Positions 1-38,913 of a stretch of DNA of 38,913 nucleotides are shown one piece after another. The position numbers were made by a program, and so were the translations under genes. This DNA is from Candidatus Saccharimonadota bacterium (GTDB taxonomy: Bacteria > Patescibacteriota > Saccharimonadia > Saccharimonadales > UBA4665). A model generated the notes under the pieces. That model was given only the letters and a program-made list of their open reading frames with translations, was not told the origin of the DNA and made no database searches. Each line of letters begins with the position of its first letter. Within the stretch, counting starts at the first letter, position 1. The stretch spans positions 1 through 38,913 of the forward strand of contig JAGORO010000008.1 in the NCBI GenBank assembly GCA_018062785.1, in the 5' to 3' direction.

Positions 1-686
1 TCGCTACACTGATTCAGACAATACGAGCGGAGCGGAGCAGAAACAATAATAACCTGCCCCTGTATTTACACACTGACGCCTGCCAAGCACCAAATTATCT
101 CGATATGCACGTTACTCGGCTTGGTGTCGATCTGATGACGCTCAATGGTGGAAAGATCTACGGCCCCAAGCAATCCGGTGTGTTATTTGTTGCTAGTCAC
201 GTTCGACTCGCGCCACTTATCCATGGTGGTGGCCAAGAGCGCGACTTGCGTAGTGGCACCGAAAATGTTGCTCAAGCGATTGGCTTTGCATTGGCGCTCG
301 AAAACGCACAAGCTCAGAGGAAGGCAGAATCGGTTCGTCTTGCAGGCTTACAGCGAAAAATCTGGTCAGTAATCAAGAAGGATATGCCAAGTGTGCGCCT
401 TAATGGTTCGCTACACAGGCGCTTGCCGAATAATATCCACCTTACCTTCTCTGGTCACGATAATGAAAAACTATTGATGCAACTTGAGGAGGCTGGGTTT
501 TTGGTCGCGGTGGGTTCTGCTTGTAGCGCGTCCTCCGAAGAGCCAAACCATGTGTTGAGAGCGATGGGTATCTCTGGTGTAGATGCTCAAAGTTCCTTGC
601 GCATTACACTCGGAAGAGATACCACAGAGTCAGGGATTGACTCATTCCTCGCAGCCATACAGAACATTGTTTCAGCGAACAACTAG
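1..686 (+). CDS. Cysteine desulfurase (NifS/IscS family), 5'-truncated by window edge
   Basis: PLP-dependent enzyme that removes sulfur from cysteine for tRNA thiolation and Fe-S assembly. The frame is open to base 3, so the gene begins outside the window; the ATG at 105 is internal because conserved family sequence (LYLHTDACQAPNYLD) precedes it. GGKIYGPKQSG carries the Schiff-base lysine, and VGSACSASSEEPNHVL carries the catalytic cysteine in the usual C-terminal loop. The C-terminus looks complete. It is the obvious sulfur donor for MnmA at 16032. Family is certain; which subtype (IscS, NifS or SufS-like) is not. Confidence 0.95.
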   Translation, partial: ATLIQTIRAERSRNNNNLPLYLHTDACQAPNYLDMHVTRLGVDLMTLNGGKIYGPKQSGVLFVASHVRLAPLIHGGGQERDLRSGTENVAQAIGFALALENAQAQRKAESVRLAGLQRKIWSVIKKDMPSVRLNGSLHRRLPNNIHLTFSGHDNEKLLMQLEEAGFLVAVGSACSASSEEPNHVLRAMGISGVDAQSSLRITLGRDTTESGIDSFLAAIQNIVSANN

Positions 687-848
687 TACGATCTGTAAAC
701 GCGCCATACAGCTTGGCATGACTCTGGGCTGATGCTGCTTGTAATCTGCTAACACAGCTCACTGCCCGACTAGAGTAGACGAAGCAATTTTTCGGTAGTT
801 TTTATGATCGATTCCGGTTATACTTTTAGTAGATATGGGAAGCTTCTT
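687..848. promoter_or_regulatory. Intergenic region with promoter for the F1-like cluster
   Basis: No gene is seen here. A -10 box TATACT lies at 819-824, predicting transcription from about 831. This lies downstream of the in-frame ATG at 804, which argues that translation starts at the ATG at 849, where GGGAAG precedes it by about 6 nt. No clear terminator for the desulfurase gene is visible. Confidence 0.5.
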
Positions 849-1688
849 ATGATTTCATTAAAAAAGATTCCTAGAGCCGGCATGGCGCTCGTTGGTGCTT
901 TTTTTATTATGCTTGGATGCGTTTCGATATCTTTCGCGCAGACCGTTTCCCAAGCGTATGGTATAACCGGTGATGTGAAAAAAGGCATGCTGGTAATGAT
1001 CGACCCCAAAAATAGCAAGAACGTGCTGCCACTCACTAACAGTAAAGACGCAGCTATGCAGGGTATTGCGGTGGAACCAAACGAGACAGCGGTATCATTG
1101 GGATTAGACACTAAAACCAACCAAGTGTATGTCGCAACAAATGGTAAACTCAATGTTCTCGTAAGTACACAAAACGGTCCAGTCAAAAAAGGCGATATAA
1201 TCAGTATTTCTGCGCTAGATGGTATTGGTATGAAGGCTGATTCTGGCCAGAACGTTATTCTTGGGAAGGCACTAACCAATTTTGATGGCAAACAGAACAG
1301 TATCGGCAAAACTCAGCTCAAGACCACTTCGGGTCCACGCACGGTGTCGATAGGCTATGCGAGCGTCGACATAGGCATCTCAAAGAACCCTCTGGCTGCC
1401 AGTGTCAGCGGACCACCGATGCCGGCCTTTTTGCGAAAATCGGGCGATGCCATTGCTGGAAAGCCAGTTAGCACTGTTCGTTTGTGGGTTAGCTTTGGCG
1501 TTTTGGTTTTGACGCTCTTTATGGCGGGTAACCTACTCTATGGAGGGGTGCATAATAGCCTGATTTCTATTGGTCGAAACCCGTTAGCCAAAAAATCAAT
1601 CTTGCGGGGCTTGATACAGGTAGTAGTACTCGGACTAATGGTTTTTGTTATCGGGCTGTTTGCAATATACTTATTACTAACGTTATAA
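849..1688 (+). CDS. Exported protein with C-terminal hairpin resembling ATP synthase subunit c, lacking the ion-binding carboxylate
   Basis: About 279 residues. Residues 1-31 form a signal peptide or N-terminal anchor ending near SFAQ. Residues 32-205 form a Gly/Val/Lys-rich, probably beta domain outside the membrane, with phrases such as VKKGDIISISALDG. The end is a two-helix hairpin: TM1 about 213-233, a polar loop IGRNPLAKKS about 241-250, and TM2 about 254-279. Loop and spacing resemble subunit c, whose loop is typically ARQPE followed by a second helix with Glu or Asp about 18 residues after the Pro. Here that position is Leu, and neither helix has an acidic residue. It is first in the F1-like cluster, 31 nt before the b-like gene. 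The c relationship is inferred; an unrelated membrane anchor is possible. Start 849 was chosen over 804 from promoter position. Confidence 0.6.
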   Translation: MISLKKIPRAGMALVGAFFIMLGCVSISFAQTVSQAYGITGDVKKGMLVMIDPKNSKNVLPLTNSKDAAMQGIAVEPNETAVSLGLDTKTNQVYVATNGKLNVLVSTQNGPVKKGDIISISALDGIGMKADSGQNVILGKALTNFDGKQNSIGKTQLKTTSGPRTVSIGYASVDIGISKNPLAASVSGPPMPAFLRKSGDAIAGKPVSTVRLWVSFGVLVLTLFMAGNLLYGGVHNSLISIGRNPLAKKSILRGLIQVVVLGLMVFVIGLFAIYLLLTL

Positions 1689-1719
1689 CGCTTAAGGTAA
1701 GGATGGTGGGACAACAACT

Positions 1720-2340
1720 ATGACAATCTGGTGGCCAGCACTAATTATCGGTAGTCTTCTGGCTGTGTTTATTGCTTTTGTATGGGTTGCTATCCGGCTC
1801 GGTAGCGTGCAGGCAGACAAGAAGAAAACGAGCGATGGAATTGAGCAAGCAGCTGAGGATGATGTCGAACATATCTTCAATGAAACATTCCGAGAAGAGC
1901 TCCGTAACAGGGGTCGACTGCACTTCGAAAAGATTATTTCCGAAAACGCCATGTTTTTGCAGCAAGACCTCCGGCTCACGACGAGCCAACTGAACGAATA
2001 CATGAAGGAGGAAATTACCAAAAACCTCCAGGACGAGTTTAAGAAGTACGAACAGTCTATTACTGATGCCAAGCAGATGGCGATTGACGCGCTCAAGAAG
2101 ACGAATGAGGTCATCGATGAACAGCGTGCTCACATATCAGAGGCACTGAGCGAAGAGGTGAAGCGAGAACGAGACAGGCTACTTATGCAATTCGAGAGTA
2201 ACATGGCCGATATCGTTAACCACTATGTTGTGGCAGCGATTGGCAACCAGATTGATCTCAGTGATCAGCTCGAGTATATTTTAAACGACCTGCACCTAAA
2301 TAAAGAGGCTATCCTCGAGGATATTAGACGTGGAGCCTAA
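1720..2340 (+). CDS. atpF: Subunit b-like peripheral stalk protein
   Basis: 206 residues. One N-terminal transmembrane helix (about 5-27, WWPALIIGSLLAVFIAFVWV) is followed by a long charged helical region (35-165) with coiled-coil character, and a C-terminal segment ending VNHYVVAAIGNQIDLSDQLEYI. This is the architecture of F-type subunit b, which anchors the stator to the membrane and to delta. Sequence similarity to classic b is weak, as usual in the family, so the call rests on architecture and position. Its stop lies inside the start of the delta-like gene (GTG at 2330), giving translational coupling. A GGTGGG site precedes the start. Confidence 0.75.
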   Translation: MTIWWPALIIGSLLAVFIAFVWVAIRLGSVQADKKKTSDGIEQAAEDDVEHIFNETFREELRNRGRLHFEKIISENAMFLQQDLRLTTSQLNEYMKEEITKNLQDEFKKYEQSITDAKQMAIDALKKTNEVIDEQRAHISEALSEEVKRERDRLLMQFESNMADIVNHYVVAAIGNQIDLSDQLEYILNDLHLNKEAILEDIRRGA

Positions 2341-2893
2341 CGATGCCGACGCTCAGTCTGTGCAAGTAGCTTCGGCATATCCGCAGCCTCAAGCTGCTCA
2401 ACCCTTACAGATGGCGCCAATACATTTGCCCGTGGGCGTAGTAAGTACGGGGGACGTCCGACGATTGCGCCGCGAAGTTTCCGAGATGGAAGACACAATT
2501 CAGGCCATACGCTTACGGACAAATGCGCCCGTTGCAAAATTACCCAGACTTAGCCGAGCGCTCGAAGAGCTTTCGAGTACCAATCGTCTCAACTTTCTTA
2601 TGCCAGAAGATCGAAAACACGCCGCTATCTTTCTCGATAACGTGCTTAGTAAGGCACCGGTCTTGCATATTAGTTTTGCCTCGGAGGCGAGTCGAAAATT
2701 CACAACTGAAATTGTGATGTGGCTGCGGGCGAACTTCGATAGTGAAATGCTAGTCGAGATTGGACTAGAGCCAAATATTGCTGCTGGGTGCATCGTACGG
2801 ACCACCAATCGATACTTTGATTTCTCGCTACAAAAGCATCTTGAGTCCAAGCGATCGATGCTTCTGGAACGCATTATGGAGACAAAGACATGA
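2330..2893 (+). CDS. atpH: F-type ATPase delta-like stator subunit
   Basis: 187 residues, GTG start overlapping the b-like stop by 11 nt. The first 45 residues are Pro/Gln/Ala-rich and probably disordered. A short coiled coil follows ([19 protein letters not shown]). The second half carries the most telling part: [18 protein letters not shown] then [20 protein letters not shown], which resembles the C-terminal domain of delta/OSCP-type proteins. The canonical N-terminal six-helix delta domain that caps alpha is not recognisable. The stop overlaps the alpha start (ATGA). Probably joins the b-like stalk to the F1 head. Confidence 0.75.
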
Positions 2894-4821
2894 GTTCAGG
2901 AAACCGTCATTTCGATGCACTTATCGAATCGGGAGCGCCGGTTGGTGAAGTCGTTGCCGTCGATAAGTTTTTGATCCAAGCGACTGGCCTACAGCCCTGC
3001 GCAGTCAACGCACTTGTAATGTTCGAAGATGGCAGTAAAGGGTTTGTGCACCAAGTTCACCCGGAGCATGTGATAATACTGCACCTCGGTACCGAAAACC
3101 TTCGCACCGGTATGGTAGCCGTACTACAGAACCAAGAACTGGTATGCAAAGTCGGCAAAGATTTCATCGGACGTGTTGTCTCGGTAACGGGGGAGCCGCT
3201 AGATGGTAAGGGCCCGATTGCCGCAGATGACATTTGGCCAGTTTTCAACACCGCTCCGTCGATCTATGAACGAAGGCTAGTCATGGATCAAGTCGAAAGT
3301 GGTGTGGTGGCCATTGATGCACTATTTCCTCTGGTGAGAGGGCAGCGTATGGCGCTGCTTGGCGACAGTAAATCAGGTAAGAGTACTGTCGTGACGCAGC
3401 TCGCCATTAACCAAAAAAACACCGATCAGGTGCTTGTCTACTGTCTTATTGCAAAACGTCGCGACGATATTGATATGCTTTTGAGCCGACTAACCGAAAA
3501 TGGTGGTCTCGAAAAGGCGATCGTGGTGGTGAGTACAATGTTCGAATCGCTCATCATGAGTTACATTGCGCCGTATGTGGCTTGTTCTATGGCGGAGTAC
3601 CTATGGCAAAAATGCGATCAAGATACGATTATCGTATACGATGACCTTACGAGCCATGCCCATGCGTACCGAGAGGTTGCACTACTGTCTGGTGTTAGCC
3701 CTGGGCGCGATAGCTATCCAGGCGACATGTTTTATGCGCACTCCAGCCTTCTTGAGCGTGCGGGTAGGCTAGAGAGCACAGGAAGGTCACTTACGAGCAT
3801 ACCTGTAGTACACGCTGCCAATGGCGACATCACGGCGTATCTTCCGACCAACATTATGTCCATTACCGACGGCCAGTGGATCTTGGACATGGAGATCTTT
3901 CGTAACGGTATCCGACCTGCCATCAACATAGGTCTTAGCGTGACTCGTGCCGGGGGCGTTGGTCATAACAAGCGCCAAAAAGATCTTGCCGCCCAGACCC
4001 TAAAAATTCTCGCCGACTACCGGCAAGCAGAAGAATTCTCTCACTTTGGTTCGGAGCTTGGCCCAGAGGCAAAACATGCTCTGGAGACTGGCAAACGAAT
4101 CTTTCAGATTTTAACGCAAAGCCCGAACGAAACGTTCTCGCTTACGTCCCAGCAGCTAATGCTTGACTTGGTACTCAACCTCAAAGATGGCCAGTCATTA
4201 GACATCCCAGCTCTCAAGCTACACGTTAACGACTTTGCGAGCAAAATAACTAAAGACGAAGAGTACGATCACATACGTTCATTACTAGAGAACGAAGTAG
4301 TTACCGGCACGGCTGCTGGTGACGAAAAGAGCGCCGAGAAGCCGGAGGTCTATGTAGATAAAGCCAAGCCAATCGAGGGCGATGGCAAGGCAATTGCTGC
4401 ACCTACCTCCGAAGCATCAGGAACGGAAGCAGAAGCAGCGTCTTCCGAGGATGCTACCCAGCAACCAACGGATGAATCTAATGAAGTGGCCGAGAACGCT
4501 GAGGCGGTGTCAGGGCAGCAAATAGCCACCGTACCAGATGTTGCAGATGAGGGCGAGCAACCTTTGGATAGCGAGCAGCCCAAACCAGAGGTAGAAACGG
4601 AAGGCCAAGACAAAAACGAATCGCCCGAGTCAGATGTTGCTCTAGCCGAGAGTGTTGTCCTAGCCGAAGAGCAAGTAGTCAACGAGGCACAAGAAGACAA
4701 TGCTGAAGAAAAGGTCACTCAAATGCTCGAACCTGACTCAAACTATGCGCAGCGAGAAAAAATGGCCAAGGAACACGTTGCTGCAGGTCAGGAGTCGGAG
4801 CAAAAGGACGGTGATTCGTGA
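2890..4821 (+). CDS. atpA: F1-type ATPase alpha subunit with long acidic C-terminal tail
   Basis: 643 residues against about 500-515 for normal alpha. The nucleotide domain has a P-loop GDSKSGKST at 158-166 (GDRQTGKT in typical alpha), a Walker B-like strand TIIVYDDLT around 246-254, and SVTRAGG with the arginine finger at R353 that completes the beta catalytic site. The normal fold ends near residue 470. Beyond it are about 170 residues rich in Glu, Ala, Ser and Gln with almost no hydrophobic core, predicted disordered and acidic. ATGA overlap with the upstream gene and GTGA overlap with gamma imply strict coupling. The P-loop differs but remains a plausible nucleotide binder. Confidence 0.95.
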
Positions 4822-5687
4822 AGCGTCCAAACGAAATAGCTAAAGAGGAAGTCTCGATGACAACCCTCGTCGAGTTGACAAGTGTTTTCGAGGGCATCGC
4901 TAGCATGAAGATCGCTCAGACCAAAAACCAAGTGCTGGAATCGACCAAGTTTTTTGACGAAATCTGGAAGATATACCTGCAGCTTCGTGTCGATGCGTTT
5001 TTTAGCTTCGGGCGCGATAAGGGCATTGATGCGAGTAAAATTATCGACAAGGAATTGTACATTATCATTACCGCCGAGGGTGGGTTTAGTGGCGATATCG
5101 ACCAGAAGCTTGTCGAGGAGCTGCTTAAGGAATATGACAAGGAAAAAAATGACATTATTGTTATTGGCCACCACGGCGCAATGCAGCTTAGTCAGCGCGG
5201 CGTAAATTTTCGTAAGTACTACAAGTTGCCGAAAAAAGATGAGAACATCAATGTCGCACCGATTATCAAAGAGGTCCAACAGTACAAAAAATGCTCGGTA
5301 TACTACCAAGAGTACGTATCACTCATGTCTCAGAATGTGAAAAAGATTAGCCTTTCGACGGCGGTACAAACGCAAGGTTCGAAGTCGGAAAACCCCGATG
5401 AAGTAATTAGCGAAGCAACATATATTTTTGAGCCGAGCAGCTATGCGGTGGCAGCATATTTGGAGCGATCGATGATGAAAATCGCTATTTCACAGCTGAT
5501 ACTTCAGTCCAAGCTAGCGCAGTATGCATCTCGATTCCGAGCGATGAGCGCATCGCATCAGCGCGCAGACGAGTCCAAATATGAGCTGCACATGGCGTAC
5601 AACCGTGCTCGTCGTAACGTTAAAGACGAACGACTAAAAGAGATTATAAATGGCATGAAAAAGGCCAAGAAAGGAGCGACGGCATAA
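4818..5687 (+). CDS. atpG: F1-type ATPase gamma (rotor shaft) subunit
   Basis: 289 residues. The GTG at 4818 is preferred over the ATG at 4857 (which has a good GAGGAAG site) because the longer N-terminus aligns with classic gamma: [10 protein letters not shown] against KEIRRRIRSV, then FEGIASMKI against KAMKMVAAAKL. The C-terminal helix is clear: [18 protein letters not shown] followed by [16 protein letters not shown], matching the gamma segment that inserts into the alpha3beta3 hexamer. The central Rossmann-like domain includes [13 protein letters not shown], the counterpart of the ITSDRGLCGG motif. It would be the rotating shaft; its foot should contact epsilon and a c-ring. Confidence 0.92.
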
Positions 5688-6988
5688 TGGCAGGCGTGAT
5701 TGTAAGCATAAAGGACCTAGTGGTACGCGCTCAGTTCGATGAGCAGCCACCGGCTATTAATGAGCTTGTAACGGTAGAAAACGAAAAGGGCACCGAGCTC
5801 TTGGTCGACCACCTTGAGCCGGGTGGTATCGCGTTTTGTCTCAATGTGCGGACTGATCGAAGCATCCAGAAAGGTATGCGAGTCGAGAGGACAGGCAGGG
5901 GTATCGAAGTGCCAATTGGTGAAGTCACAATCGGACGAATCCTCAACGCACTTGGTGATCCGCTCGATGGTCTCGAGCCAGTACCGCCTGAGTTGCCGCG
6001 TCGCGATATTTTAAAACTGCCGCCCAAAAGCACGAATTTTTCTGTCTCAAAACCAGAAATTATGGAAACGGGGATTAAGGTTATAGACTTTTTCACTCCA
6101 TTCGTGAAGGGTCGCAAGATCGGCGTTATCGGTGGCGCGGGAGTAGGCAAAACGGTTACGACCATGGAGCTCATTAACAATACTGCCAAGAGTAGCAATA
6201 GCTTGTCGTTTTTTGCCGGTATCGGTGAGCGTATCCGTGAAGGGCACGAGTTGTGGGATACACTGCGCGAAAACGACCTTCTCAAAAATACGGTGATGTT
6301 CTTTGCGCAGATGAATGAAAATCCCGTACAGCGTTCGCTCATTGGTATTTCTGCTACTGCCGCTGCCGAGTATTTTAGGGATGACGAAAAAAAGGACATT
6401 CTATTTTTTGCCGACAACATGTTTAGGTATATTCAAGCTAGAAATGAGCTTTCAACCATCCTTGATCAAATTCCGAACGAAGGCGGCTACGAGCCTACCG
6501 TGTTTTCGGACGTCAAGGTGCTACAAGACCGGTTGAGCTCAAATGAAAACGGATCGATCACATCGGTGCAGACCATCTATGTGCCAGCCGACGACATCTC
6601 CGACCCAGCAGTGCAGTTTATTCAGCATGAGATGGATTCCATCATCGTACTTAGCCGTAAGGTTGCCGAGCAGGGGATTCGTCCAGCCGTCGACTTGACT
6701 CTAACGAACTCGAGCTTGCTGACCCCCGAAATTGTAGGTGAGCGACACTACATGTTAAGCGTTAAGGTACAGGCACTGTTGCAGAAGTACGAATCACTTA
6801 AGGGCATTATTGCTATTATCGGCGAGAACGAGCTGTCGCCCGACGATCGAGCAGACTATGCCAAGGCTAAAAATCTTATCAAGAATTTTACGCAAAACAT
6901 GAACGTGATGACAAAACACAACGGTGTGCCCGGTGACTTCTTTACTCGTGAAGAAACATTGAAGAGCATTGAGGAAATAATTATTTAA
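5687..6988 (+). CDS. atpD: F1-type ATPase beta (catalytic) subunit, short C-terminus
   Basis: 433 residues against about 460-480. Catalytic parts are intact: P-loop GGAGVGKT (149-156), catalytic Glu in GERIREGHELW (E181), Walker B DILFFADNMFRY (D243), and a DELSEED-like lever NELSPDD (381-387). Deviations include ARNELSTIL where AGSEVSALL is usual, and P-N-E-GGYEPT in the adenine-pocket region. The protein stops just after FTREETLKSIEEIII, so the last 40-odd residues of normal beta (the YDHLPEQAFYMVG region) are absent. The start codon overlaps the gamma stop by one base (TAATG), with AAAGGAG upstream. It should hydrolyse ATP; whether it also synthesises ATP depends on an ion path not seen here. 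Confidence 0.95.
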   Translation: MAGVIVSIKDLVVRAQFDEQPPAINELVTVENEKGTELLVDHLEPGGIAFCLNVRTDRSIQKGMRVERTGRGIEVPIGEVTIGRILNALGDPLDGLEPVPPELPRRDILKLPPKSTNFSVSKPEIMETGIKVIDFFTPFVKGRKIGVIGGAGVGKTVTTMELINNTAKSSNSLSFFAGIGERIREGHELWDTLRENDLLKNTVMFFAQMNENPVQRSLIGISATAAAEYFRDDEKKDILFFADNMFRYIQARNELSTILDQIPNEGGYEPTVFSDVKVLQDRLSSNENGSITSVQTIYVPADDISDPAVQFIQHEMDSIIVLSRKVAEQGIRPAVDLTLTNSSLLTPEIVGERHYMLSVKVQALLQKYESLKGIIAIIGENELSPDDRADYAKAKNLIKNFTQNMNVMTKHNGVPGDFFTREETLKSIEEIII

Positions 6989-6993
6989 GTATC

Positions 6994-7305
6994 GTGGCAG
7001 ACAAGGATAAACCAGAAGAAAATACCGATGGCACTAGCAAGGCCGTTTCTTCTGGTAGCGAAGACACCATTCACCTCAAGGTGTATTCGCCGTACAAACA
7101 GTACTACGACGGCCCAGCTCTTAGCGTAAGCGCAGAGAGCGCCACGGGACCATTTGATATTTTACCGAAGCACCACAATTTTATTACGCTCTTGCAGCCA
7201 TGCGCAGTGCACGTTCGTAAGCCTGACGGCGAGCAGACGATCGACATTTCTGGTGGCGTGTTGCATGTCAAGGCCGATAAGATTGTTGTATTCCTAGATG
7301 TGTAG
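6994..7305 (+). CDS. atpC: F1-type ATPase epsilon subunit, beta-sandwich domain only
   Basis: 103 residues, GTG start 5 nt after the beta stop. About 25 hydrophilic residues come first, then the epsilon N-terminal beta-sandwich: IHLKVYSPYKQYYDGPALSV, GPFDILPKHHNFITLL (family GELGILPGHAPLLTAL) and ISGGVLHVKADKIVVFLDV. It ends there. The C-terminal helical hairpin of about 45 residues, which inhibits ATP hydrolysis in many bacteria, is missing. Short epsilons exist in other bacteria, so this is not a broken gene, but it removes a brake on hydrolysis. Last gene of the cluster. Confidence 0.9.
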   Translation: MADKDKPEENTDGTSKAVSSGSEDTIHLKVYSPYKQYYDGPALSVSAESATGPFDILPKHHNFITLLQPCAVHVRKPDGEQTIDISGGVLHVKADKIVVFLDV

Positions 7306-7307
7306 AC

Positions 7308-7637
7308 ATTGGACATTGGATGTTAGAAAATCTCATCCGCTCCCAATGTTTTACGTCCATGCCAGCACTACCTTGGTTGGCGTATTTTATCAAGGGGAGG
7401 GCTCGCCCTCCCCGTTTGTAATCGAACTTAGTTCGATTACTGCACTCCCCGCCCCTAAAGCACGGCAGCGGAGCTGCCTGTGTCATCTTTGGCTCCAATG
7501 TAACGTAGGGGATGAAGGTATTCCTCTCCCGAATAGCTTTTCCTTCCGAAAAGCTATTCGCTCGGTTAGCGTCTCGTAAGGTGGAATGGAAGTTTTTCTG
7601 ATGTCTAACGTCTAGCTTCGAACATCCAATGTCCAAT
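7308..7637. repeat. Palindrome-rich repeat element A with 17-bp terminal inverted repeats
   Basis: Fills the gap between two convergent genes, starting 3 nt after one stop and ending 3 nt before the other. The ends are perfect inverted repeats: ATTGGACATTGGATGTT at 7308-7324 and its complement at 7621-7637. Inside are palindromes: GGGGAGGGCTCGCCCTCCCC at 7394-7413, a hairpin with arms GTAATCGAA/TTCGATTAC near 7417-7440, GGCAGC/GCTGCC near 7463-7478, and GAATAGCTTTT/AAAAGCTATTC near 7531-7561. The core 7389-7577 recurs inverted at 15797-15985. No transposase is encoded. MITE-like non-autonomous element is the best description; it could also fold as a transcription barrier. Confidence 0.8.
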
Positions 7638-7639
7638 AC

Positions 7640-8611
7640 CTACTCAACCGTAAAGTAGTCGAAGCCGAAGCTGGCAAGACTTGGAGGAGCCTTTGCGGCA
7701 CATACACTGAAGCTAGTTGTCGAGCGGTTGACGTACATGCCAATATCCCCTGCTGCGGCCCCAACAGGTGTAACGATAACGCGAGGGGTATTGTTATAAC
7801 GTTGCGCAAAGTTAACGGTCACAAAACAGCCGGCCGAGGCCCCGTTGCCGGTATTTACATTGATACTTCCGGCGATATCAGAACCGCTTACAGCCACAGT
7901 ACCACCACTTCCCAGCGCTGGACCATTTGTGCGAGCAGGGTTTGCACCGCCTGCAGCGAGGTGGCGCGTCAGATTGAGGTTACCATTGAGTTGTAGGTTG
8001 TTTGTAGTGATTGCGGGAGCAGAAACCGGGCCGTTGAACGTACCGCCTCCGCCCGAAGTTATGCCTTTTTGCGCCGACAATTGCCCTTGCGTGGCAATGT
8101 TGCCGATAACTGAAAGGTCTTTGTTGACCGAAATCGCCTCAAACACACTGTTGCCCGAAACGGTGATACCAGGGACATTAAGCGCACCGCCAACCTGAAT
8201 AGGACCAGCCACTTCGAGGCGGTCTCGTATAAGAACGCGGCCAGCAAATACGGCATTGCTTTGAACGCTCAGGACTTGCTTTGGTTGACCCACGCTAACA
8301 TCGTTGTTTGCGAGATCTTTGAGTGTTTCGGTACTAAGGCTTTGCGTGTCGACCTTGGCAGCATCTTGGCGTTTGCTCGCTAGGTATGTCACAGCGATAA
8401 CCACGCCTGCAAGCAGTAACAACAAGAGAAACAGTAGTAAGTAGATGTTTATCCTGTGAGTTATCTTTTCGACAAACGATCCGCTCTTTGCCGACGTGAC
8501 ATCTGTCTTGGCGGCATCGGTAGGCGAAGATTGGGAAGCCTCGAGTGAGCTAGTTGCCTCCGACGACTCTAGGCTATTTGATTCGAGTGAATTTGATTCG
8601 TTTTTGTCCAT
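7640..8611 (-). CDS. Membrane-anchored surface protein with beta-repeat stalk
   Basis: 323 residues, not assigned to a named family. A Ser/Glu-rich cytoplasmic N-terminus includes a direct repeat ESNSLESNSLESS. A single hydrophobic helix follows (about 55-77, INIYLLLFLLLLLLAGVVIA), then an external region. Residues 115-235 show short periodic strands (FAGRVLIRDRLEVAG, IQVGGALNVPGITVSG, FEAISVNKDLSVIGN) suggesting a beta-solenoid. The last 85 residues form a separate domain with two cysteines (ASAGCFVTV, FSVCAAKAPP) and a terminal FGFDYFTVE. This looks like a stalk with a C-terminal head displayed outside. No Shine-Dalgarno site is evident. It runs divergently from the other surface genes. Confidence 0.75.
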   Translation of the reverse strand: MDKNESNSLESNSLESSEATSSLEASQSSPTDAAKTDVTSAKSGSFVEKITHRINIYLLLFLLLLLLAGVVIAVTYLASKRQDAAKVDTQSLSTETLKDLANNDVSVGQPKQVLSVQSNAVFAGRVLIRDRLEVAGPIQVGGALNVPGITVSGNSVFEAISVNKDLSVIGNIATQGQLSAQKGITSGGGGTFNGPVSAPAITTNNLQLNGNLNLTRHLAAGGANPARTNGPALGSGGTVAVSGSDIAGSINVNTGNGASAGCFVTVNFAQRYNNTPRVIVTPVGAAAGDIGMYVNRSTTSFSVCAAKAPPSLASFGFDYFTVE

Positions 8612-8762
8612 AATAAACTATTTGGCACCAGTATCGCGCTTATGTATATAGTACTAAATCGTACAACAAAAATAAACAATGACTTTTGTTTTGGAACAGA
8701 GGCTCACTCGGGTATTGCTCGACTTGCACCAAACACACAAATAAGCGAAAATAGGCATAAGC
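8612..8762. promoter_or_regulatory. Divergent intergenic region of the surface locus
   Basis: 151 bases separating the reverse-strand anchored protein from the forward surface genes; both promoters should lie here. It is A/T-rich, but I could not assign convincing -35/-10 pairs for either side. No gene seen. Confidence 0.35.
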
Positions 8763-9509
8763 ATGAAAAAGAGACACATTTTAGTAATGGTACTAGCGCT
8801 TATTTGTATCGGTAGTGCGCAGAGCGTTGCAACTGCCCAGCAGTCATCGTCAAGCAATTTTCGGGTAAATGAGGTCTTTTTTGGGTCGGGTGGTGAGTTA
8901 AAAGCTTGTTCGGGCTCGTACTGTTCAAAACAATCGGCCGGTGAGCTTACGGTGGGTAATACGAGCAGCAGTAATTATCAGGCTCAAGCAGGGTTCAACA
9001 CGAATCGCGAGCCATGGATTGGTATGCAGGTGCTAACCCCAGCTACCTCCGCAAATGATGTACTTTCTTTTAGTCAAGCCCGGTACGCGACGGCTCAATT
9101 TAGAGTCAGTGCGTACCTTGGTAGCGGATATGTCGTTCAGACATGGGGAAATGGTGGTATGAAAAACGGGAGTCGCTTGCTGGCGAATCTTACGACGCCA
9201 TCTGCATCATCACCCGGAACGGAACAGTTCGGTATCAATCTAGTCGCCAATACCAGCCCAACTACTCTGGGTGGAAATCCCACGCAATCGCCCGACTACG
9301 TTTCGCAACCATTCGGATTCGGTCAAGCAGCTTCGGGCTACAGCACACCAAATATGTACAAATATGTCGATGGCGACACTATAGCGCGTTCTACCAAGAG
9401 TACGACGTATACCGACTACACCATCTCGTACCTGTTTAATATCACGCCAATCACCCCTGGGGGCACGTATACAATGAACCAGTCCCTCGTCGCAACCGCA
9501 ACATTCTAG
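8763..9509 (+). CDS. Secreted beta-rich surface protein
   Basis: 248 residues with a clear Sec signal peptide (MKKRHILVMVLALICIGSAQ, cleavage probably after ATA-Q near residue 25). An N-terminal FRVNEVFFGSGGE segment with two cysteines (KACSGSYCSK) leads to a C-terminal domain shared with the protein at 12391: QFGINLVANTSP, PNMYKYVDGDTIARS, and a final strand ITPGGTYTMNQSLVATATF. The last residue is Phe, as in the three following surface proteins. No membrane helix or sortase motif is present, so retention would need a partner, perhaps the anchored proteins at 13542 or 14570. Function unknown; adhesion to a host cell is only a guess. Confidence 0.8.
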   Translation: MKKRHILVMVLALICIGSAQSVATAQQSSSSNFRVNEVFFGSGGELKACSGSYCSKQSAGELTVGNTSSSNYQAQAGFNTNREPWIGMQVLTPATSANDVLSFSQARYATAQFRVSAYLGSGYVVQTWGNGGMKNGSRLLANLTTPSASSPGTEQFGINLVANTSPTTLGGNPTQSPDYVSQPFGFGQAASGYSTPNMYKYVDGDTIARSTKSTTYTDYTISYLFNITPITPGGTYTMNQSLVATATF

Positions 9510-9611
9510 GCTGGTGCGGGGGTGTAGTAAAAAGTAGTCCAATATCTAGCGCGGCTCCCCCATAATGCGTTGAATAATTTGCAACGATAATTTGATTTTA
9601 TATAAAAAAGC

Positions 9612-9700
9612 TTGCATAGTAATTTTTTATTTGCTACCATAAGCGCATACGGACTGACCGTAATACAAACATCATTTAAAAACAAAGGAGATTTTCTGAA
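9612..9700 (+). promoter_or_regulatory. Promoter and leader of the 9701 surface gene
   Basis: A -35 TTGCAT at 9612-9617, a 17-nt spacer, and an extended -10 TGCTACCAT ending at 9640. The predicted leader of about 54 nt ends in AAAGGAG at 9685-9691. The string TGCTACCATAA recurs in the promoter at 13503. Confidence 0.7.
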
Positions 9701-10930
9701 ATGAAAACACACCTTGAGCTTCTGCGCCGCGGAAGTGCTGCCTTGGCAGCGCTCGCTCTTGTGGTGGGTGCGACCGTACCTACACTCGTAGCTCCGTTGG
9801 CTTCTGCAAGCCAGCTGGTTGACAGAAGTATGCAGCTGTCAGATTCAGGTGCGAGCGGTGGCTCTATCACTACAGGCGTAGGAAGCGGAACCAACGTTTC
9901 CTATAAATTAACGTTTACCACGCTAGCCGCGATGCAGTCTATGGTCGTAGACTTCTGCGACAACACGCCGCTTATTGGCGATGCTACATGTACGGCCCCA
10001 GCGGGGATGACAAATGCGAGTGCAGCCCTAACGGCGAACGGGGCGTGGTCACTCGGCACGCCAGACAATGTGTATCAGTGGCGATTAACAAACACTGGTT
10101 CGCAGGCAGCCGGAACGTTTACATTCGAGGTTACGGGCATGGTTAATCCAAACACCCAAAACCACTCATATTACGCCCGTATCACAACCTATAGTGACGC
10201 AACCTACGGTAGCTCTGGTACAGCCTACTCAAGCCCCGGTAGCGTTGGTAGCAAAGTCGATGATGGTGGCATTGCTCTATCGACAGCAACGCCCATTACC
10301 GTAACAGCTCGCGTCATGGAAACATTGTCGCTCTGCACGTCAGCGGCTGCAATGGCTGCAGCTAACTCTTGCGGTTCAGCTACACCCCCTTCGGTTGTTT
10401 TGGGACACACTGCGAATAATATTTTGACTTCTGACCAAACAGACACTGCCAGCGTATTCACCCAACTTTCGACCAATGCAGCCAATGGCTACGCCCTCTA
10501 CTTGCGCGCAAGCAACCTAGCTTGCCCCAACGGTGCATCAGCCGGCGGTGGCCTTAGTAAAGACGGTGGTTCAAACTGCCATATCCCAGCTATTAACGGC
10601 GGGTCTGCAACGCCTTCTACTTTCCCAGCTGCAACTGCAGGTTTTGGTGCACGAGTCAGTAACGGTACGGCCGCAACAAGTGGCACAGGCAGCAACACGG
10701 CAGTAAGTCGCTGGAACCCAGCAGCTGATAACTACCTCATGGACACAGTGACCTCAAACGACAATGTGGTTTCTAATTACGGCAGCAAAATTGCCTTTAC
10801 AGACACTGGCGATGCAAAGCAAGCTAACAGTGTTAACAACACGCTTACGTTTGCCGCCCAAGCTTCACCGGTTACACCAGCCGGTATCTACACCGAGAAC
10901 TTTAGCCTAATAGGTGTGGGAACATTCTAA
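9701..10930 (+). CDS. Secreted beta-rich surface protein, paralog of 11107
   Basis: 409 residues. Signal peptide 1-36 (basic start, then ALAALALVVGATVPTLVAPL, ending ASAS). The N-terminal domain (about 37-180) contains the signature MQLSDSGASGGSITTG and cysteines in VVDFCDNTPLIGDATCTAP; a middle low-complexity region is rich in Gly, Ser and Thr. The C-terminal domain has further Cys pairs (SLCTS/NSCGS, NLACPNG/SNCHIPA) and ends SPVTPAGIYTENFSLIGVGTF minus its first residue. No anchor is encoded. It is closely related to the next gene, including a 143-bp identical DNA tract. The strong promoter, leader and Rho-independent terminator suggest an abundant single-gene transcript. Likely a major surface protein; function unknown. 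Confidence 0.85.
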   Translation: MKTHLELLRRGSAALAALALVVGATVPTLVAPLASASQLVDRSMQLSDSGASGGSITTGVGSGTNVSYKLTFTTLAAMQSMVVDFCDNTPLIGDATCTAPAGMTNASAALTANGAWSLGTPDNVYQWRLTNTGSQAAGTFTFEVTGMVNPNTQNHSYYARITTYSDATYGSSGTAYSSPGSVGSKVDDGGIALSTATPITVTARVMETLSLCTSAAAMAAANSCGSATPPSVVLGHTANNILTSDQTDTASVFTQLSTNAANGYALYLRASNLACPNGASAGGGLSKDGGSNCHIPAINGGSATPSTFPAATAGFGARVSNGTAATSGTGSNTAVSRWNPAADNYLMDTVTSNDNVVSNYGSKIAFTDTGDAKQANSVNNTLTFAAQASPVTPAGIYTENFSLIGVGTF

Positions 10931-11011
10931 GCCCTCTCGGCAGACATATATGCGAGTAGTTTGCCAAAGAAGCTAGAAAATCCTTACGGAACATAGTTTT
11001 CCACAGCCTTC

Positions 11012-11043
11012 AACAAGCCCCCTAAACAGGGGCTTGTTTTTTT
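11012..11043 (+). terminator. Rho-independent terminator after the 9701 gene
   Basis: A 10-bp perfect stem AACAAGCCCC/GGGGCTTGTT with a 7-nt loop (CTAAACA), followed by a run of T. It separates two paralogous surface genes into independent transcripts. Confidence 0.92.
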
Positions 11044-11054
11044 AACCACGAGCG

Positions 11055-11106
11055 TGATATAGTGCAGGAGTTACTAACCTAAACAAAAACAATTTAAGGA
11101 GAAAAG
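11055..11106 (+). promoter_or_regulatory. Promoter and ribosome site of the 11107 surface gene
   Basis: Extended -10 TGATATAGT at 11055-11063, a short A-rich leader and AAGGAG just before the ATG. It sits directly behind the terminator, so this gene is transcribed on its own or with the 12391 gene. Confidence 0.65.
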
Positions 11107-12354
11107 ATGAGTATTACTCGCAACTCATTGGCCCGACCAGCGGCAGTGTTATGCGCGCTTGCGCTGTTGGTTGGTGTCGCATCCCCTGCGTTTTTGTCGC
11201 CCCTAACGACATACGCAGCCCAATTACAAAACCGCCAAATACAGATGTCCGATTCGGGCGCTAGCGGTGGCTCTATCACTACCGGCGTCGGCAGCGGTAC
11301 GGCCGTCAAGTACAAACTAACATTTACGAGCACGAATGCTATGCAGTCGATGGTTGTAGACTTCTGCGACAACACACCGCTTATTGGTGATGCGACCTGT
11401 ACGGCACCAACTGGCTTTACAACATCTGGCGCAACGCTGACAGTCAATGGCTCATGGTCGCTTTCGACTCCAAGTGCTACACAGTGGAAGCTATCAAACA
11501 CCAGTTCTCAGGCAGCCGGAACTTTCGAATTTGAAGTAAATGGTATCACCAACCCAAGCACGCAGAACCACTCGTTCTACGCTCGTGTTACGACCTACTC
11601 AGACGCAACCTACGGTAGCTCTGGTACAGCCTACTCAAGCCCCGGTAGCGTTGGTAGCAAAGTCGATGATGGTGGCATTGCTCTATCGACAGCAACGCCC
11701 ATTACCGTAACAGCTCGCGTCATGGAAACATTGTCGCTCTGCACCTCTGGTGGCGATGCGGCAAATGCCACAAACTTAGCAGCCGCTAACTCTTGCGCTT
11801 CGGCTACACCGCCCTCAATCATCCTTGGGCACACTGCCAATAATGTGTTAACAGCAGACGCAATTGACACCAAAAATGTCTTTACTCAACTTTCGACCAA
11901 TGCAGCCAATGGCTACGCCCTCTACCTGCGTGCGGGCAACCTAGCTTGCCCCAACGGCTCATCAGCCGGCGGTGGCCTCAGTAAAGACGGTGGTTCAAAC
12001 TGTCATATCCCAGCTATTAACGGTGGGTCTGCTTCGGGTGGAGCCATGACAGCCGGTACGGCAGCCTTCGGTGCACAGGTACTTTCCGGCACGGCTGCAA
12101 CCAGCGGCACAGGCTCCAATACTGCAGTTACTCGTTGGGCTCAAACTGGCAGTAACTACATCATGGACACAGTGACCTCAAACGACAATGTGGTTTCTAC
12201 CTACGGCAGCAAGATTGCCTTCACCGACACCGCAGATTCGAAGCAGGCCAACAGCGTCAACAACACACTTAAGTTTGCAGCAACTGCTTCACCAGTTACT
12301 CCAGCAGGTATCTACACAGAAAACTTCAGCCTCATCGGCGTAGGTACATTCTAA
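11107..12354 (+). CDS. Secreted beta-rich surface protein, paralog of 9701
   Basis: 415 residues, collinear with the 9701 protein: signal peptide to about residue 38, signature IQMSDSGASGGSITTG, cysteines in VVDFCDNTPLIGDATCTAP, a central stretch rich in Ser/Gly/Thr, and the same ending PAGIYTENFSLIGVGTF. Differences cluster in the mature N-terminus and in two short loops (extra GGDAANATNL, and GGSASGGAMTAGT). Bases 11602-11744 are identical to 10196-10338, while flanking coding sequence has diverged. The two genes probably give interchangeable or alternately expressed surface subunits. 36 nt separate it from the next gene without a terminator. Confidence 0.85.
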   Translation: MSITRNSLARPAAVLCALALLVGVASPAFLSPLTTYAAQLQNRQIQMSDSGASGGSITTGVGSGTAVKYKLTFTSTNAMQSMVVDFCDNTPLIGDATCTAPTGFTTSGATLTVNGSWSLSTPSATQWKLSNTSSQAAGTFEFEVNGITNPSTQNHSFYARVTTYSDATYGSSGTAYSSPGSVGSKVDDGGIALSTATPITVTARVMETLSLCTSGGDAANATNLAAANSCASATPPSIILGHTANNVLTADAIDTKNVFTQLSTNAANGYALYLRAGNLACPNGSSAGGGLSKDGGSNCHIPAINGGSASGGAMTAGTAAFGAQVLSGTAATSGTGSNTAVTRWAQTGSNYIMDTVTSNDNVVSTYGSKIAFTDTADSKQANSVNNTLKFAATASPVTPAGIYTENFSLIGVGTF

Positions 12355-12390
12355 GAAGCGTTAGAACCAAAGAAAGGTTAGATCCTGAAA

Positions 12391-13446
12391 ATGCGAAGGC
12401 AGCGAGTACGAAACATAACCTTCGCAAGCCTTACGGCCCTTCTGCTGATTGCAGCAGTTGGGCCGTTTGCTGTTTGGCGCACTGAGGCAGCGGAGCTGGC
12501 GACGCGCCAACTCACCATGAGCTCTAACATTACTAGCGCCACGGCACAGTACGAACTTTCGTTTTCTGGACAGTCAACAGGCACAGTCGGGTCGGTTCGG
12601 TTGCAGTTATGTGCGAATGATCCATTCTATGGAACGCCTTGTGTCGCCCCAGCTGGACTCGACCTTAGCGCCGCTTCGCTTACAGGTCAGACAGGAATGA
12701 CAGGCTTCAGTATCGATCCTAGCTCTAGCGCAAACGAACTTGTGCTTACGCGAACGCCGGCAGCATCAATAGCTGGGCTAGCCACATACACATTGCAAGG
12801 AGTGAAGAACGCTAGCAGTCAAGGGACGGTATTTGGGCGTATAGAAACATTTGCGAGTACCGATGCGACCGGTCCACGCACTGATGCGGCTGGGCTTGCG
12901 ATAGCGTATCTCGATTCGGCGATCGGTGTGCAGTCTACCGTGCCGCCGTACTTACTTTTTTGCATCGGCAACACAGTTCAGGCATATGATTGCAGCACCG
13001 CAAACGGTAACTTTACGGACTTTGGCGATTTTTCTATAACATCAACGGCGACTGGGCAAACTCAAATGATTGTGGCCACGAATGCCGAATTTGGCTATAC
13101 GATCCGTGCCATGGGTACAACATTGACCTCTGGTACCAATGTGATTCCTGCGCTTGCCACGCCAGATATTGCACGTAAAGGCGTGAGCCAGTTCGGAATG
13201 AATCTCCGAGCTAATGGGGTGCCTCCAGTCGGGCACGATGTCATGGGTGGAGGTTCGGGCGTGATCCGTCCTGCCTACAATGCTCCAAATTACTTCGCAT
13301 TTATCCCCGGTGATACCCTCGTTCAATCGCCGACCCCAGAATACAAGCGTCTCTTTACCGTAACGTATATGGCAAATATCTCAAAAAACCAGCCACCTGG
13401 TGCGTACGTCAGCACGCTAACGTACGTTGCATTAGCCTCATTCTAG
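12391..13446 (+). CDS. Secreted surface protein, two-domain hybrid
   Basis: 351 residues. Signal peptide about 1-34 (TFASLTALLLIAAVGPFAVW, ending TEA-A). The N-terminal domain resembles that of the 9701/11107 proteins: ATRQLTMSSNITSATAQYEL, then LQLCANDPFYGTPCVAPAG in place of VVDFCDNTPLIGDATCTAP. The C-terminal domain instead matches the 8763 protein: SQFGMNLRANGVPP, PNYFAFIPGDTLVQS, and a terminal PPGAYVSTLTYVALASF. Cysteines also occur in LLFCIGNTVQAYDCS. Probably co-transcribed with 11107; its ribosome site (AAAGG) is weak. Perhaps a minor or tip component of a surface layer; function unknown. Confidence 0.8.
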   Translation: MRRQRVRNITFASLTALLLIAAVGPFAVWRTEAAELATRQLTMSSNITSATAQYELSFSGQSTGTVGSVRLQLCANDPFYGTPCVAPAGLDLSAASLTGQTGMTGFSIDPSSSANELVLTRTPAASIAGLATYTLQGVKNASSQGTVFGRIETFASTDATGPRTDAAGLAIAYLDSAIGVQSTVPPYLLFCIGNTVQAYDCSTANGNFTDFGDFSITSTATGQTQMIVATNAEFGYTIRAMGTTLTSGTNVIPALATPDIARKGVSQFGMNLRANGVPPVGHDVMGGGSGVIRPAYNAPNYFAFIPGDTLVQSPTPEYKRLFTVTYMANISKNQPPGAYVSTLTYVALASF

Positions 13447-13502
13447 AAGAGTATAGATGCATTAGTTACAACACTATTATGCTATTGCTTTGCTCTATTA
13501 TC

Positions 13503-13541
13503 TGCTACCATAAAGAGTAAGATTTAAAAGAGGGGAAACTC
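13503..13541 (+). promoter_or_regulatory. Promoter of the DUF916-like gene
   Basis: Extended -10 TGCTACCAT ending at 13511, identical with the following AA to the one at 9632-9642. GAGGGG precedes the GTG start by about 7 nt. A -35 box is not obvious. Confidence 0.6.
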
Positions 13542-14549
13542 GTGCAAAAAACTATCATAAAGCGTTCATTGTCACTTATTGCGGCCGTATTACTTCTGGT
13601 TAGTGTTGGTGGGGTAGGCTCTGCACAGCAAACAACAGCCGGCAATTACGGCAACGGCATTCGGGTATCGCCCGTACGAACAGATCTTGTTATGAACCCA
13701 GGCGAAACACGCCAGATTAGTGTCACTATCTCCAACTTGACCTCCGCTAGCTCCGATTACCAAGCGTATGTGAACGATTTCATCGCTGCAGATGGCGAGC
13801 TTGGGCAGCCAGCCCTGATTCTCGATAACGACAAGTATGCTCCAAGCCATAGCCTCAAGCGGTACATGCAAAATGTACCAAATGTTACTGTCGGCGCTGG
13901 GCAGTCAAAGGATGTCAAGGTCACGATCAGTATCCCACGAGATGCGGCTGCAGGTGGGTACTACGGTGCAGTGCGATTTGCCCCAGCCAAGGGTGGTGAT
14001 GACTCAAAAAACGTTACTCTCGCAGCAAGTGTCGGTTCGCTCATCCTTGTTAAGGTCCCTGGTGATATTAAGGAAAACGTAACCCTCGAAACATTCGACG
14101 TTCGTAAAGGGACAGGCAACAAGAACGGTAGCAGCTTCTTTACCACAAACAAAGACCTCTACGCTGTCACAAGATTCAATAACTCGGGCAATGTTCACGA
14201 ACAGCCATTCGGTAAGTTACAGCTTAAAAAGGGCGGCAAGGTCATCGAAACTCTCGAGATCAACAATACTGATCCACGTGGGAATGTACTTCCCGATAGC
14301 GTACGTCGCTTTGAGAGCAAGCTGACAAAAGTTGGTTTTTGGGGCAAGTACGAAGTAGAGGGTAACTTTGGGTACGGTACTAATGGTCAGCTCCTCCAAG
14401 CAAAATCAACGTTTTACGTCTTCCCGCTCGTACTCATTCTTATTGGCTTAGGCTTACTCATCCTTGTACTCTTCTTGCTCTTTGGCCTTCCAAAAGCAAT
14501 CAAGAACTACAATCGAAATGTAGTCCGAAAAGCCAACAGGCGTAGGTAG
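13542..14549 (+). CDS. DUF916-like (WxL-interacting type) anchored surface protein
   Basis: 335 residues from a GTG. Signal peptide 1-28 (SLSLIAAVLLLVSVGGVGSA). Next comes an Ig-like domain typical of DUF916: GIRVSPVRTDLVMNPGETRQ, then ISVTISNLTS and a second strand-rich domain with AAGGYYGAVRFAP. A C-terminal membrane helix (about 292-315, FPLVLILIGLGLLILVLFLL) is followed by a basic tail NYNRNVVRKANRRR. In Firmicutes, DUF916 proteins pair with secreted WxL proteins and tether them to peptidoglycan or membrane. Here it follows three secreted proteins whose C-termini form a comparable beta domain, so a tethering role is reasonable. The family call is from motif memory, not a search. Confidence 0.7.
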   Translation: MQKTIIKRSLSLIAAVLLLVSVGGVGSAQQTTAGNYGNGIRVSPVRTDLVMNPGETRQISVTISNLTSASSDYQAYVNDFIAADGELGQPALILDNDKYAPSHSLKRYMQNVPNVTVGAGQSKDVKVTISIPRDAAAGGYYGAVRFAPAKGGDDSKNVTLAASVGSLILVKVPGDIKENVTLETFDVRKGTGNKNGSSFFTTNKDLYAVTRFNNSGNVHEQPFGKLQLKKGGKVIETLEINNTDPRGNVLPDSVRRFESKLTKVGFWGKYEVEGNFGYGTNGQLLQAKSTFYVFPLVLILIGLGLLILVLFLLFGLPKAIKNYNRNVVRKANRRR

Positions 14550-14569
14550 CCTACAGAGGAAGCATCACA

Positions 14570-15511
14570 ATGACGGCATATCGTAAATGTACAGGCATAG
14601 TAGCAGCATTTGCGATGTTGAGTCTTGCGTTACTGTCGCCTTCATCGGCACTAGCGCAATCCACAAATCCAGAGCAGGGCGGTACTACTGGGCTTCAGGG
14701 CACCATACCGAGTGCGCCTCCGAAGACCGCTGCCACTATTGCCGTGCCCGGTAGCGGCCAAACATTCACGTCCATTCCAGTTACAGTTAGCGGCTTATGC
14801 TCCGGTGATGTTGTCGTGAAGGTATTTAGTAACAATATATTTGTAGGATCAGCACAGTGCCAAAACGGTAGCTACCGGCTACAGATAGATCTGTTTGGTG
14901 GCCAAAACTCACTCGTGGCACGGGTGTACGATGCATTGGACCAAGCAGGGCCCGACAGCAATACGGTACTCGCGACATTCCAAGACGGACAGTTCGCTGC
15001 TTTTGGCCAGCGAGTAAGCCTAACCAGTACACTTGCCAAAAATGGTGCGCTTGTCGGCAAGCAGCTCAGCTGGCCTATCGTACTAAGTGGCGGGAGTGGA
15101 CCGTATGCTCTAAGTATTGACTGGGGTGATGGTACTTCGACAGACCTCAAGAGCATCTCTTTTGCCGGTCCGCTTAATCTTACTCATGCCTACAAGAAAG
15201 CTGGTATATTCCGTGTCACCGTTAAGGCAACAGATGCAACAGGAGCGGCGGCATTCTTGCAGCTTGTTGGGGTTGGTATGGGTAGCGTATCCCAAGTTAG
15301 CGATGGGCAGTCTACTTCTGTCGCCGGTGGTGGCAAGAATGCCGGTCAGGGCGGGGGAGAGGTCCAGCGTATCTATATTTGGTGGCCAGTGCTGCTCCTA
15401 GTTCCGTTCATATTTGCAACATTTTGGATTGGCCGACGCTACGAACTCCTAGCCTTGCACCGCAAGATCGAGCGCGAAGCCAAACTGTACGAAAATGAAA
15501 TCCAACGCTAG
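14570..15511 (+). CDS. Anchored surface protein with Ig-like and PKD domains
   Basis: 313 residues, 20 nt behind the previous gene with GAGGAAG, so same operon. Signal peptide about 1-30 (AFAMLSLALLSPSSALAQ). Residues 45-130 look like an Ig-like fold (GSGQTFTSIPVTVSGLCSGD). Residues 150-235 form a PKD domain with the hallmark SIDWGDGTSTD and later LTHAYKKAGIFRVTVKATD. A membrane helix (about 268-288, WWPVLLLVPFIFATFWIG) is followed by a charged cytoplasmic helix. PKD domains usually mediate protein or carbohydrate contacts outside the cell. With the DUF916-like protein it probably forms the membrane-bound base of the surface assembly. Confidence 0.8.
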   Translation: MTAYRKCTGIVAAFAMLSLALLSPSSALAQSTNPEQGGTTGLQGTIPSAPPKTAATIAVPGSGQTFTSIPVTVSGLCSGDVVVKVFSNNIFVGSAQCQNGSYRLQIDLFGGQNSLVARVYDALDQAGPDSNTVLATFQDGQFAAFGQRVSLTSTLAKNGALVGKQLSWPIVLSGGSGPYALSIDWGDGTSTDLKSISFAGPLNLTHAYKKAGIFRVTVKATDATGAAAFLQLVGVGMGSVSQVSDGQSTSVAGGGKNAGQGGGEVQRIYIWWPVLLLVPFIFATFWIGRRYELLALHRKIEREAKLYENEIQR

Positions 15512-15512
15512 T

Positions 15513-15985
15513 TAGACGTTGAAAGGTAGAAGTTAGAATTCAGAAAATCTCACTCATATCAACGTTTCATCCCCATTTACACACTTTACCCCTAGTAGTT
15601 CAATCCCATTCTCCAGTAGACCCGAAGGGCCTACCTCCTTACTTTTGGCTTAGCTTGGGAAGTAAGCAAAAGACCAAGGCTAGACTTCCATCTCTTGGGA
15701 TGCTATGTGCAGCGAAGCCGCACGTATGTATACCTGCGAGCTTCGCTCGCTAGCAACAACATATGTCCCCAATCCCAGATAACCATCGTAGGCTTCACGA
15801 GACGCTAACCGAGCGAATAGCTTTTCGGAAGGAAAAGCTATTCGGGAGAGGAATACCTTCATCCCCTACGTTACATTGGAGCCAAAGGCAACACAGGCAG
15901 CTCCGCTGCCGTGCTTTAGGGGCGGGGAGTGCAGTAATCGAGCTAAGTTCGATTACAAACGGGGAGGGCGAGCCCTCCCCTTGAT
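15513..15985. repeat. Palindrome-rich repeat element B, inverted copy of A
   Basis: This 520-base gap holds no gene. Bases 15797-15985 are the reverse complement of 7389-7577 with only about four mismatches in 189. The left end (15513-15547) carries a degenerate version of the family boundary, TTAGACGTTG then AGAAAATCT. Between boundary and core are further short palindromes such as GCGAGCTTCGCTCGC near 15737-15751. Together with element A it brackets all seven surface genes. The frame of mnmA runs open into it, but the mnmA promoter lies to the right, so that extension is not coding. Confidence 0.8.
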
Positions 15986-16015
15986 GGAAAGGCAGGCCCC
16001 TCCGACATACTATTA

Positions 16016-16031
16016 TGCTACAATACGACCG
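16016..16031 (+). promoter_or_regulatory. Extended -10 promoter of mnmA, leaderless
   Basis: TGCTACAAT at 16016-16024 ends 8 nt before the ATG, so transcription should start at or next to the start codon. There is no Shine-Dalgarno site. This fixes the mnmA start at 16032. Confidence 0.7.
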
Positions 16032-17105
16032 ATGAAAAACAGCCAAACAAAGGTGTATGTTGGTTTGAGCGGCGGTGTCGATAGTTCGGTAACGGCAGCC
16101 TTGCTGATCGAGCAGGGTTATGACGTCACGGGCGTCTACATGAAAAACTGGAGCCAAGATTTGCCTGGCTTCGACTGCCCTTGGAAAGAAGACTATCAGG
16201 ACGCCAAGCGAGTCGCGGTACAGCTTGGCATACCGTTCAAACTCTACGATTTTGAGAAAGAGTACAGAGAGTATGTCGTCGACTACATGCTTGATGGCTA
16301 TAAGAAGGGTATTACACCGAATCCGGACATCATGTGCAATCAAGAGATTAAGTTCAAGTTGTTCTTGCGGGCGGCATTGGCCGACGGTGCAGATATAATA
16401 GCTACTGGTCACTATGCGCGCACGCAGGATGGGCAACTCCTCACGGCAGCTAACACCGAAAAGGATCAAACCTATTTCCTGTATCGTGTCAATGAAGACG
16501 CGCTACGGCATAGCCTCATGCCCATCGGCGATTTTACAACCAAAGAGGCTGTTCGTGCCAAGGCGGCCGAGTTGGGGCTCGCGACAGCCCGCAAAAAAGA
16601 TAGCCAGGGTATTTGTTTTATTGGGAAGGTTGGAATCAAAGAATTTCTTTTGCATGAGCTCGGACAGCAAGTAGCTGGCAACATTGTTGATCAGTTTGGT
16701 CGGACAATTGGCCAGCACGACGGTGCGATCTTTTACACGATTGGGCAACGGCAGGGCCTAGGCATCGGTGGCGGTCTGCCGTACTATGTCACCGGCAAAG
16801 ACATGGACAAAAACGAGGTGTATGTCACGACTGATCTTCAGGACGAAAAACTGTGGTATGGCGAGTTTACTTTGGCCGAGTTGCACTGGATCAATGAAGT
16901 CCCCAAAAAAGGTAAACAGTACCAAGTGCGTACACGATATAGAGCAGAGCTGGTTGCCTGTACGCTCGAGTTTGGGGTTTTCAGAACTGGTCAAACACCG
17001 GCTTGCGTCGTCAAGCTGGCAAGTGAAGTTCGAGCTCTCACTCCGGGTCAGTCGGCTGTGCTGTACGATGGAGCGCGAGTGGTAGGTGGTGGCATCGTCT
17101 GCTAA
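16032..17105 (+). CDS. mnmA: tRNA-specific 2-thiouridylase MnmA
   Basis: 357 residues, normal length. It adds sulfur to U34 of Lys, Glu and Gln tRNAs using ATP and a persulfide carrier. The N-type PP-loop is GLSGGVDSSVTAALL (11-25). Catalytic cysteines are C102 in IMCNQEIKF and C195 in SQGICFIGKVGIKEF. GHYAR and the IGQRQGLGIGGGLPYYV segment are family hallmarks. An upstream in-frame ATG at 15876 was rejected because those 52 codons lie in repeat B and ahead of the promoter. The cysteine desulfurase at the window start could feed it sulfur. Confidence 0.97.
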   Translation: MKNSQTKVYVGLSGGVDSSVTAALLIEQGYDVTGVYMKNWSQDLPGFDCPWKEDYQDAKRVAVQLGIPFKLYDFEKEYREYVVDYMLDGYKKGITPNPDIMCNQEIKFKLFLRAALADGADIIATGHYARTQDGQLLTAANTEKDQTYFLYRVNEDALRHSLMPIGDFTTKEAVRAKAAELGLATARKKDSQGICFIGKVGIKEFLLHELGQQVAGNIVDQFGRTIGQHDGAIFYTIGQRQGLGIGGGLPYYVTGKDMDKNEVYVTTDLQDEKLWYGEFTLAELHWINEVPKKGKQYQVRTRYRAELVACTLEFGVFRTGQTPACVVKLASEVRALTPGQSAVLYDGARVVGGGIVC

Positions 17106-17173
17106 TCTGTGCGAATTATTACTGTCGCACCAGAGCAAATACTGCATAGTACGGTATGAAAAGGAGAAGTACC

Positions 17174-17371
17174 ATGAGTGTATTCGATGATGCCAAGCAA
17201 AAAGCCGAAGAAGTTGCCAACAGGGGCAAAGATTGGGTCGACCAGCAGGGTGGCTTAGAAGGCGCCAAAGACAAGGCGACAGACGTGCTGAACCAAGCAA
17301 AAGAAAAGGCCAAAGATGTAGATTTGCCGGGTGAGTGGGACAACAAGCTCAAGGATAAAATCGGTCTTTAG
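17174..17371 (+). CDS. Small charged helical protein (CsbD/antitoxin-like composition)
   Basis: 65 residues starting at the ATG behind AGGAG rather than an ATG 18 nt upstream. It is rich in Lys, Asp and Ala with pseudo-repeats AKQKAEEVANRGKDW, GAKDKATDVL and AKEKAKDV, so it should form an amphipathic or partly disordered helix. Composition resembles CsbD-type stress proteins and small actinobacterial MT0933-type proteins, but the similarity is compositional and I assign no function. It stands alone between mnmA and alaS. Confidence 0.7.
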   Translation: MSVFDDAKQKAEEVANRGKDWVDQQGGLEGAKDKATDVLNQAKEKAKDVDLPGEWDNKLKDKIGL

Positions 17372-17492
17372 GTACCTGCTAACGCGTGGCAATTCCGTTT
17401 TGTAAGGACGCCCTCCTAAAACGTTGCAAGCGGTGTGTTGTTTCTGGGTGGCGGATGATGGTGTTTTTTTGCTGGGAGCTCCTTAGCACCTC

Positions 17493-17510
17493 TGTTATAC
17501 TTAGTCTCAT
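17493..17510 (+). promoter_or_regulatory. Extended -10 promoter of alaS, nearly leaderless
   Basis: TGTTATACT at 17493-17501; the ATG is 9 nt further on. Predicted leader is 0-3 nt and no ribosome-binding site is present. Confidence 0.7.
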
Positions 17511-19400
17511 ATGAATGCGCAACAAATTCGAAACGCCTATATAAAATTCTTTACCGACCGCGGTCATTATGCTGCTCAGCGGGCACCGCTCGTACTCAAA
17601 GATGATCCTACGACGCTGTTTACGGGCAGCGGCATGCAGCCGATGATTCCGTACCTTTTGGGCCAGCCGCACCCAGAGGGAAAGCGAGTTGTCGATAGCC
17701 AAACGTGCCTACGCGCTCAAGATATCGACGAAATTGGCGACAATCGTCACACTACTTTTTTTGAAATGCTTGGCAACTGGAGTATGGGGGACTACTTCAA
17801 AGATCAGCAAATTCGCTGGATGTGGGAGTTTTTGAGCGAAGTAGTTGGGCTTGATATGTCGAAGGTCTACATTACGTGTTACATCGGCGATGAGCGCTAC
17901 GGCATCCCCAAAGATACCGAAGCCGCGGCAGTCTGGAAGGAGCTATACTCGGCGGCAGGGCTTTCGAGTGGCGAAGCCGAGATTGGTAGTGAAGCCGATG
18001 GCTATACTCGCGGCATTAAAGATACCGAGCGGATTTTTTACTACGATGGCAGCAAAAACTGGTGGAGCCGTAACGGTTCTCCAGAGACAACACCAATTGG
18101 AGATCCGTGTGGCCCAGACAGCGAAATGTTCTACGACTTTGGAACCGAGCACGATGAAAGCTACGGCCAGCATTGCCATCCCAACTGCGACTGTGGACGG
18201 TTCTTAGAAATTGGCAATAATGTTTTTATGGCCTACCGCAAGGTGGCCGAGGGCCAATTCGAGCCACTTGAGGCACCGAACATTGACCACGGTTCGGGCC
18301 TGGAGCGCGTGGCTGCTGCCAAACTGGGAGACCCAGATGTCTTCAAGATTAGCCTGATGTGGCCAATTATCGAAAAACTGCAAAAACTGAGCAAAAAAAG
18401 CTACCAAGATTACACCGAAAGTATGCGTGTGATTGCCGATCATCTACGGGCGGCTACATTCCTAGCAGTCGACGGCTGTGTGCCGAGCAATAAGGAGCAG
18501 GGGTATGTTATGCGCAAGCTGGTTCGCCGCGCGATGGTCAAGGCATTCGACCTCGGAATCGAACAGAACTTCTTGCTAGAAGTCGTGCCGGTTGTTACCG
18601 ATATGTACCACGATGACTTCCCAGAGGTAGCGAATAACAGAGATGAGGTCATCGCCATTCTGGTCAAGGAAGAAAAGGCCTTCCGCCAAACACTGCGCAA
18701 GGGACTGCGCCAGTTCGAAAAGTTCGCTGCAGATGGTATAACAGGCGAAGAGCTATTCGCGCTATATGACACCTACGGCTTTCCAATCGAAATCAGTGTT
18801 GAAGAAGCACAAAAGCAACAGATTGCATTGCCATCCGACTGGCAGGCGCAGTTCGATGCCAAGATGGCCGAGCAGCGAGCCAGAAGCCAGACGGCGGCGA
18901 AAGGTACATTCAAGGGCGGTCTCGGCGGCCAAGACCTCATCCACAAGAAGTACCACACTGCGACGCACCTAATGTATCAGGCTTTGCGCGATGTACTGGG
19001 CAAGCATGTCGTGCAGCACGGCAGCAATATTACCGAAGAGCGACTGCGGTTCGACTTTAGCCACCCAGAGAAAATGACCGACGAGCAGAAACAGCAGGTC
19101 GAAGATATTGTGAACGATCAAATTGGCCGTGATCTTAAGGTAAGTTTTGCCGAGTATCCAACCGAAGAAGCAACCGGTCCGCTTGGTGCGTTAGGGCAAT
19201 TTGGCGACCGATATGGCGATACCGTCAAAGTATATAAGATGATTGCCGACGGTGCCGATGCACCATTCAGCTTTGAAATTTGCGGCGGACCGCATGTCGA
19301 TCACACGCTTCAACTTTTTGAAGATGGCAAGCGTTTCAAGATTCTCAAAGAAGAGTCCTCCAGTGCTGGCATACGAAGAATAAAAGCCGTCCTTTCTTGA
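17511..19400 (+). CDS. alaS: Alanyl-tRNA synthetase, short form without the C-terminal domain
   Basis: 629 residues against about 875 in E. coli. It charges tRNA-Ala. The class II catalytic core is clear: KDDPTTLFTGSGMQPMIPYL, RHTTFFEMLGNWSMGDYF, and DHGSGLERVAA. The editing domain is present with its metal ligands: YHTATHLMYQ and ICGGPHVDHT, ending SSAGIRRIKAV. The protein stops there, so the DHHA1/C-Ala region (oligomerisation and tRNA elbow contact) is absent. Aminoacylation and mischarge editing should both work. Short AlaRS forms are known in mitochondria and some reduced bacteria. The protein ends with an ordinary stop, so this is design rather than a frameshift. Confidence 0.95.
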   Translation: MNAQQIRNAYIKFFTDRGHYAAQRAPLVLKDDPTTLFTGSGMQPMIPYLLGQPHPEGKRVVDSQTCLRAQDIDEIGDNRHTTFFEMLGNWSMGDYFKDQQIRWMWEFLSEVVGLDMSKVYITCYIGDERYGIPKDTEAAAVWKELYSAAGLSSGEAEIGSEADGYTRGIKDTERIFYYDGSKNWWSRNGSPETTPIGDPCGPDSEMFYDFGTEHDESYGQHCHPNCDCGRFLEIGNNVFMAYRKVAEGQFEPLEAPNIDHGSGLERVAAAKLGDPDVFKISLMWPIIEKLQKLSKKSYQDYTESMRVIADHLRAATFLAVDGCVPSNKEQGYVMRKLVRRAMVKAFDLGIEQNFLLEVVPVVTDMYHDDFPEVANNRDEVIAILVKEEKAFRQTLRKGLRQFEKFAADGITGEELFALYDTYGFPIEISVEEAQKQQIALPSDWQAQFDAKMAEQRARSQTAAKGTFKGGLGGQDLIHKKYHTATHLMYQALRDVLGKHVVQHGSNITEERLRFDFSHPEKMTDEQKQQVEDIVNDQIGRDLKVSFAEYPTEEATGPLGALGQFGDRYGDTVKVYKMIADGADAPFSFEICGGPHVDHTLQLFEDGKRFKILKEESSSAGIRRIKAVLS

Positions 19401-19526
19401 GTTTTCCACTGCTAGTGTTGTATAAAATGTGATGAAAGTCACTGTAATATAACTTACAAAAAGTGTATAGTAAAAACCGTAAGTTCAATCAAATAAAGAT
19501 TGCCTAACAAAAGTAAAGGAAGCTAT
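19401..19526 (+). promoter_or_regulatory. AT-rich intergenic region with candidate promoter
   Basis: Candidate -10 strings are GTATAAAAT near 19420 and GTGTATAGT near 19463. An imperfect dyad GTGA/TCAC lies near 19430-19443. AAGGAAG before 19527 selects the ATG there over an in-frame TTG at 19500. Confidence 0.4.
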
Positions 19527-19898
19527 ATGCAAGCATTCATGGGTAAGGTTATCGTTGGTGAAAAAGATGTGCCATGTGTTGGATTGTATATTCATCCAGA
19601 GGACGACCCAGTCACTACTCTTATGGCAGAGTCTGCCATTAATGCGCAGGGCAGTATACCGGGTCCGAACCTACCAAGACCAGGCAAAAGTGGGTACTTG
19701 GTCCGAGAGCTACACCCAAATTTGAGTGTAGCTGAGGTGCGAAATCTTGCACAACGCTTAGGAAATTACGCTTCGGAGGTACTAGCAGTCAAGCCATATG
19801 AGCTATCTCAGTTAGTGCAAAAAGTAGGTACCGATGCGATTCGTGGTGCATCGATTGACCCTATCATCAAGCAATACCAAGAGCCAAGAGCTAGCTAA
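19527..19898 (+). CDS. Unknown protein, 123 residues
   Basis: I do not recognise a family. It has no signal peptide or membrane helix, so it is probably cytosolic. Visible features are an N-terminal FMGKVIVGEKDVPCVGLYI strand region, an acidic stretch HPEDDPV, a Pro/Gly-rich middle (GSIPGPNLPRPGKSG), and a helical C-terminal half with LSVAEVRNLAQRLG. The ATG at 19527 has AAGGAAG at good spacing. Its 3' end overlaps the 3' end of htpX on the other strand by 8 bases, with both stops inside an AGCTAGCT palindrome, so codon use near the end is constrained. Confidence 0.75.
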   Translation: MQAFMGKVIVGEKDVPCVGLYIHPEDDPVTTLMAESAINAQGSIPGPNLPRPGKSGYLVRELHPNLSVAEVRNLAQRLGNYASEVLAVKPYELSQLVQKVGTDAIRGASIDPIIKQYQEPRAS

Positions 19899-20727
19899 CA
19901 AGCTGTTTCAATCGGGCGATACGTTGCTCTGTTGAGGGATGGGTACTGAATAGGCTCGCAATACCTTGGGCAGAAAACATGTTAGCGAACATCAGGTGAG
20001 CAGTCGTCTGTTCGGTGGGCGTTGCCTGAATGGGCGGGACAGACTGCTTGAAGTTCTCGAGCTTCATTAGTGCGCTGGCAAGATCGTTTCCAGAATGAAG
20101 CACGGACGCACTGTGTTCATCTGCCAGGTACTCACGACTCCGTGAGACGGCCATCTGTATGAGCATGGCGGCAAATGGAGCGAGCAACATAATAAGAATT
20201 GCGGCGATAGGGTTTGGCGCATCTTCGTCGGAGCCACCAAAGAACATCGCCATTTGGGCGAGGTATGAAATAGCCCCGCCAACGCACGCTGCAATGGTGG
20301 ATACCAGCATGTCACGATTTTTAACATGGCCAAGCTCGTGAGCAAGTACGGCGCGCAGTTCTTTTTCGTTTAATATGTCCATAATTCCGGAGGTAACTGC
20401 CACGACGGCGTGCTTTGGGCTACGGCCGGTAGCAAACGCATTTGGAATCGGAGTATCAACCCAGTAGAGCTTTGGCATTGGCAGGCCATCGTTGGCGGCC
20501 AGTTGTGTGACGATTCTTTCAACCTCTGGATATTTGCCATCTAGGGGCTGTGCGCCCTGCATCTTGAGTACCATTTTGTCACTAAACCAGTACATGCCAA
20601 AATTCATCACAAATGCGATGCCGAGAGCGATCAACGCCCCTTGTTGGCCGCCGAAAACTCGACCAATCACAACAAAAAGTCCTGTGAGCGCTGCGAGTAA
20701 GATCGTGGTTTTGATAATTTGTTTCAA
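19891..20727 (-). CDS. htpX: HtpX-family membrane zinc metalloprotease
   Basis: Integral membrane protease that degrades misfolded membrane proteins. The zinc site is HELGH in VLAHELGHVKNRD, with the downstream Glu in SREYLADEHSA. Hydrophobic segments occur at the N-terminus (two), after the zinc site, and around AAILIMLLAPFAAMLIQMAV. I place the start at the TTG at 20727: AAAGGAG lies 5 nt upstream, and the alternative ATG at 20751 abuts the -10 box, so its codon would precede the predicted mRNA start. The resulting N-terminus MKQIIKTTILLAALTGLFV fits the family. About 278 residues. Confidence 0.92.
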   Translation of the reverse strand: MKQIIKTTILLAALTGLFVVIGRVFGGQQGALIALGIAFVMNFGMYWFSDKMVLKMQGAQPLDGKYPEVERIVTQLAANDGLPMPKLYWVDTPIPNAFATGRSPKHAVVAVTSGIMDILNEKELRAVLAHELGHVKNRDMLVSTIAACVGGAISYLAQMAMFFGGSDEDAPNPIAAILIMLLAPFAAMLIQMAVSRSREYLADEHSASVLHSGNDLASALMKLENFKQSVPPIQATPTEQTTAHLMFANMFSAQGIASLFSTHPSTEQRIARLKQLVS

Positions 20728-20751
20728 AAAATCTCCTTTACTTGAATTCAT

Positions 20752-20760
20752 AGTATAGCA
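20752..20760 (-). promoter_or_regulatory. Extended -10 promoter of htpX
   Basis: On the reverse strand TGCTATACT, ending next to an ATG. Transcription should begin about 7 nt later, near 20745, leaving a short leader with AAAGGAG before the TTG start. Confidence 0.65.
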
Positions 20761-20812
20761 TCGCTTCGGTTTTGAATGGTGTTGGCTAGATTACAATTAT
20801 CGGTAGCGTTTA

Positions 20813-20830
20813 TGGTAAAATACCTTCGAT
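20813..20830 (+). promoter_or_regulatory. Extended -10 promoter of the FtsA-like operon
   Basis: TGGTAAAAT at 20813-20821, with the ATG starting 10 nt later. The leader would be about 2-3 nt; no ribosome site. Confidence 0.65.
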
Positions 20831-22132
20831 ATGCTAGATAAAATAAAAGACATAAAGGCCATGGCGTTGGATAAAGTCGCCGCGGCCAAAAAAACCACTA
20901 CCCCATCCCAGAAACATCTCGTCGCTCTCGATATTGGTACCGAATACGTCAAGGCGCTCATCAGTAGAGTTACCGACGAAGGTATCGAGATTATCGGTGC
21001 TGGCCGTGCCCGACAGGGTTTGAGTGACATGGCTGCGGGTGCCATTGCCGACATCGGTGGTGTAGTTGAAAATTGTGATACTGCCCTCAATGAGGCCGAG
21101 CAGCAGGCTGGGGTTAGTGTACGGAGTTCGGTGATTGGTATTGCCGGCGAGCTCGTCAAGGGTACAACCACCACCGTGCGCGTTGTACGTAAGGAACCCA
21201 AAAAAGCCCTCGATCTCGCAGAAGTCGAACGGATTATTCGCTTGGTACAGCAAAAGGCGGAGACCAAGGCTCGCGAGCAACTCGCTTGGGAGCTTGGTGG
21301 CAAGAAAGTCGATGTTCGCTTGGTGAACAGTGCGCTCGTTGCTATGGAGATAGACGGCTATCCTGTCACGAACCCAATTGGGTTTCAGGGTCGTGATGTG
21401 CTTGTGCAGCTATATACCGCTTTCGCCCCACTTGTACATATCGGAGCTTTGGAGCGTACTGCAGAGCAGCTCGACCTCGACCTCATCGCCGTGGCGGCAG
21501 AGCCATTTGCGGTGTCTCGTTCGGTGATCGGCGACAACCAGTCGGCAAGTATGAGCGCGATCTTGATGGACATTGGTGGCGGTACGACCGATATTGCTGT
21601 TGTAAACGATGGTGGCGTGCAAGGTACCAAAATGTTTGGTATCGGTGGACGTGCATTTACGAGGGCTGTTGAGCGTGATTTGGGTGTAGAGTATGAAATG
21701 GCCGAGCAGCTCAAGGTAGGTGTCGGCACTAGTGCCGTCCCGTCAAAGCAAATCGATGCGGTCGAGGCCTCGCTCTCGAAAACACTAGACGTATGGATTA
21801 GTGGTGTCGAATTAGCACTCAGTGAATTCACTAAGCTCGACCACTTGCCTCACCGTATTTTTCTTTGTGGCGGCGGCGCGAGCTTGCAGATGCTGGTAGA
21901 TCGCCTCAATGACAGCGACTGGTATACCAAGCTGCCATTTACGCGTAAGCCGATTATTAAGCACATAAATCCAACGCAAGTTGTCGGCATGACAGACACA
22001 ACCGATCAAGTGAGTGATCACACCTACATCACCGCTATGGGGTTGCTACGAGTTGGCCTCGATACGGTACAATACACCGGCAAGAGTGGTGACACCGTCA
22101 AGGAAAAATTAGACAGGATTCTGCACGTATGA
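20831..22132 (+). CDS. FtsA/PilM-like actin-fold ATPase
   Basis: 433 residues. Actin-fold nucleotide motifs are visible: phosphate-1 LVALDIGTEYVKALI (about 30-44), phosphate-2 ILMDIGGGTTDIAVV (about 245-259) and an adenosine-type HRIFLCGGGASLQM. A region between them (about 110-200) matches the SHS2/1C insertion of FtsA and PilM. A membrane-targeting C-terminal helix as in FtsA is not convincing (ends VKEKLDRILHV); an N-terminal lysine-rich helix may serve instead. FtsA membrane-links FtsZ; PilM sits under type IV pili. The next gene overlaps by 4 nt (ATGA) and encodes a membrane protein, so the ATPase probably works at the inner face of that protein. Confidence 0.88.
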   Translation: MLDKIKDIKAMALDKVAAAKKTTTPSQKHLVALDIGTEYVKALISRVTDEGIEIIGAGRARQGLSDMAAGAIADIGGVVENCDTALNEAEQQAGVSVRSSVIGIAGELVKGTTTTVRVVRKEPKKALDLAEVERIIRLVQQKAETKAREQLAWELGGKKVDVRLVNSALVAMEIDGYPVTNPIGFQGRDVLVQLYTAFAPLVHIGALERTAEQLDLDLIAVAAEPFAVSRSVIGDNQSASMSAILMDIGGGTTDIAVVNDGGVQGTKMFGIGGRAFTRAVERDLGVEYEMAEQLKVGVGTSAVPSKQIDAVEASLSKTLDVWISGVELALSEFTKLDHLPHRIFLCGGGASLQMLVDRLNDSDWYTKLPFTRKPIIKHINPTQVVGMTDTTDQVSDHTYITAMGLLRVGLDTVQYTGKSGDTVKEKLDRILHV

Positions 22133-23943
22133 GTAAAAAAATAGACAGCAAGAAACTACCTAAGATCGCCGTACATCGCGCCGACGAGGAAGCTGTAGAT
22201 ACTGGTACCAACATTCAGGTCACAAAAAGCGCCACCTCACCAGCTGGGCCAAAGATATCTCTCGCGAGTTCAACTAAAGCCAAGGAAACAGTGTATGTAG
22301 ATGTCGACGACGAAATTACTAGCGTCATCGAGAAAGTTATAGACTCCAAGTCAGATATTGTGGCTCTAGTTCTGCCCAAGCGAGCGGCAGTACTACAGAG
22401 TATCGTTAATATGAAGCTCCTAAAGCGTTCAGCCGATCAGAAATCCAAAAATTTGGTGCTGGTTACAAGCGAAGCCTCAGTATTACCCTTGGCCGGTATT
22501 GTAGGTCTGCATGTAGCCCCAACGCCAACGAGCAAGCCCGTTATTCCACCGGCGCCGAAAATGGCAAGTGAAGAACCCGAGCAAATAGAGGAACCTTCGG
22601 AAGATACTCTCGAAGATGAGGATGAGTTTGATAAGGAAGCGGCTCAGGCTACACCTGTTGGCTCACTCGCTGCTATGTCCAAGGAGCCTGAGAGCATTGA
22701 GTTGCCAGACGAAGATCCGCTCGAGGGTACAGACGACAAACCAAATGTTGTGCCCGTAAAAAAGCGCGATAAAGGCCTTGCCATACCCAACTTCGACAGC
22801 TTCCGCAAAAAAATCGCCCTAGCTATTCTGGGGGTAATTCTCCTAGGTGGCTTGCTATATGCTGCACTGGTAATTTTGCCGCATGCAACGATTCGTATCG
22901 CTTCCGAGACGAGTACAGTAGATTCCAACTTCAGCATGACGCTTAATACCAATGCCAAGGCTCTTGATGAGGTAAACAAGATTTTGCCTGCCGTCGCTCA
23001 GACGGTTACCAAGACTGGCTCGCAAACTGCTCCAGCAACTGGCCAGCAAAACAACGGCGAGAAGGCGACTGGACGCATAACAATCACAAATTGCACCGAT
23101 GATACGATCAGTGTACCCGCTGGGACGAGCTTTACCCGCGATGGTCGGACATTTAGCTCAACAGAATCAGCCAGTGTGCAGGGCAGTGATTTCACGAGTG
23201 GCGGTAATTGCAAAGAGAACGGCAAGCGTACGATTGACGTCGTGGCTATCAAGGGTGGTGCTGCAAGCAACATTGGTGCCGGTGCGCATATTTTTTCCGG
23301 CAGTAGTTCTAGTATTAGTGCGTACGGCTCATCAATGACTGGCGGCACAGATGCAATAGTGAAAGTGGTCGCCCAAGCCGATATCGACGCCGCTAAGGCA
23401 AAGGTTGCCTCACAGAACGCCGACCAGATCAAGCAAGAGCTGGCTACTGGGCTAAAGGCAAAGAGTCAGATGCCCATCCCGACGACCTTTGTTGCGGGCG
23501 AGGAGCAGATTACACCAAGCGTTAAGGCGGGCGATAGGGCCGACTCTGTATCTGTAACCGTCACCACTCAGTACAGCATGCTTGGTATCCAGCGAGAGCA
23601 CCTCAAGACGATTATTCTTGGTAATGTAAAAAAACAAATTGATGATGACAAGCAGAAGGTACTCCAAGATGGCATCGATACGGCTCAGTTCTCCCAAGAG
23701 GCGCCCGCCAGTGCCACCAATGCAGTTGTTGCTGTTAAGACGAAGTCTGTCGCCGGACCGTTTATCGAAATCGCCGAAGTTAAACGAAAAGCAGCGGGCA
23801 AAAAAGAAGCATCTATTCGGGGCGACCTCCAAGAAGTACCAGGCATAACTGACGTAGAGGTCAAGTACAGTCCTTTCTGGGTCAGTATGGCACCACGAGA
23901 CGTTAAAAAAATAACGGTGGAACTCGATAAGGTAACAGATTAG
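22129..23943 (+). CDS. Baseplate-J-like membrane protein
   Basis: 604 residues. Residues 1-215 are cytoplasmic and acidic, with a compact Rossmann-like part (DDEITSVIEKVIDSKSD, ALVLPKRAAVLQSIVNMKLL, NLVLVTSEASVLPL). A single membrane helix lies about 222-245 (IALAILGVILLGGLLYAALV). The external part has a baseplate-J/gp47-like core: ATGRITITNCTDDTISVPAG, TSFTRDGRTFSSTESASVQG, and AASNIGAGAHIFSG. Cys in TNCTDD and GGNCKENG may pair. Phage and contractile systems use this fold in baseplates; CPR genomes carry membrane-anchored versions of unknown role. The 4-nt overlap with the actin-like ATPase suggests a fixed pair across the membrane. Confidence 0.82.
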   Translation: MSKKIDSKKLPKIAVHRADEEAVDTGTNIQVTKSATSPAGPKISLASSTKAKETVYVDVDDEITSVIEKVIDSKSDIVALVLPKRAAVLQSIVNMKLLKRSADQKSKNLVLVTSEASVLPLAGIVGLHVAPTPTSKPVIPPAPKMASEEPEQIEEPSEDTLEDEDEFDKEAAQATPVGSLAAMSKEPESIELPDEDPLEGTDDKPNVVPVKKRDKGLAIPNFDSFRKKIALAILGVILLGGLLYAALVILPHATIRIASETSTVDSNFSMTLNTNAKALDEVNKILPAVAQTVTKTGSQTAPATGQQNNGEKATGRITITNCTDDTISVPAGTSFTRDGRTFSSTESASVQGSDFTSGGNCKENGKRTIDVVAIKGGAASNIGAGAHIFSGSSSSISAYGSSMTGGTDAIVKVVAQADIDAAKAKVASQNADQIKQELATGLKAKSQMPIPTTFVAGEEQITPSVKAGDRADSVSVTVTTQYSMLGIQREHLKTIILGNVKKQIDDDKQKVLQDGIDTAQFSQEAPASATNAVVAVKTKSVAGPFIEIAEVKRKAAGKKEASIRGDLQEVPGITDVEVKYSPFWVSMAPRDVKKITVELDKVTD

Positions 23944-23945
23944 TC

Positions 23946-24356
23946 GTGGCCGAAGACCTGCATACCGTTTTGGCGCTGGACTATGGAGACGCAAGAGTAG
24001 GAGTGGCGCTAGGTAATACGATTGCTCGTATTGCCAATCCAAAGGAAGTTCTGGCTAACGACGAGCAGTTGATGCCGAGTATCCAAAAACTCATACTCGA
24101 TAACCGAGTCGACAATATTGTCGTGGGGCTACCGAGGAATATGGATGGTACAATAGGCTCTCAGGCTACTAAGGCAGAGAACTTCGCTTCGGAGCTTCGG
24201 AATGTGTCTAAGGTTCCGGTGACCTTGCACGAGGAAGCACTATCAAGCATTGAAGCGGCGGAGCAGTATCCAAATGTGGCCGTAGACGCTGCTGCGGCCG
24301 CTGTAATACTGCAGAGATATTTTGAGGAAAGTACACAAACGGGAGAGTACGCATGA
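23946..24356 (+). CDS. yqgF: YqgF/RuvX RNase H-fold nuclease
   Basis: 136 residues, GTG start 2 nt behind the previous stop. The family is implicated in 16S rRNA 5' maturation and was earlier annotated as a Holliday-junction resolvase. Motifs: VLALDYGDARVGVALGN with the first catalytic Asp, IVVGLPRNMDGTIGSQ, LHEEALSSIEAA (family usually DERLST, so Asp/Arg are replaced by Glu/Ala here), and NVAVDAAAAAVILQRYF with the last catalytic Asp. Length is normal. The stop overlaps the mltG start by 4 nt. Confidence 0.9.
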   Translation: MAEDLHTVLALDYGDARVGVALGNTIARIANPKEVLANDEQLMPSIQKLILDNRVDNIVVGLPRNMDGTIGSQATKAENFASELRNVSKVPVTLHEEALSSIEAAEQYPNVAVDAAAAAVILQRYFEESTQTGEYA

Positions 24357-25405
24357 ACTATCGACTAGGAGAAACAAAATCCAGCAGAAGGCCGATTCGG
24401 GCGATTATTGTGGGGGCAGTTTTTCTCTGTGGTCTTGCTACCATCGGACTTTTTGGAACCTACAAAATCTACACGGCAAATCTTGGGGCACGTGCACCGG
24501 AATCATCAGAATACAAAGAGATCACGATTGTCGATGGGGCGAGCCTCCAGAGTATTGCTACGCAGCTCAAGCAAGAGGAAATAATCAAAAGTGACTGGGC
24601 ATTCAAACGATATGCGCAAGTTACAAATGCCAGCCGATACCTCCAGGCGGGGACCTACTCGCTCGGCCCCAGTCAAAGCGTGCAAGATATAGTTTCTACG
24701 CTCACAAAAGGCAAGGTTGCCTCGAAGCTGATAGTTATTTTGCCGGGGCAGAGACTCGATCAGATCCGACGTGCGCTCATCCAGCAGGGCTTCACTGAGT
24801 CTGAGGTAGACGCTGCGTTGGCACCCGAACAATACGAGTCTAGCGCGGCCTTGGCAGACAAACCAAAAGGTAGCAGTCTAGAGGGTTATCTCTACCCAGA
24901 ATCTTTCCAAAAAACCGGCAGTACAACAGCAAAAAGTATCGTCGAATCATCTATAAGCCAAATGCAGAGGCAGGTAACGCCCGAGATTAGAGCGGGCTTC
25001 CAGAGACAAGGCCTGTCAACGTATCAGGGGCTGATTATTGCCTCTATCGTCGAAAAGGAAGTTGTACACCAGACAGACAGGAAACAGGCTGCACAGGTGT
25101 TTATTACTCGCATCAAAAAAAGCATGCCACTCGGTAGCGATGTGACGGCATTTTATGGTTCCGAGCTGGCTGGAAAGGGTCAAGATGTAACGTACGATAC
25201 CCCGTACAACACTCGAATTCACAGTGGCCTTCCACCGACGCCAATCAGCAATATTAGTAAATCATCCCTCGAAGCAGTTGCCTACCCAGCTAATACCGAC
25301 TGGGTCTTCTTTGTAGCGGGCGACGATGGTGTCACACACTTCTCGAGGACAGTCGAAGAGCACGAAGCCCTGACAAAAAAATACTGCATCAAACTTTGCC
25401 AATAG
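24353..25405 (+). CDS. mltG: Endolytic murein transglycosylase MltG (YceG-like)
   Basis: 350 residues. It cuts nascent glycan strands at the outer face of the membrane. Membrane helix about 17-39 (AIIVGAVFLCGLATIGLFGT), a LysM-like region (ITIVDGASLQSIATQLKQEE), then the catalytic domain: ASIVEKEVVHQTDRK with the active-site Glu, MPLGSDVTAFYG, and TPYNTRIHSGLPPTPISN. The C-terminus KKYCIKLCQ carries two cysteines. The last 50 bases of the gene fall in a 102-bp unit that is repeated 172 bp downstream. Confidence 0.93.
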   Translation: MNYRLGETKSSRRPIRAIIVGAVFLCGLATIGLFGTYKIYTANLGARAPESSEYKEITIVDGASLQSIATQLKQEEIIKSDWAFKRYAQVTNASRYLQAGTYSLGPSQSVQDIVSTLTKGKVASKLIVILPGQRLDQIRRALIQQGFTESEVDAALAPEQYESSAALADKPKGSSLEGYLYPESFQKTGSTTAKSIVESSISQMQRQVTPEIRAGFQRQGLSTYQGLIIASIVEKEVVHQTDRKQAAQVFITRIKKSMPLGSDVTAFYGSELAGKGQDVTYDTPYNTRIHSGLPPTPISNISKSSLEAVAYPANTDWVFFVAGDDGVTHFSRTVEEHEALTKKYCIKLCQ

Positions 25406-25457
25406 GCCGAGTTTCATAGCAACTCTAGCTGCTCTTCGACATACGAGCGCAGCGAGT
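25356..25457 (+). repeat. 102-bp direct repeat, copy 1 (includes 3' end of mltG)
   Basis: Bases 25356-25457 and 25528-25629 appear identical by eye (offset 172). Copy 1 supplies the last codons and stop of mltG plus about 50 nt of trailer ending AGCGCAGCGAGT. Confidence 0.9.
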
Positions 25458-25527
25458 TCGGGGAGGAGAGCCCCTTTCGAATTTATTTCGAAAGAGCGAG
25501 GAGGGGCAGGCCCCTTCTAAAACAAGC
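25458..25527. repeat. 70-bp hairpin-rich spacer between direct repeats
   Basis: Contains CTTTCGAA/TTCGAAAG (25474-25481, 25487-25494) with a 5-nt loop, set inside outer arms GCCCC/GGGGC, and a second small hairpin AGGGG/CCCCT near 25502-25515. GC-rich palindromes of this style match those in elements A, B and D, so it may be a short member of the same family. Confidence 0.65.
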
Positions 25528-25629
25528 AAGAGCACGAAGCCCTGACAAAAAAATACTGCATCAAACTTTGCCAATAGGCCGAGTTTCATAGCAACTCTAG
25601 CTGCTCTTCGACATACGAGCGCAGCGAGT
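25528..25629 (+). repeat. 102-bp direct repeat, copy 2
   Basis: Second copy of the mltG 3' end and trailer. It has no start of its own and is not expected to be expressed. Confidence 0.9.
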
Positions 25630-25685
25630 GGAGGGATTTCATGTTTGTCTCATTCTTAACAGGGGTACAACAGGGGTGAGGGGGG

Positions 25686-25713
25686 TTGACTCGAGCGCGT
25701 CGTTTGATACAAT
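25686..25713 (+). promoter_or_regulatory. Near-consensus sigma-70-type promoter
   Basis: TTGACT (25686-25691), 16-nt spacer, TACAAT (25708-25713). It is one of the few promoters in the window with a good -35. Predicted start near 25720, giving a leader of about 140 nt to the ATG at 25859 or about 330 nt to the GTG at 26049. Confidence 0.75.
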
Positions 25714-25733
25714 ACGGGGGTAGTTTTGAAGGG

Positions 25734-25759
25734 AAAAGGGCGTTGGTCCCTTTTTGTTT
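25734..25759 (+). terminator. Terminator-like hairpin in the leader of the LysM-CHAP gene
   Basis: Stem AAAAGGG/CCCTTTT with a 7-nt loop (CGTTGGT), followed by TTTTTGTTT. It lies about 15 nt into the predicted transcript, where it could attenuate expression. No known riboswitch consensus was recognised in the following 100 nt, which contain smaller dyads (AGGAA/TTCCT, TCGG/CCGA). Confidence 0.5.
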
Positions 25760-25858
25760 GAGGAACTATATTCATTCCTACAGATCACGAAGTATACAAT
25801 ACGCTTCTCGGTTTAATCCGAAAAAAGTAAAGAATAATAAGTAAAAGTAGGTTTGAAG

Positions 25859-26048
25859 ATGACACCAGAGAATTTTCTCTCCTGTCAAAAGGATTTTTGT
25901 TATTCGTAACAGCAAATCTGAGTCTGTAAAGGCTCAAACGATTCAAAAAAGTCGCCTAGCTTTTAGCTCTAAGCTAAAAAAGGTTGCTAAGCGTAAAACG
26001 CTTAGACGACGACTCGTATCTTCATCCATTGTTTTTGCAAATGTAGCA
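25859..26048 (+). other. Probable 5' coding part of the LysM-CHAP gene, out of frame by one base
   Basis: The frame of the downstream gene is open from 25863 but has no ATG, GTG or TTG before 26049. An ATG at 25859 reads MTPENFLSCQ in another frame and stops after 16 codons. Removing one T from the TTTT run at 25873-25876 joins the frames as MTPENFSPVKRIFVIRNS, followed by a Lys/Arg-rich stretch (KKVAKRKTLRRR) and a membrane helix. This is what a positive-inside N-terminus should look like. Either an indel (real or assembly error) or programmed frameshifting. Confidence 0.6.
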
Positions 26049-27044
26049 GTGCTGCTTGGCGTTGTTGTATTTATTTATCACACATCTCATAAACCGGAAG
26101 TAACGACCACAGCCGCGCTTAATACTGCTGCCGACGCTGATGCTGCCGTCGTGAATCCGGTAGACCGACTGACCTCATATGATGTCGCCGTCAACATGGC
26201 TACCGCACTAAAACTCGACGAGAAGACCGCCATTACTAGTCAAGCTCAGAGTGCCAAGGTTGCTGTGGAAATGAGCGCAAGTGATACTGCTAGCATTGCC
26301 CCAAAGCCGCAACTTGTGAATACAACACTCAAGAGCTGGCGTGATGTCCAAGAGTACAAGGCCGTGCAAGGCGATACGCTCGATTCTATCGCGCAGAAGT
26401 TTGGCGTGACGAGCGACAGTATTAAGTGGTCCAACAGCCTTGCTGCGGATACTATCGCAACGGGGACAACACTTGTGATCCCTCCTGTTAACGGCATTGT
26501 TGTGACTGCCAAGGCTGGTGATACCCCTCAGAGCCTGGCTGCAAAATATCAGGCTAATGCCGAGCAGATTGCACGTATGAACGATGCCGAGCAGAGTGGT
26601 CTCGTCTTGGGGAGGCGAATCGTGATACCCGACGGTAAAATCGTGCCTGTAGTAGCTACCCGTTCAGCGGTGACGAGTGGTTTTATACAGACAAATGGTT
26701 CGACTGGTGGATTCGTACCTCGATATGGCGGCAATGGCTATGATTTTGGCTGGTGCACCTACTACGCTGCCGCTCGAGCCGGCGCACCTGGTAACTGGGG
26801 CAATGCCAATACGTGGGCGTACTATGCTGCACGCAGTGGCTGGAGCGTAAGTTCGGCGCCTCGTCCAGGAGCGATCTTCCAGACGGCTCGTGGTTGGGCT
26901 GGTCACGTCGGTATTGTAGAGGAAGTATCCGAAGATGGGTCGCAGATCAAGGTTAGTGACATGAACGGATTTGCTGGCTTTGGCCGAGTGGGCTACAGTG
27001 GCTGGATGCCCGCTGGTAGCTACGAGCACTACATCTACCACTAA
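26049..27044 (+). CDS. LysM-CHAP cell-wall hydrolase, membrane-anchored
   Basis: 331 residues from a GTG; the true protein is probably about 60 residues longer (see 25859-26048). The N-terminus is a membrane helix (LLGVVVFIYHTSH). Two LysM domains bind glycan strands: KAVQGDTLDSIAQKFGVTSD and VTAKAGDTPQSLAAKYQANA. A C-terminal CHAP domain follows, with catalytic Cys in FGWCTYYAAARAG, His in GWAGHVGIVEEV and a polar partner in KVSDMNGFAG. CHAP enzymes are peptidoglycan amidases or endopeptidases. Likely acts in wall remodelling or separation, together with MltG just upstream. Confidence 0.9.
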   Translation: MLLGVVVFIYHTSHKPEVTTTAALNTAADADAAVVNPVDRLTSYDVAVNMATALKLDEKTAITSQAQSAKVAVEMSASDTASIAPKPQLVNTTLKSWRDVQEYKAVQGDTLDSIAQKFGVTSDSIKWSNSLAADTIATGTTLVIPPVNGIVVTAKAGDTPQSLAAKYQANAEQIARMNDAEQSGLVLGRRIVIPDGKIVPVVATRSAVTSGFIQTNGSTGGFVPRYGGNGYDFGWCTYYAAARAGAPGNWGNANTWAYYAARSGWSVSSAPRPGAIFQTARGWAGHVGIVEEVSEDGSQIKVSDMNGFAGFGRVGYSGWMPAGSYEHYIYH

Positions 27045-27086
27045 AGCAGTTGCTCTTAGACGCCCCAGTGTGTACAGGGGTACATG

Positions 27087-27102
27087 TGTTATAATATAAA
27101 CA
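27087..27102 (+). promoter_or_regulatory. Consensus extended -10 promoter of obg, leaderless
   Basis: TGTTATAAT at 27087-27095 is a perfect extended -10. The ATG begins 8 nt after its last base, where transcription should start. No ribosome site. Confidence 0.8.
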
Positions 27103-28383
27103 ATGAACTTCATTGATAACTCCAGTGTGACCGTAGTGGCGGGCAAGGGCGGTAACGGCCGTACTTCTTTTCGGCATGAGAAATTTGTCGATCGGGGCGG
27201 TCCGGACGGCGGCGACGGCGGCGACGGCGGCAGCGTCATTTTTGTGGCCAGCCGCAACCAAGACACGCTAATGTCGTTTCGATACCAAAAAGAGTTGCGG
27301 GCCGAAAACGGCCAAGATGGCGATAAGAAAAAAAAGCACGGTCGGCGAGGAAAAAACCTACTCATCCCCGTCCCCGTCGGTACTATGGTATACGAAAACG
27401 AGGCTATCATTGCTGACCTGACTCGAGATGGCCAAGAGTATGTTATCGCTAAGGGGGGGCGTGGCGGATTCGGCAACGCACACTTTATTAGTAGCGTACG
27501 CCAAGCACCAAATTTCTCTGAACCGGGTGAAGAGGGTGAGCTCCGCGAGCTTCAGCTCGAGCTGAAGCTGATTGCCGACGTCGGCCTCGTGGGCTTACCA
27601 AATGCTGGCAAATCAACGCTAATCTCGGTCGTCAGCAACGCCAAGCCGGCCATTGCCGACTATCCATTCACGACGCTCACGCCAAACTTGGGAGTAGTAG
27701 ACATCACAGGTAGTGGCAGCATGTTGCTGGCTGACATACCGGGATTGATCGAAGGGGCTGCGGACGGCAGGGGCCTAGGAGATGAGTTTTTGAAACACGT
27801 CGAAAGAACGGCGGTACTCCTACATCTTGTAGATGTGCGCAGTGGGACAGTTGCCGAAGATTACACCGTCATTCAGAACGAGCTTAAAAACTATGCAGTA
27901 GACCTCAGTCAAAAGCCTCAAATTGTGGTTATCGCCAAGATAGACACCGTTCTACCAGAAGATGTTGAGGCGGCGGCCAAGAAGCTTAGAAAAGTAGTGC
28001 CAAAAGGTGTCGATATCTTGCAAATTTCTTCACAGGCGCACCAAAACACCCAAGAACTTATGTATAAAACTCACGCACTCGTCAAGCAAGAACGCGAAAA
28101 GCAAATGAAAATAACAGAGGAAGAATCGGCATCCAAAGATGAATTACCAGTTCTAACCATCCCATCGGAAACGAGCTGGAAGGTCGAGAAAGAGAAAAAT
28201 GGCTACCGAGTATCCGGCCCTGGTATCGATCGTTTTAGTACGCGTACGGACTTTAGTAACGAGGAATCTTTGCAGCGGCTCCGCTCGATTATGCGCAAAA
28301 AAGGCATTCTGCACGAGCTGAATCGCCAAGGCGCGTCGCCAGAAGATACCATTACCCTCAAATCAGGCTCATTTGAACTATAA
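27103..28383 (+). CDS. obg: GTPase Obg (CgtA)
   Basis: 426 residues, full length. Essential GTPase for late 50S ribosome assembly and stress control. The N-terminal glycine-rich Obg fold begins VTVVAGKGGNGRTSFRHEKF and continues GGPDGGDGGDGGSVIFVA. The G domain has G1 GLPNAGKST, switch region YPFTTLTPNLGVV, G3 DIPGLIEGA, G4 near IVVIAKIDT, and a G5-like ISSQ. The C-terminal OCT domain is present (VSGPGIDRFSTRTDFSNEES, then LRSIMRKKGILHEL). The DNA encoding the glycine run is a short GGC-rich repeat. Confidence 0.97.
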   Translation: MNFIDNSSVTVVAGKGGNGRTSFRHEKFVDRGGPDGGDGGDGGSVIFVASRNQDTLMSFRYQKELRAENGQDGDKKKKHGRRGKNLLIPVPVGTMVYENEAIIADLTRDGQEYVIAKGGRGGFGNAHFISSVRQAPNFSEPGEEGELRELQLELKLIADVGLVGLPNAGKSTLISVVSNAKPAIADYPFTTLTPNLGVVDITGSGSMLLADIPGLIEGAADGRGLGDEFLKHVERTAVLLHLVDVRSGTVAEDYTVIQNELKNYAVDLSQKPQIVVIAKIDTVLPEDVEAAAKKLRKVVPKGVDILQISSQAHQNTQELMYKTHALVKQEREKQMKITEEESASKDELPVLTIPSETSWKVEKEKNGYRVSGPGIDRFSTRTDFSNEESLQRLRSIMRKKGILHELNRQGASPEDTITLKSGSFEL

Positions 28384-28405
28384 AATTGCATAATTATTAA
28401 AATTA

Positions 28406-28420
28406 TGTTAAAATACAACA
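28406..28420 (+). promoter_or_regulatory. Extended -10 promoter of the archaemetzincin-like gene, leaderless
   Basis: TGTTAAAAT at 28406-28414, with the ATG starting 7 nt after its last base. The gap to obg is only 37 nt and is AT-rich. Confidence 0.7.
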
Positions 28421-29002
28421 ATGTTACAGGCAACGGTATTTGCGGATGCAACCTTTGACCCAGAGCGCAAGCCAGCAATAGATTTTGGTTTGGAGCTTGT
28501 GGGCGCCCAGCTTACGACGATGGGCGGCATTGCAGTACGTCATTACAATATTGGCGGTTCGCTGCCAATGCTCAACTCACGCCAAGTTGATGGACCGAGA
28601 GTGTTGGGCGCACTACCTGCGTGGCGCAATAAGGCTCTAGAGGTGTTTGTTACCGGCAAAGATCTGGGGCATCCTCAGGTAAACTTTATATACGGCATGA
28701 GTCAGTTCGGGGAAGGAAAGGCAATCTTTTCGCATTCTCGCTACACAGAGGAAGAGGATGTGGCCTTGGCGGCACTTGTTGCCCACGAAGTTGGCCATTC
28801 GCTTGGGTTAGTGAATCCGGCTAAGCCAAACTACGATCGTCGCAATCGATTTGCTGGCCATTGCGCCAATGTTTGCTTAATGCAGGCTGTAAATAATAAA
28901 GCTGAAGCACTTCAGGCAGCACAAACAATAGTAACTATGCCTAAGACTTCAGGTTTTTGCGGCGATTGCACGAGCCATCTACAGGCATTCAAGACCATAT
29001 AA
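28421..29002 (+). CDS. Archaemetzincin-like zinc metalloprotease
   Basis: 193 residues, no signal peptide, so probably cytosolic. The zincin motif HEVGHSLGL lies at 122-130. Downstream are GHCANVCLM (146-154), with a possible third zinc ligand H147 and the Met-turn Met, and FCGDC (179-183). This mirrors the archaemetzincin signature (HExxHxxGxxH-C, CxM, later CxxC), whose four cysteines bind a second zinc. Oddities: about 15 extra residues (VNPAKPNYDRRNRFA) between the GL and the GHC, and CxxxC rather than CxxxxC. Archaemetzincins have no well-defined physiological substrate. Assignment from motif pattern only. Confidence 0.75.
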   Translation: MLQATVFADATFDPERKPAIDFGLELVGAQLTTMGGIAVRHYNIGGSLPMLNSRQVDGPRVLGALPAWRNKALEVFVTGKDLGHPQVNFIYGMSQFGEGKAIFSHSRYTEEEDVALAALVAHEVGHSLGLVNPAKPNYDRRNRFAGHCANVCLMQAVNNKAEALQAAQTIVTMPKTSGFCGDCTSHLQAFKTI

Positions 29003-29050
29003 TCAAGCCACTTAGTTGGTAAGCAGTTTTTGCTCTAGCCAAAATTGAAA

Positions 29051-29365
29051 AGGCTGGAGGGGCGTGCCCCTCCAAGACTGTAGTAAGATTACACGAGAAT
29101 TTTGGAGCCGAAGGCGACACAGACAGCTCCGCTGCCGTGCTTTAGGGGTGGGGAGTGTAGGAATGGGATGGGGTTTTCTAGCTTCCAACGTCTAAGAGGG
29201 GGCGAGCCCTCCCCTTGATGAAATCACAAGCCCTCCAGAACCATAGTGTGATTATATGGGATGAGGATGAAGTGCTAGGGGTAAAGACTAGGAATGAGGA
29301 CGAATCTCAGAATATTGATACTGGCTTAAATAAGATTTTCTAACGTCCAATGTCCAACGTCTAAT
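29051..29365. repeat. Degenerate palindromic repeat element D
   Basis: The 380-base gap 29003-29382 holds no gene. A hairpin GGAGGGGCGTGCCCCTCC sits at 29056-29073. Bases about 29102-29160 resemble element B on the same strand (AGCTCCGCTGCCGTGCTTTA is shared), then the GTAATCG hairpin of A/B is missing and is replaced by TTTTCTAGCTTCCAACG. The segment CGAGCCCTCCCCTTGATG near 29203-29220 resumes the similarity. The right end (29334-29365) is the family boundary in reverse: AGATTTTCTAACGTCCAATG, then TCCAACGTCTAATGG. A mosaic, decayed copy. Confidence 0.7.
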
Positions 29366-29382
29366 GGTACACTGGTAGCATA
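29365..29382 (+). promoter_or_regulatory. Extended -10 promoter of exonuclease I
   Basis: TGGTACACT at 29365-29373, 9 nt before the ATG, again predicting a leader of a few nucleotides. It lies at the very edge of repeat D. Confidence 0.55.
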
Positions 29383-30822
29383 ATGAGCGAATCAACCTTT
29401 TTTTGGTATGACCTTGAGACGACGGGTGTCAGCCCACGACAGGACCGGATTATGCAGTTTGCTGGTCAACGTACCGACATGCAGATGAATCCTATAGGCC
29501 AGCCGATCAATGTTCTAGTTCGCCTGAGCGATGACGTATTACCATCGCCAGATGCAATTTTGGTTACTGGTATAACTCCGCAGCAAACCATTCAAGATGG
29601 CATAACCGAAGTCGAATTTTTGAAGTTGTTTTACGAAGAAGTTGCTCTGTCGGACACGATTTTTGTTGGATTTAACTCGGTGCGTTTTGACGATGAGTTT
29701 ATGCGGTTCCTGCACTATCGCAATTTTTATGACCCCTACCAGTGGCAGTGGCAGGATGGGCGAAGTCGTTGGGATTTACTCGATGCTGTGCGAATGATGC
29801 GCGCGCTGAGGCCGGAGGGCATAAAGTGGCCAATGTTAGACGGCAAACCTACAAACCGCCTCGAGCTGCTAACAAAAGAAAATACTATTGCCCACGACAA
29901 TGCCCACGATGCTCAAAGCGATGTGCGGGCTTGTATTGCACTGGCTAAGCTTATGCAGACGAGTCAACCAAGACTATTTGCATGGCTACTGGAGCTGCGC
30001 GATAAAAAAGCCGTTGCTAAGCTTGTCGAAGCCGATGAGCCGTTCGTGTATAGCAGCGGTAAATACGATGATGAGCACGAGAAAACGACGGTTGGTATCA
30101 GACTCGCAGCGCACCCCAATCGTCAGGGGGCAGCGCTTGTGTATGACTTACGGCATGACCCAACTGAGTTTTTTGCACTTTCGCCTAAAGAGCTCGCAGA
30201 AAGATGGCAATACAATCGTGACCCAGAAGCGCCGAGTCGGCTACCCGTCAAGACACTGCAATATAATCGCTGTCCAGCTATCGCTCCATTAGGTGTACTC
30301 GATGACGCATCACAGGAGCGTATTCATTTGTCCCCAGACACAATCAAGCGTAACTTGCGGGCTCTTAAGTCTGAGCCAATATTCGCGGCTACTGTTATTG
30401 CAGCAGTAGAAGTTCTGGATGATTGGCAACAGAAGAGGCAGAATGCACTCGGTGATACCGACGCCAGCGAACGACTATACGACGGATTTCTCGATACCAA
30501 AGATCAGAATCTACTCGGTGTAATGCGAGCCGCAGACGCGACTGAGATCATGGATATTAGTCAAGACTTTCATGATGAACGCCTGCGAGATATGAGCCCG
30601 TCGTACAAGGCTCGGAATTTCAAGGAAGCACTGAGCAATGATGAGCGAGAAGCTTGGGAGAAGTATCGGTACGAACAATTAATGTCGGGTGGCGCCAAAA
30701 GTAGAGTCGCTACCTTTATGCACCGGCTCCAAGAACTTGCCCAATCTCGTCCCGACCAAGCTTTCTTGCTCGAAGAGCTTCATCTGTACGCAGAAAGTAT
30801 CATGCCTAGCGCTGAAGCCTAG
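29383..30822 (+). CDS. sbcB: Exodeoxyribonuclease I (SbcB family)
   Basis: 479 residues, normal length. A 3'-5' exonuclease on single-stranded DNA in mismatch repair and recombination. DEDDh active-site motifs: FFWYDLETTGVSP (Asp and Glu), VGFNSVRFDDEFMRFL (Asp), and AHDAQSDVRACIALAKL (His and Asp). The regions after it match the ExoI SH3-like and C-terminal domains: AALVYDLRHDPTEFFALSP, LPVKTLQYNRCPAIAPLGVL, and FKEALSNDEREAWEKYRYEQ. It ends 6 nt from the 3' end of a reverse-strand gene. Confidence 0.95.
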   Translation: MSESTFFWYDLETTGVSPRQDRIMQFAGQRTDMQMNPIGQPINVLVRLSDDVLPSPDAILVTGITPQQTIQDGITEVEFLKLFYEEVALSDTIFVGFNSVRFDDEFMRFLHYRNFYDPYQWQWQDGRSRWDLLDAVRMMRALRPEGIKWPMLDGKPTNRLELLTKENTIAHDNAHDAQSDVRACIALAKLMQTSQPRLFAWLLELRDKKAVAKLVEADEPFVYSSGKYDDEHEKTTVGIRLAAHPNRQGAALVYDLRHDPTEFFALSPKELAERWQYNRDPEAPSRLPVKTLQYNRCPAIAPLGVLDDASQERIHLSPDTIKRNLRALKSEPIFAATVIAAVEVLDDWQQKRQNALGDTDASERLYDGFLDTKDQNLLGVMRAADATEIMDISQDFHDERLRDMSPSYKARNFKEALSNDEREAWEKYRYEQLMSGGAKSRVATFMHRLQELAQSRPDQAFLLEELHLYAESIMPSAEA

Positions 30823-30828
30823 GAATAT

Positions 30829-31038
30829 CTACAGCAGGCCGTTTCGGACCAAGAGTTTTTCGACCTTGTGGTGTAGCCGCTTTGCGCGAAAGCCGTAGTA
30901 GTGCAAGGCGTACAGCCGAAATAGTTCAATGGCGAGTACCATCGAAAAAACGACAAGTACAAACGCTTCGAGCGACAGCTCTATGTTTGTACCCGGTACC
31001 AAGCCAAGCAGCATAAATTCTTGCAATGTGTTTTGCAT
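30829..31038 (-). CDS. Small membrane protein, 69 residues
   Basis: A real gene judging by a strong GAGGTGAGG site directly upstream and its membrane profile. One long hydrophobic helix (about 22-46, LSLEAFVLVVFSMVLAIELF) is followed by a basic, aromatic C-terminus (YALHYYGFRAKRLHHKVEKL), suggesting the C-terminus lies inside. Family not recognised. It heads in the same direction as the two membrane protein genes to the right but with a 73-nt gap. Confidence 0.65.
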   Translation of the reverse strand: MQNTLQEFMLLGLVPGTNIELSLEAFVLVVFSMVLAIELFRLYALHYYGFRAKRLHHKVEKLLVRNGLL

Positions 31039-31111
31039 ACCTCACCTCATTCTAAAGTGAGTGAATTATACACCAAAATAATAAAAAAAGCAACTATGTT
31101 ATATAAAATGC

Positions 31112-31549
31112 TTACGGTTTTTTATGAGCATCTAGTGCCTTGCTCTTGCGTCGACTACGTCGTGTATTGAGTCGATCTCTGTTCATGCTCGCAATAAATA
31201 CAGCGCTAAAGAAGGCGCTGACTCCAGCGCTGACTTGCCAAGTTGCAGCATGAGACCAGATAAGATAACTGGCAGCAATAAGCAGGACAAAGGCTAGTAT
31301 GTCGTATGCCCACTCGATCTTAGAATTTTTTGGAAAGAAAAATTCGATAACTTTGCCACCATTTTTGAGTGTGTACTGCTTGATTCTTTCGGCCCAAGGA
31401 TTATGGACGGATAGTATTCCAAGTCCAGCCAAAAAAACCGCTATGCCACCAGGCCCAGGCAGCCATCCGACCAACGGTGAGAGGACGACCAGAATATACC
31501 CCAAGGTGTCGTAGGCGATGCGTTTTCCGCTTCGTCGCAAAAAATCCAT
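31112..31549 (-). CDS. PGPGW-type transmembrane protein
   Basis: 145 residues. The motif GWLPGPGGIAVFLAGLGILS matches the PGPGW family of small membrane proteins, whose function is unknown. Helices are about 15-50 (possibly a re-entrant pair around PGPGG) and about 84-115 (LAFVLLIAASYLIWS, AGVSAFFSAVFIAS). The C-terminus is strongly basic (RLNTRRSRRKSK). A TATACT box lies on the reverse strand at 31558-31563, 8 nt before the ATG, so it is probably leaderless and separately transcribed from the MscS gene behind it. Confidence 0.8.
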   Translation of the reverse strand: MDFLRRSGKRIAYDTLGYILVVLSPLVGWLPGPGGIAVFLAGLGILSVHNPWAERIKQYTLKNGGKVIEFFFPKNSKIEWAYDILAFVLLIAASYLIWSHAATWQVSAGVSAFFSAVFIASMNRDRLNTRRSRRKSKALDAHKKP

Positions 31550-31608
31550 ACAGTTGCAGTATACCCGACGACGAGCAGGCTACCTATTGGCTTTGTTACT
31601 ATTCAGGA

Positions 31609-32496
31609 CTATTTCCTGGATTGTTGCATCGAGTAATTGATGGAGTGCGCGAGCTCTACCTTGTGTTTTTTGAATGCAGATAGCAGTCGCCGACGCATTT
31701 CTGCAGAGACACTCCATTGTTCCGAAGGCTGAACTTTACCGACAATATTTACCTCGAGTGAGAGGTCTGAGTACGTGCCAATGCTAAAGAAATGTGGCGG
31801 ATCGATGATTTTTGCTTGCCATTTTTCGTCTTGGGCTAGTTTGTCGCCGATGTCATTGATAATTTTGGCGAGTGCATCGACATCGGTACTAGGCTTGACA
31901 GCAACGGCAAAGTTGACCTTGGAGAAGCCCATCGTTTTGTTGATGACATGCATGACATTCCCATTTGGAAGGTAGTGGACGTTGCCATCCGCATCGCGCA
32001 GAACCGTCGATCGTATCCCAAGCTTTTCAACAGTGCCCGAGGCCCCCTCGATATCTACGATATCGCCGACGCGGTATTGATTTTCGGTGATAATAAAGAC
32101 ACCCGTCAAGAAATCTTTAATGAGCGACTGGGCCCCAAAGCCAAGAGCCACCCCTAGGATACCTGCGCTTGCGAAGAGCGGGGTTAGATTAATACTGGGA
32201 AAGAATACTTTGAACAGCATGAGTGCCACGACAATACCAATAAAGATACGCCACACGACGTCTAGGAGGCTGATAAGGGTATCTTGTCGTTTTTTGACAT
32301 CACTCTCGGTCATGTCGTTGTACTTGGTGATGCGTATTGAATGCTTGATTACCCTGCGAATAATGATGATGCCGAAGTGCCGCAAAAACCAGCCAGCCAC
32401 AAGTAGGGCAAGTACGTTTGGCGCGGTAGCGACGACCCATTCATGAAGGTCTTTGGCGCTAAAGAGCCAAAATTCTTCCTTAGAAAAAATATCCAT
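31609..32496 (-). CDS. mscS: Small-conductance mechanosensitive channel (MscS family)
   Basis: 295 residues, close to the E. coli length of 286. It opens under membrane tension to release solutes on osmotic downshock. Three N-terminal helices (about 20-40, 65-90, 95-115) precede the pore helix and vestibule: [40 protein letters not shown], and [14 protein letters not shown]. The Gly/Ala-rich TM3 packing pattern is present. The beta and alpha/beta C-terminal domain is complete, ending [19 protein letters not shown]. Confidence 0.95.
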
Positions 32497-32502
32497 AAGC
32501 GT

Positions 32503-32511
32503 AGTATAGCA
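32503..32511 (-). promoter_or_regulatory. Extended -10 promoter of mscS, leaderless
   Basis: Reverse-strand TGCTATACT whose last base is 7 nt before the ATG at 32496. It is the same sequence used by htpX. Confidence 0.75.
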
Positions 32512-32603
32512 GGCCGAGGTAAATAAGGAAGGTTAGAGCTTGAGTGGGTGGTTTGTATGACTGCCGGAAGGGCCATGGACTGGAAAAAAACTGCTTTTTC
32601 GCG

Positions 32604-32636
32604 TATACTATACCGGCATTAAAGTAATGGGGAAGC
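32604..32636 (+). promoter_or_regulatory. Promoter and ribosome site of uvrA
   Basis: TATACT at 32604-32609, then about 20 nt of leader containing GGGGAAG before the ATG. No SOS-type operator was recognised. Confidence 0.55.
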
Positions 32637-35447
32637 ATGCACGACAAGATTGTTATTGAAGGCGCTCGCGAACATAACCTAAAAAATATTAGTGTTACAC
32701 TGCCGCGCGAAAAACTTGTGGTCATTACCGGACTGAGTGGTTCTGGTAAGTCGAGCCTTGCTTTCGATACTATCTACGCCGAAGGCCAACGTCGCTATGT
32801 TGAGTCTTTGAGTGCATACGCTCGCCAGTTTCTTGGGCTTATGGAAAAGCCCGATGTTGATCAGATCGATGGCCTTAGCCCAGCTATTTCTATCGACCAA
32901 AAATCTACCAGTCGCAACCCACGCTCTACGGTCGCGACAGTCACAGAAATATACGACTATTTGCGATTGCTATTTGCGCGCATCGGCGTGCCCCATTGCC
33001 CAGAGTGTGGCAAAGCGGTTGCTCGCCAAACGACTGCCAACATTGTCGACCAAATCACGGTATCTACCAAAGATGCTCGTTTGATGATCTTGGCGCCCAT
33101 CGTCATAGACAAAAAAGGGGCATTTGAACATATTCCCGAGCAGTATCAGCGAGCAGGTTTTGCTCGAGTGCGCGTTGATAGCGTTGTGTACGCGCTCGAT
33201 GAATTCCCCGAGCTAGACAAAAACATTCGACACACCATCGAGATAGTTGTCGACAGGCTTATCAATGACGAAGAGTCACGAGTGCGCCTGAGCCAGAGCG
33301 TCGAGCAAGCACTCGAACTGGCCGAAGGCAAGCTATTGGTTTTAAATGCTGACAATAACGAGGTACAAACGTATTCGCTGATGTACGCTTGCATTGATCA
33401 CCCAGAGGTGCAGATACCTGAACTCGAGCCACGGACGTTTAGTTTTAATAGTCCGCACGGTGCGTGTGCTGTGTGTACTGGCCTAGGAAACCGCCTCGTT
33501 GTCGACCCAGAATTGGTTATTCCGAATGGTCGTCTTACCATAGCCGAGGGCGCGATTCGTCCCTATAACCGCATCAATATGGATAACTGGTATGTACGAA
33601 AACTTCAGGCAGTTGGCGACAAGCACGGATTTAGCCTCCAAGTGCCAACCAGCGAAATTAGCGCTGCCAATATGGAACGCATTTTGTATGGTACGGGCGA
33701 TGAGACATACAAAATCACCCTTGGTGGGGGCAGGAGTTTCAACTCGACATACGAGGGCGTGATACCCAACCTTGAGCGTCGTCACAAGGAGACTGAGAGC
33801 GAATTTATGCGCCGTGATATCGAGCGCTTTATGCAAGAAAAGCCGTGTGTAGCATGTAAGGGGTTGCGTTTGAGGCCCGAGGTATTGGCTATTACAGTTC
33901 ACAAGCATTCAATCATGGATATTTGCCAAATGTCTATCGACGACGCAGTTGCCTATGTAGATACGCTGAAGCTTACCGAAAAAGAAGCTCACATTGCCGC
34001 TATGGTTCTCAAGGAAATTACGGCTCGACTTAAATTTCTCCAAGACGTCGGGCTCAACTACCTCACATTGCTCCGAGGCGCCACTACGCTCAGTGGTGGC
34101 GAGGCGCAGCGGATTCGTTTGGCGACGCAAATTGGGTCTGGCTTGCAAGGCGTGCTATATGTCTTAGACGAGCCAAGTATCGGATTGCACCAGCGCGATA
34201 ACGAGCGTCTGATTGGTACGCTTAAACACTTGCGCGATCTTGGCAATACCGTCATTGTGGTCGAGCACGATGAGGATACGATTCGGACTGCTGACTACCT
34301 CGTAGATATTGGTCCCGGTGCGGGTATTCACGGTGGTGAAGTAGTGGCCGAGGGTACACCGGCGCAGGTACAGAAAAACTCAAAGAGTATCACGGGGCAA
34401 TTCCTAAGCGGCAAGCGCAAGATTGAGGTGCCCAAAAAGCGACGCAAGGGCAACGGGAAGGCATTGCGGATTGTTGGGGCAAAAGAGAATAACCTCAAAG
34501 GTATTAGCGTAGATATTCCGCTCGGCGAGCTGGTGGTAGTGACGGGAGTAAGTGGCTCTGGTAAATCCAGCCTTATCAACGACATTTTGGCCAAAGAATT
34601 GCAGGCGCGATTACACCGAGCAAACACGGTACCCGGTCGTCATGAGGCCATAGAAGGTATCGAACATCTCGATAAGGCAATTGTGATCGATCAGTCACCA
34701 ATTGGGCGCACGCCGCGCTCCAACCCCGCTACCTACACCGGATTATTTACGCCAATCCGAGAGCTCTTTGCCGGCGTGCCCGAGGCAAAATTGCGTGGCT
34801 ATACTGCTGGCCGATTTAGCTTCAATGTTAAGGGTGGTCGCTGCGAAAACTGTTCGGGTGACGGCATTATCAAAATTGAAATGCACTTCCTGCCAGACGT
34901 TTATGTAACGTGCGAAGTTTGCCATGGTAAGCGGTACAACCGCGAAGCGCTCGATATTCACTACAAAGGCAAAGACATTTCTGACGTACTTGCTATGACC
35001 TGCGATCAAGCACTCAGTTTCTTTGAGAACCAACCAAACATCGCCAAAAAATTGCAGACCTTGGTAGACGTTGGGCTGGGGTATATTTCGCTCGGACAAT
35101 CCGCTACAACGCTTAGCGGCGGTGAGGCGCAACGTGTCAAACTAGCTACTGAACTGAGTCGTCGACCAACTGGTCGCACGCTCTACATTCTCGATGAGCC
35201 AACAACCGGCCTGCATATGGCCGATGTCGAGAAGCTGCTTGGCGTTATGCAGGCGTTGGTGACCGCCGGCAATAGCATGGTGGTTATCGAGCACAATCTT
35301 GATATTGTTAAATGCGCTGACTGGGTAATCGATATGGGGCCAGAAGGTGGAGCAGCTGGCGGCACGGTGCTTGTTGAGGGCACGCCAGAGGCAATTGCCA
35401 AGCACAAGGCCTCATACACCGGTTTCTTTTTACGGCAGATGCTCTAG
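32637..35447 (+). CDS. uvrA: Excinuclease ABC subunit A
   Basis: 936 residues, normal length. Damage-sensing ATPase of nucleotide excision repair. Two ABC modules: Walker [18 protein letters not shown] (about 31-47) and [16 protein letters not shown]; signatures [18 protein letters not shown] and [18 protein letters not shown]; Walker [21 protein letters not shown] and [19 protein letters not shown]. Zinc modules: CPECGKAV with its partner [14 protein letters not shown], and [18 protein letters not shown] followed by [10 protein letters not shown]. The UvrB-binding and insertion domains appear intact. uvrB and uvrC are not in the window. Confidence 0.98.
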
Positions 35448-35508
35448 CCTGTATTTATCTTGGGAGTGGTTTTTGTATCTGTCAGTTTCGACTAGGGGCC
35501 CTAGGGTT

Positions 35509-36171
35509 TTAAGAATTGCGGCGGAACTTTTTCTTGAGGGCGGTGCGGTATTTCGGGTCCTTGAGCATATGGTAGATGGTCGGGCCGACCGAAGCCAAAA
35601 TAATGAGAATAAGCACTGGCTCGATCATCTTTTCGATGCCAGGAATTTTGCTGCCTATAAAGTAACCGAGTAGTGTGATACTGAATGACCAAGCAATGAC
35701 ACCGATGGCATCAAACACAAAGAACTGCCGGTAATCCATTTTGCTGGCTCCTGCCGTGACGGGCGCAAAAGTACGGACAATCGGGATGAAATGTGCGACA
35801 AGCATTGTCTTGGTGCCATACTTACCGAAGAATTTCTCGGCTTTCATGATGTAGTCGTGCCGGAATATCAAGCCGTCATCTTTTTTGAAAAGCTTGGGGC
35901 CTAGGTGTTTGCCGATATGGTAGCCGATGTTGTCGCCCAGAATGGCTGCAAACGCAATGACAGCAATCGTAAATCCAATGTGTAACTGACCAGCGGCAGC
36001 TAAGATACCGGCACTAAAAAGCAGCGTATCGCCAGGAAAGAAAAAGCCAACCATCATGCCGGATTCGGCAAAAATAATAAGTGCCAAAACTGTTAGGCCA
36101 CCTGATTGAACCAACTTGGTAAAATCCAGCCCTCCCAAAGCAACATGCTGAAAAAACGAAGTAATATCCAT
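35509..36171 (-). CDS. DedA-family (SNARE-associated/VTT) membrane protein
   Basis: 220 residues. The family is linked to lipid flipping (undecaprenyl phosphate or phospholipid) across the membrane. Hallmarks: FAESGMMVGFFFPGDTLLF with the conserved Glu and PGD, AAILGDNIGYHIGKHLG, and VAHFIPIVRTFAPVTAGASK (the F/H-xPxxR motif) followed by DYRQFFVFDAIGVIAW. The basic C-terminus ends KKKFRRNS. On the reverse strand GTGTACAAT lies about 14 nt before the start, implying a very short leader. Confidence 0.92.
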   Translation of the reverse strand: MDITSFFQHVALGGLDFTKLVQSGGLTVLALIIFAESGMMVGFFFPGDTLLFSAGILAAAGQLHIGFTIAVIAFAAILGDNIGYHIGKHLGPKLFKKDDGLIFRHDYIMKAEKFFGKYGTKTMLVAHFIPIVRTFAPVTAGASKMDYRQFFVFDAIGVIAWSFSITLLGYFIGSKIPGIEKMIEPVLILIILASVGPTIYHMLKDPKYRTALKKKFRRNS

Positions 36172-36238
36172 AATCTTACATTCTATTGTACACGAAACTT
36201 ACGGTACCCTAGTAGGGGTTCATTTTTTGGCGCAAAAG

Positions 36239-36274
36239 TGGTAGAATGTACCCTGAATGTAAGGAGAAACCGTA
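36239..36274 (+). promoter_or_regulatory. Promoter and ribosome site of the L25 gene
   Basis: Extended -10 TGGTAGAAT at 36239-36247, then a short leader with AAGGAG at 36261-36266, 8 nt before the ATG. Unlike most housekeeping genes here, this one keeps a classic Shine-Dalgarno site. Confidence 0.7.
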
Positions 36275-36958
36275 ATGGCAGATAATATTACTCTAGATTT
36301 AACTGTGCGCGAAACCTTGGGCAAAGGCGTCAAGCGATTACGCAGGGAAGGCATTGTGCCTGCAGTGATCCACGATCATGGCAAAGATTCTGTGCACGTG
36401 CAGGCTGATGTTCAGGTTATGAACAAAGCATTTATTGCAGCCGGCAAAAACCACCCCGTTGCCCTGACCGCTGGCACGCAAAAATTTATGGCATTGTTTC
36501 GTACGGTTACACGCGATCCTCGGCTGAATACCATTACACACGTTGTATTTGAAGCTATCGATGCCGACGAAAAAGTTGCTGCAGAGATTCCGGTCAAGCC
36601 ACGATACGCAGAAGGCGACGAAGCCTCACCTGCAGAGAAAGCCGGTCTTATTGTGCTTGCTCAAGCCGAGACTGTTACCGTCAAGGCTCTGCTTACTGAC
36701 TTGCCACAGGAGCTAACCTACGATGCAGCTAAGTTGATCGAGGTTGGAGACCAGGTATTGGTAAGTGATCTTGCCATTCCTAAAGGTGTTGAACTCGAAA
36801 CCGATCCAGAGCATGTGCTTGCAACCGTCTTCGAGCCAAGCGCGCTTGCTGCTGCCAACGAAGCAGCTGCTGGTGACGCCGAAGAAGCTGCACCTACTGA
36901 AGAAGCAGGCGATGAGGCTGCTGCCTCATCTGAAGCTGAAGCCTCGGAAGAGAAGTAG
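36275..36958 (+). CDS. rplY: 50S ribosomal protein L25 (CTC family, long form)
   Basis: 227 residues. It binds 5S rRNA in the central protuberance. The N-terminal L25 domain: LDLTVRETLGKGVKRLRREG, IVPAVIHDHGKDSVHVQADV, and ITHVVFEAIDADEKVAAEIP. The C-terminal TL5-like domain: VKALLTDLPQELTYDAAKL, followed by VSDLAIPKGVELETDPEHVL. The last 40 residues are Ala/Glu-rich (EEAAPTEEAGDEAAASSEAE), a common low-complexity tail in this family. A strong terminator follows. Confidence 0.95.
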   Translation: MADNITLDLTVRETLGKGVKRLRREGIVPAVIHDHGKDSVHVQADVQVMNKAFIAAGKNHPVALTAGTQKFMALFRTVTRDPRLNTITHVVFEAIDADEKVAAEIPVKPRYAEGDEASPAEKAGLIVLAQAETVTVKALLTDLPQELTYDAAKLIEVGDQVLVSDLAIPKGVELETDPEHVLATVFEPSALAAANEAAAGDAEEAAPTEEAGDEAAASSEAEASEEK

Positions 36959-36979
36959 GGCTATAGGCAGTAAAGTAGC

Positions 36980-37012
36980 AAAACCCCACGAACAGACACG
37001 TGGGGTTTTAAT
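36980..37012 (+). terminator. Rho-independent terminator after L25
   Basis: An 11-bp perfect stem AAAACCCCACG/CGTGGGGTTTT (36980-36990 and 36999-37009) with an 8-nt loop. The A/T flanks would let it act in both directions. Confidence 0.92.
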
Positions 37013-37106
37013 TTGCATAAGGAAAATGACAAGCGTATAGTCGAAACTGTAATGTATCTTACGGGTGTAGTGAAAATAACAAAGAGTAGAAGAACGGAGA
37101 GGTGCC

Positions 37107-37853
37107 ATGGCTAGTTCGCGTACCGGTACGATGTATGCTAAAGGAATGCCTGTTCGTAATGATAGCCGCAAGGTTCACAAGAATTCATTAGCTACTCAAA
37201 ACAAGTTTCGAGCCGATACTAGGATTGAGCGTCAACTAAGTATCGAGGGCGATCATAACGTCGACCTTGAATCGTGGCTTAATCGGTTTACTCGACAAAA
37301 TAGTGCTCTGAAGAATACGCGTAATCTTGGTGGCCTATCATTAACTATTATCGAAGATGGTGTTCTAGGAAAAGCGTTGAGGCGTAAGTATCGCGACTAT
37401 GGCACTGATGCATATAAAACGCGGGCTATTCAAGAGAAGCTTCGCGATTCATTTGCAGTTTTTACAGCAGAATCAAGAGTTGCTACTGCAGTTATGCAGC
37501 GAGATTTTGGTAATGCTGATGCATATAGACAATCACAAGAAGGCCAGTGGGATGAGGCTGATGTAGCCATAAAGGCAAGGCTACGTGTTATGGGTGGTGG
37601 AGTACGTTCTTCACTGTGTGTAATGGTCGATAGTCCGGCGTTGCAGAGTGAGTATGAAGGTGCCCTTGATTTTTTGCGCAATGAAGAACGCTTGAATGTA
37701 CAGCCTGACCCAAAGCACCAATATCTACCACACATTACTATTACACGCTCACCTACCGACCATTTCAAAAAGCTTAATGTCCCAGACTTGCCAGCTTCAC
37801 TTACCGTCGAAGCACCAATAATTGCAGCGAATATTACTGCCCAAACTAGGTAG
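37107..37853 (+). CDS. Unknown protein, possible diverged 2H phosphoesterase
   Basis: 248 residues with GGAGAGG before the ATG. No signal peptide or membrane helix. The first 50 residues are basic. Near the C-terminus, YLPHITITRSP resembles the second HxT/S motif of 2H phosphoesterases (LigT, CPDase). A matching first motif is not evident; LGGLSLTIIEDG occupies a comparable place but lacks the His. Late residues LPASLTVEAPIIAANI could be the closing strand. The next gene has a similar layout. Family assignment is tentative and activity doubtful. Confidence 0.7.
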   Translation: MASSRTGTMYAKGMPVRNDSRKVHKNSLATQNKFRADTRIERQLSIEGDHNVDLESWLNRFTRQNSALKNTRNLGGLSLTIIEDGVLGKALRRKYRDYGTDAYKTRAIQEKLRDSFAVFTAESRVATAVMQRDFGNADAYRQSQEGQWDEADVAIKARLRVMGGGVRSSLCVMVDSPALQSEYEGALDFLRNEERLNVQPDPKHQYLPHITITRSPTDHFKKLNVPDLPASLTVEAPIIAANITAQTR

Positions 37854-37930
37854 AGCTAATCTCCAGGATTTTAGTTGCAAAAAATTCAACAAAGTGGTAT
37901 TGTAAGACAACATAAAGATAGGTGTCAATA

Positions 37931-38614
37931 ATGTCGGTCGAAAACACTTTCTTGGTTACGCGTCCAGTACTTGAGGATACGGACAGAGTTTCTTTGGCTG
38001 TCGAACATTATTGTCGGCAGACTTTTCCCGATGACTTCTCGCATGGCATTATTTTGCCCGAAGGGCCAAAAACTACTACCCAGACATTAGTTGGCGAGTC
38101 TCGCTACAAAATCATGCACTCGATGGCATTGCCACTCTATGAATTATCTAGGCCAGAAAGCGAGGGGTATCGAAGCACGTTTCATTACGCAGCGAGACGC
38201 TTTGATGAGCCACAGGCCAATCGAGCACATAACACTACTCAGGTGACACAGGTCTCTCGCTGGATTATGCAAAATGGCCTAGCTTATGATGTGGCGGACC
38301 AAGATCGACTAGAGGTTCGCTCATCACAAATGGACCTTCGGTTTACTACAAAAGGCCATATTCTGTCTGCGGTGGTCGAAAGTGCTGGGCTATTCGAGAT
38401 CGAACACAGTATTATCACTAATTTCATGAAGTATATTGGCAAGATCCAAAAGAAGGATCTACGACCAGATGAAAAATTTGTGCCAAGGATTCCATTGGCA
38501 AGAATTGCACTCAATGCTACAGAACAAGAGCTGGCCGCTTTATATGACAAGACACAGCTTGAACTGCCCGCGCAATTTGTTCTTGGTAAGGTTCGTACGC
38601 CAAAAGTGTACTAA
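37931..38614 (+). CDS. Unknown cytosolic protein
   Basis: 227 residues from the ATG at 37931; an in-frame GTG at 37922 is less likely because it overlaps the AGGTG ribosome site. No membrane helices. N-terminal NTFLVTRPVLEDTDRVSLAV reads like a strand-helix opening, and C-terminal FVPRIPLARIALNA resembles the FxPHITLAR segment of 2H phosphoesterases with the His and Thr replaced. It may be a catalytically dead relative of the preceding gene product, but this is weak. Same strand, 78 nt behind its neighbour. Confidence 0.7.
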   Translation: MSVENTFLVTRPVLEDTDRVSLAVEHYCRQTFPDDFSHGIILPEGPKTTTQTLVGESRYKIMHSMALPLYELSRPESEGYRSTFHYAARRFDEPQANRAHNTTQVTQVSRWIMQNGLAYDVADQDRLEVRSSQMDLRFTTKGHILSAVVESAGLFEIEHSIITNFMKYIGKIQKKDLRPDEKFVPRIPLARIALNATEQELAALYDKTQLELPAQFVLGKVRTPKVY

Positions 38615-38648
38615 TAGCTAGTCAATTACGACATTATAGCTAGCGCTG

Positions 38649-38913
38649 CTAATCTTCGATGAAGCCGCCAGATTGGTGTGACCAGAGTTTGGCATAGGTG
38701 CCATTTTTTGCGAGTAACTCTTTGTGGCTGCCTTCTTCCACGATTTTGCCTTCGTCGAGCACGATGATCCGGTCCATCTTTTGAATGGTGCTTAGTCGGT
38801 GGGCGATGACGATAGCAGTACGACCTTCCATCAGCCTCCAAAGCGCGTCCTGAATGAGCACTTCGCTTTCGCTATCGAGCGCGCTGGTCGCTTCATCGAG
38901 CACCAAAATCGGG
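38649..38913 (-). CDS. ABC transporter ATP-binding protein (exporter type), C-terminal fragment
   Basis: The gene runs off the right edge; only the last 88 codons are present. [17 protein letters not shown] is Walker B plus D-loop, [20 protein letters not shown] is the H-loop region, and [20 protein letters not shown] is the standard end of MsbA/BmrA-type exporters. In such proteins the membrane domain is usually fused at the N-terminus, which lies outside the window. It converges with the unknown gene at 37931. Confidence 0.93.

Follow-up and report, generated by a model that had tools for sequence, protein, structure and literature searches.

The rotary ATPases closest to the one considered here come from mycoplasmas. 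Type 2, the G1-ATPase, serves M. mobile gliding, and Type 3, the F1-like X0 ATPase, belongs to the MIB-MIP system (PMC3369863, PMC8406192, PMC11864180, PMC12994834). These F1-like ATPases have been tied to gliding (PMC8406192, PMC11864180); the X0 enzyme is needed for antibody cleavage (PMC12994834), and the system is stated to be mycoplasma-specific (PMC3369863, PMC12994834). Non-ion F1 motors have so far been described only from mycoplasmas, and their membrane half is unexplained. A separate puzzle is posed by the Patescibacteria: members of this phylum that lack a respiratory chain still have ‘F-type ATP synthase’ genes (PMC11665869), and in the one species tested those genes are dispensable for growth (PMC10633639).

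The DNA analysed here (the window) is a stretch of 38,913 nucleotides from a Candidatus Saccharimonadota bacterium; it is contig C6 of a genome of 862 kb that is 97% complete, and the bacterium is tiny and probably parasitic. Downstream of a gene designated X, the window encodes a second, Fo-less F1, designated F1', in the order X-b-delta-alpha-gamma-beta-epsilon, unbroken after X. We lean, modestly, towards the reading that F1' and X make up an ATP-hydrolysing complex of rotary type that has dropped ion transport and works on surface proteins. A broader proposal, finely balanced and in our judgement just short of probable, is that this is a device found throughout the Patescibacteria, in which F1 would turn a c-derived, ion-blind ring bearing a phage-appendage-like crown outside the cell, so driving or tensioning surface fibres; the c ring and stalk would have been kept and the ion path lost. 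A literature search for such a system in Patescibacteria found none.

In outline F1'-X resembles the mycoplasma F1-like X0 ATPases. Like Types 2 and 3, it has extra alpha, beta, gamma and epsilon subunits beside a normal F1Fo, and neither a nor an ordinary c; the mycoplasma systems too are thought to work on surface proteins, and each mycoplasma cluster, as here, encodes a protein that combines a signal peptide and an ectodomain with two transmembrane (TM) helices at its C-terminus. Gene content and beta scores set it apart. The mycoplasma clusters include a 12-TM protein and have no b or delta, whereas the F1'-X operon has no 12-TM gene and does have b2 and d2; its two-TM protein, which has a GRNP loop and is probably homologous to subunit c, differs from the mycoplasma membrane parts. 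In a beta comparison that covered Type 2 through M. mobile G1, the F1' beta scores 352 bits against Chloroflexus beta, 285 against G1 beta and about 146 against SsaN. A tie between F1' and the M. mobile G1-ATPase was rejected, as G1 beta falls below all the ordinary F1 betas listed.

The six F1' genes all lie on the forward strand. The first, b2 (1720..2340), encodes an N-terminal hydrophobic helix and a long charged helix, and is subunit b-like, a stalk, by sequence and operon position; the b2 of the window has no Pfam subunit b match, and b2 was found in 51 of 60 relatives. The delta/OSCP-like d2 (2330..2893) has a weak match to PF00213 in its C-terminal part (E 0.0023, under the cut-off). 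Alpha (A2, 2890..4821; PF00006, 7.5e-67) ends in a long acidic tail, which in the window's genus is of low complexity and about 170 residues long, and is short or missing in many relatives. Gamma (G2, 4818..5687; PF00231, 3.7e-31) contains a ‘foot’, YIFEP (5421..5435), the counterpart of the c-loop-contacting segment in canonical gamma; in E. coli F1Fo that segment meets the c-loops. Beta (D2, 5687..6988; PF00006, 1.5e-63) has its catalytic residues intact, and epsilon (e2, 6994..7305; PF02823, 5.9e-16) consists of the beta-sandwich only, with no C-terminal helical (inhibitory) domain. These features hold well beyond the window: the Arg finger and P-loop Lys of alpha are retained in 64 of 64 F1', the beta motifs GGAGVGKT and GER in 56 of 56, with the catalytic Glu invariant, and the Glu-Pro of the foot in 59 of 59 gammas. 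As read from these sequences, the joint retention of catalytic residues, gamma foot and stalk suggests a motor, not a relic. A b-like stalk anchored in the membrane, with a delta-like cap, is more than a free ATPase requires, and the keeping of the stator-like b2 and d2 is expected if torque is transmitted.

The protein X itself (849..1688, forward strand, with an in-frame ATG also upstream at 804) has 279 residues, comprising a predicted signal peptide, an exported beta domain and a C-terminal hairpin like that of subunit c. The AlphaFold2 monomer, built on an alignment with 78 relatives (mean pLDDT 91.3), has a signal-peptide-like helix at residues 11-23, the beta domain at about 33-179 (945..1385), and helices at 209-243 and 245-278 that are broken at GRNP. 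The original prediction, made from the letters of the window, had placed the N-terminal domain outside the cell, and the predicted N-out topology supports this; it had also put the size of the beta domain at about 175 residues, which the model brings down to an ordered part of about 145-150 residues and a linker.

The exported domain takes the fold of phage appendage and capsid decoration proteins, a fold that is often trimeric. Compared with VIA-align, it reaches Z 12.5 with the C-terminal fragment of phi29 gp12, Z 12.3 with the HFTV1 capsid-interface protein and Z 9-11 with decoration proteins; in the viral structure library BFVD it matches preneck appendage proteins at E 1.5e-8, and some relatives of X match Phage_cement in Pfam (6.9e-7). 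X shares this fold with the C-terminal domain of gp12 and with capsid cement, and differs from them in that the domain is fused to a membrane hairpin. In many genomes across the phylum, giant fibre proteins (ORFs of 500-4400 aa) also contain a domain related to the exported one of X.

The hairpin (residues 209-278; 1473..1682) overlays the subunit c chain 9itt_I at an rmsd of 1.2 A over 69 of 69 residues, the whole of that chain (Z 10.8), and nearly all of its best structural matches are c subunits. The long hairpin of seryl-tRNA synthetase also scores Z 9, but at 3.6 A; as unrelated long hairpins reach such values, a Z near 10 is weak evidence for helical hairpins, and weight is placed on rmsd and coverage instead. 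The apex, G242-R-N-P245 (1572..1583), presumably cytoplasmic, does not vary in an alignment of 78 relatives with identities as low as 25%, and so is not a chance likeness; among 138 X proteins it reads GRNP in 133, S/IRNP in four and ARQP in one, and the loop of the same genome's own c subunit is also GRNP. A polar c-type loop in a c-like hairpin had been proposed from the window's sequence, and the proposal extends to the relatives. It had likewise been pointed out that Leu stands where c subunits bind the ion: Leu263 (codon CTA, 1635..1637) lies 18 residues past the loop Pro, the position of Asp in the c subunit encoded by this genome (GRNPEKLSEIRTLMITAIVFAD), and the 134 X proteins that could be scored have L (61), I (27), V (27), F (12), G (3), A (2), T (1) or M (1) there; none has Asp or Glu within four residues of the site. 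Conserved small residues run along one face of each helix, mostly at 3-, 4- or 7-residue spacing, a pattern that would suit tight packing.

Profile searches gave a divided answer. When 34 canonical c subunits were made into a profile, X proteins took the top 26 places among 11,688 ORFs (best E 4e-5), and in several the alignments extend into both helices; when ten loop residues were shuffled the signal was lost, and profile-profile comparison of the group-1 X hairpins with c gave no support outside the loop. Sequence by itself therefore argues for a common loop only. The Pfam family PF00137 (ATP-synt_C), the search originally suggested, does not match the X of the window at its curated cut-off, is absent from the families listed for 78 X proteins, and at best gives 16.6 bits, for one X at full length, against a cut-off of 24; the expected likeness to c thus emerges with the dedicated profile, in a loop-dependent way, and stays below the cut-off in Pfam. 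The hairpin is probably homologous to subunit c, with the shared loop as the sequence part of the case and the fold, predicted topology and operon company as the remainder. X shares with subunit c the hairpin of two helices, the R-N-P loop, the predicted topology (N-out, loop-in) and the gene neighbours, and differs from it in having no ion-binding carboxylate, in carrying an exported N-terminal domain and in falling under the Pfam cut-off.

Neither a subunit a nor an ion-binding c is encoded in the X operon. The same genome has a full canonical operon, a-c-b-delta-alpha-gamma-beta-epsilon, on contig C7, which holds its sole PF00119 and PF00137 matches. Elsewhere this is not always so: among 29 genomes with X, 12 lack PF00119 (subunit a); 11 of the 12, all with X and F1', also lack PF00137 over the cut-off. 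One of the 11 has a sub-threshold PF00137 fragment in another protein; three (G210, G303 and G337) are single contigs; the twelfth genome, G067, has V-type-like tandem c domains. In these 11 genomes no F-type rotary ATPase besides F1'-X was detected, and though they encode no ion path they may carry an ‘ATP synthase’ annotation. This excludes, as a general function, a pump that borrows Fo parts. X as a partner of canonical a and c was considered and rejected, since genomes without both exist.

The linkage of X to F1' was followed in genomes that are mostly metagenome-assembled; the named relatives are almost all Candidatus Saccharibacteria and include the complete chromosomes CP025011.1 and CP075337.1; the latter, of strain TM7i, has the operon (locus L196). 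Alpha lies just downstream of X in 66 of 80 loci of the named collection (7 more end too early), and in 34 of 40 more drawn from the phylum's other families and classes; in others, F1' genes adjoin X in a different orientation. A Paceibacterota locus (L201) has the identical seven-gene order, followed by a fibre gene. Among 60 relatives, 44 have both X and F1', seven F1' only, none X only and nine neither (Fisher p 8e-7). In the alpha tree, 40 F1' and 21 canonical sequences, E. coli included, lie on two sides of one branch with support 100/100. The proposed tie of X to F1 genes is thus borne out by conserved order across the phylum, by strict co-occurrence and, in some genomes, by F1'-X being the sole F-type rotary ATPase. 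Homologs lying away from F1 genes had been named as a sign against coupling. Such solo X copies do exist: six X loci have no adjoining F1, and the F1' gamma is elsewhere in the same genomes; four genomes have an X-less F1' operon plus a solo X at another place. As all the genomes with a solo X that were checked also have F1' at another site, these copies do not refute coupling.

The converse case is F1' without X. Seven genomes retain F1' without any X, with the gamma foot present where readable, and F1' may thus have another partner there. A hairpin-only search of the F1'-bearing X-less genomes uncovered no hidden X; several weak matches were canonical c genes. X-less operons are nested inside the X-bearing group in the alpha tree, so that loss of X is the simpler reading. 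In most of the X-less operons (L103-L113; G011, G021, G050 and others), b2 comes directly after a cysteine desulfurase gene; the gamma foot is still YIFEP in these operons, and seven of those genomes are without X anywhere.

Surface genes follow X, an association that adds to what had been predicted. On the reverse strand beyond epsilon lies c1 (7640..8611), which encodes an acidic disordered tail, a TM helix, a fibre-like shaft and a beta-sandwich tip; weak Foldseek matches (E about 0.03-0.06) liken the tip to H-type lectins and to the receptor-binding domains of tailspikes. Of the 38 genomes that have a group-1 X, 36 have this gene, against 0 of 22 others, and it tracks X rather than F1' (p 2e-10 within F1'-positive genomes). 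Then, on the forward strand, come four secreted proteins with similar C-termini (8763-9509, 9701-10930, 11107-12354 and 12391-13446), probably parts of a surface complex; a WxL-interacting protein (WxLIP)-like protein with a peptidoglycan-binding domain and a C-terminal TM helix (13542..14549; PF06030, 2.1e-9); and a PKD-domain membrane protein (14570..15511; PF00801, 1e-5). X-less operons are without the whole surface cluster, and most go straight from epsilon to mnmA. Elsewhere, group-2 solo X lies directly upstream of giant TM-anchored fibre genes, giant fibres also lie beside X in several further families and in other classes of the phylum, and in family f104 WxLIP-like proteins stand beside X or between X and b2. 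The WxLIP peptidoglycan-binding protein is the point of likeness to the WxL surface complexes of Gram-positive bacteria; we know of no link between WxL complexes and an F1 ATPase. Genetically, it is X that connects F1' with the surface cluster, and it may do so mechanically as well; gene neighbourhood and phylogenetic profile speak to linkage, not to force.

In the rotary scheme towards which we lean, alpha3beta3 (A2, D2) would hydrolyse ATP while the b2/d2 stalk kept it from turning; gamma and epsilon (G2, e2) would rest on a membrane ring formed by the c-derived hairpins of X, with the Glu-Pro foot against the GRNP loops. As both subunit a and the carboxylate are missing, such turning could not move ions, and the torque would go to the exported beta domains, which might pass it on to the c1 fibre or a giant fibre and to the WxLIP-like cell-wall-binding complex, perhaps gripping or sampling host cells. 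By our estimate, a ring with a beta domain on each subunit would leave these domains little room, and they would have to splay outward. The absence of subunit a as a brace for the b2 stalk counts against the motor model.

The same absence is accommodated by supposing that nothing rotates continuously: X hairpins, in a ring or in a trimer set by the beta domain, would merely anchor F1', whose ATPase would act as a sensor or switch of surface binding. Solo X copies beside giant fibres, the often trimeric appendage/decoration fold and the survival of F1' without X in seven genomes all fit a static dock; it does not account for the retention of b2, d2, catalytic residues and gamma's c-loop foot, nor for an X hairpin that keeps the length, curvature and small-residue faces of subunit c, and we regard it as unlikely, if the most serious competitor. 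Less likely again is a motor for insertion, export or assembly of surface fibres, with X as membrane port or platform. F1-related ATPases energise type III secretion, X and the surface cluster are gained or lost together, and X adjoins fibre genes in several families; against this, the F1' beta is nearest to true F1 and not to type III secretion ATPases, by the Chloroflexus and SsaN scores given above, F1' has gamma, epsilon, b- and delta-like subunits, and X has its own predicted signal peptide, a c-like fold and no sign of a channel.

Two further accounts have little left to them. The complete canonical F1Fo of this genome might let X mix into the ordinary c ring, or let another residue work with canonical subunit a, making F1'-X an ion pump; yet no X of the 134 scored has an acid at the site, and eleven X+F1' genomes have neither subunit a nor a qualifying PF00137 c, which makes a pump very improbable. 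Slightest of all is the chance that X is a surface protein that happens to lie by F1 genes, or that the operon is decaying. Sequence similarity to c is confined to the loop in the window's own clade, as this account would have it, but fully conserved catalytic motifs, gene order kept across the phylum and co-occurrence that persists even where the genes are split have largely refuted it.

Some ‘F-type ATP synthase’ annotations in Patescibacteria may be F1'-X, without an ion path, and the complex may serve contact with host cells across a large part of the bacterial tree. As its membrane part is recognisable as a probable converted c subunit, the way in which torque might leave F1 without ions becomes testable.

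Two minor observations concern the surroundings of X. At seven loci (L226, L228, L230, L233, L234, L235 and L259) the giant fibre by X begins with an N-terminal MerR-type DNA-binding domain, next to which come a TM helix and then a long phage-fibre-like repeat region. Within the window, near-identical stretches lie in opposite orientation at 7298-7579, close to where the F1' operon ends, and at 15795-16469, near mnmA; their ORF translations end in WLQCNVGDEGIPLPNSFSFRKAIRSVSVS, and they form a local repeat.

Follow-up and report, generated by a model that had tools for sequence, protein, structure and literature searches.

An operon for secreted and membrane proteins in a Saccharibacteria-type genome

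The window (the whole stretch of DNA that was analysed, 38,913 nucleotides) comes from an 862-kb CPR genome of the Saccharibacteria type, which agrees with the CPR host proposed in the initial annotation. All six open reading frames (ORFs) stand where that annotation had placed them, on the + strand from 8763 to 15511. We name each protein by the first position of its gene.

7640..8611, - strand: divergent membrane protein with an extracellular beta-helix-like region
8763..9509, + strand: PamT-type subunit (248 aa), above the cut-offs of NF058579 and NF058581
9701..10930, + strand: Pam pilin-like subunit (409 aa) with two beta domains, ending in AGIYTENFSLIGVGTF
11107..12354, + strand: Pam pilin-like subunit (415 aa), a tandem copy of 9701
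12391..13446, + strand: Pam pilin (351 aa), matching NF058581, with an AF2 model
13542..14549, + strand: WxLIP-type membrane protein, with matches to PF06030 and the EfmWxLIP1 profile, an AF2 model, and a fold search
14570..15511, + strand: PamR (313 aa), matching NF058578 and PKD PF00801

From 8763 to 14570, the intergenic gaps are 191, 176, 36, 95, and 20 bases. Given these sizes, at least the part from 12391 to 15511 looks like a single transcription unit. Between the tandem duplicates 9701 and 11107, there is a hairpin that resembles a terminator (11012-11038), but terminator-like matches across the region are no more common than in shuffled sequences, so we give this one little weight. 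The operon is flanked by an F1F0 ATP synthase operon on one side and by alaS on the other, with an ORF for an mnmA-like thiouridylase (read from the ORF's sequence) directly downstream. The same kinds of Pam genes are grouped together in two more Saccharibacteria loci (L052 and L053), which also have mnmA-like and alaS-like neighbours.

The divergent gene at 7640-8611 encodes a single-pass protein with a counterpart (62% identity) in the same place in L052 (928-1947). It is conserved to the same degree as the WxLIP-type protein, and it is possibly a further part of the system. Inverted copies of a 189-bp repeat of nested hairpins, 98% identical to each other, bracket the divergent gene and the Pam operon at 7389-7577 (+) and 15797-15985 (-). 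Contig C13 carries a third, identical copy (39604-39792), and a partial one (77% identity) lies at 29102-29219. The repeat was not found in L052 or L053. It could be a mobile element or a means of inverting the 8.2-kb segment.

The subunits and the Pam pilus families

Four signal-peptide proteins with a similar C-terminal strand (G-x-Y and a final Phe) and no anchor were reported initially, and the description holds. 8763, 9701, 11107, and 12391 each have one N-terminal hydrophobic (signal) segment and no second one, and their sequences and hydropathy reveal no LPxTG motif, no C-terminal transmembrane (TM) helix, and no anchor of another kind.

Among the family models of NCBIfam release 20.0, 8763 matches PamT (NF058579; 280 bits, with a cut-off of 240), and both 8763 and 12391 match the Pam pilin C-terminal domain (NF058581; 139 and 152 bits, with a cut-off of 55). 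The C-terminal attachment domain had been proposed as new, but it is already represented by this model. The tandem duplicates 9701 and 11107, which are 78% identical, fall below the cut-off of NF058581 (23.6 and 21 bits). However, a CPR-wide profile of the C-domain, which was grown from the window proteins over the CPR loci and has 44 members, takes in all four subunits (E = 1e-25 to 1e-40; 9e-28 for 9701). Members of this family have a common final strand, with G-x-Y, then alternating hydrophobics, and then an aromatic end; for instance, 8763 ends in GGTYTMNQSLVATATF and 12391 in PGAYVSTLTYVALASF. G-x-Y is found near the end of 38 of 40 family members but in just 3 of 103 other ORFs from the same loci. 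The matches to NF058581, the profile family, and the shared final strand show that this domain is real and conserved, and that it had been catalogued before.

Three of the subunits have an N-terminal beta-domain, which 8763 lacks. In 12391, an N-terminal beta-sandwich (39-173) precedes the C-terminal pilin domain (205-351). The N-domain in the AF2 model resembles SpaD, a sortase-pilin domain with a common fold (Z = 9.4), so by its predicted structure it is a pilin/adhesin-like beta-sandwich. The model is not confident for the C-domain (pLDDT about 50), and fold searches with it are uninformative on that domain. The depth available to AF2 was limited because the single-protein contig scan gave three loci only and the viral contigs that we searched gave no relatives. 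We also compared 38 C-domains to PDB and Pfam and counted nothing as a match; one of the 38 had a marginal similarity (E = 0.03) to the spore coat U domain, which we did not count.

The last gene of the operon, 14570, was initially described as encoding an Ig/PKD membrane protein. We find a signal segment, an Ig-like and a PKD domain (PF00801), a C-terminal TM helix, and a cytoplasmic tail, and the protein matches PamR (NF058578; 372 bits, with a cut-off of 300).

PamT, the Pam pilin C-domain, and PamR all pass their curated cut-offs within a single operon, and by family membership the locus and its C-domain are of the already known CPR Pam pilus kind. It differs from the family models in two ways: 9701 and 11107 score under the cut-off of the domain model, and no model of NCBIfam gives a name to the DUF916-type protein 13542. 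The "pilus" label is NCBIfam's. Our literature search found no paper on Pam pili and none that joins WxL or DUF916 with CPR bacteria, but most subscription papers and all of bioRxiv were outside it, so this carries little weight.

A WxLIP relative and its pairing with the pilin domain

The identification of 13542 as a DUF916-like membrane protein is confirmed by PF06030 (WxLIP_PGBD), which it matches at 37.9 bits (cut-off 27.3). The protein has a signal peptide, a DUF916/PGBD-like Ig domain (39-173), a second Ig domain (180-293), a TM helix at about 296-323, and a basic tail. Hydropathy places the hydrophobic segments at 4-30 and 284-323, and the AF2 model has the helix at 296-334. PF06030 is matched by 12 of 21 CPR relatives of 13542, and a profile of the 21 relatives matches both Ig domains of EfmWxLIP1, for which crystal structures exist (9i25, 9i1y), with E = 5e-6. 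The profile searches suggested in the initial annotation were for DUF916 and DUF3324, and only DUF916 was found: the second domain of 13542 has no match to DUF3324 in Pfam. Nonetheless, the EfmWxLIP1 profile and the fold alignments span both domains.

The AF2 model of 13542 (pLDDT 73) shows two beta domains and the TM helix. A loop at 84-100 is modelled with low confidence; in CPR proteins, it carries a conserved E-x-G-x-P-x-hydrophobic pattern. The closest solved structure is 9i25_C, a WxLIP bound to a long WxL protein (Foldseek E = 1.7e-11; Z = 14.5 over 226 residues), and the best match that is not a WxLIP has Z = 11.9. The model also resembles both domains of the fimbrial chaperones CfaA, Caf1M, FimC, and YadV (Z = 9-10). 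Because middling Z scores are common among Ig folds, we view the likeness to chaperones as a lead, not as proof. From the profiles and the predicted fold, we conclude that 13542 is genuinely related to the WxL-interacting protein (WxLIP), which likewise has two domains. This link between the Pam locus and WxLIP is well supported, and we did not find it described in our limited literature search.

The initial annotation had recommended a search for the C-domain across Saccharibacteria. We surveyed 97 genomes of Patescibacteria, of which 26 have the pilin domain and 40 encode a DUF916-type protein related to 13542. The DUF916-type protein is found in 23 of the 26 genomes with the pilin domain and in 17 of the 71 others (Fisher p = 1e-8, uncorrected for kinship), so the domain mostly occurs with such a partner. 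Within the class, PF06030 is found in 21 of 27 pilin genomes and in 3 of 34 others (p = 3e-8, also uncorrected for kinship). In all 23 close pairs, the two genes are on the same strand with the pilin gene upstream. In four of the 26 genomes with the pilin domain, no DUF916-type gene lies within 5 kb of a pilin match: three lack any match, and in the fourth the gene is on a different contig. Some of these genomes are incomplete drafts. Conversely, a C-domain gene lies directly 5' of the DUF916-type gene at 22 of the 28 DUF916-type loci that we inspected; another locus (L010) stops at a contig edge with a fragment of a C-domain. A partner relation between the pilin C-domain genes and the DUF916-type protein is thus well supported by the gene content and order of these genomes. 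The initial annotation had named two results as refuting it, a fold unlike DUF916 and a C-domain found apart from such partners, and its proposal withstands this test.

Some DUF916-type loci have other arrangements. The window genome contains a second pair (L002, G000:C12), in which a gene for a small secreted protein (756-1376) precedes a DUF916-type gene (1471-3132) whose product has a TM helix and then a LysM-like segment. The small protein ends in SGSYTLPMNITFIAQ and is not a clear member of the C-domain family by profile. Proteins that end in dockerin-like repeats (D-x-N-x-D-G) are encoded directly downstream of CPR DUF916-type genes in L015 (2438-3718), L027 (2374-3378), and L030 (2090-2968), and they are perhaps another class of partner. 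In L021 (226-2472) and L022 (1477-3855), the upstream protein has a DUF916-like start and no pilin gene precedes the DUF916-type gene, so tandem WxLIP-type pairs occur in some CPR bacteria.

Proposed strand donation, alternatives, and related systems

The reading that we favour, with a probability of roughly 0.6, is that this operon encodes a Pam pilus, or a short fibre, of a saccharibacterium, and that the WxLIP-type partner lends a strand to the pilin C-domain. The four subunits would leave the cell through Sec. Three carry an N-terminal adhesin/pilin-like beta domain, while the N-terminus of the PamT-type subunit differs, and the C-terminal domain of each would be an incomplete beta-sandwich. 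13542, tethered by its TM helix, would complete this sandwich by contributing a strand from the flexible loop around residues 84-100. This step would parallel the strand that WxLIP is predicted to lend to WxL and the one that PapD-type chaperones lend to fimbrial subunits. The completed subunit would then join a growing fibre or stay at the cell surface, and the membrane-anchored PamR would probably aid in anchoring or presenting the fibre. A likely use of the fibre would be contact with a host bacterium.

PapD-type chaperones complete fimbrial subunits by lending a strand. In published modelling of Firmicutes WxLIP, a DUF916 hairpin that is unordered alone is predicted to insert a strand and complete the beta-sandwich of WxL (PMC10599100). 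Loop 84-100 of 13542 is unordered at what seems to be the matching place, which by analogy suggests that 13542 completes the pilin C-domain. Because the text of that paper gives no residue numbers, we infer the donor loop from this apparent correspondence.

In the initial annotation, the locus was viewed as a counterpart of WxL surface display. In its static form, this would mean that there is no polymer and that the subunits are held at the surface by their C-domains, bound to 13542. Much of the proposal stands: 13542 is a true relative of WxLIP, the genes are coupled, their order is that of WxL loci, and the subunits have no other anchor. Also, we know of no precedent for polymers in WxL-type systems. 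But the C-domain lacks WxL motifs and does not match PF13731, NCBIfam classes the subunits as pilins, and a heteropolymer is a better fit to four paralogous subunits per partner. We consider display without a fibre rather unlikely. A fibre seems favoured by the Pam naming, by the four paralogous subunits, and by their two-domain build.

Another view is that the DUF916-type protein and PamR are structural or glycan-binding proteins that are co-expressed with the pilins and do not bind the C-domain. Ig-like folds are common, many unrelated Ig proteins match at Z = 9-12, and some DUF916-type genes have no detectable adjoining pilin gene (L015, L021, L022, L032, and L034 are examples). Against this, the pilin and DUF916-type genes co-occur in a fixed arrangement, and the best fold match, which is clear of the rest, is a WxLIP in complex with WxL; we judge the absence of binding to be improbable. 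Still more doubtful, and in our estimation very improbable, is that the subunits are linked by a sortase encoded elsewhere. The genome does contain two sortase genes, and the N-domain is similar to domains of sortase-assembled pilins, SpaD among them (as above), but both sortase genes are on other contigs, and none of the subunits has an LPxTG-type sorting signal or a C-terminal TM helix. It is mainly the absence of sorting signals that leads us to rate sortase assembly so low.

CPR bacteria spend their lives attached to other microbes. In the papers on attachment by Saccharibacteria that we consulted, type IV pili are the main subject (PMC12206443, PMC10633639). The Pam pilus would be a second fibre system, unrelated to type IV pili and spread across the phylum, and as such a candidate for contact with the host. 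The shared partner protein suggests a common way of building or holding the Pam pilus and the WxL surface proteins. If the partner works as WxLIP does, then one mechanism would serve both, and structures of one system would inform the other.

The resemblance to WxL/WxLIP extends to several features. In both systems, the WxLIP-type protein has two Ig domains, a C-terminal TM helix, and an unordered hairpin; the C-terminal-domain gene is directly upstream of the WxLIP-type gene; and the domain itself is at the extreme C-terminus. (On Firmicutes plasmids, WxL precedes WxLIP in most of the clusters that we read, and in one cluster WxLIP is first.) The final strand of the Pam C-domain, G-x-Y-x-x-T-L-T-Y, resembles Y-x-x-T-L-T-W of WxL. 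The systems differ in that the Pam C-domain has no Trp-x-Leu motifs and 13542 has no match to DUF3324. W-x-L is absent from 8763 and 12391, and where it occurs in 9701 and 11107, it is in the N-domain. PF13731 (WxL) has no match in the window genome or among the 38 C-domains. When we aligned the pilin C-domain and the WxL domain with hhalign, the match was not significant, although the alignment spanned the full length of both families and kept lG, GY/GW, and the final Y-x-x-T-L-T-Y/W in register. The probability was 1.3%, which is at about the 99th percentile of block shuffles (p of about 0.01), so this sequence comparison is only suggestive of homology. The pilin C-domain probably works like a WxL partner.

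As in the chaperone-usher systems (PapD/FimC/Caf1M), a partner with two Ig domains, similar in fold to fimbrial chaperones (Z = 9-10), accompanies subunits with a conserved C-terminal strand, and strand complementation is possible. Neither the window proteins nor the 38 C-domains match chaperone or fimbrial families in Pfam above the cut-offs. Unlike those chaperones, 13542 is membrane-anchored, and no usher or outer membrane is expected. We tentatively suggest, as a possibility that we rate at somewhat less than even, that CPR Pam pilins and Firmicutes WxL proteins represent two branches of a single system, in which a PapD-like protein with two Ig domains, tethered to the membrane, donates a strand that completes a C-terminal beta-sandwich. 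If this is true, then bacteria with a single membrane possess a counterpart of chaperone-assembled fibres that needs no usher.
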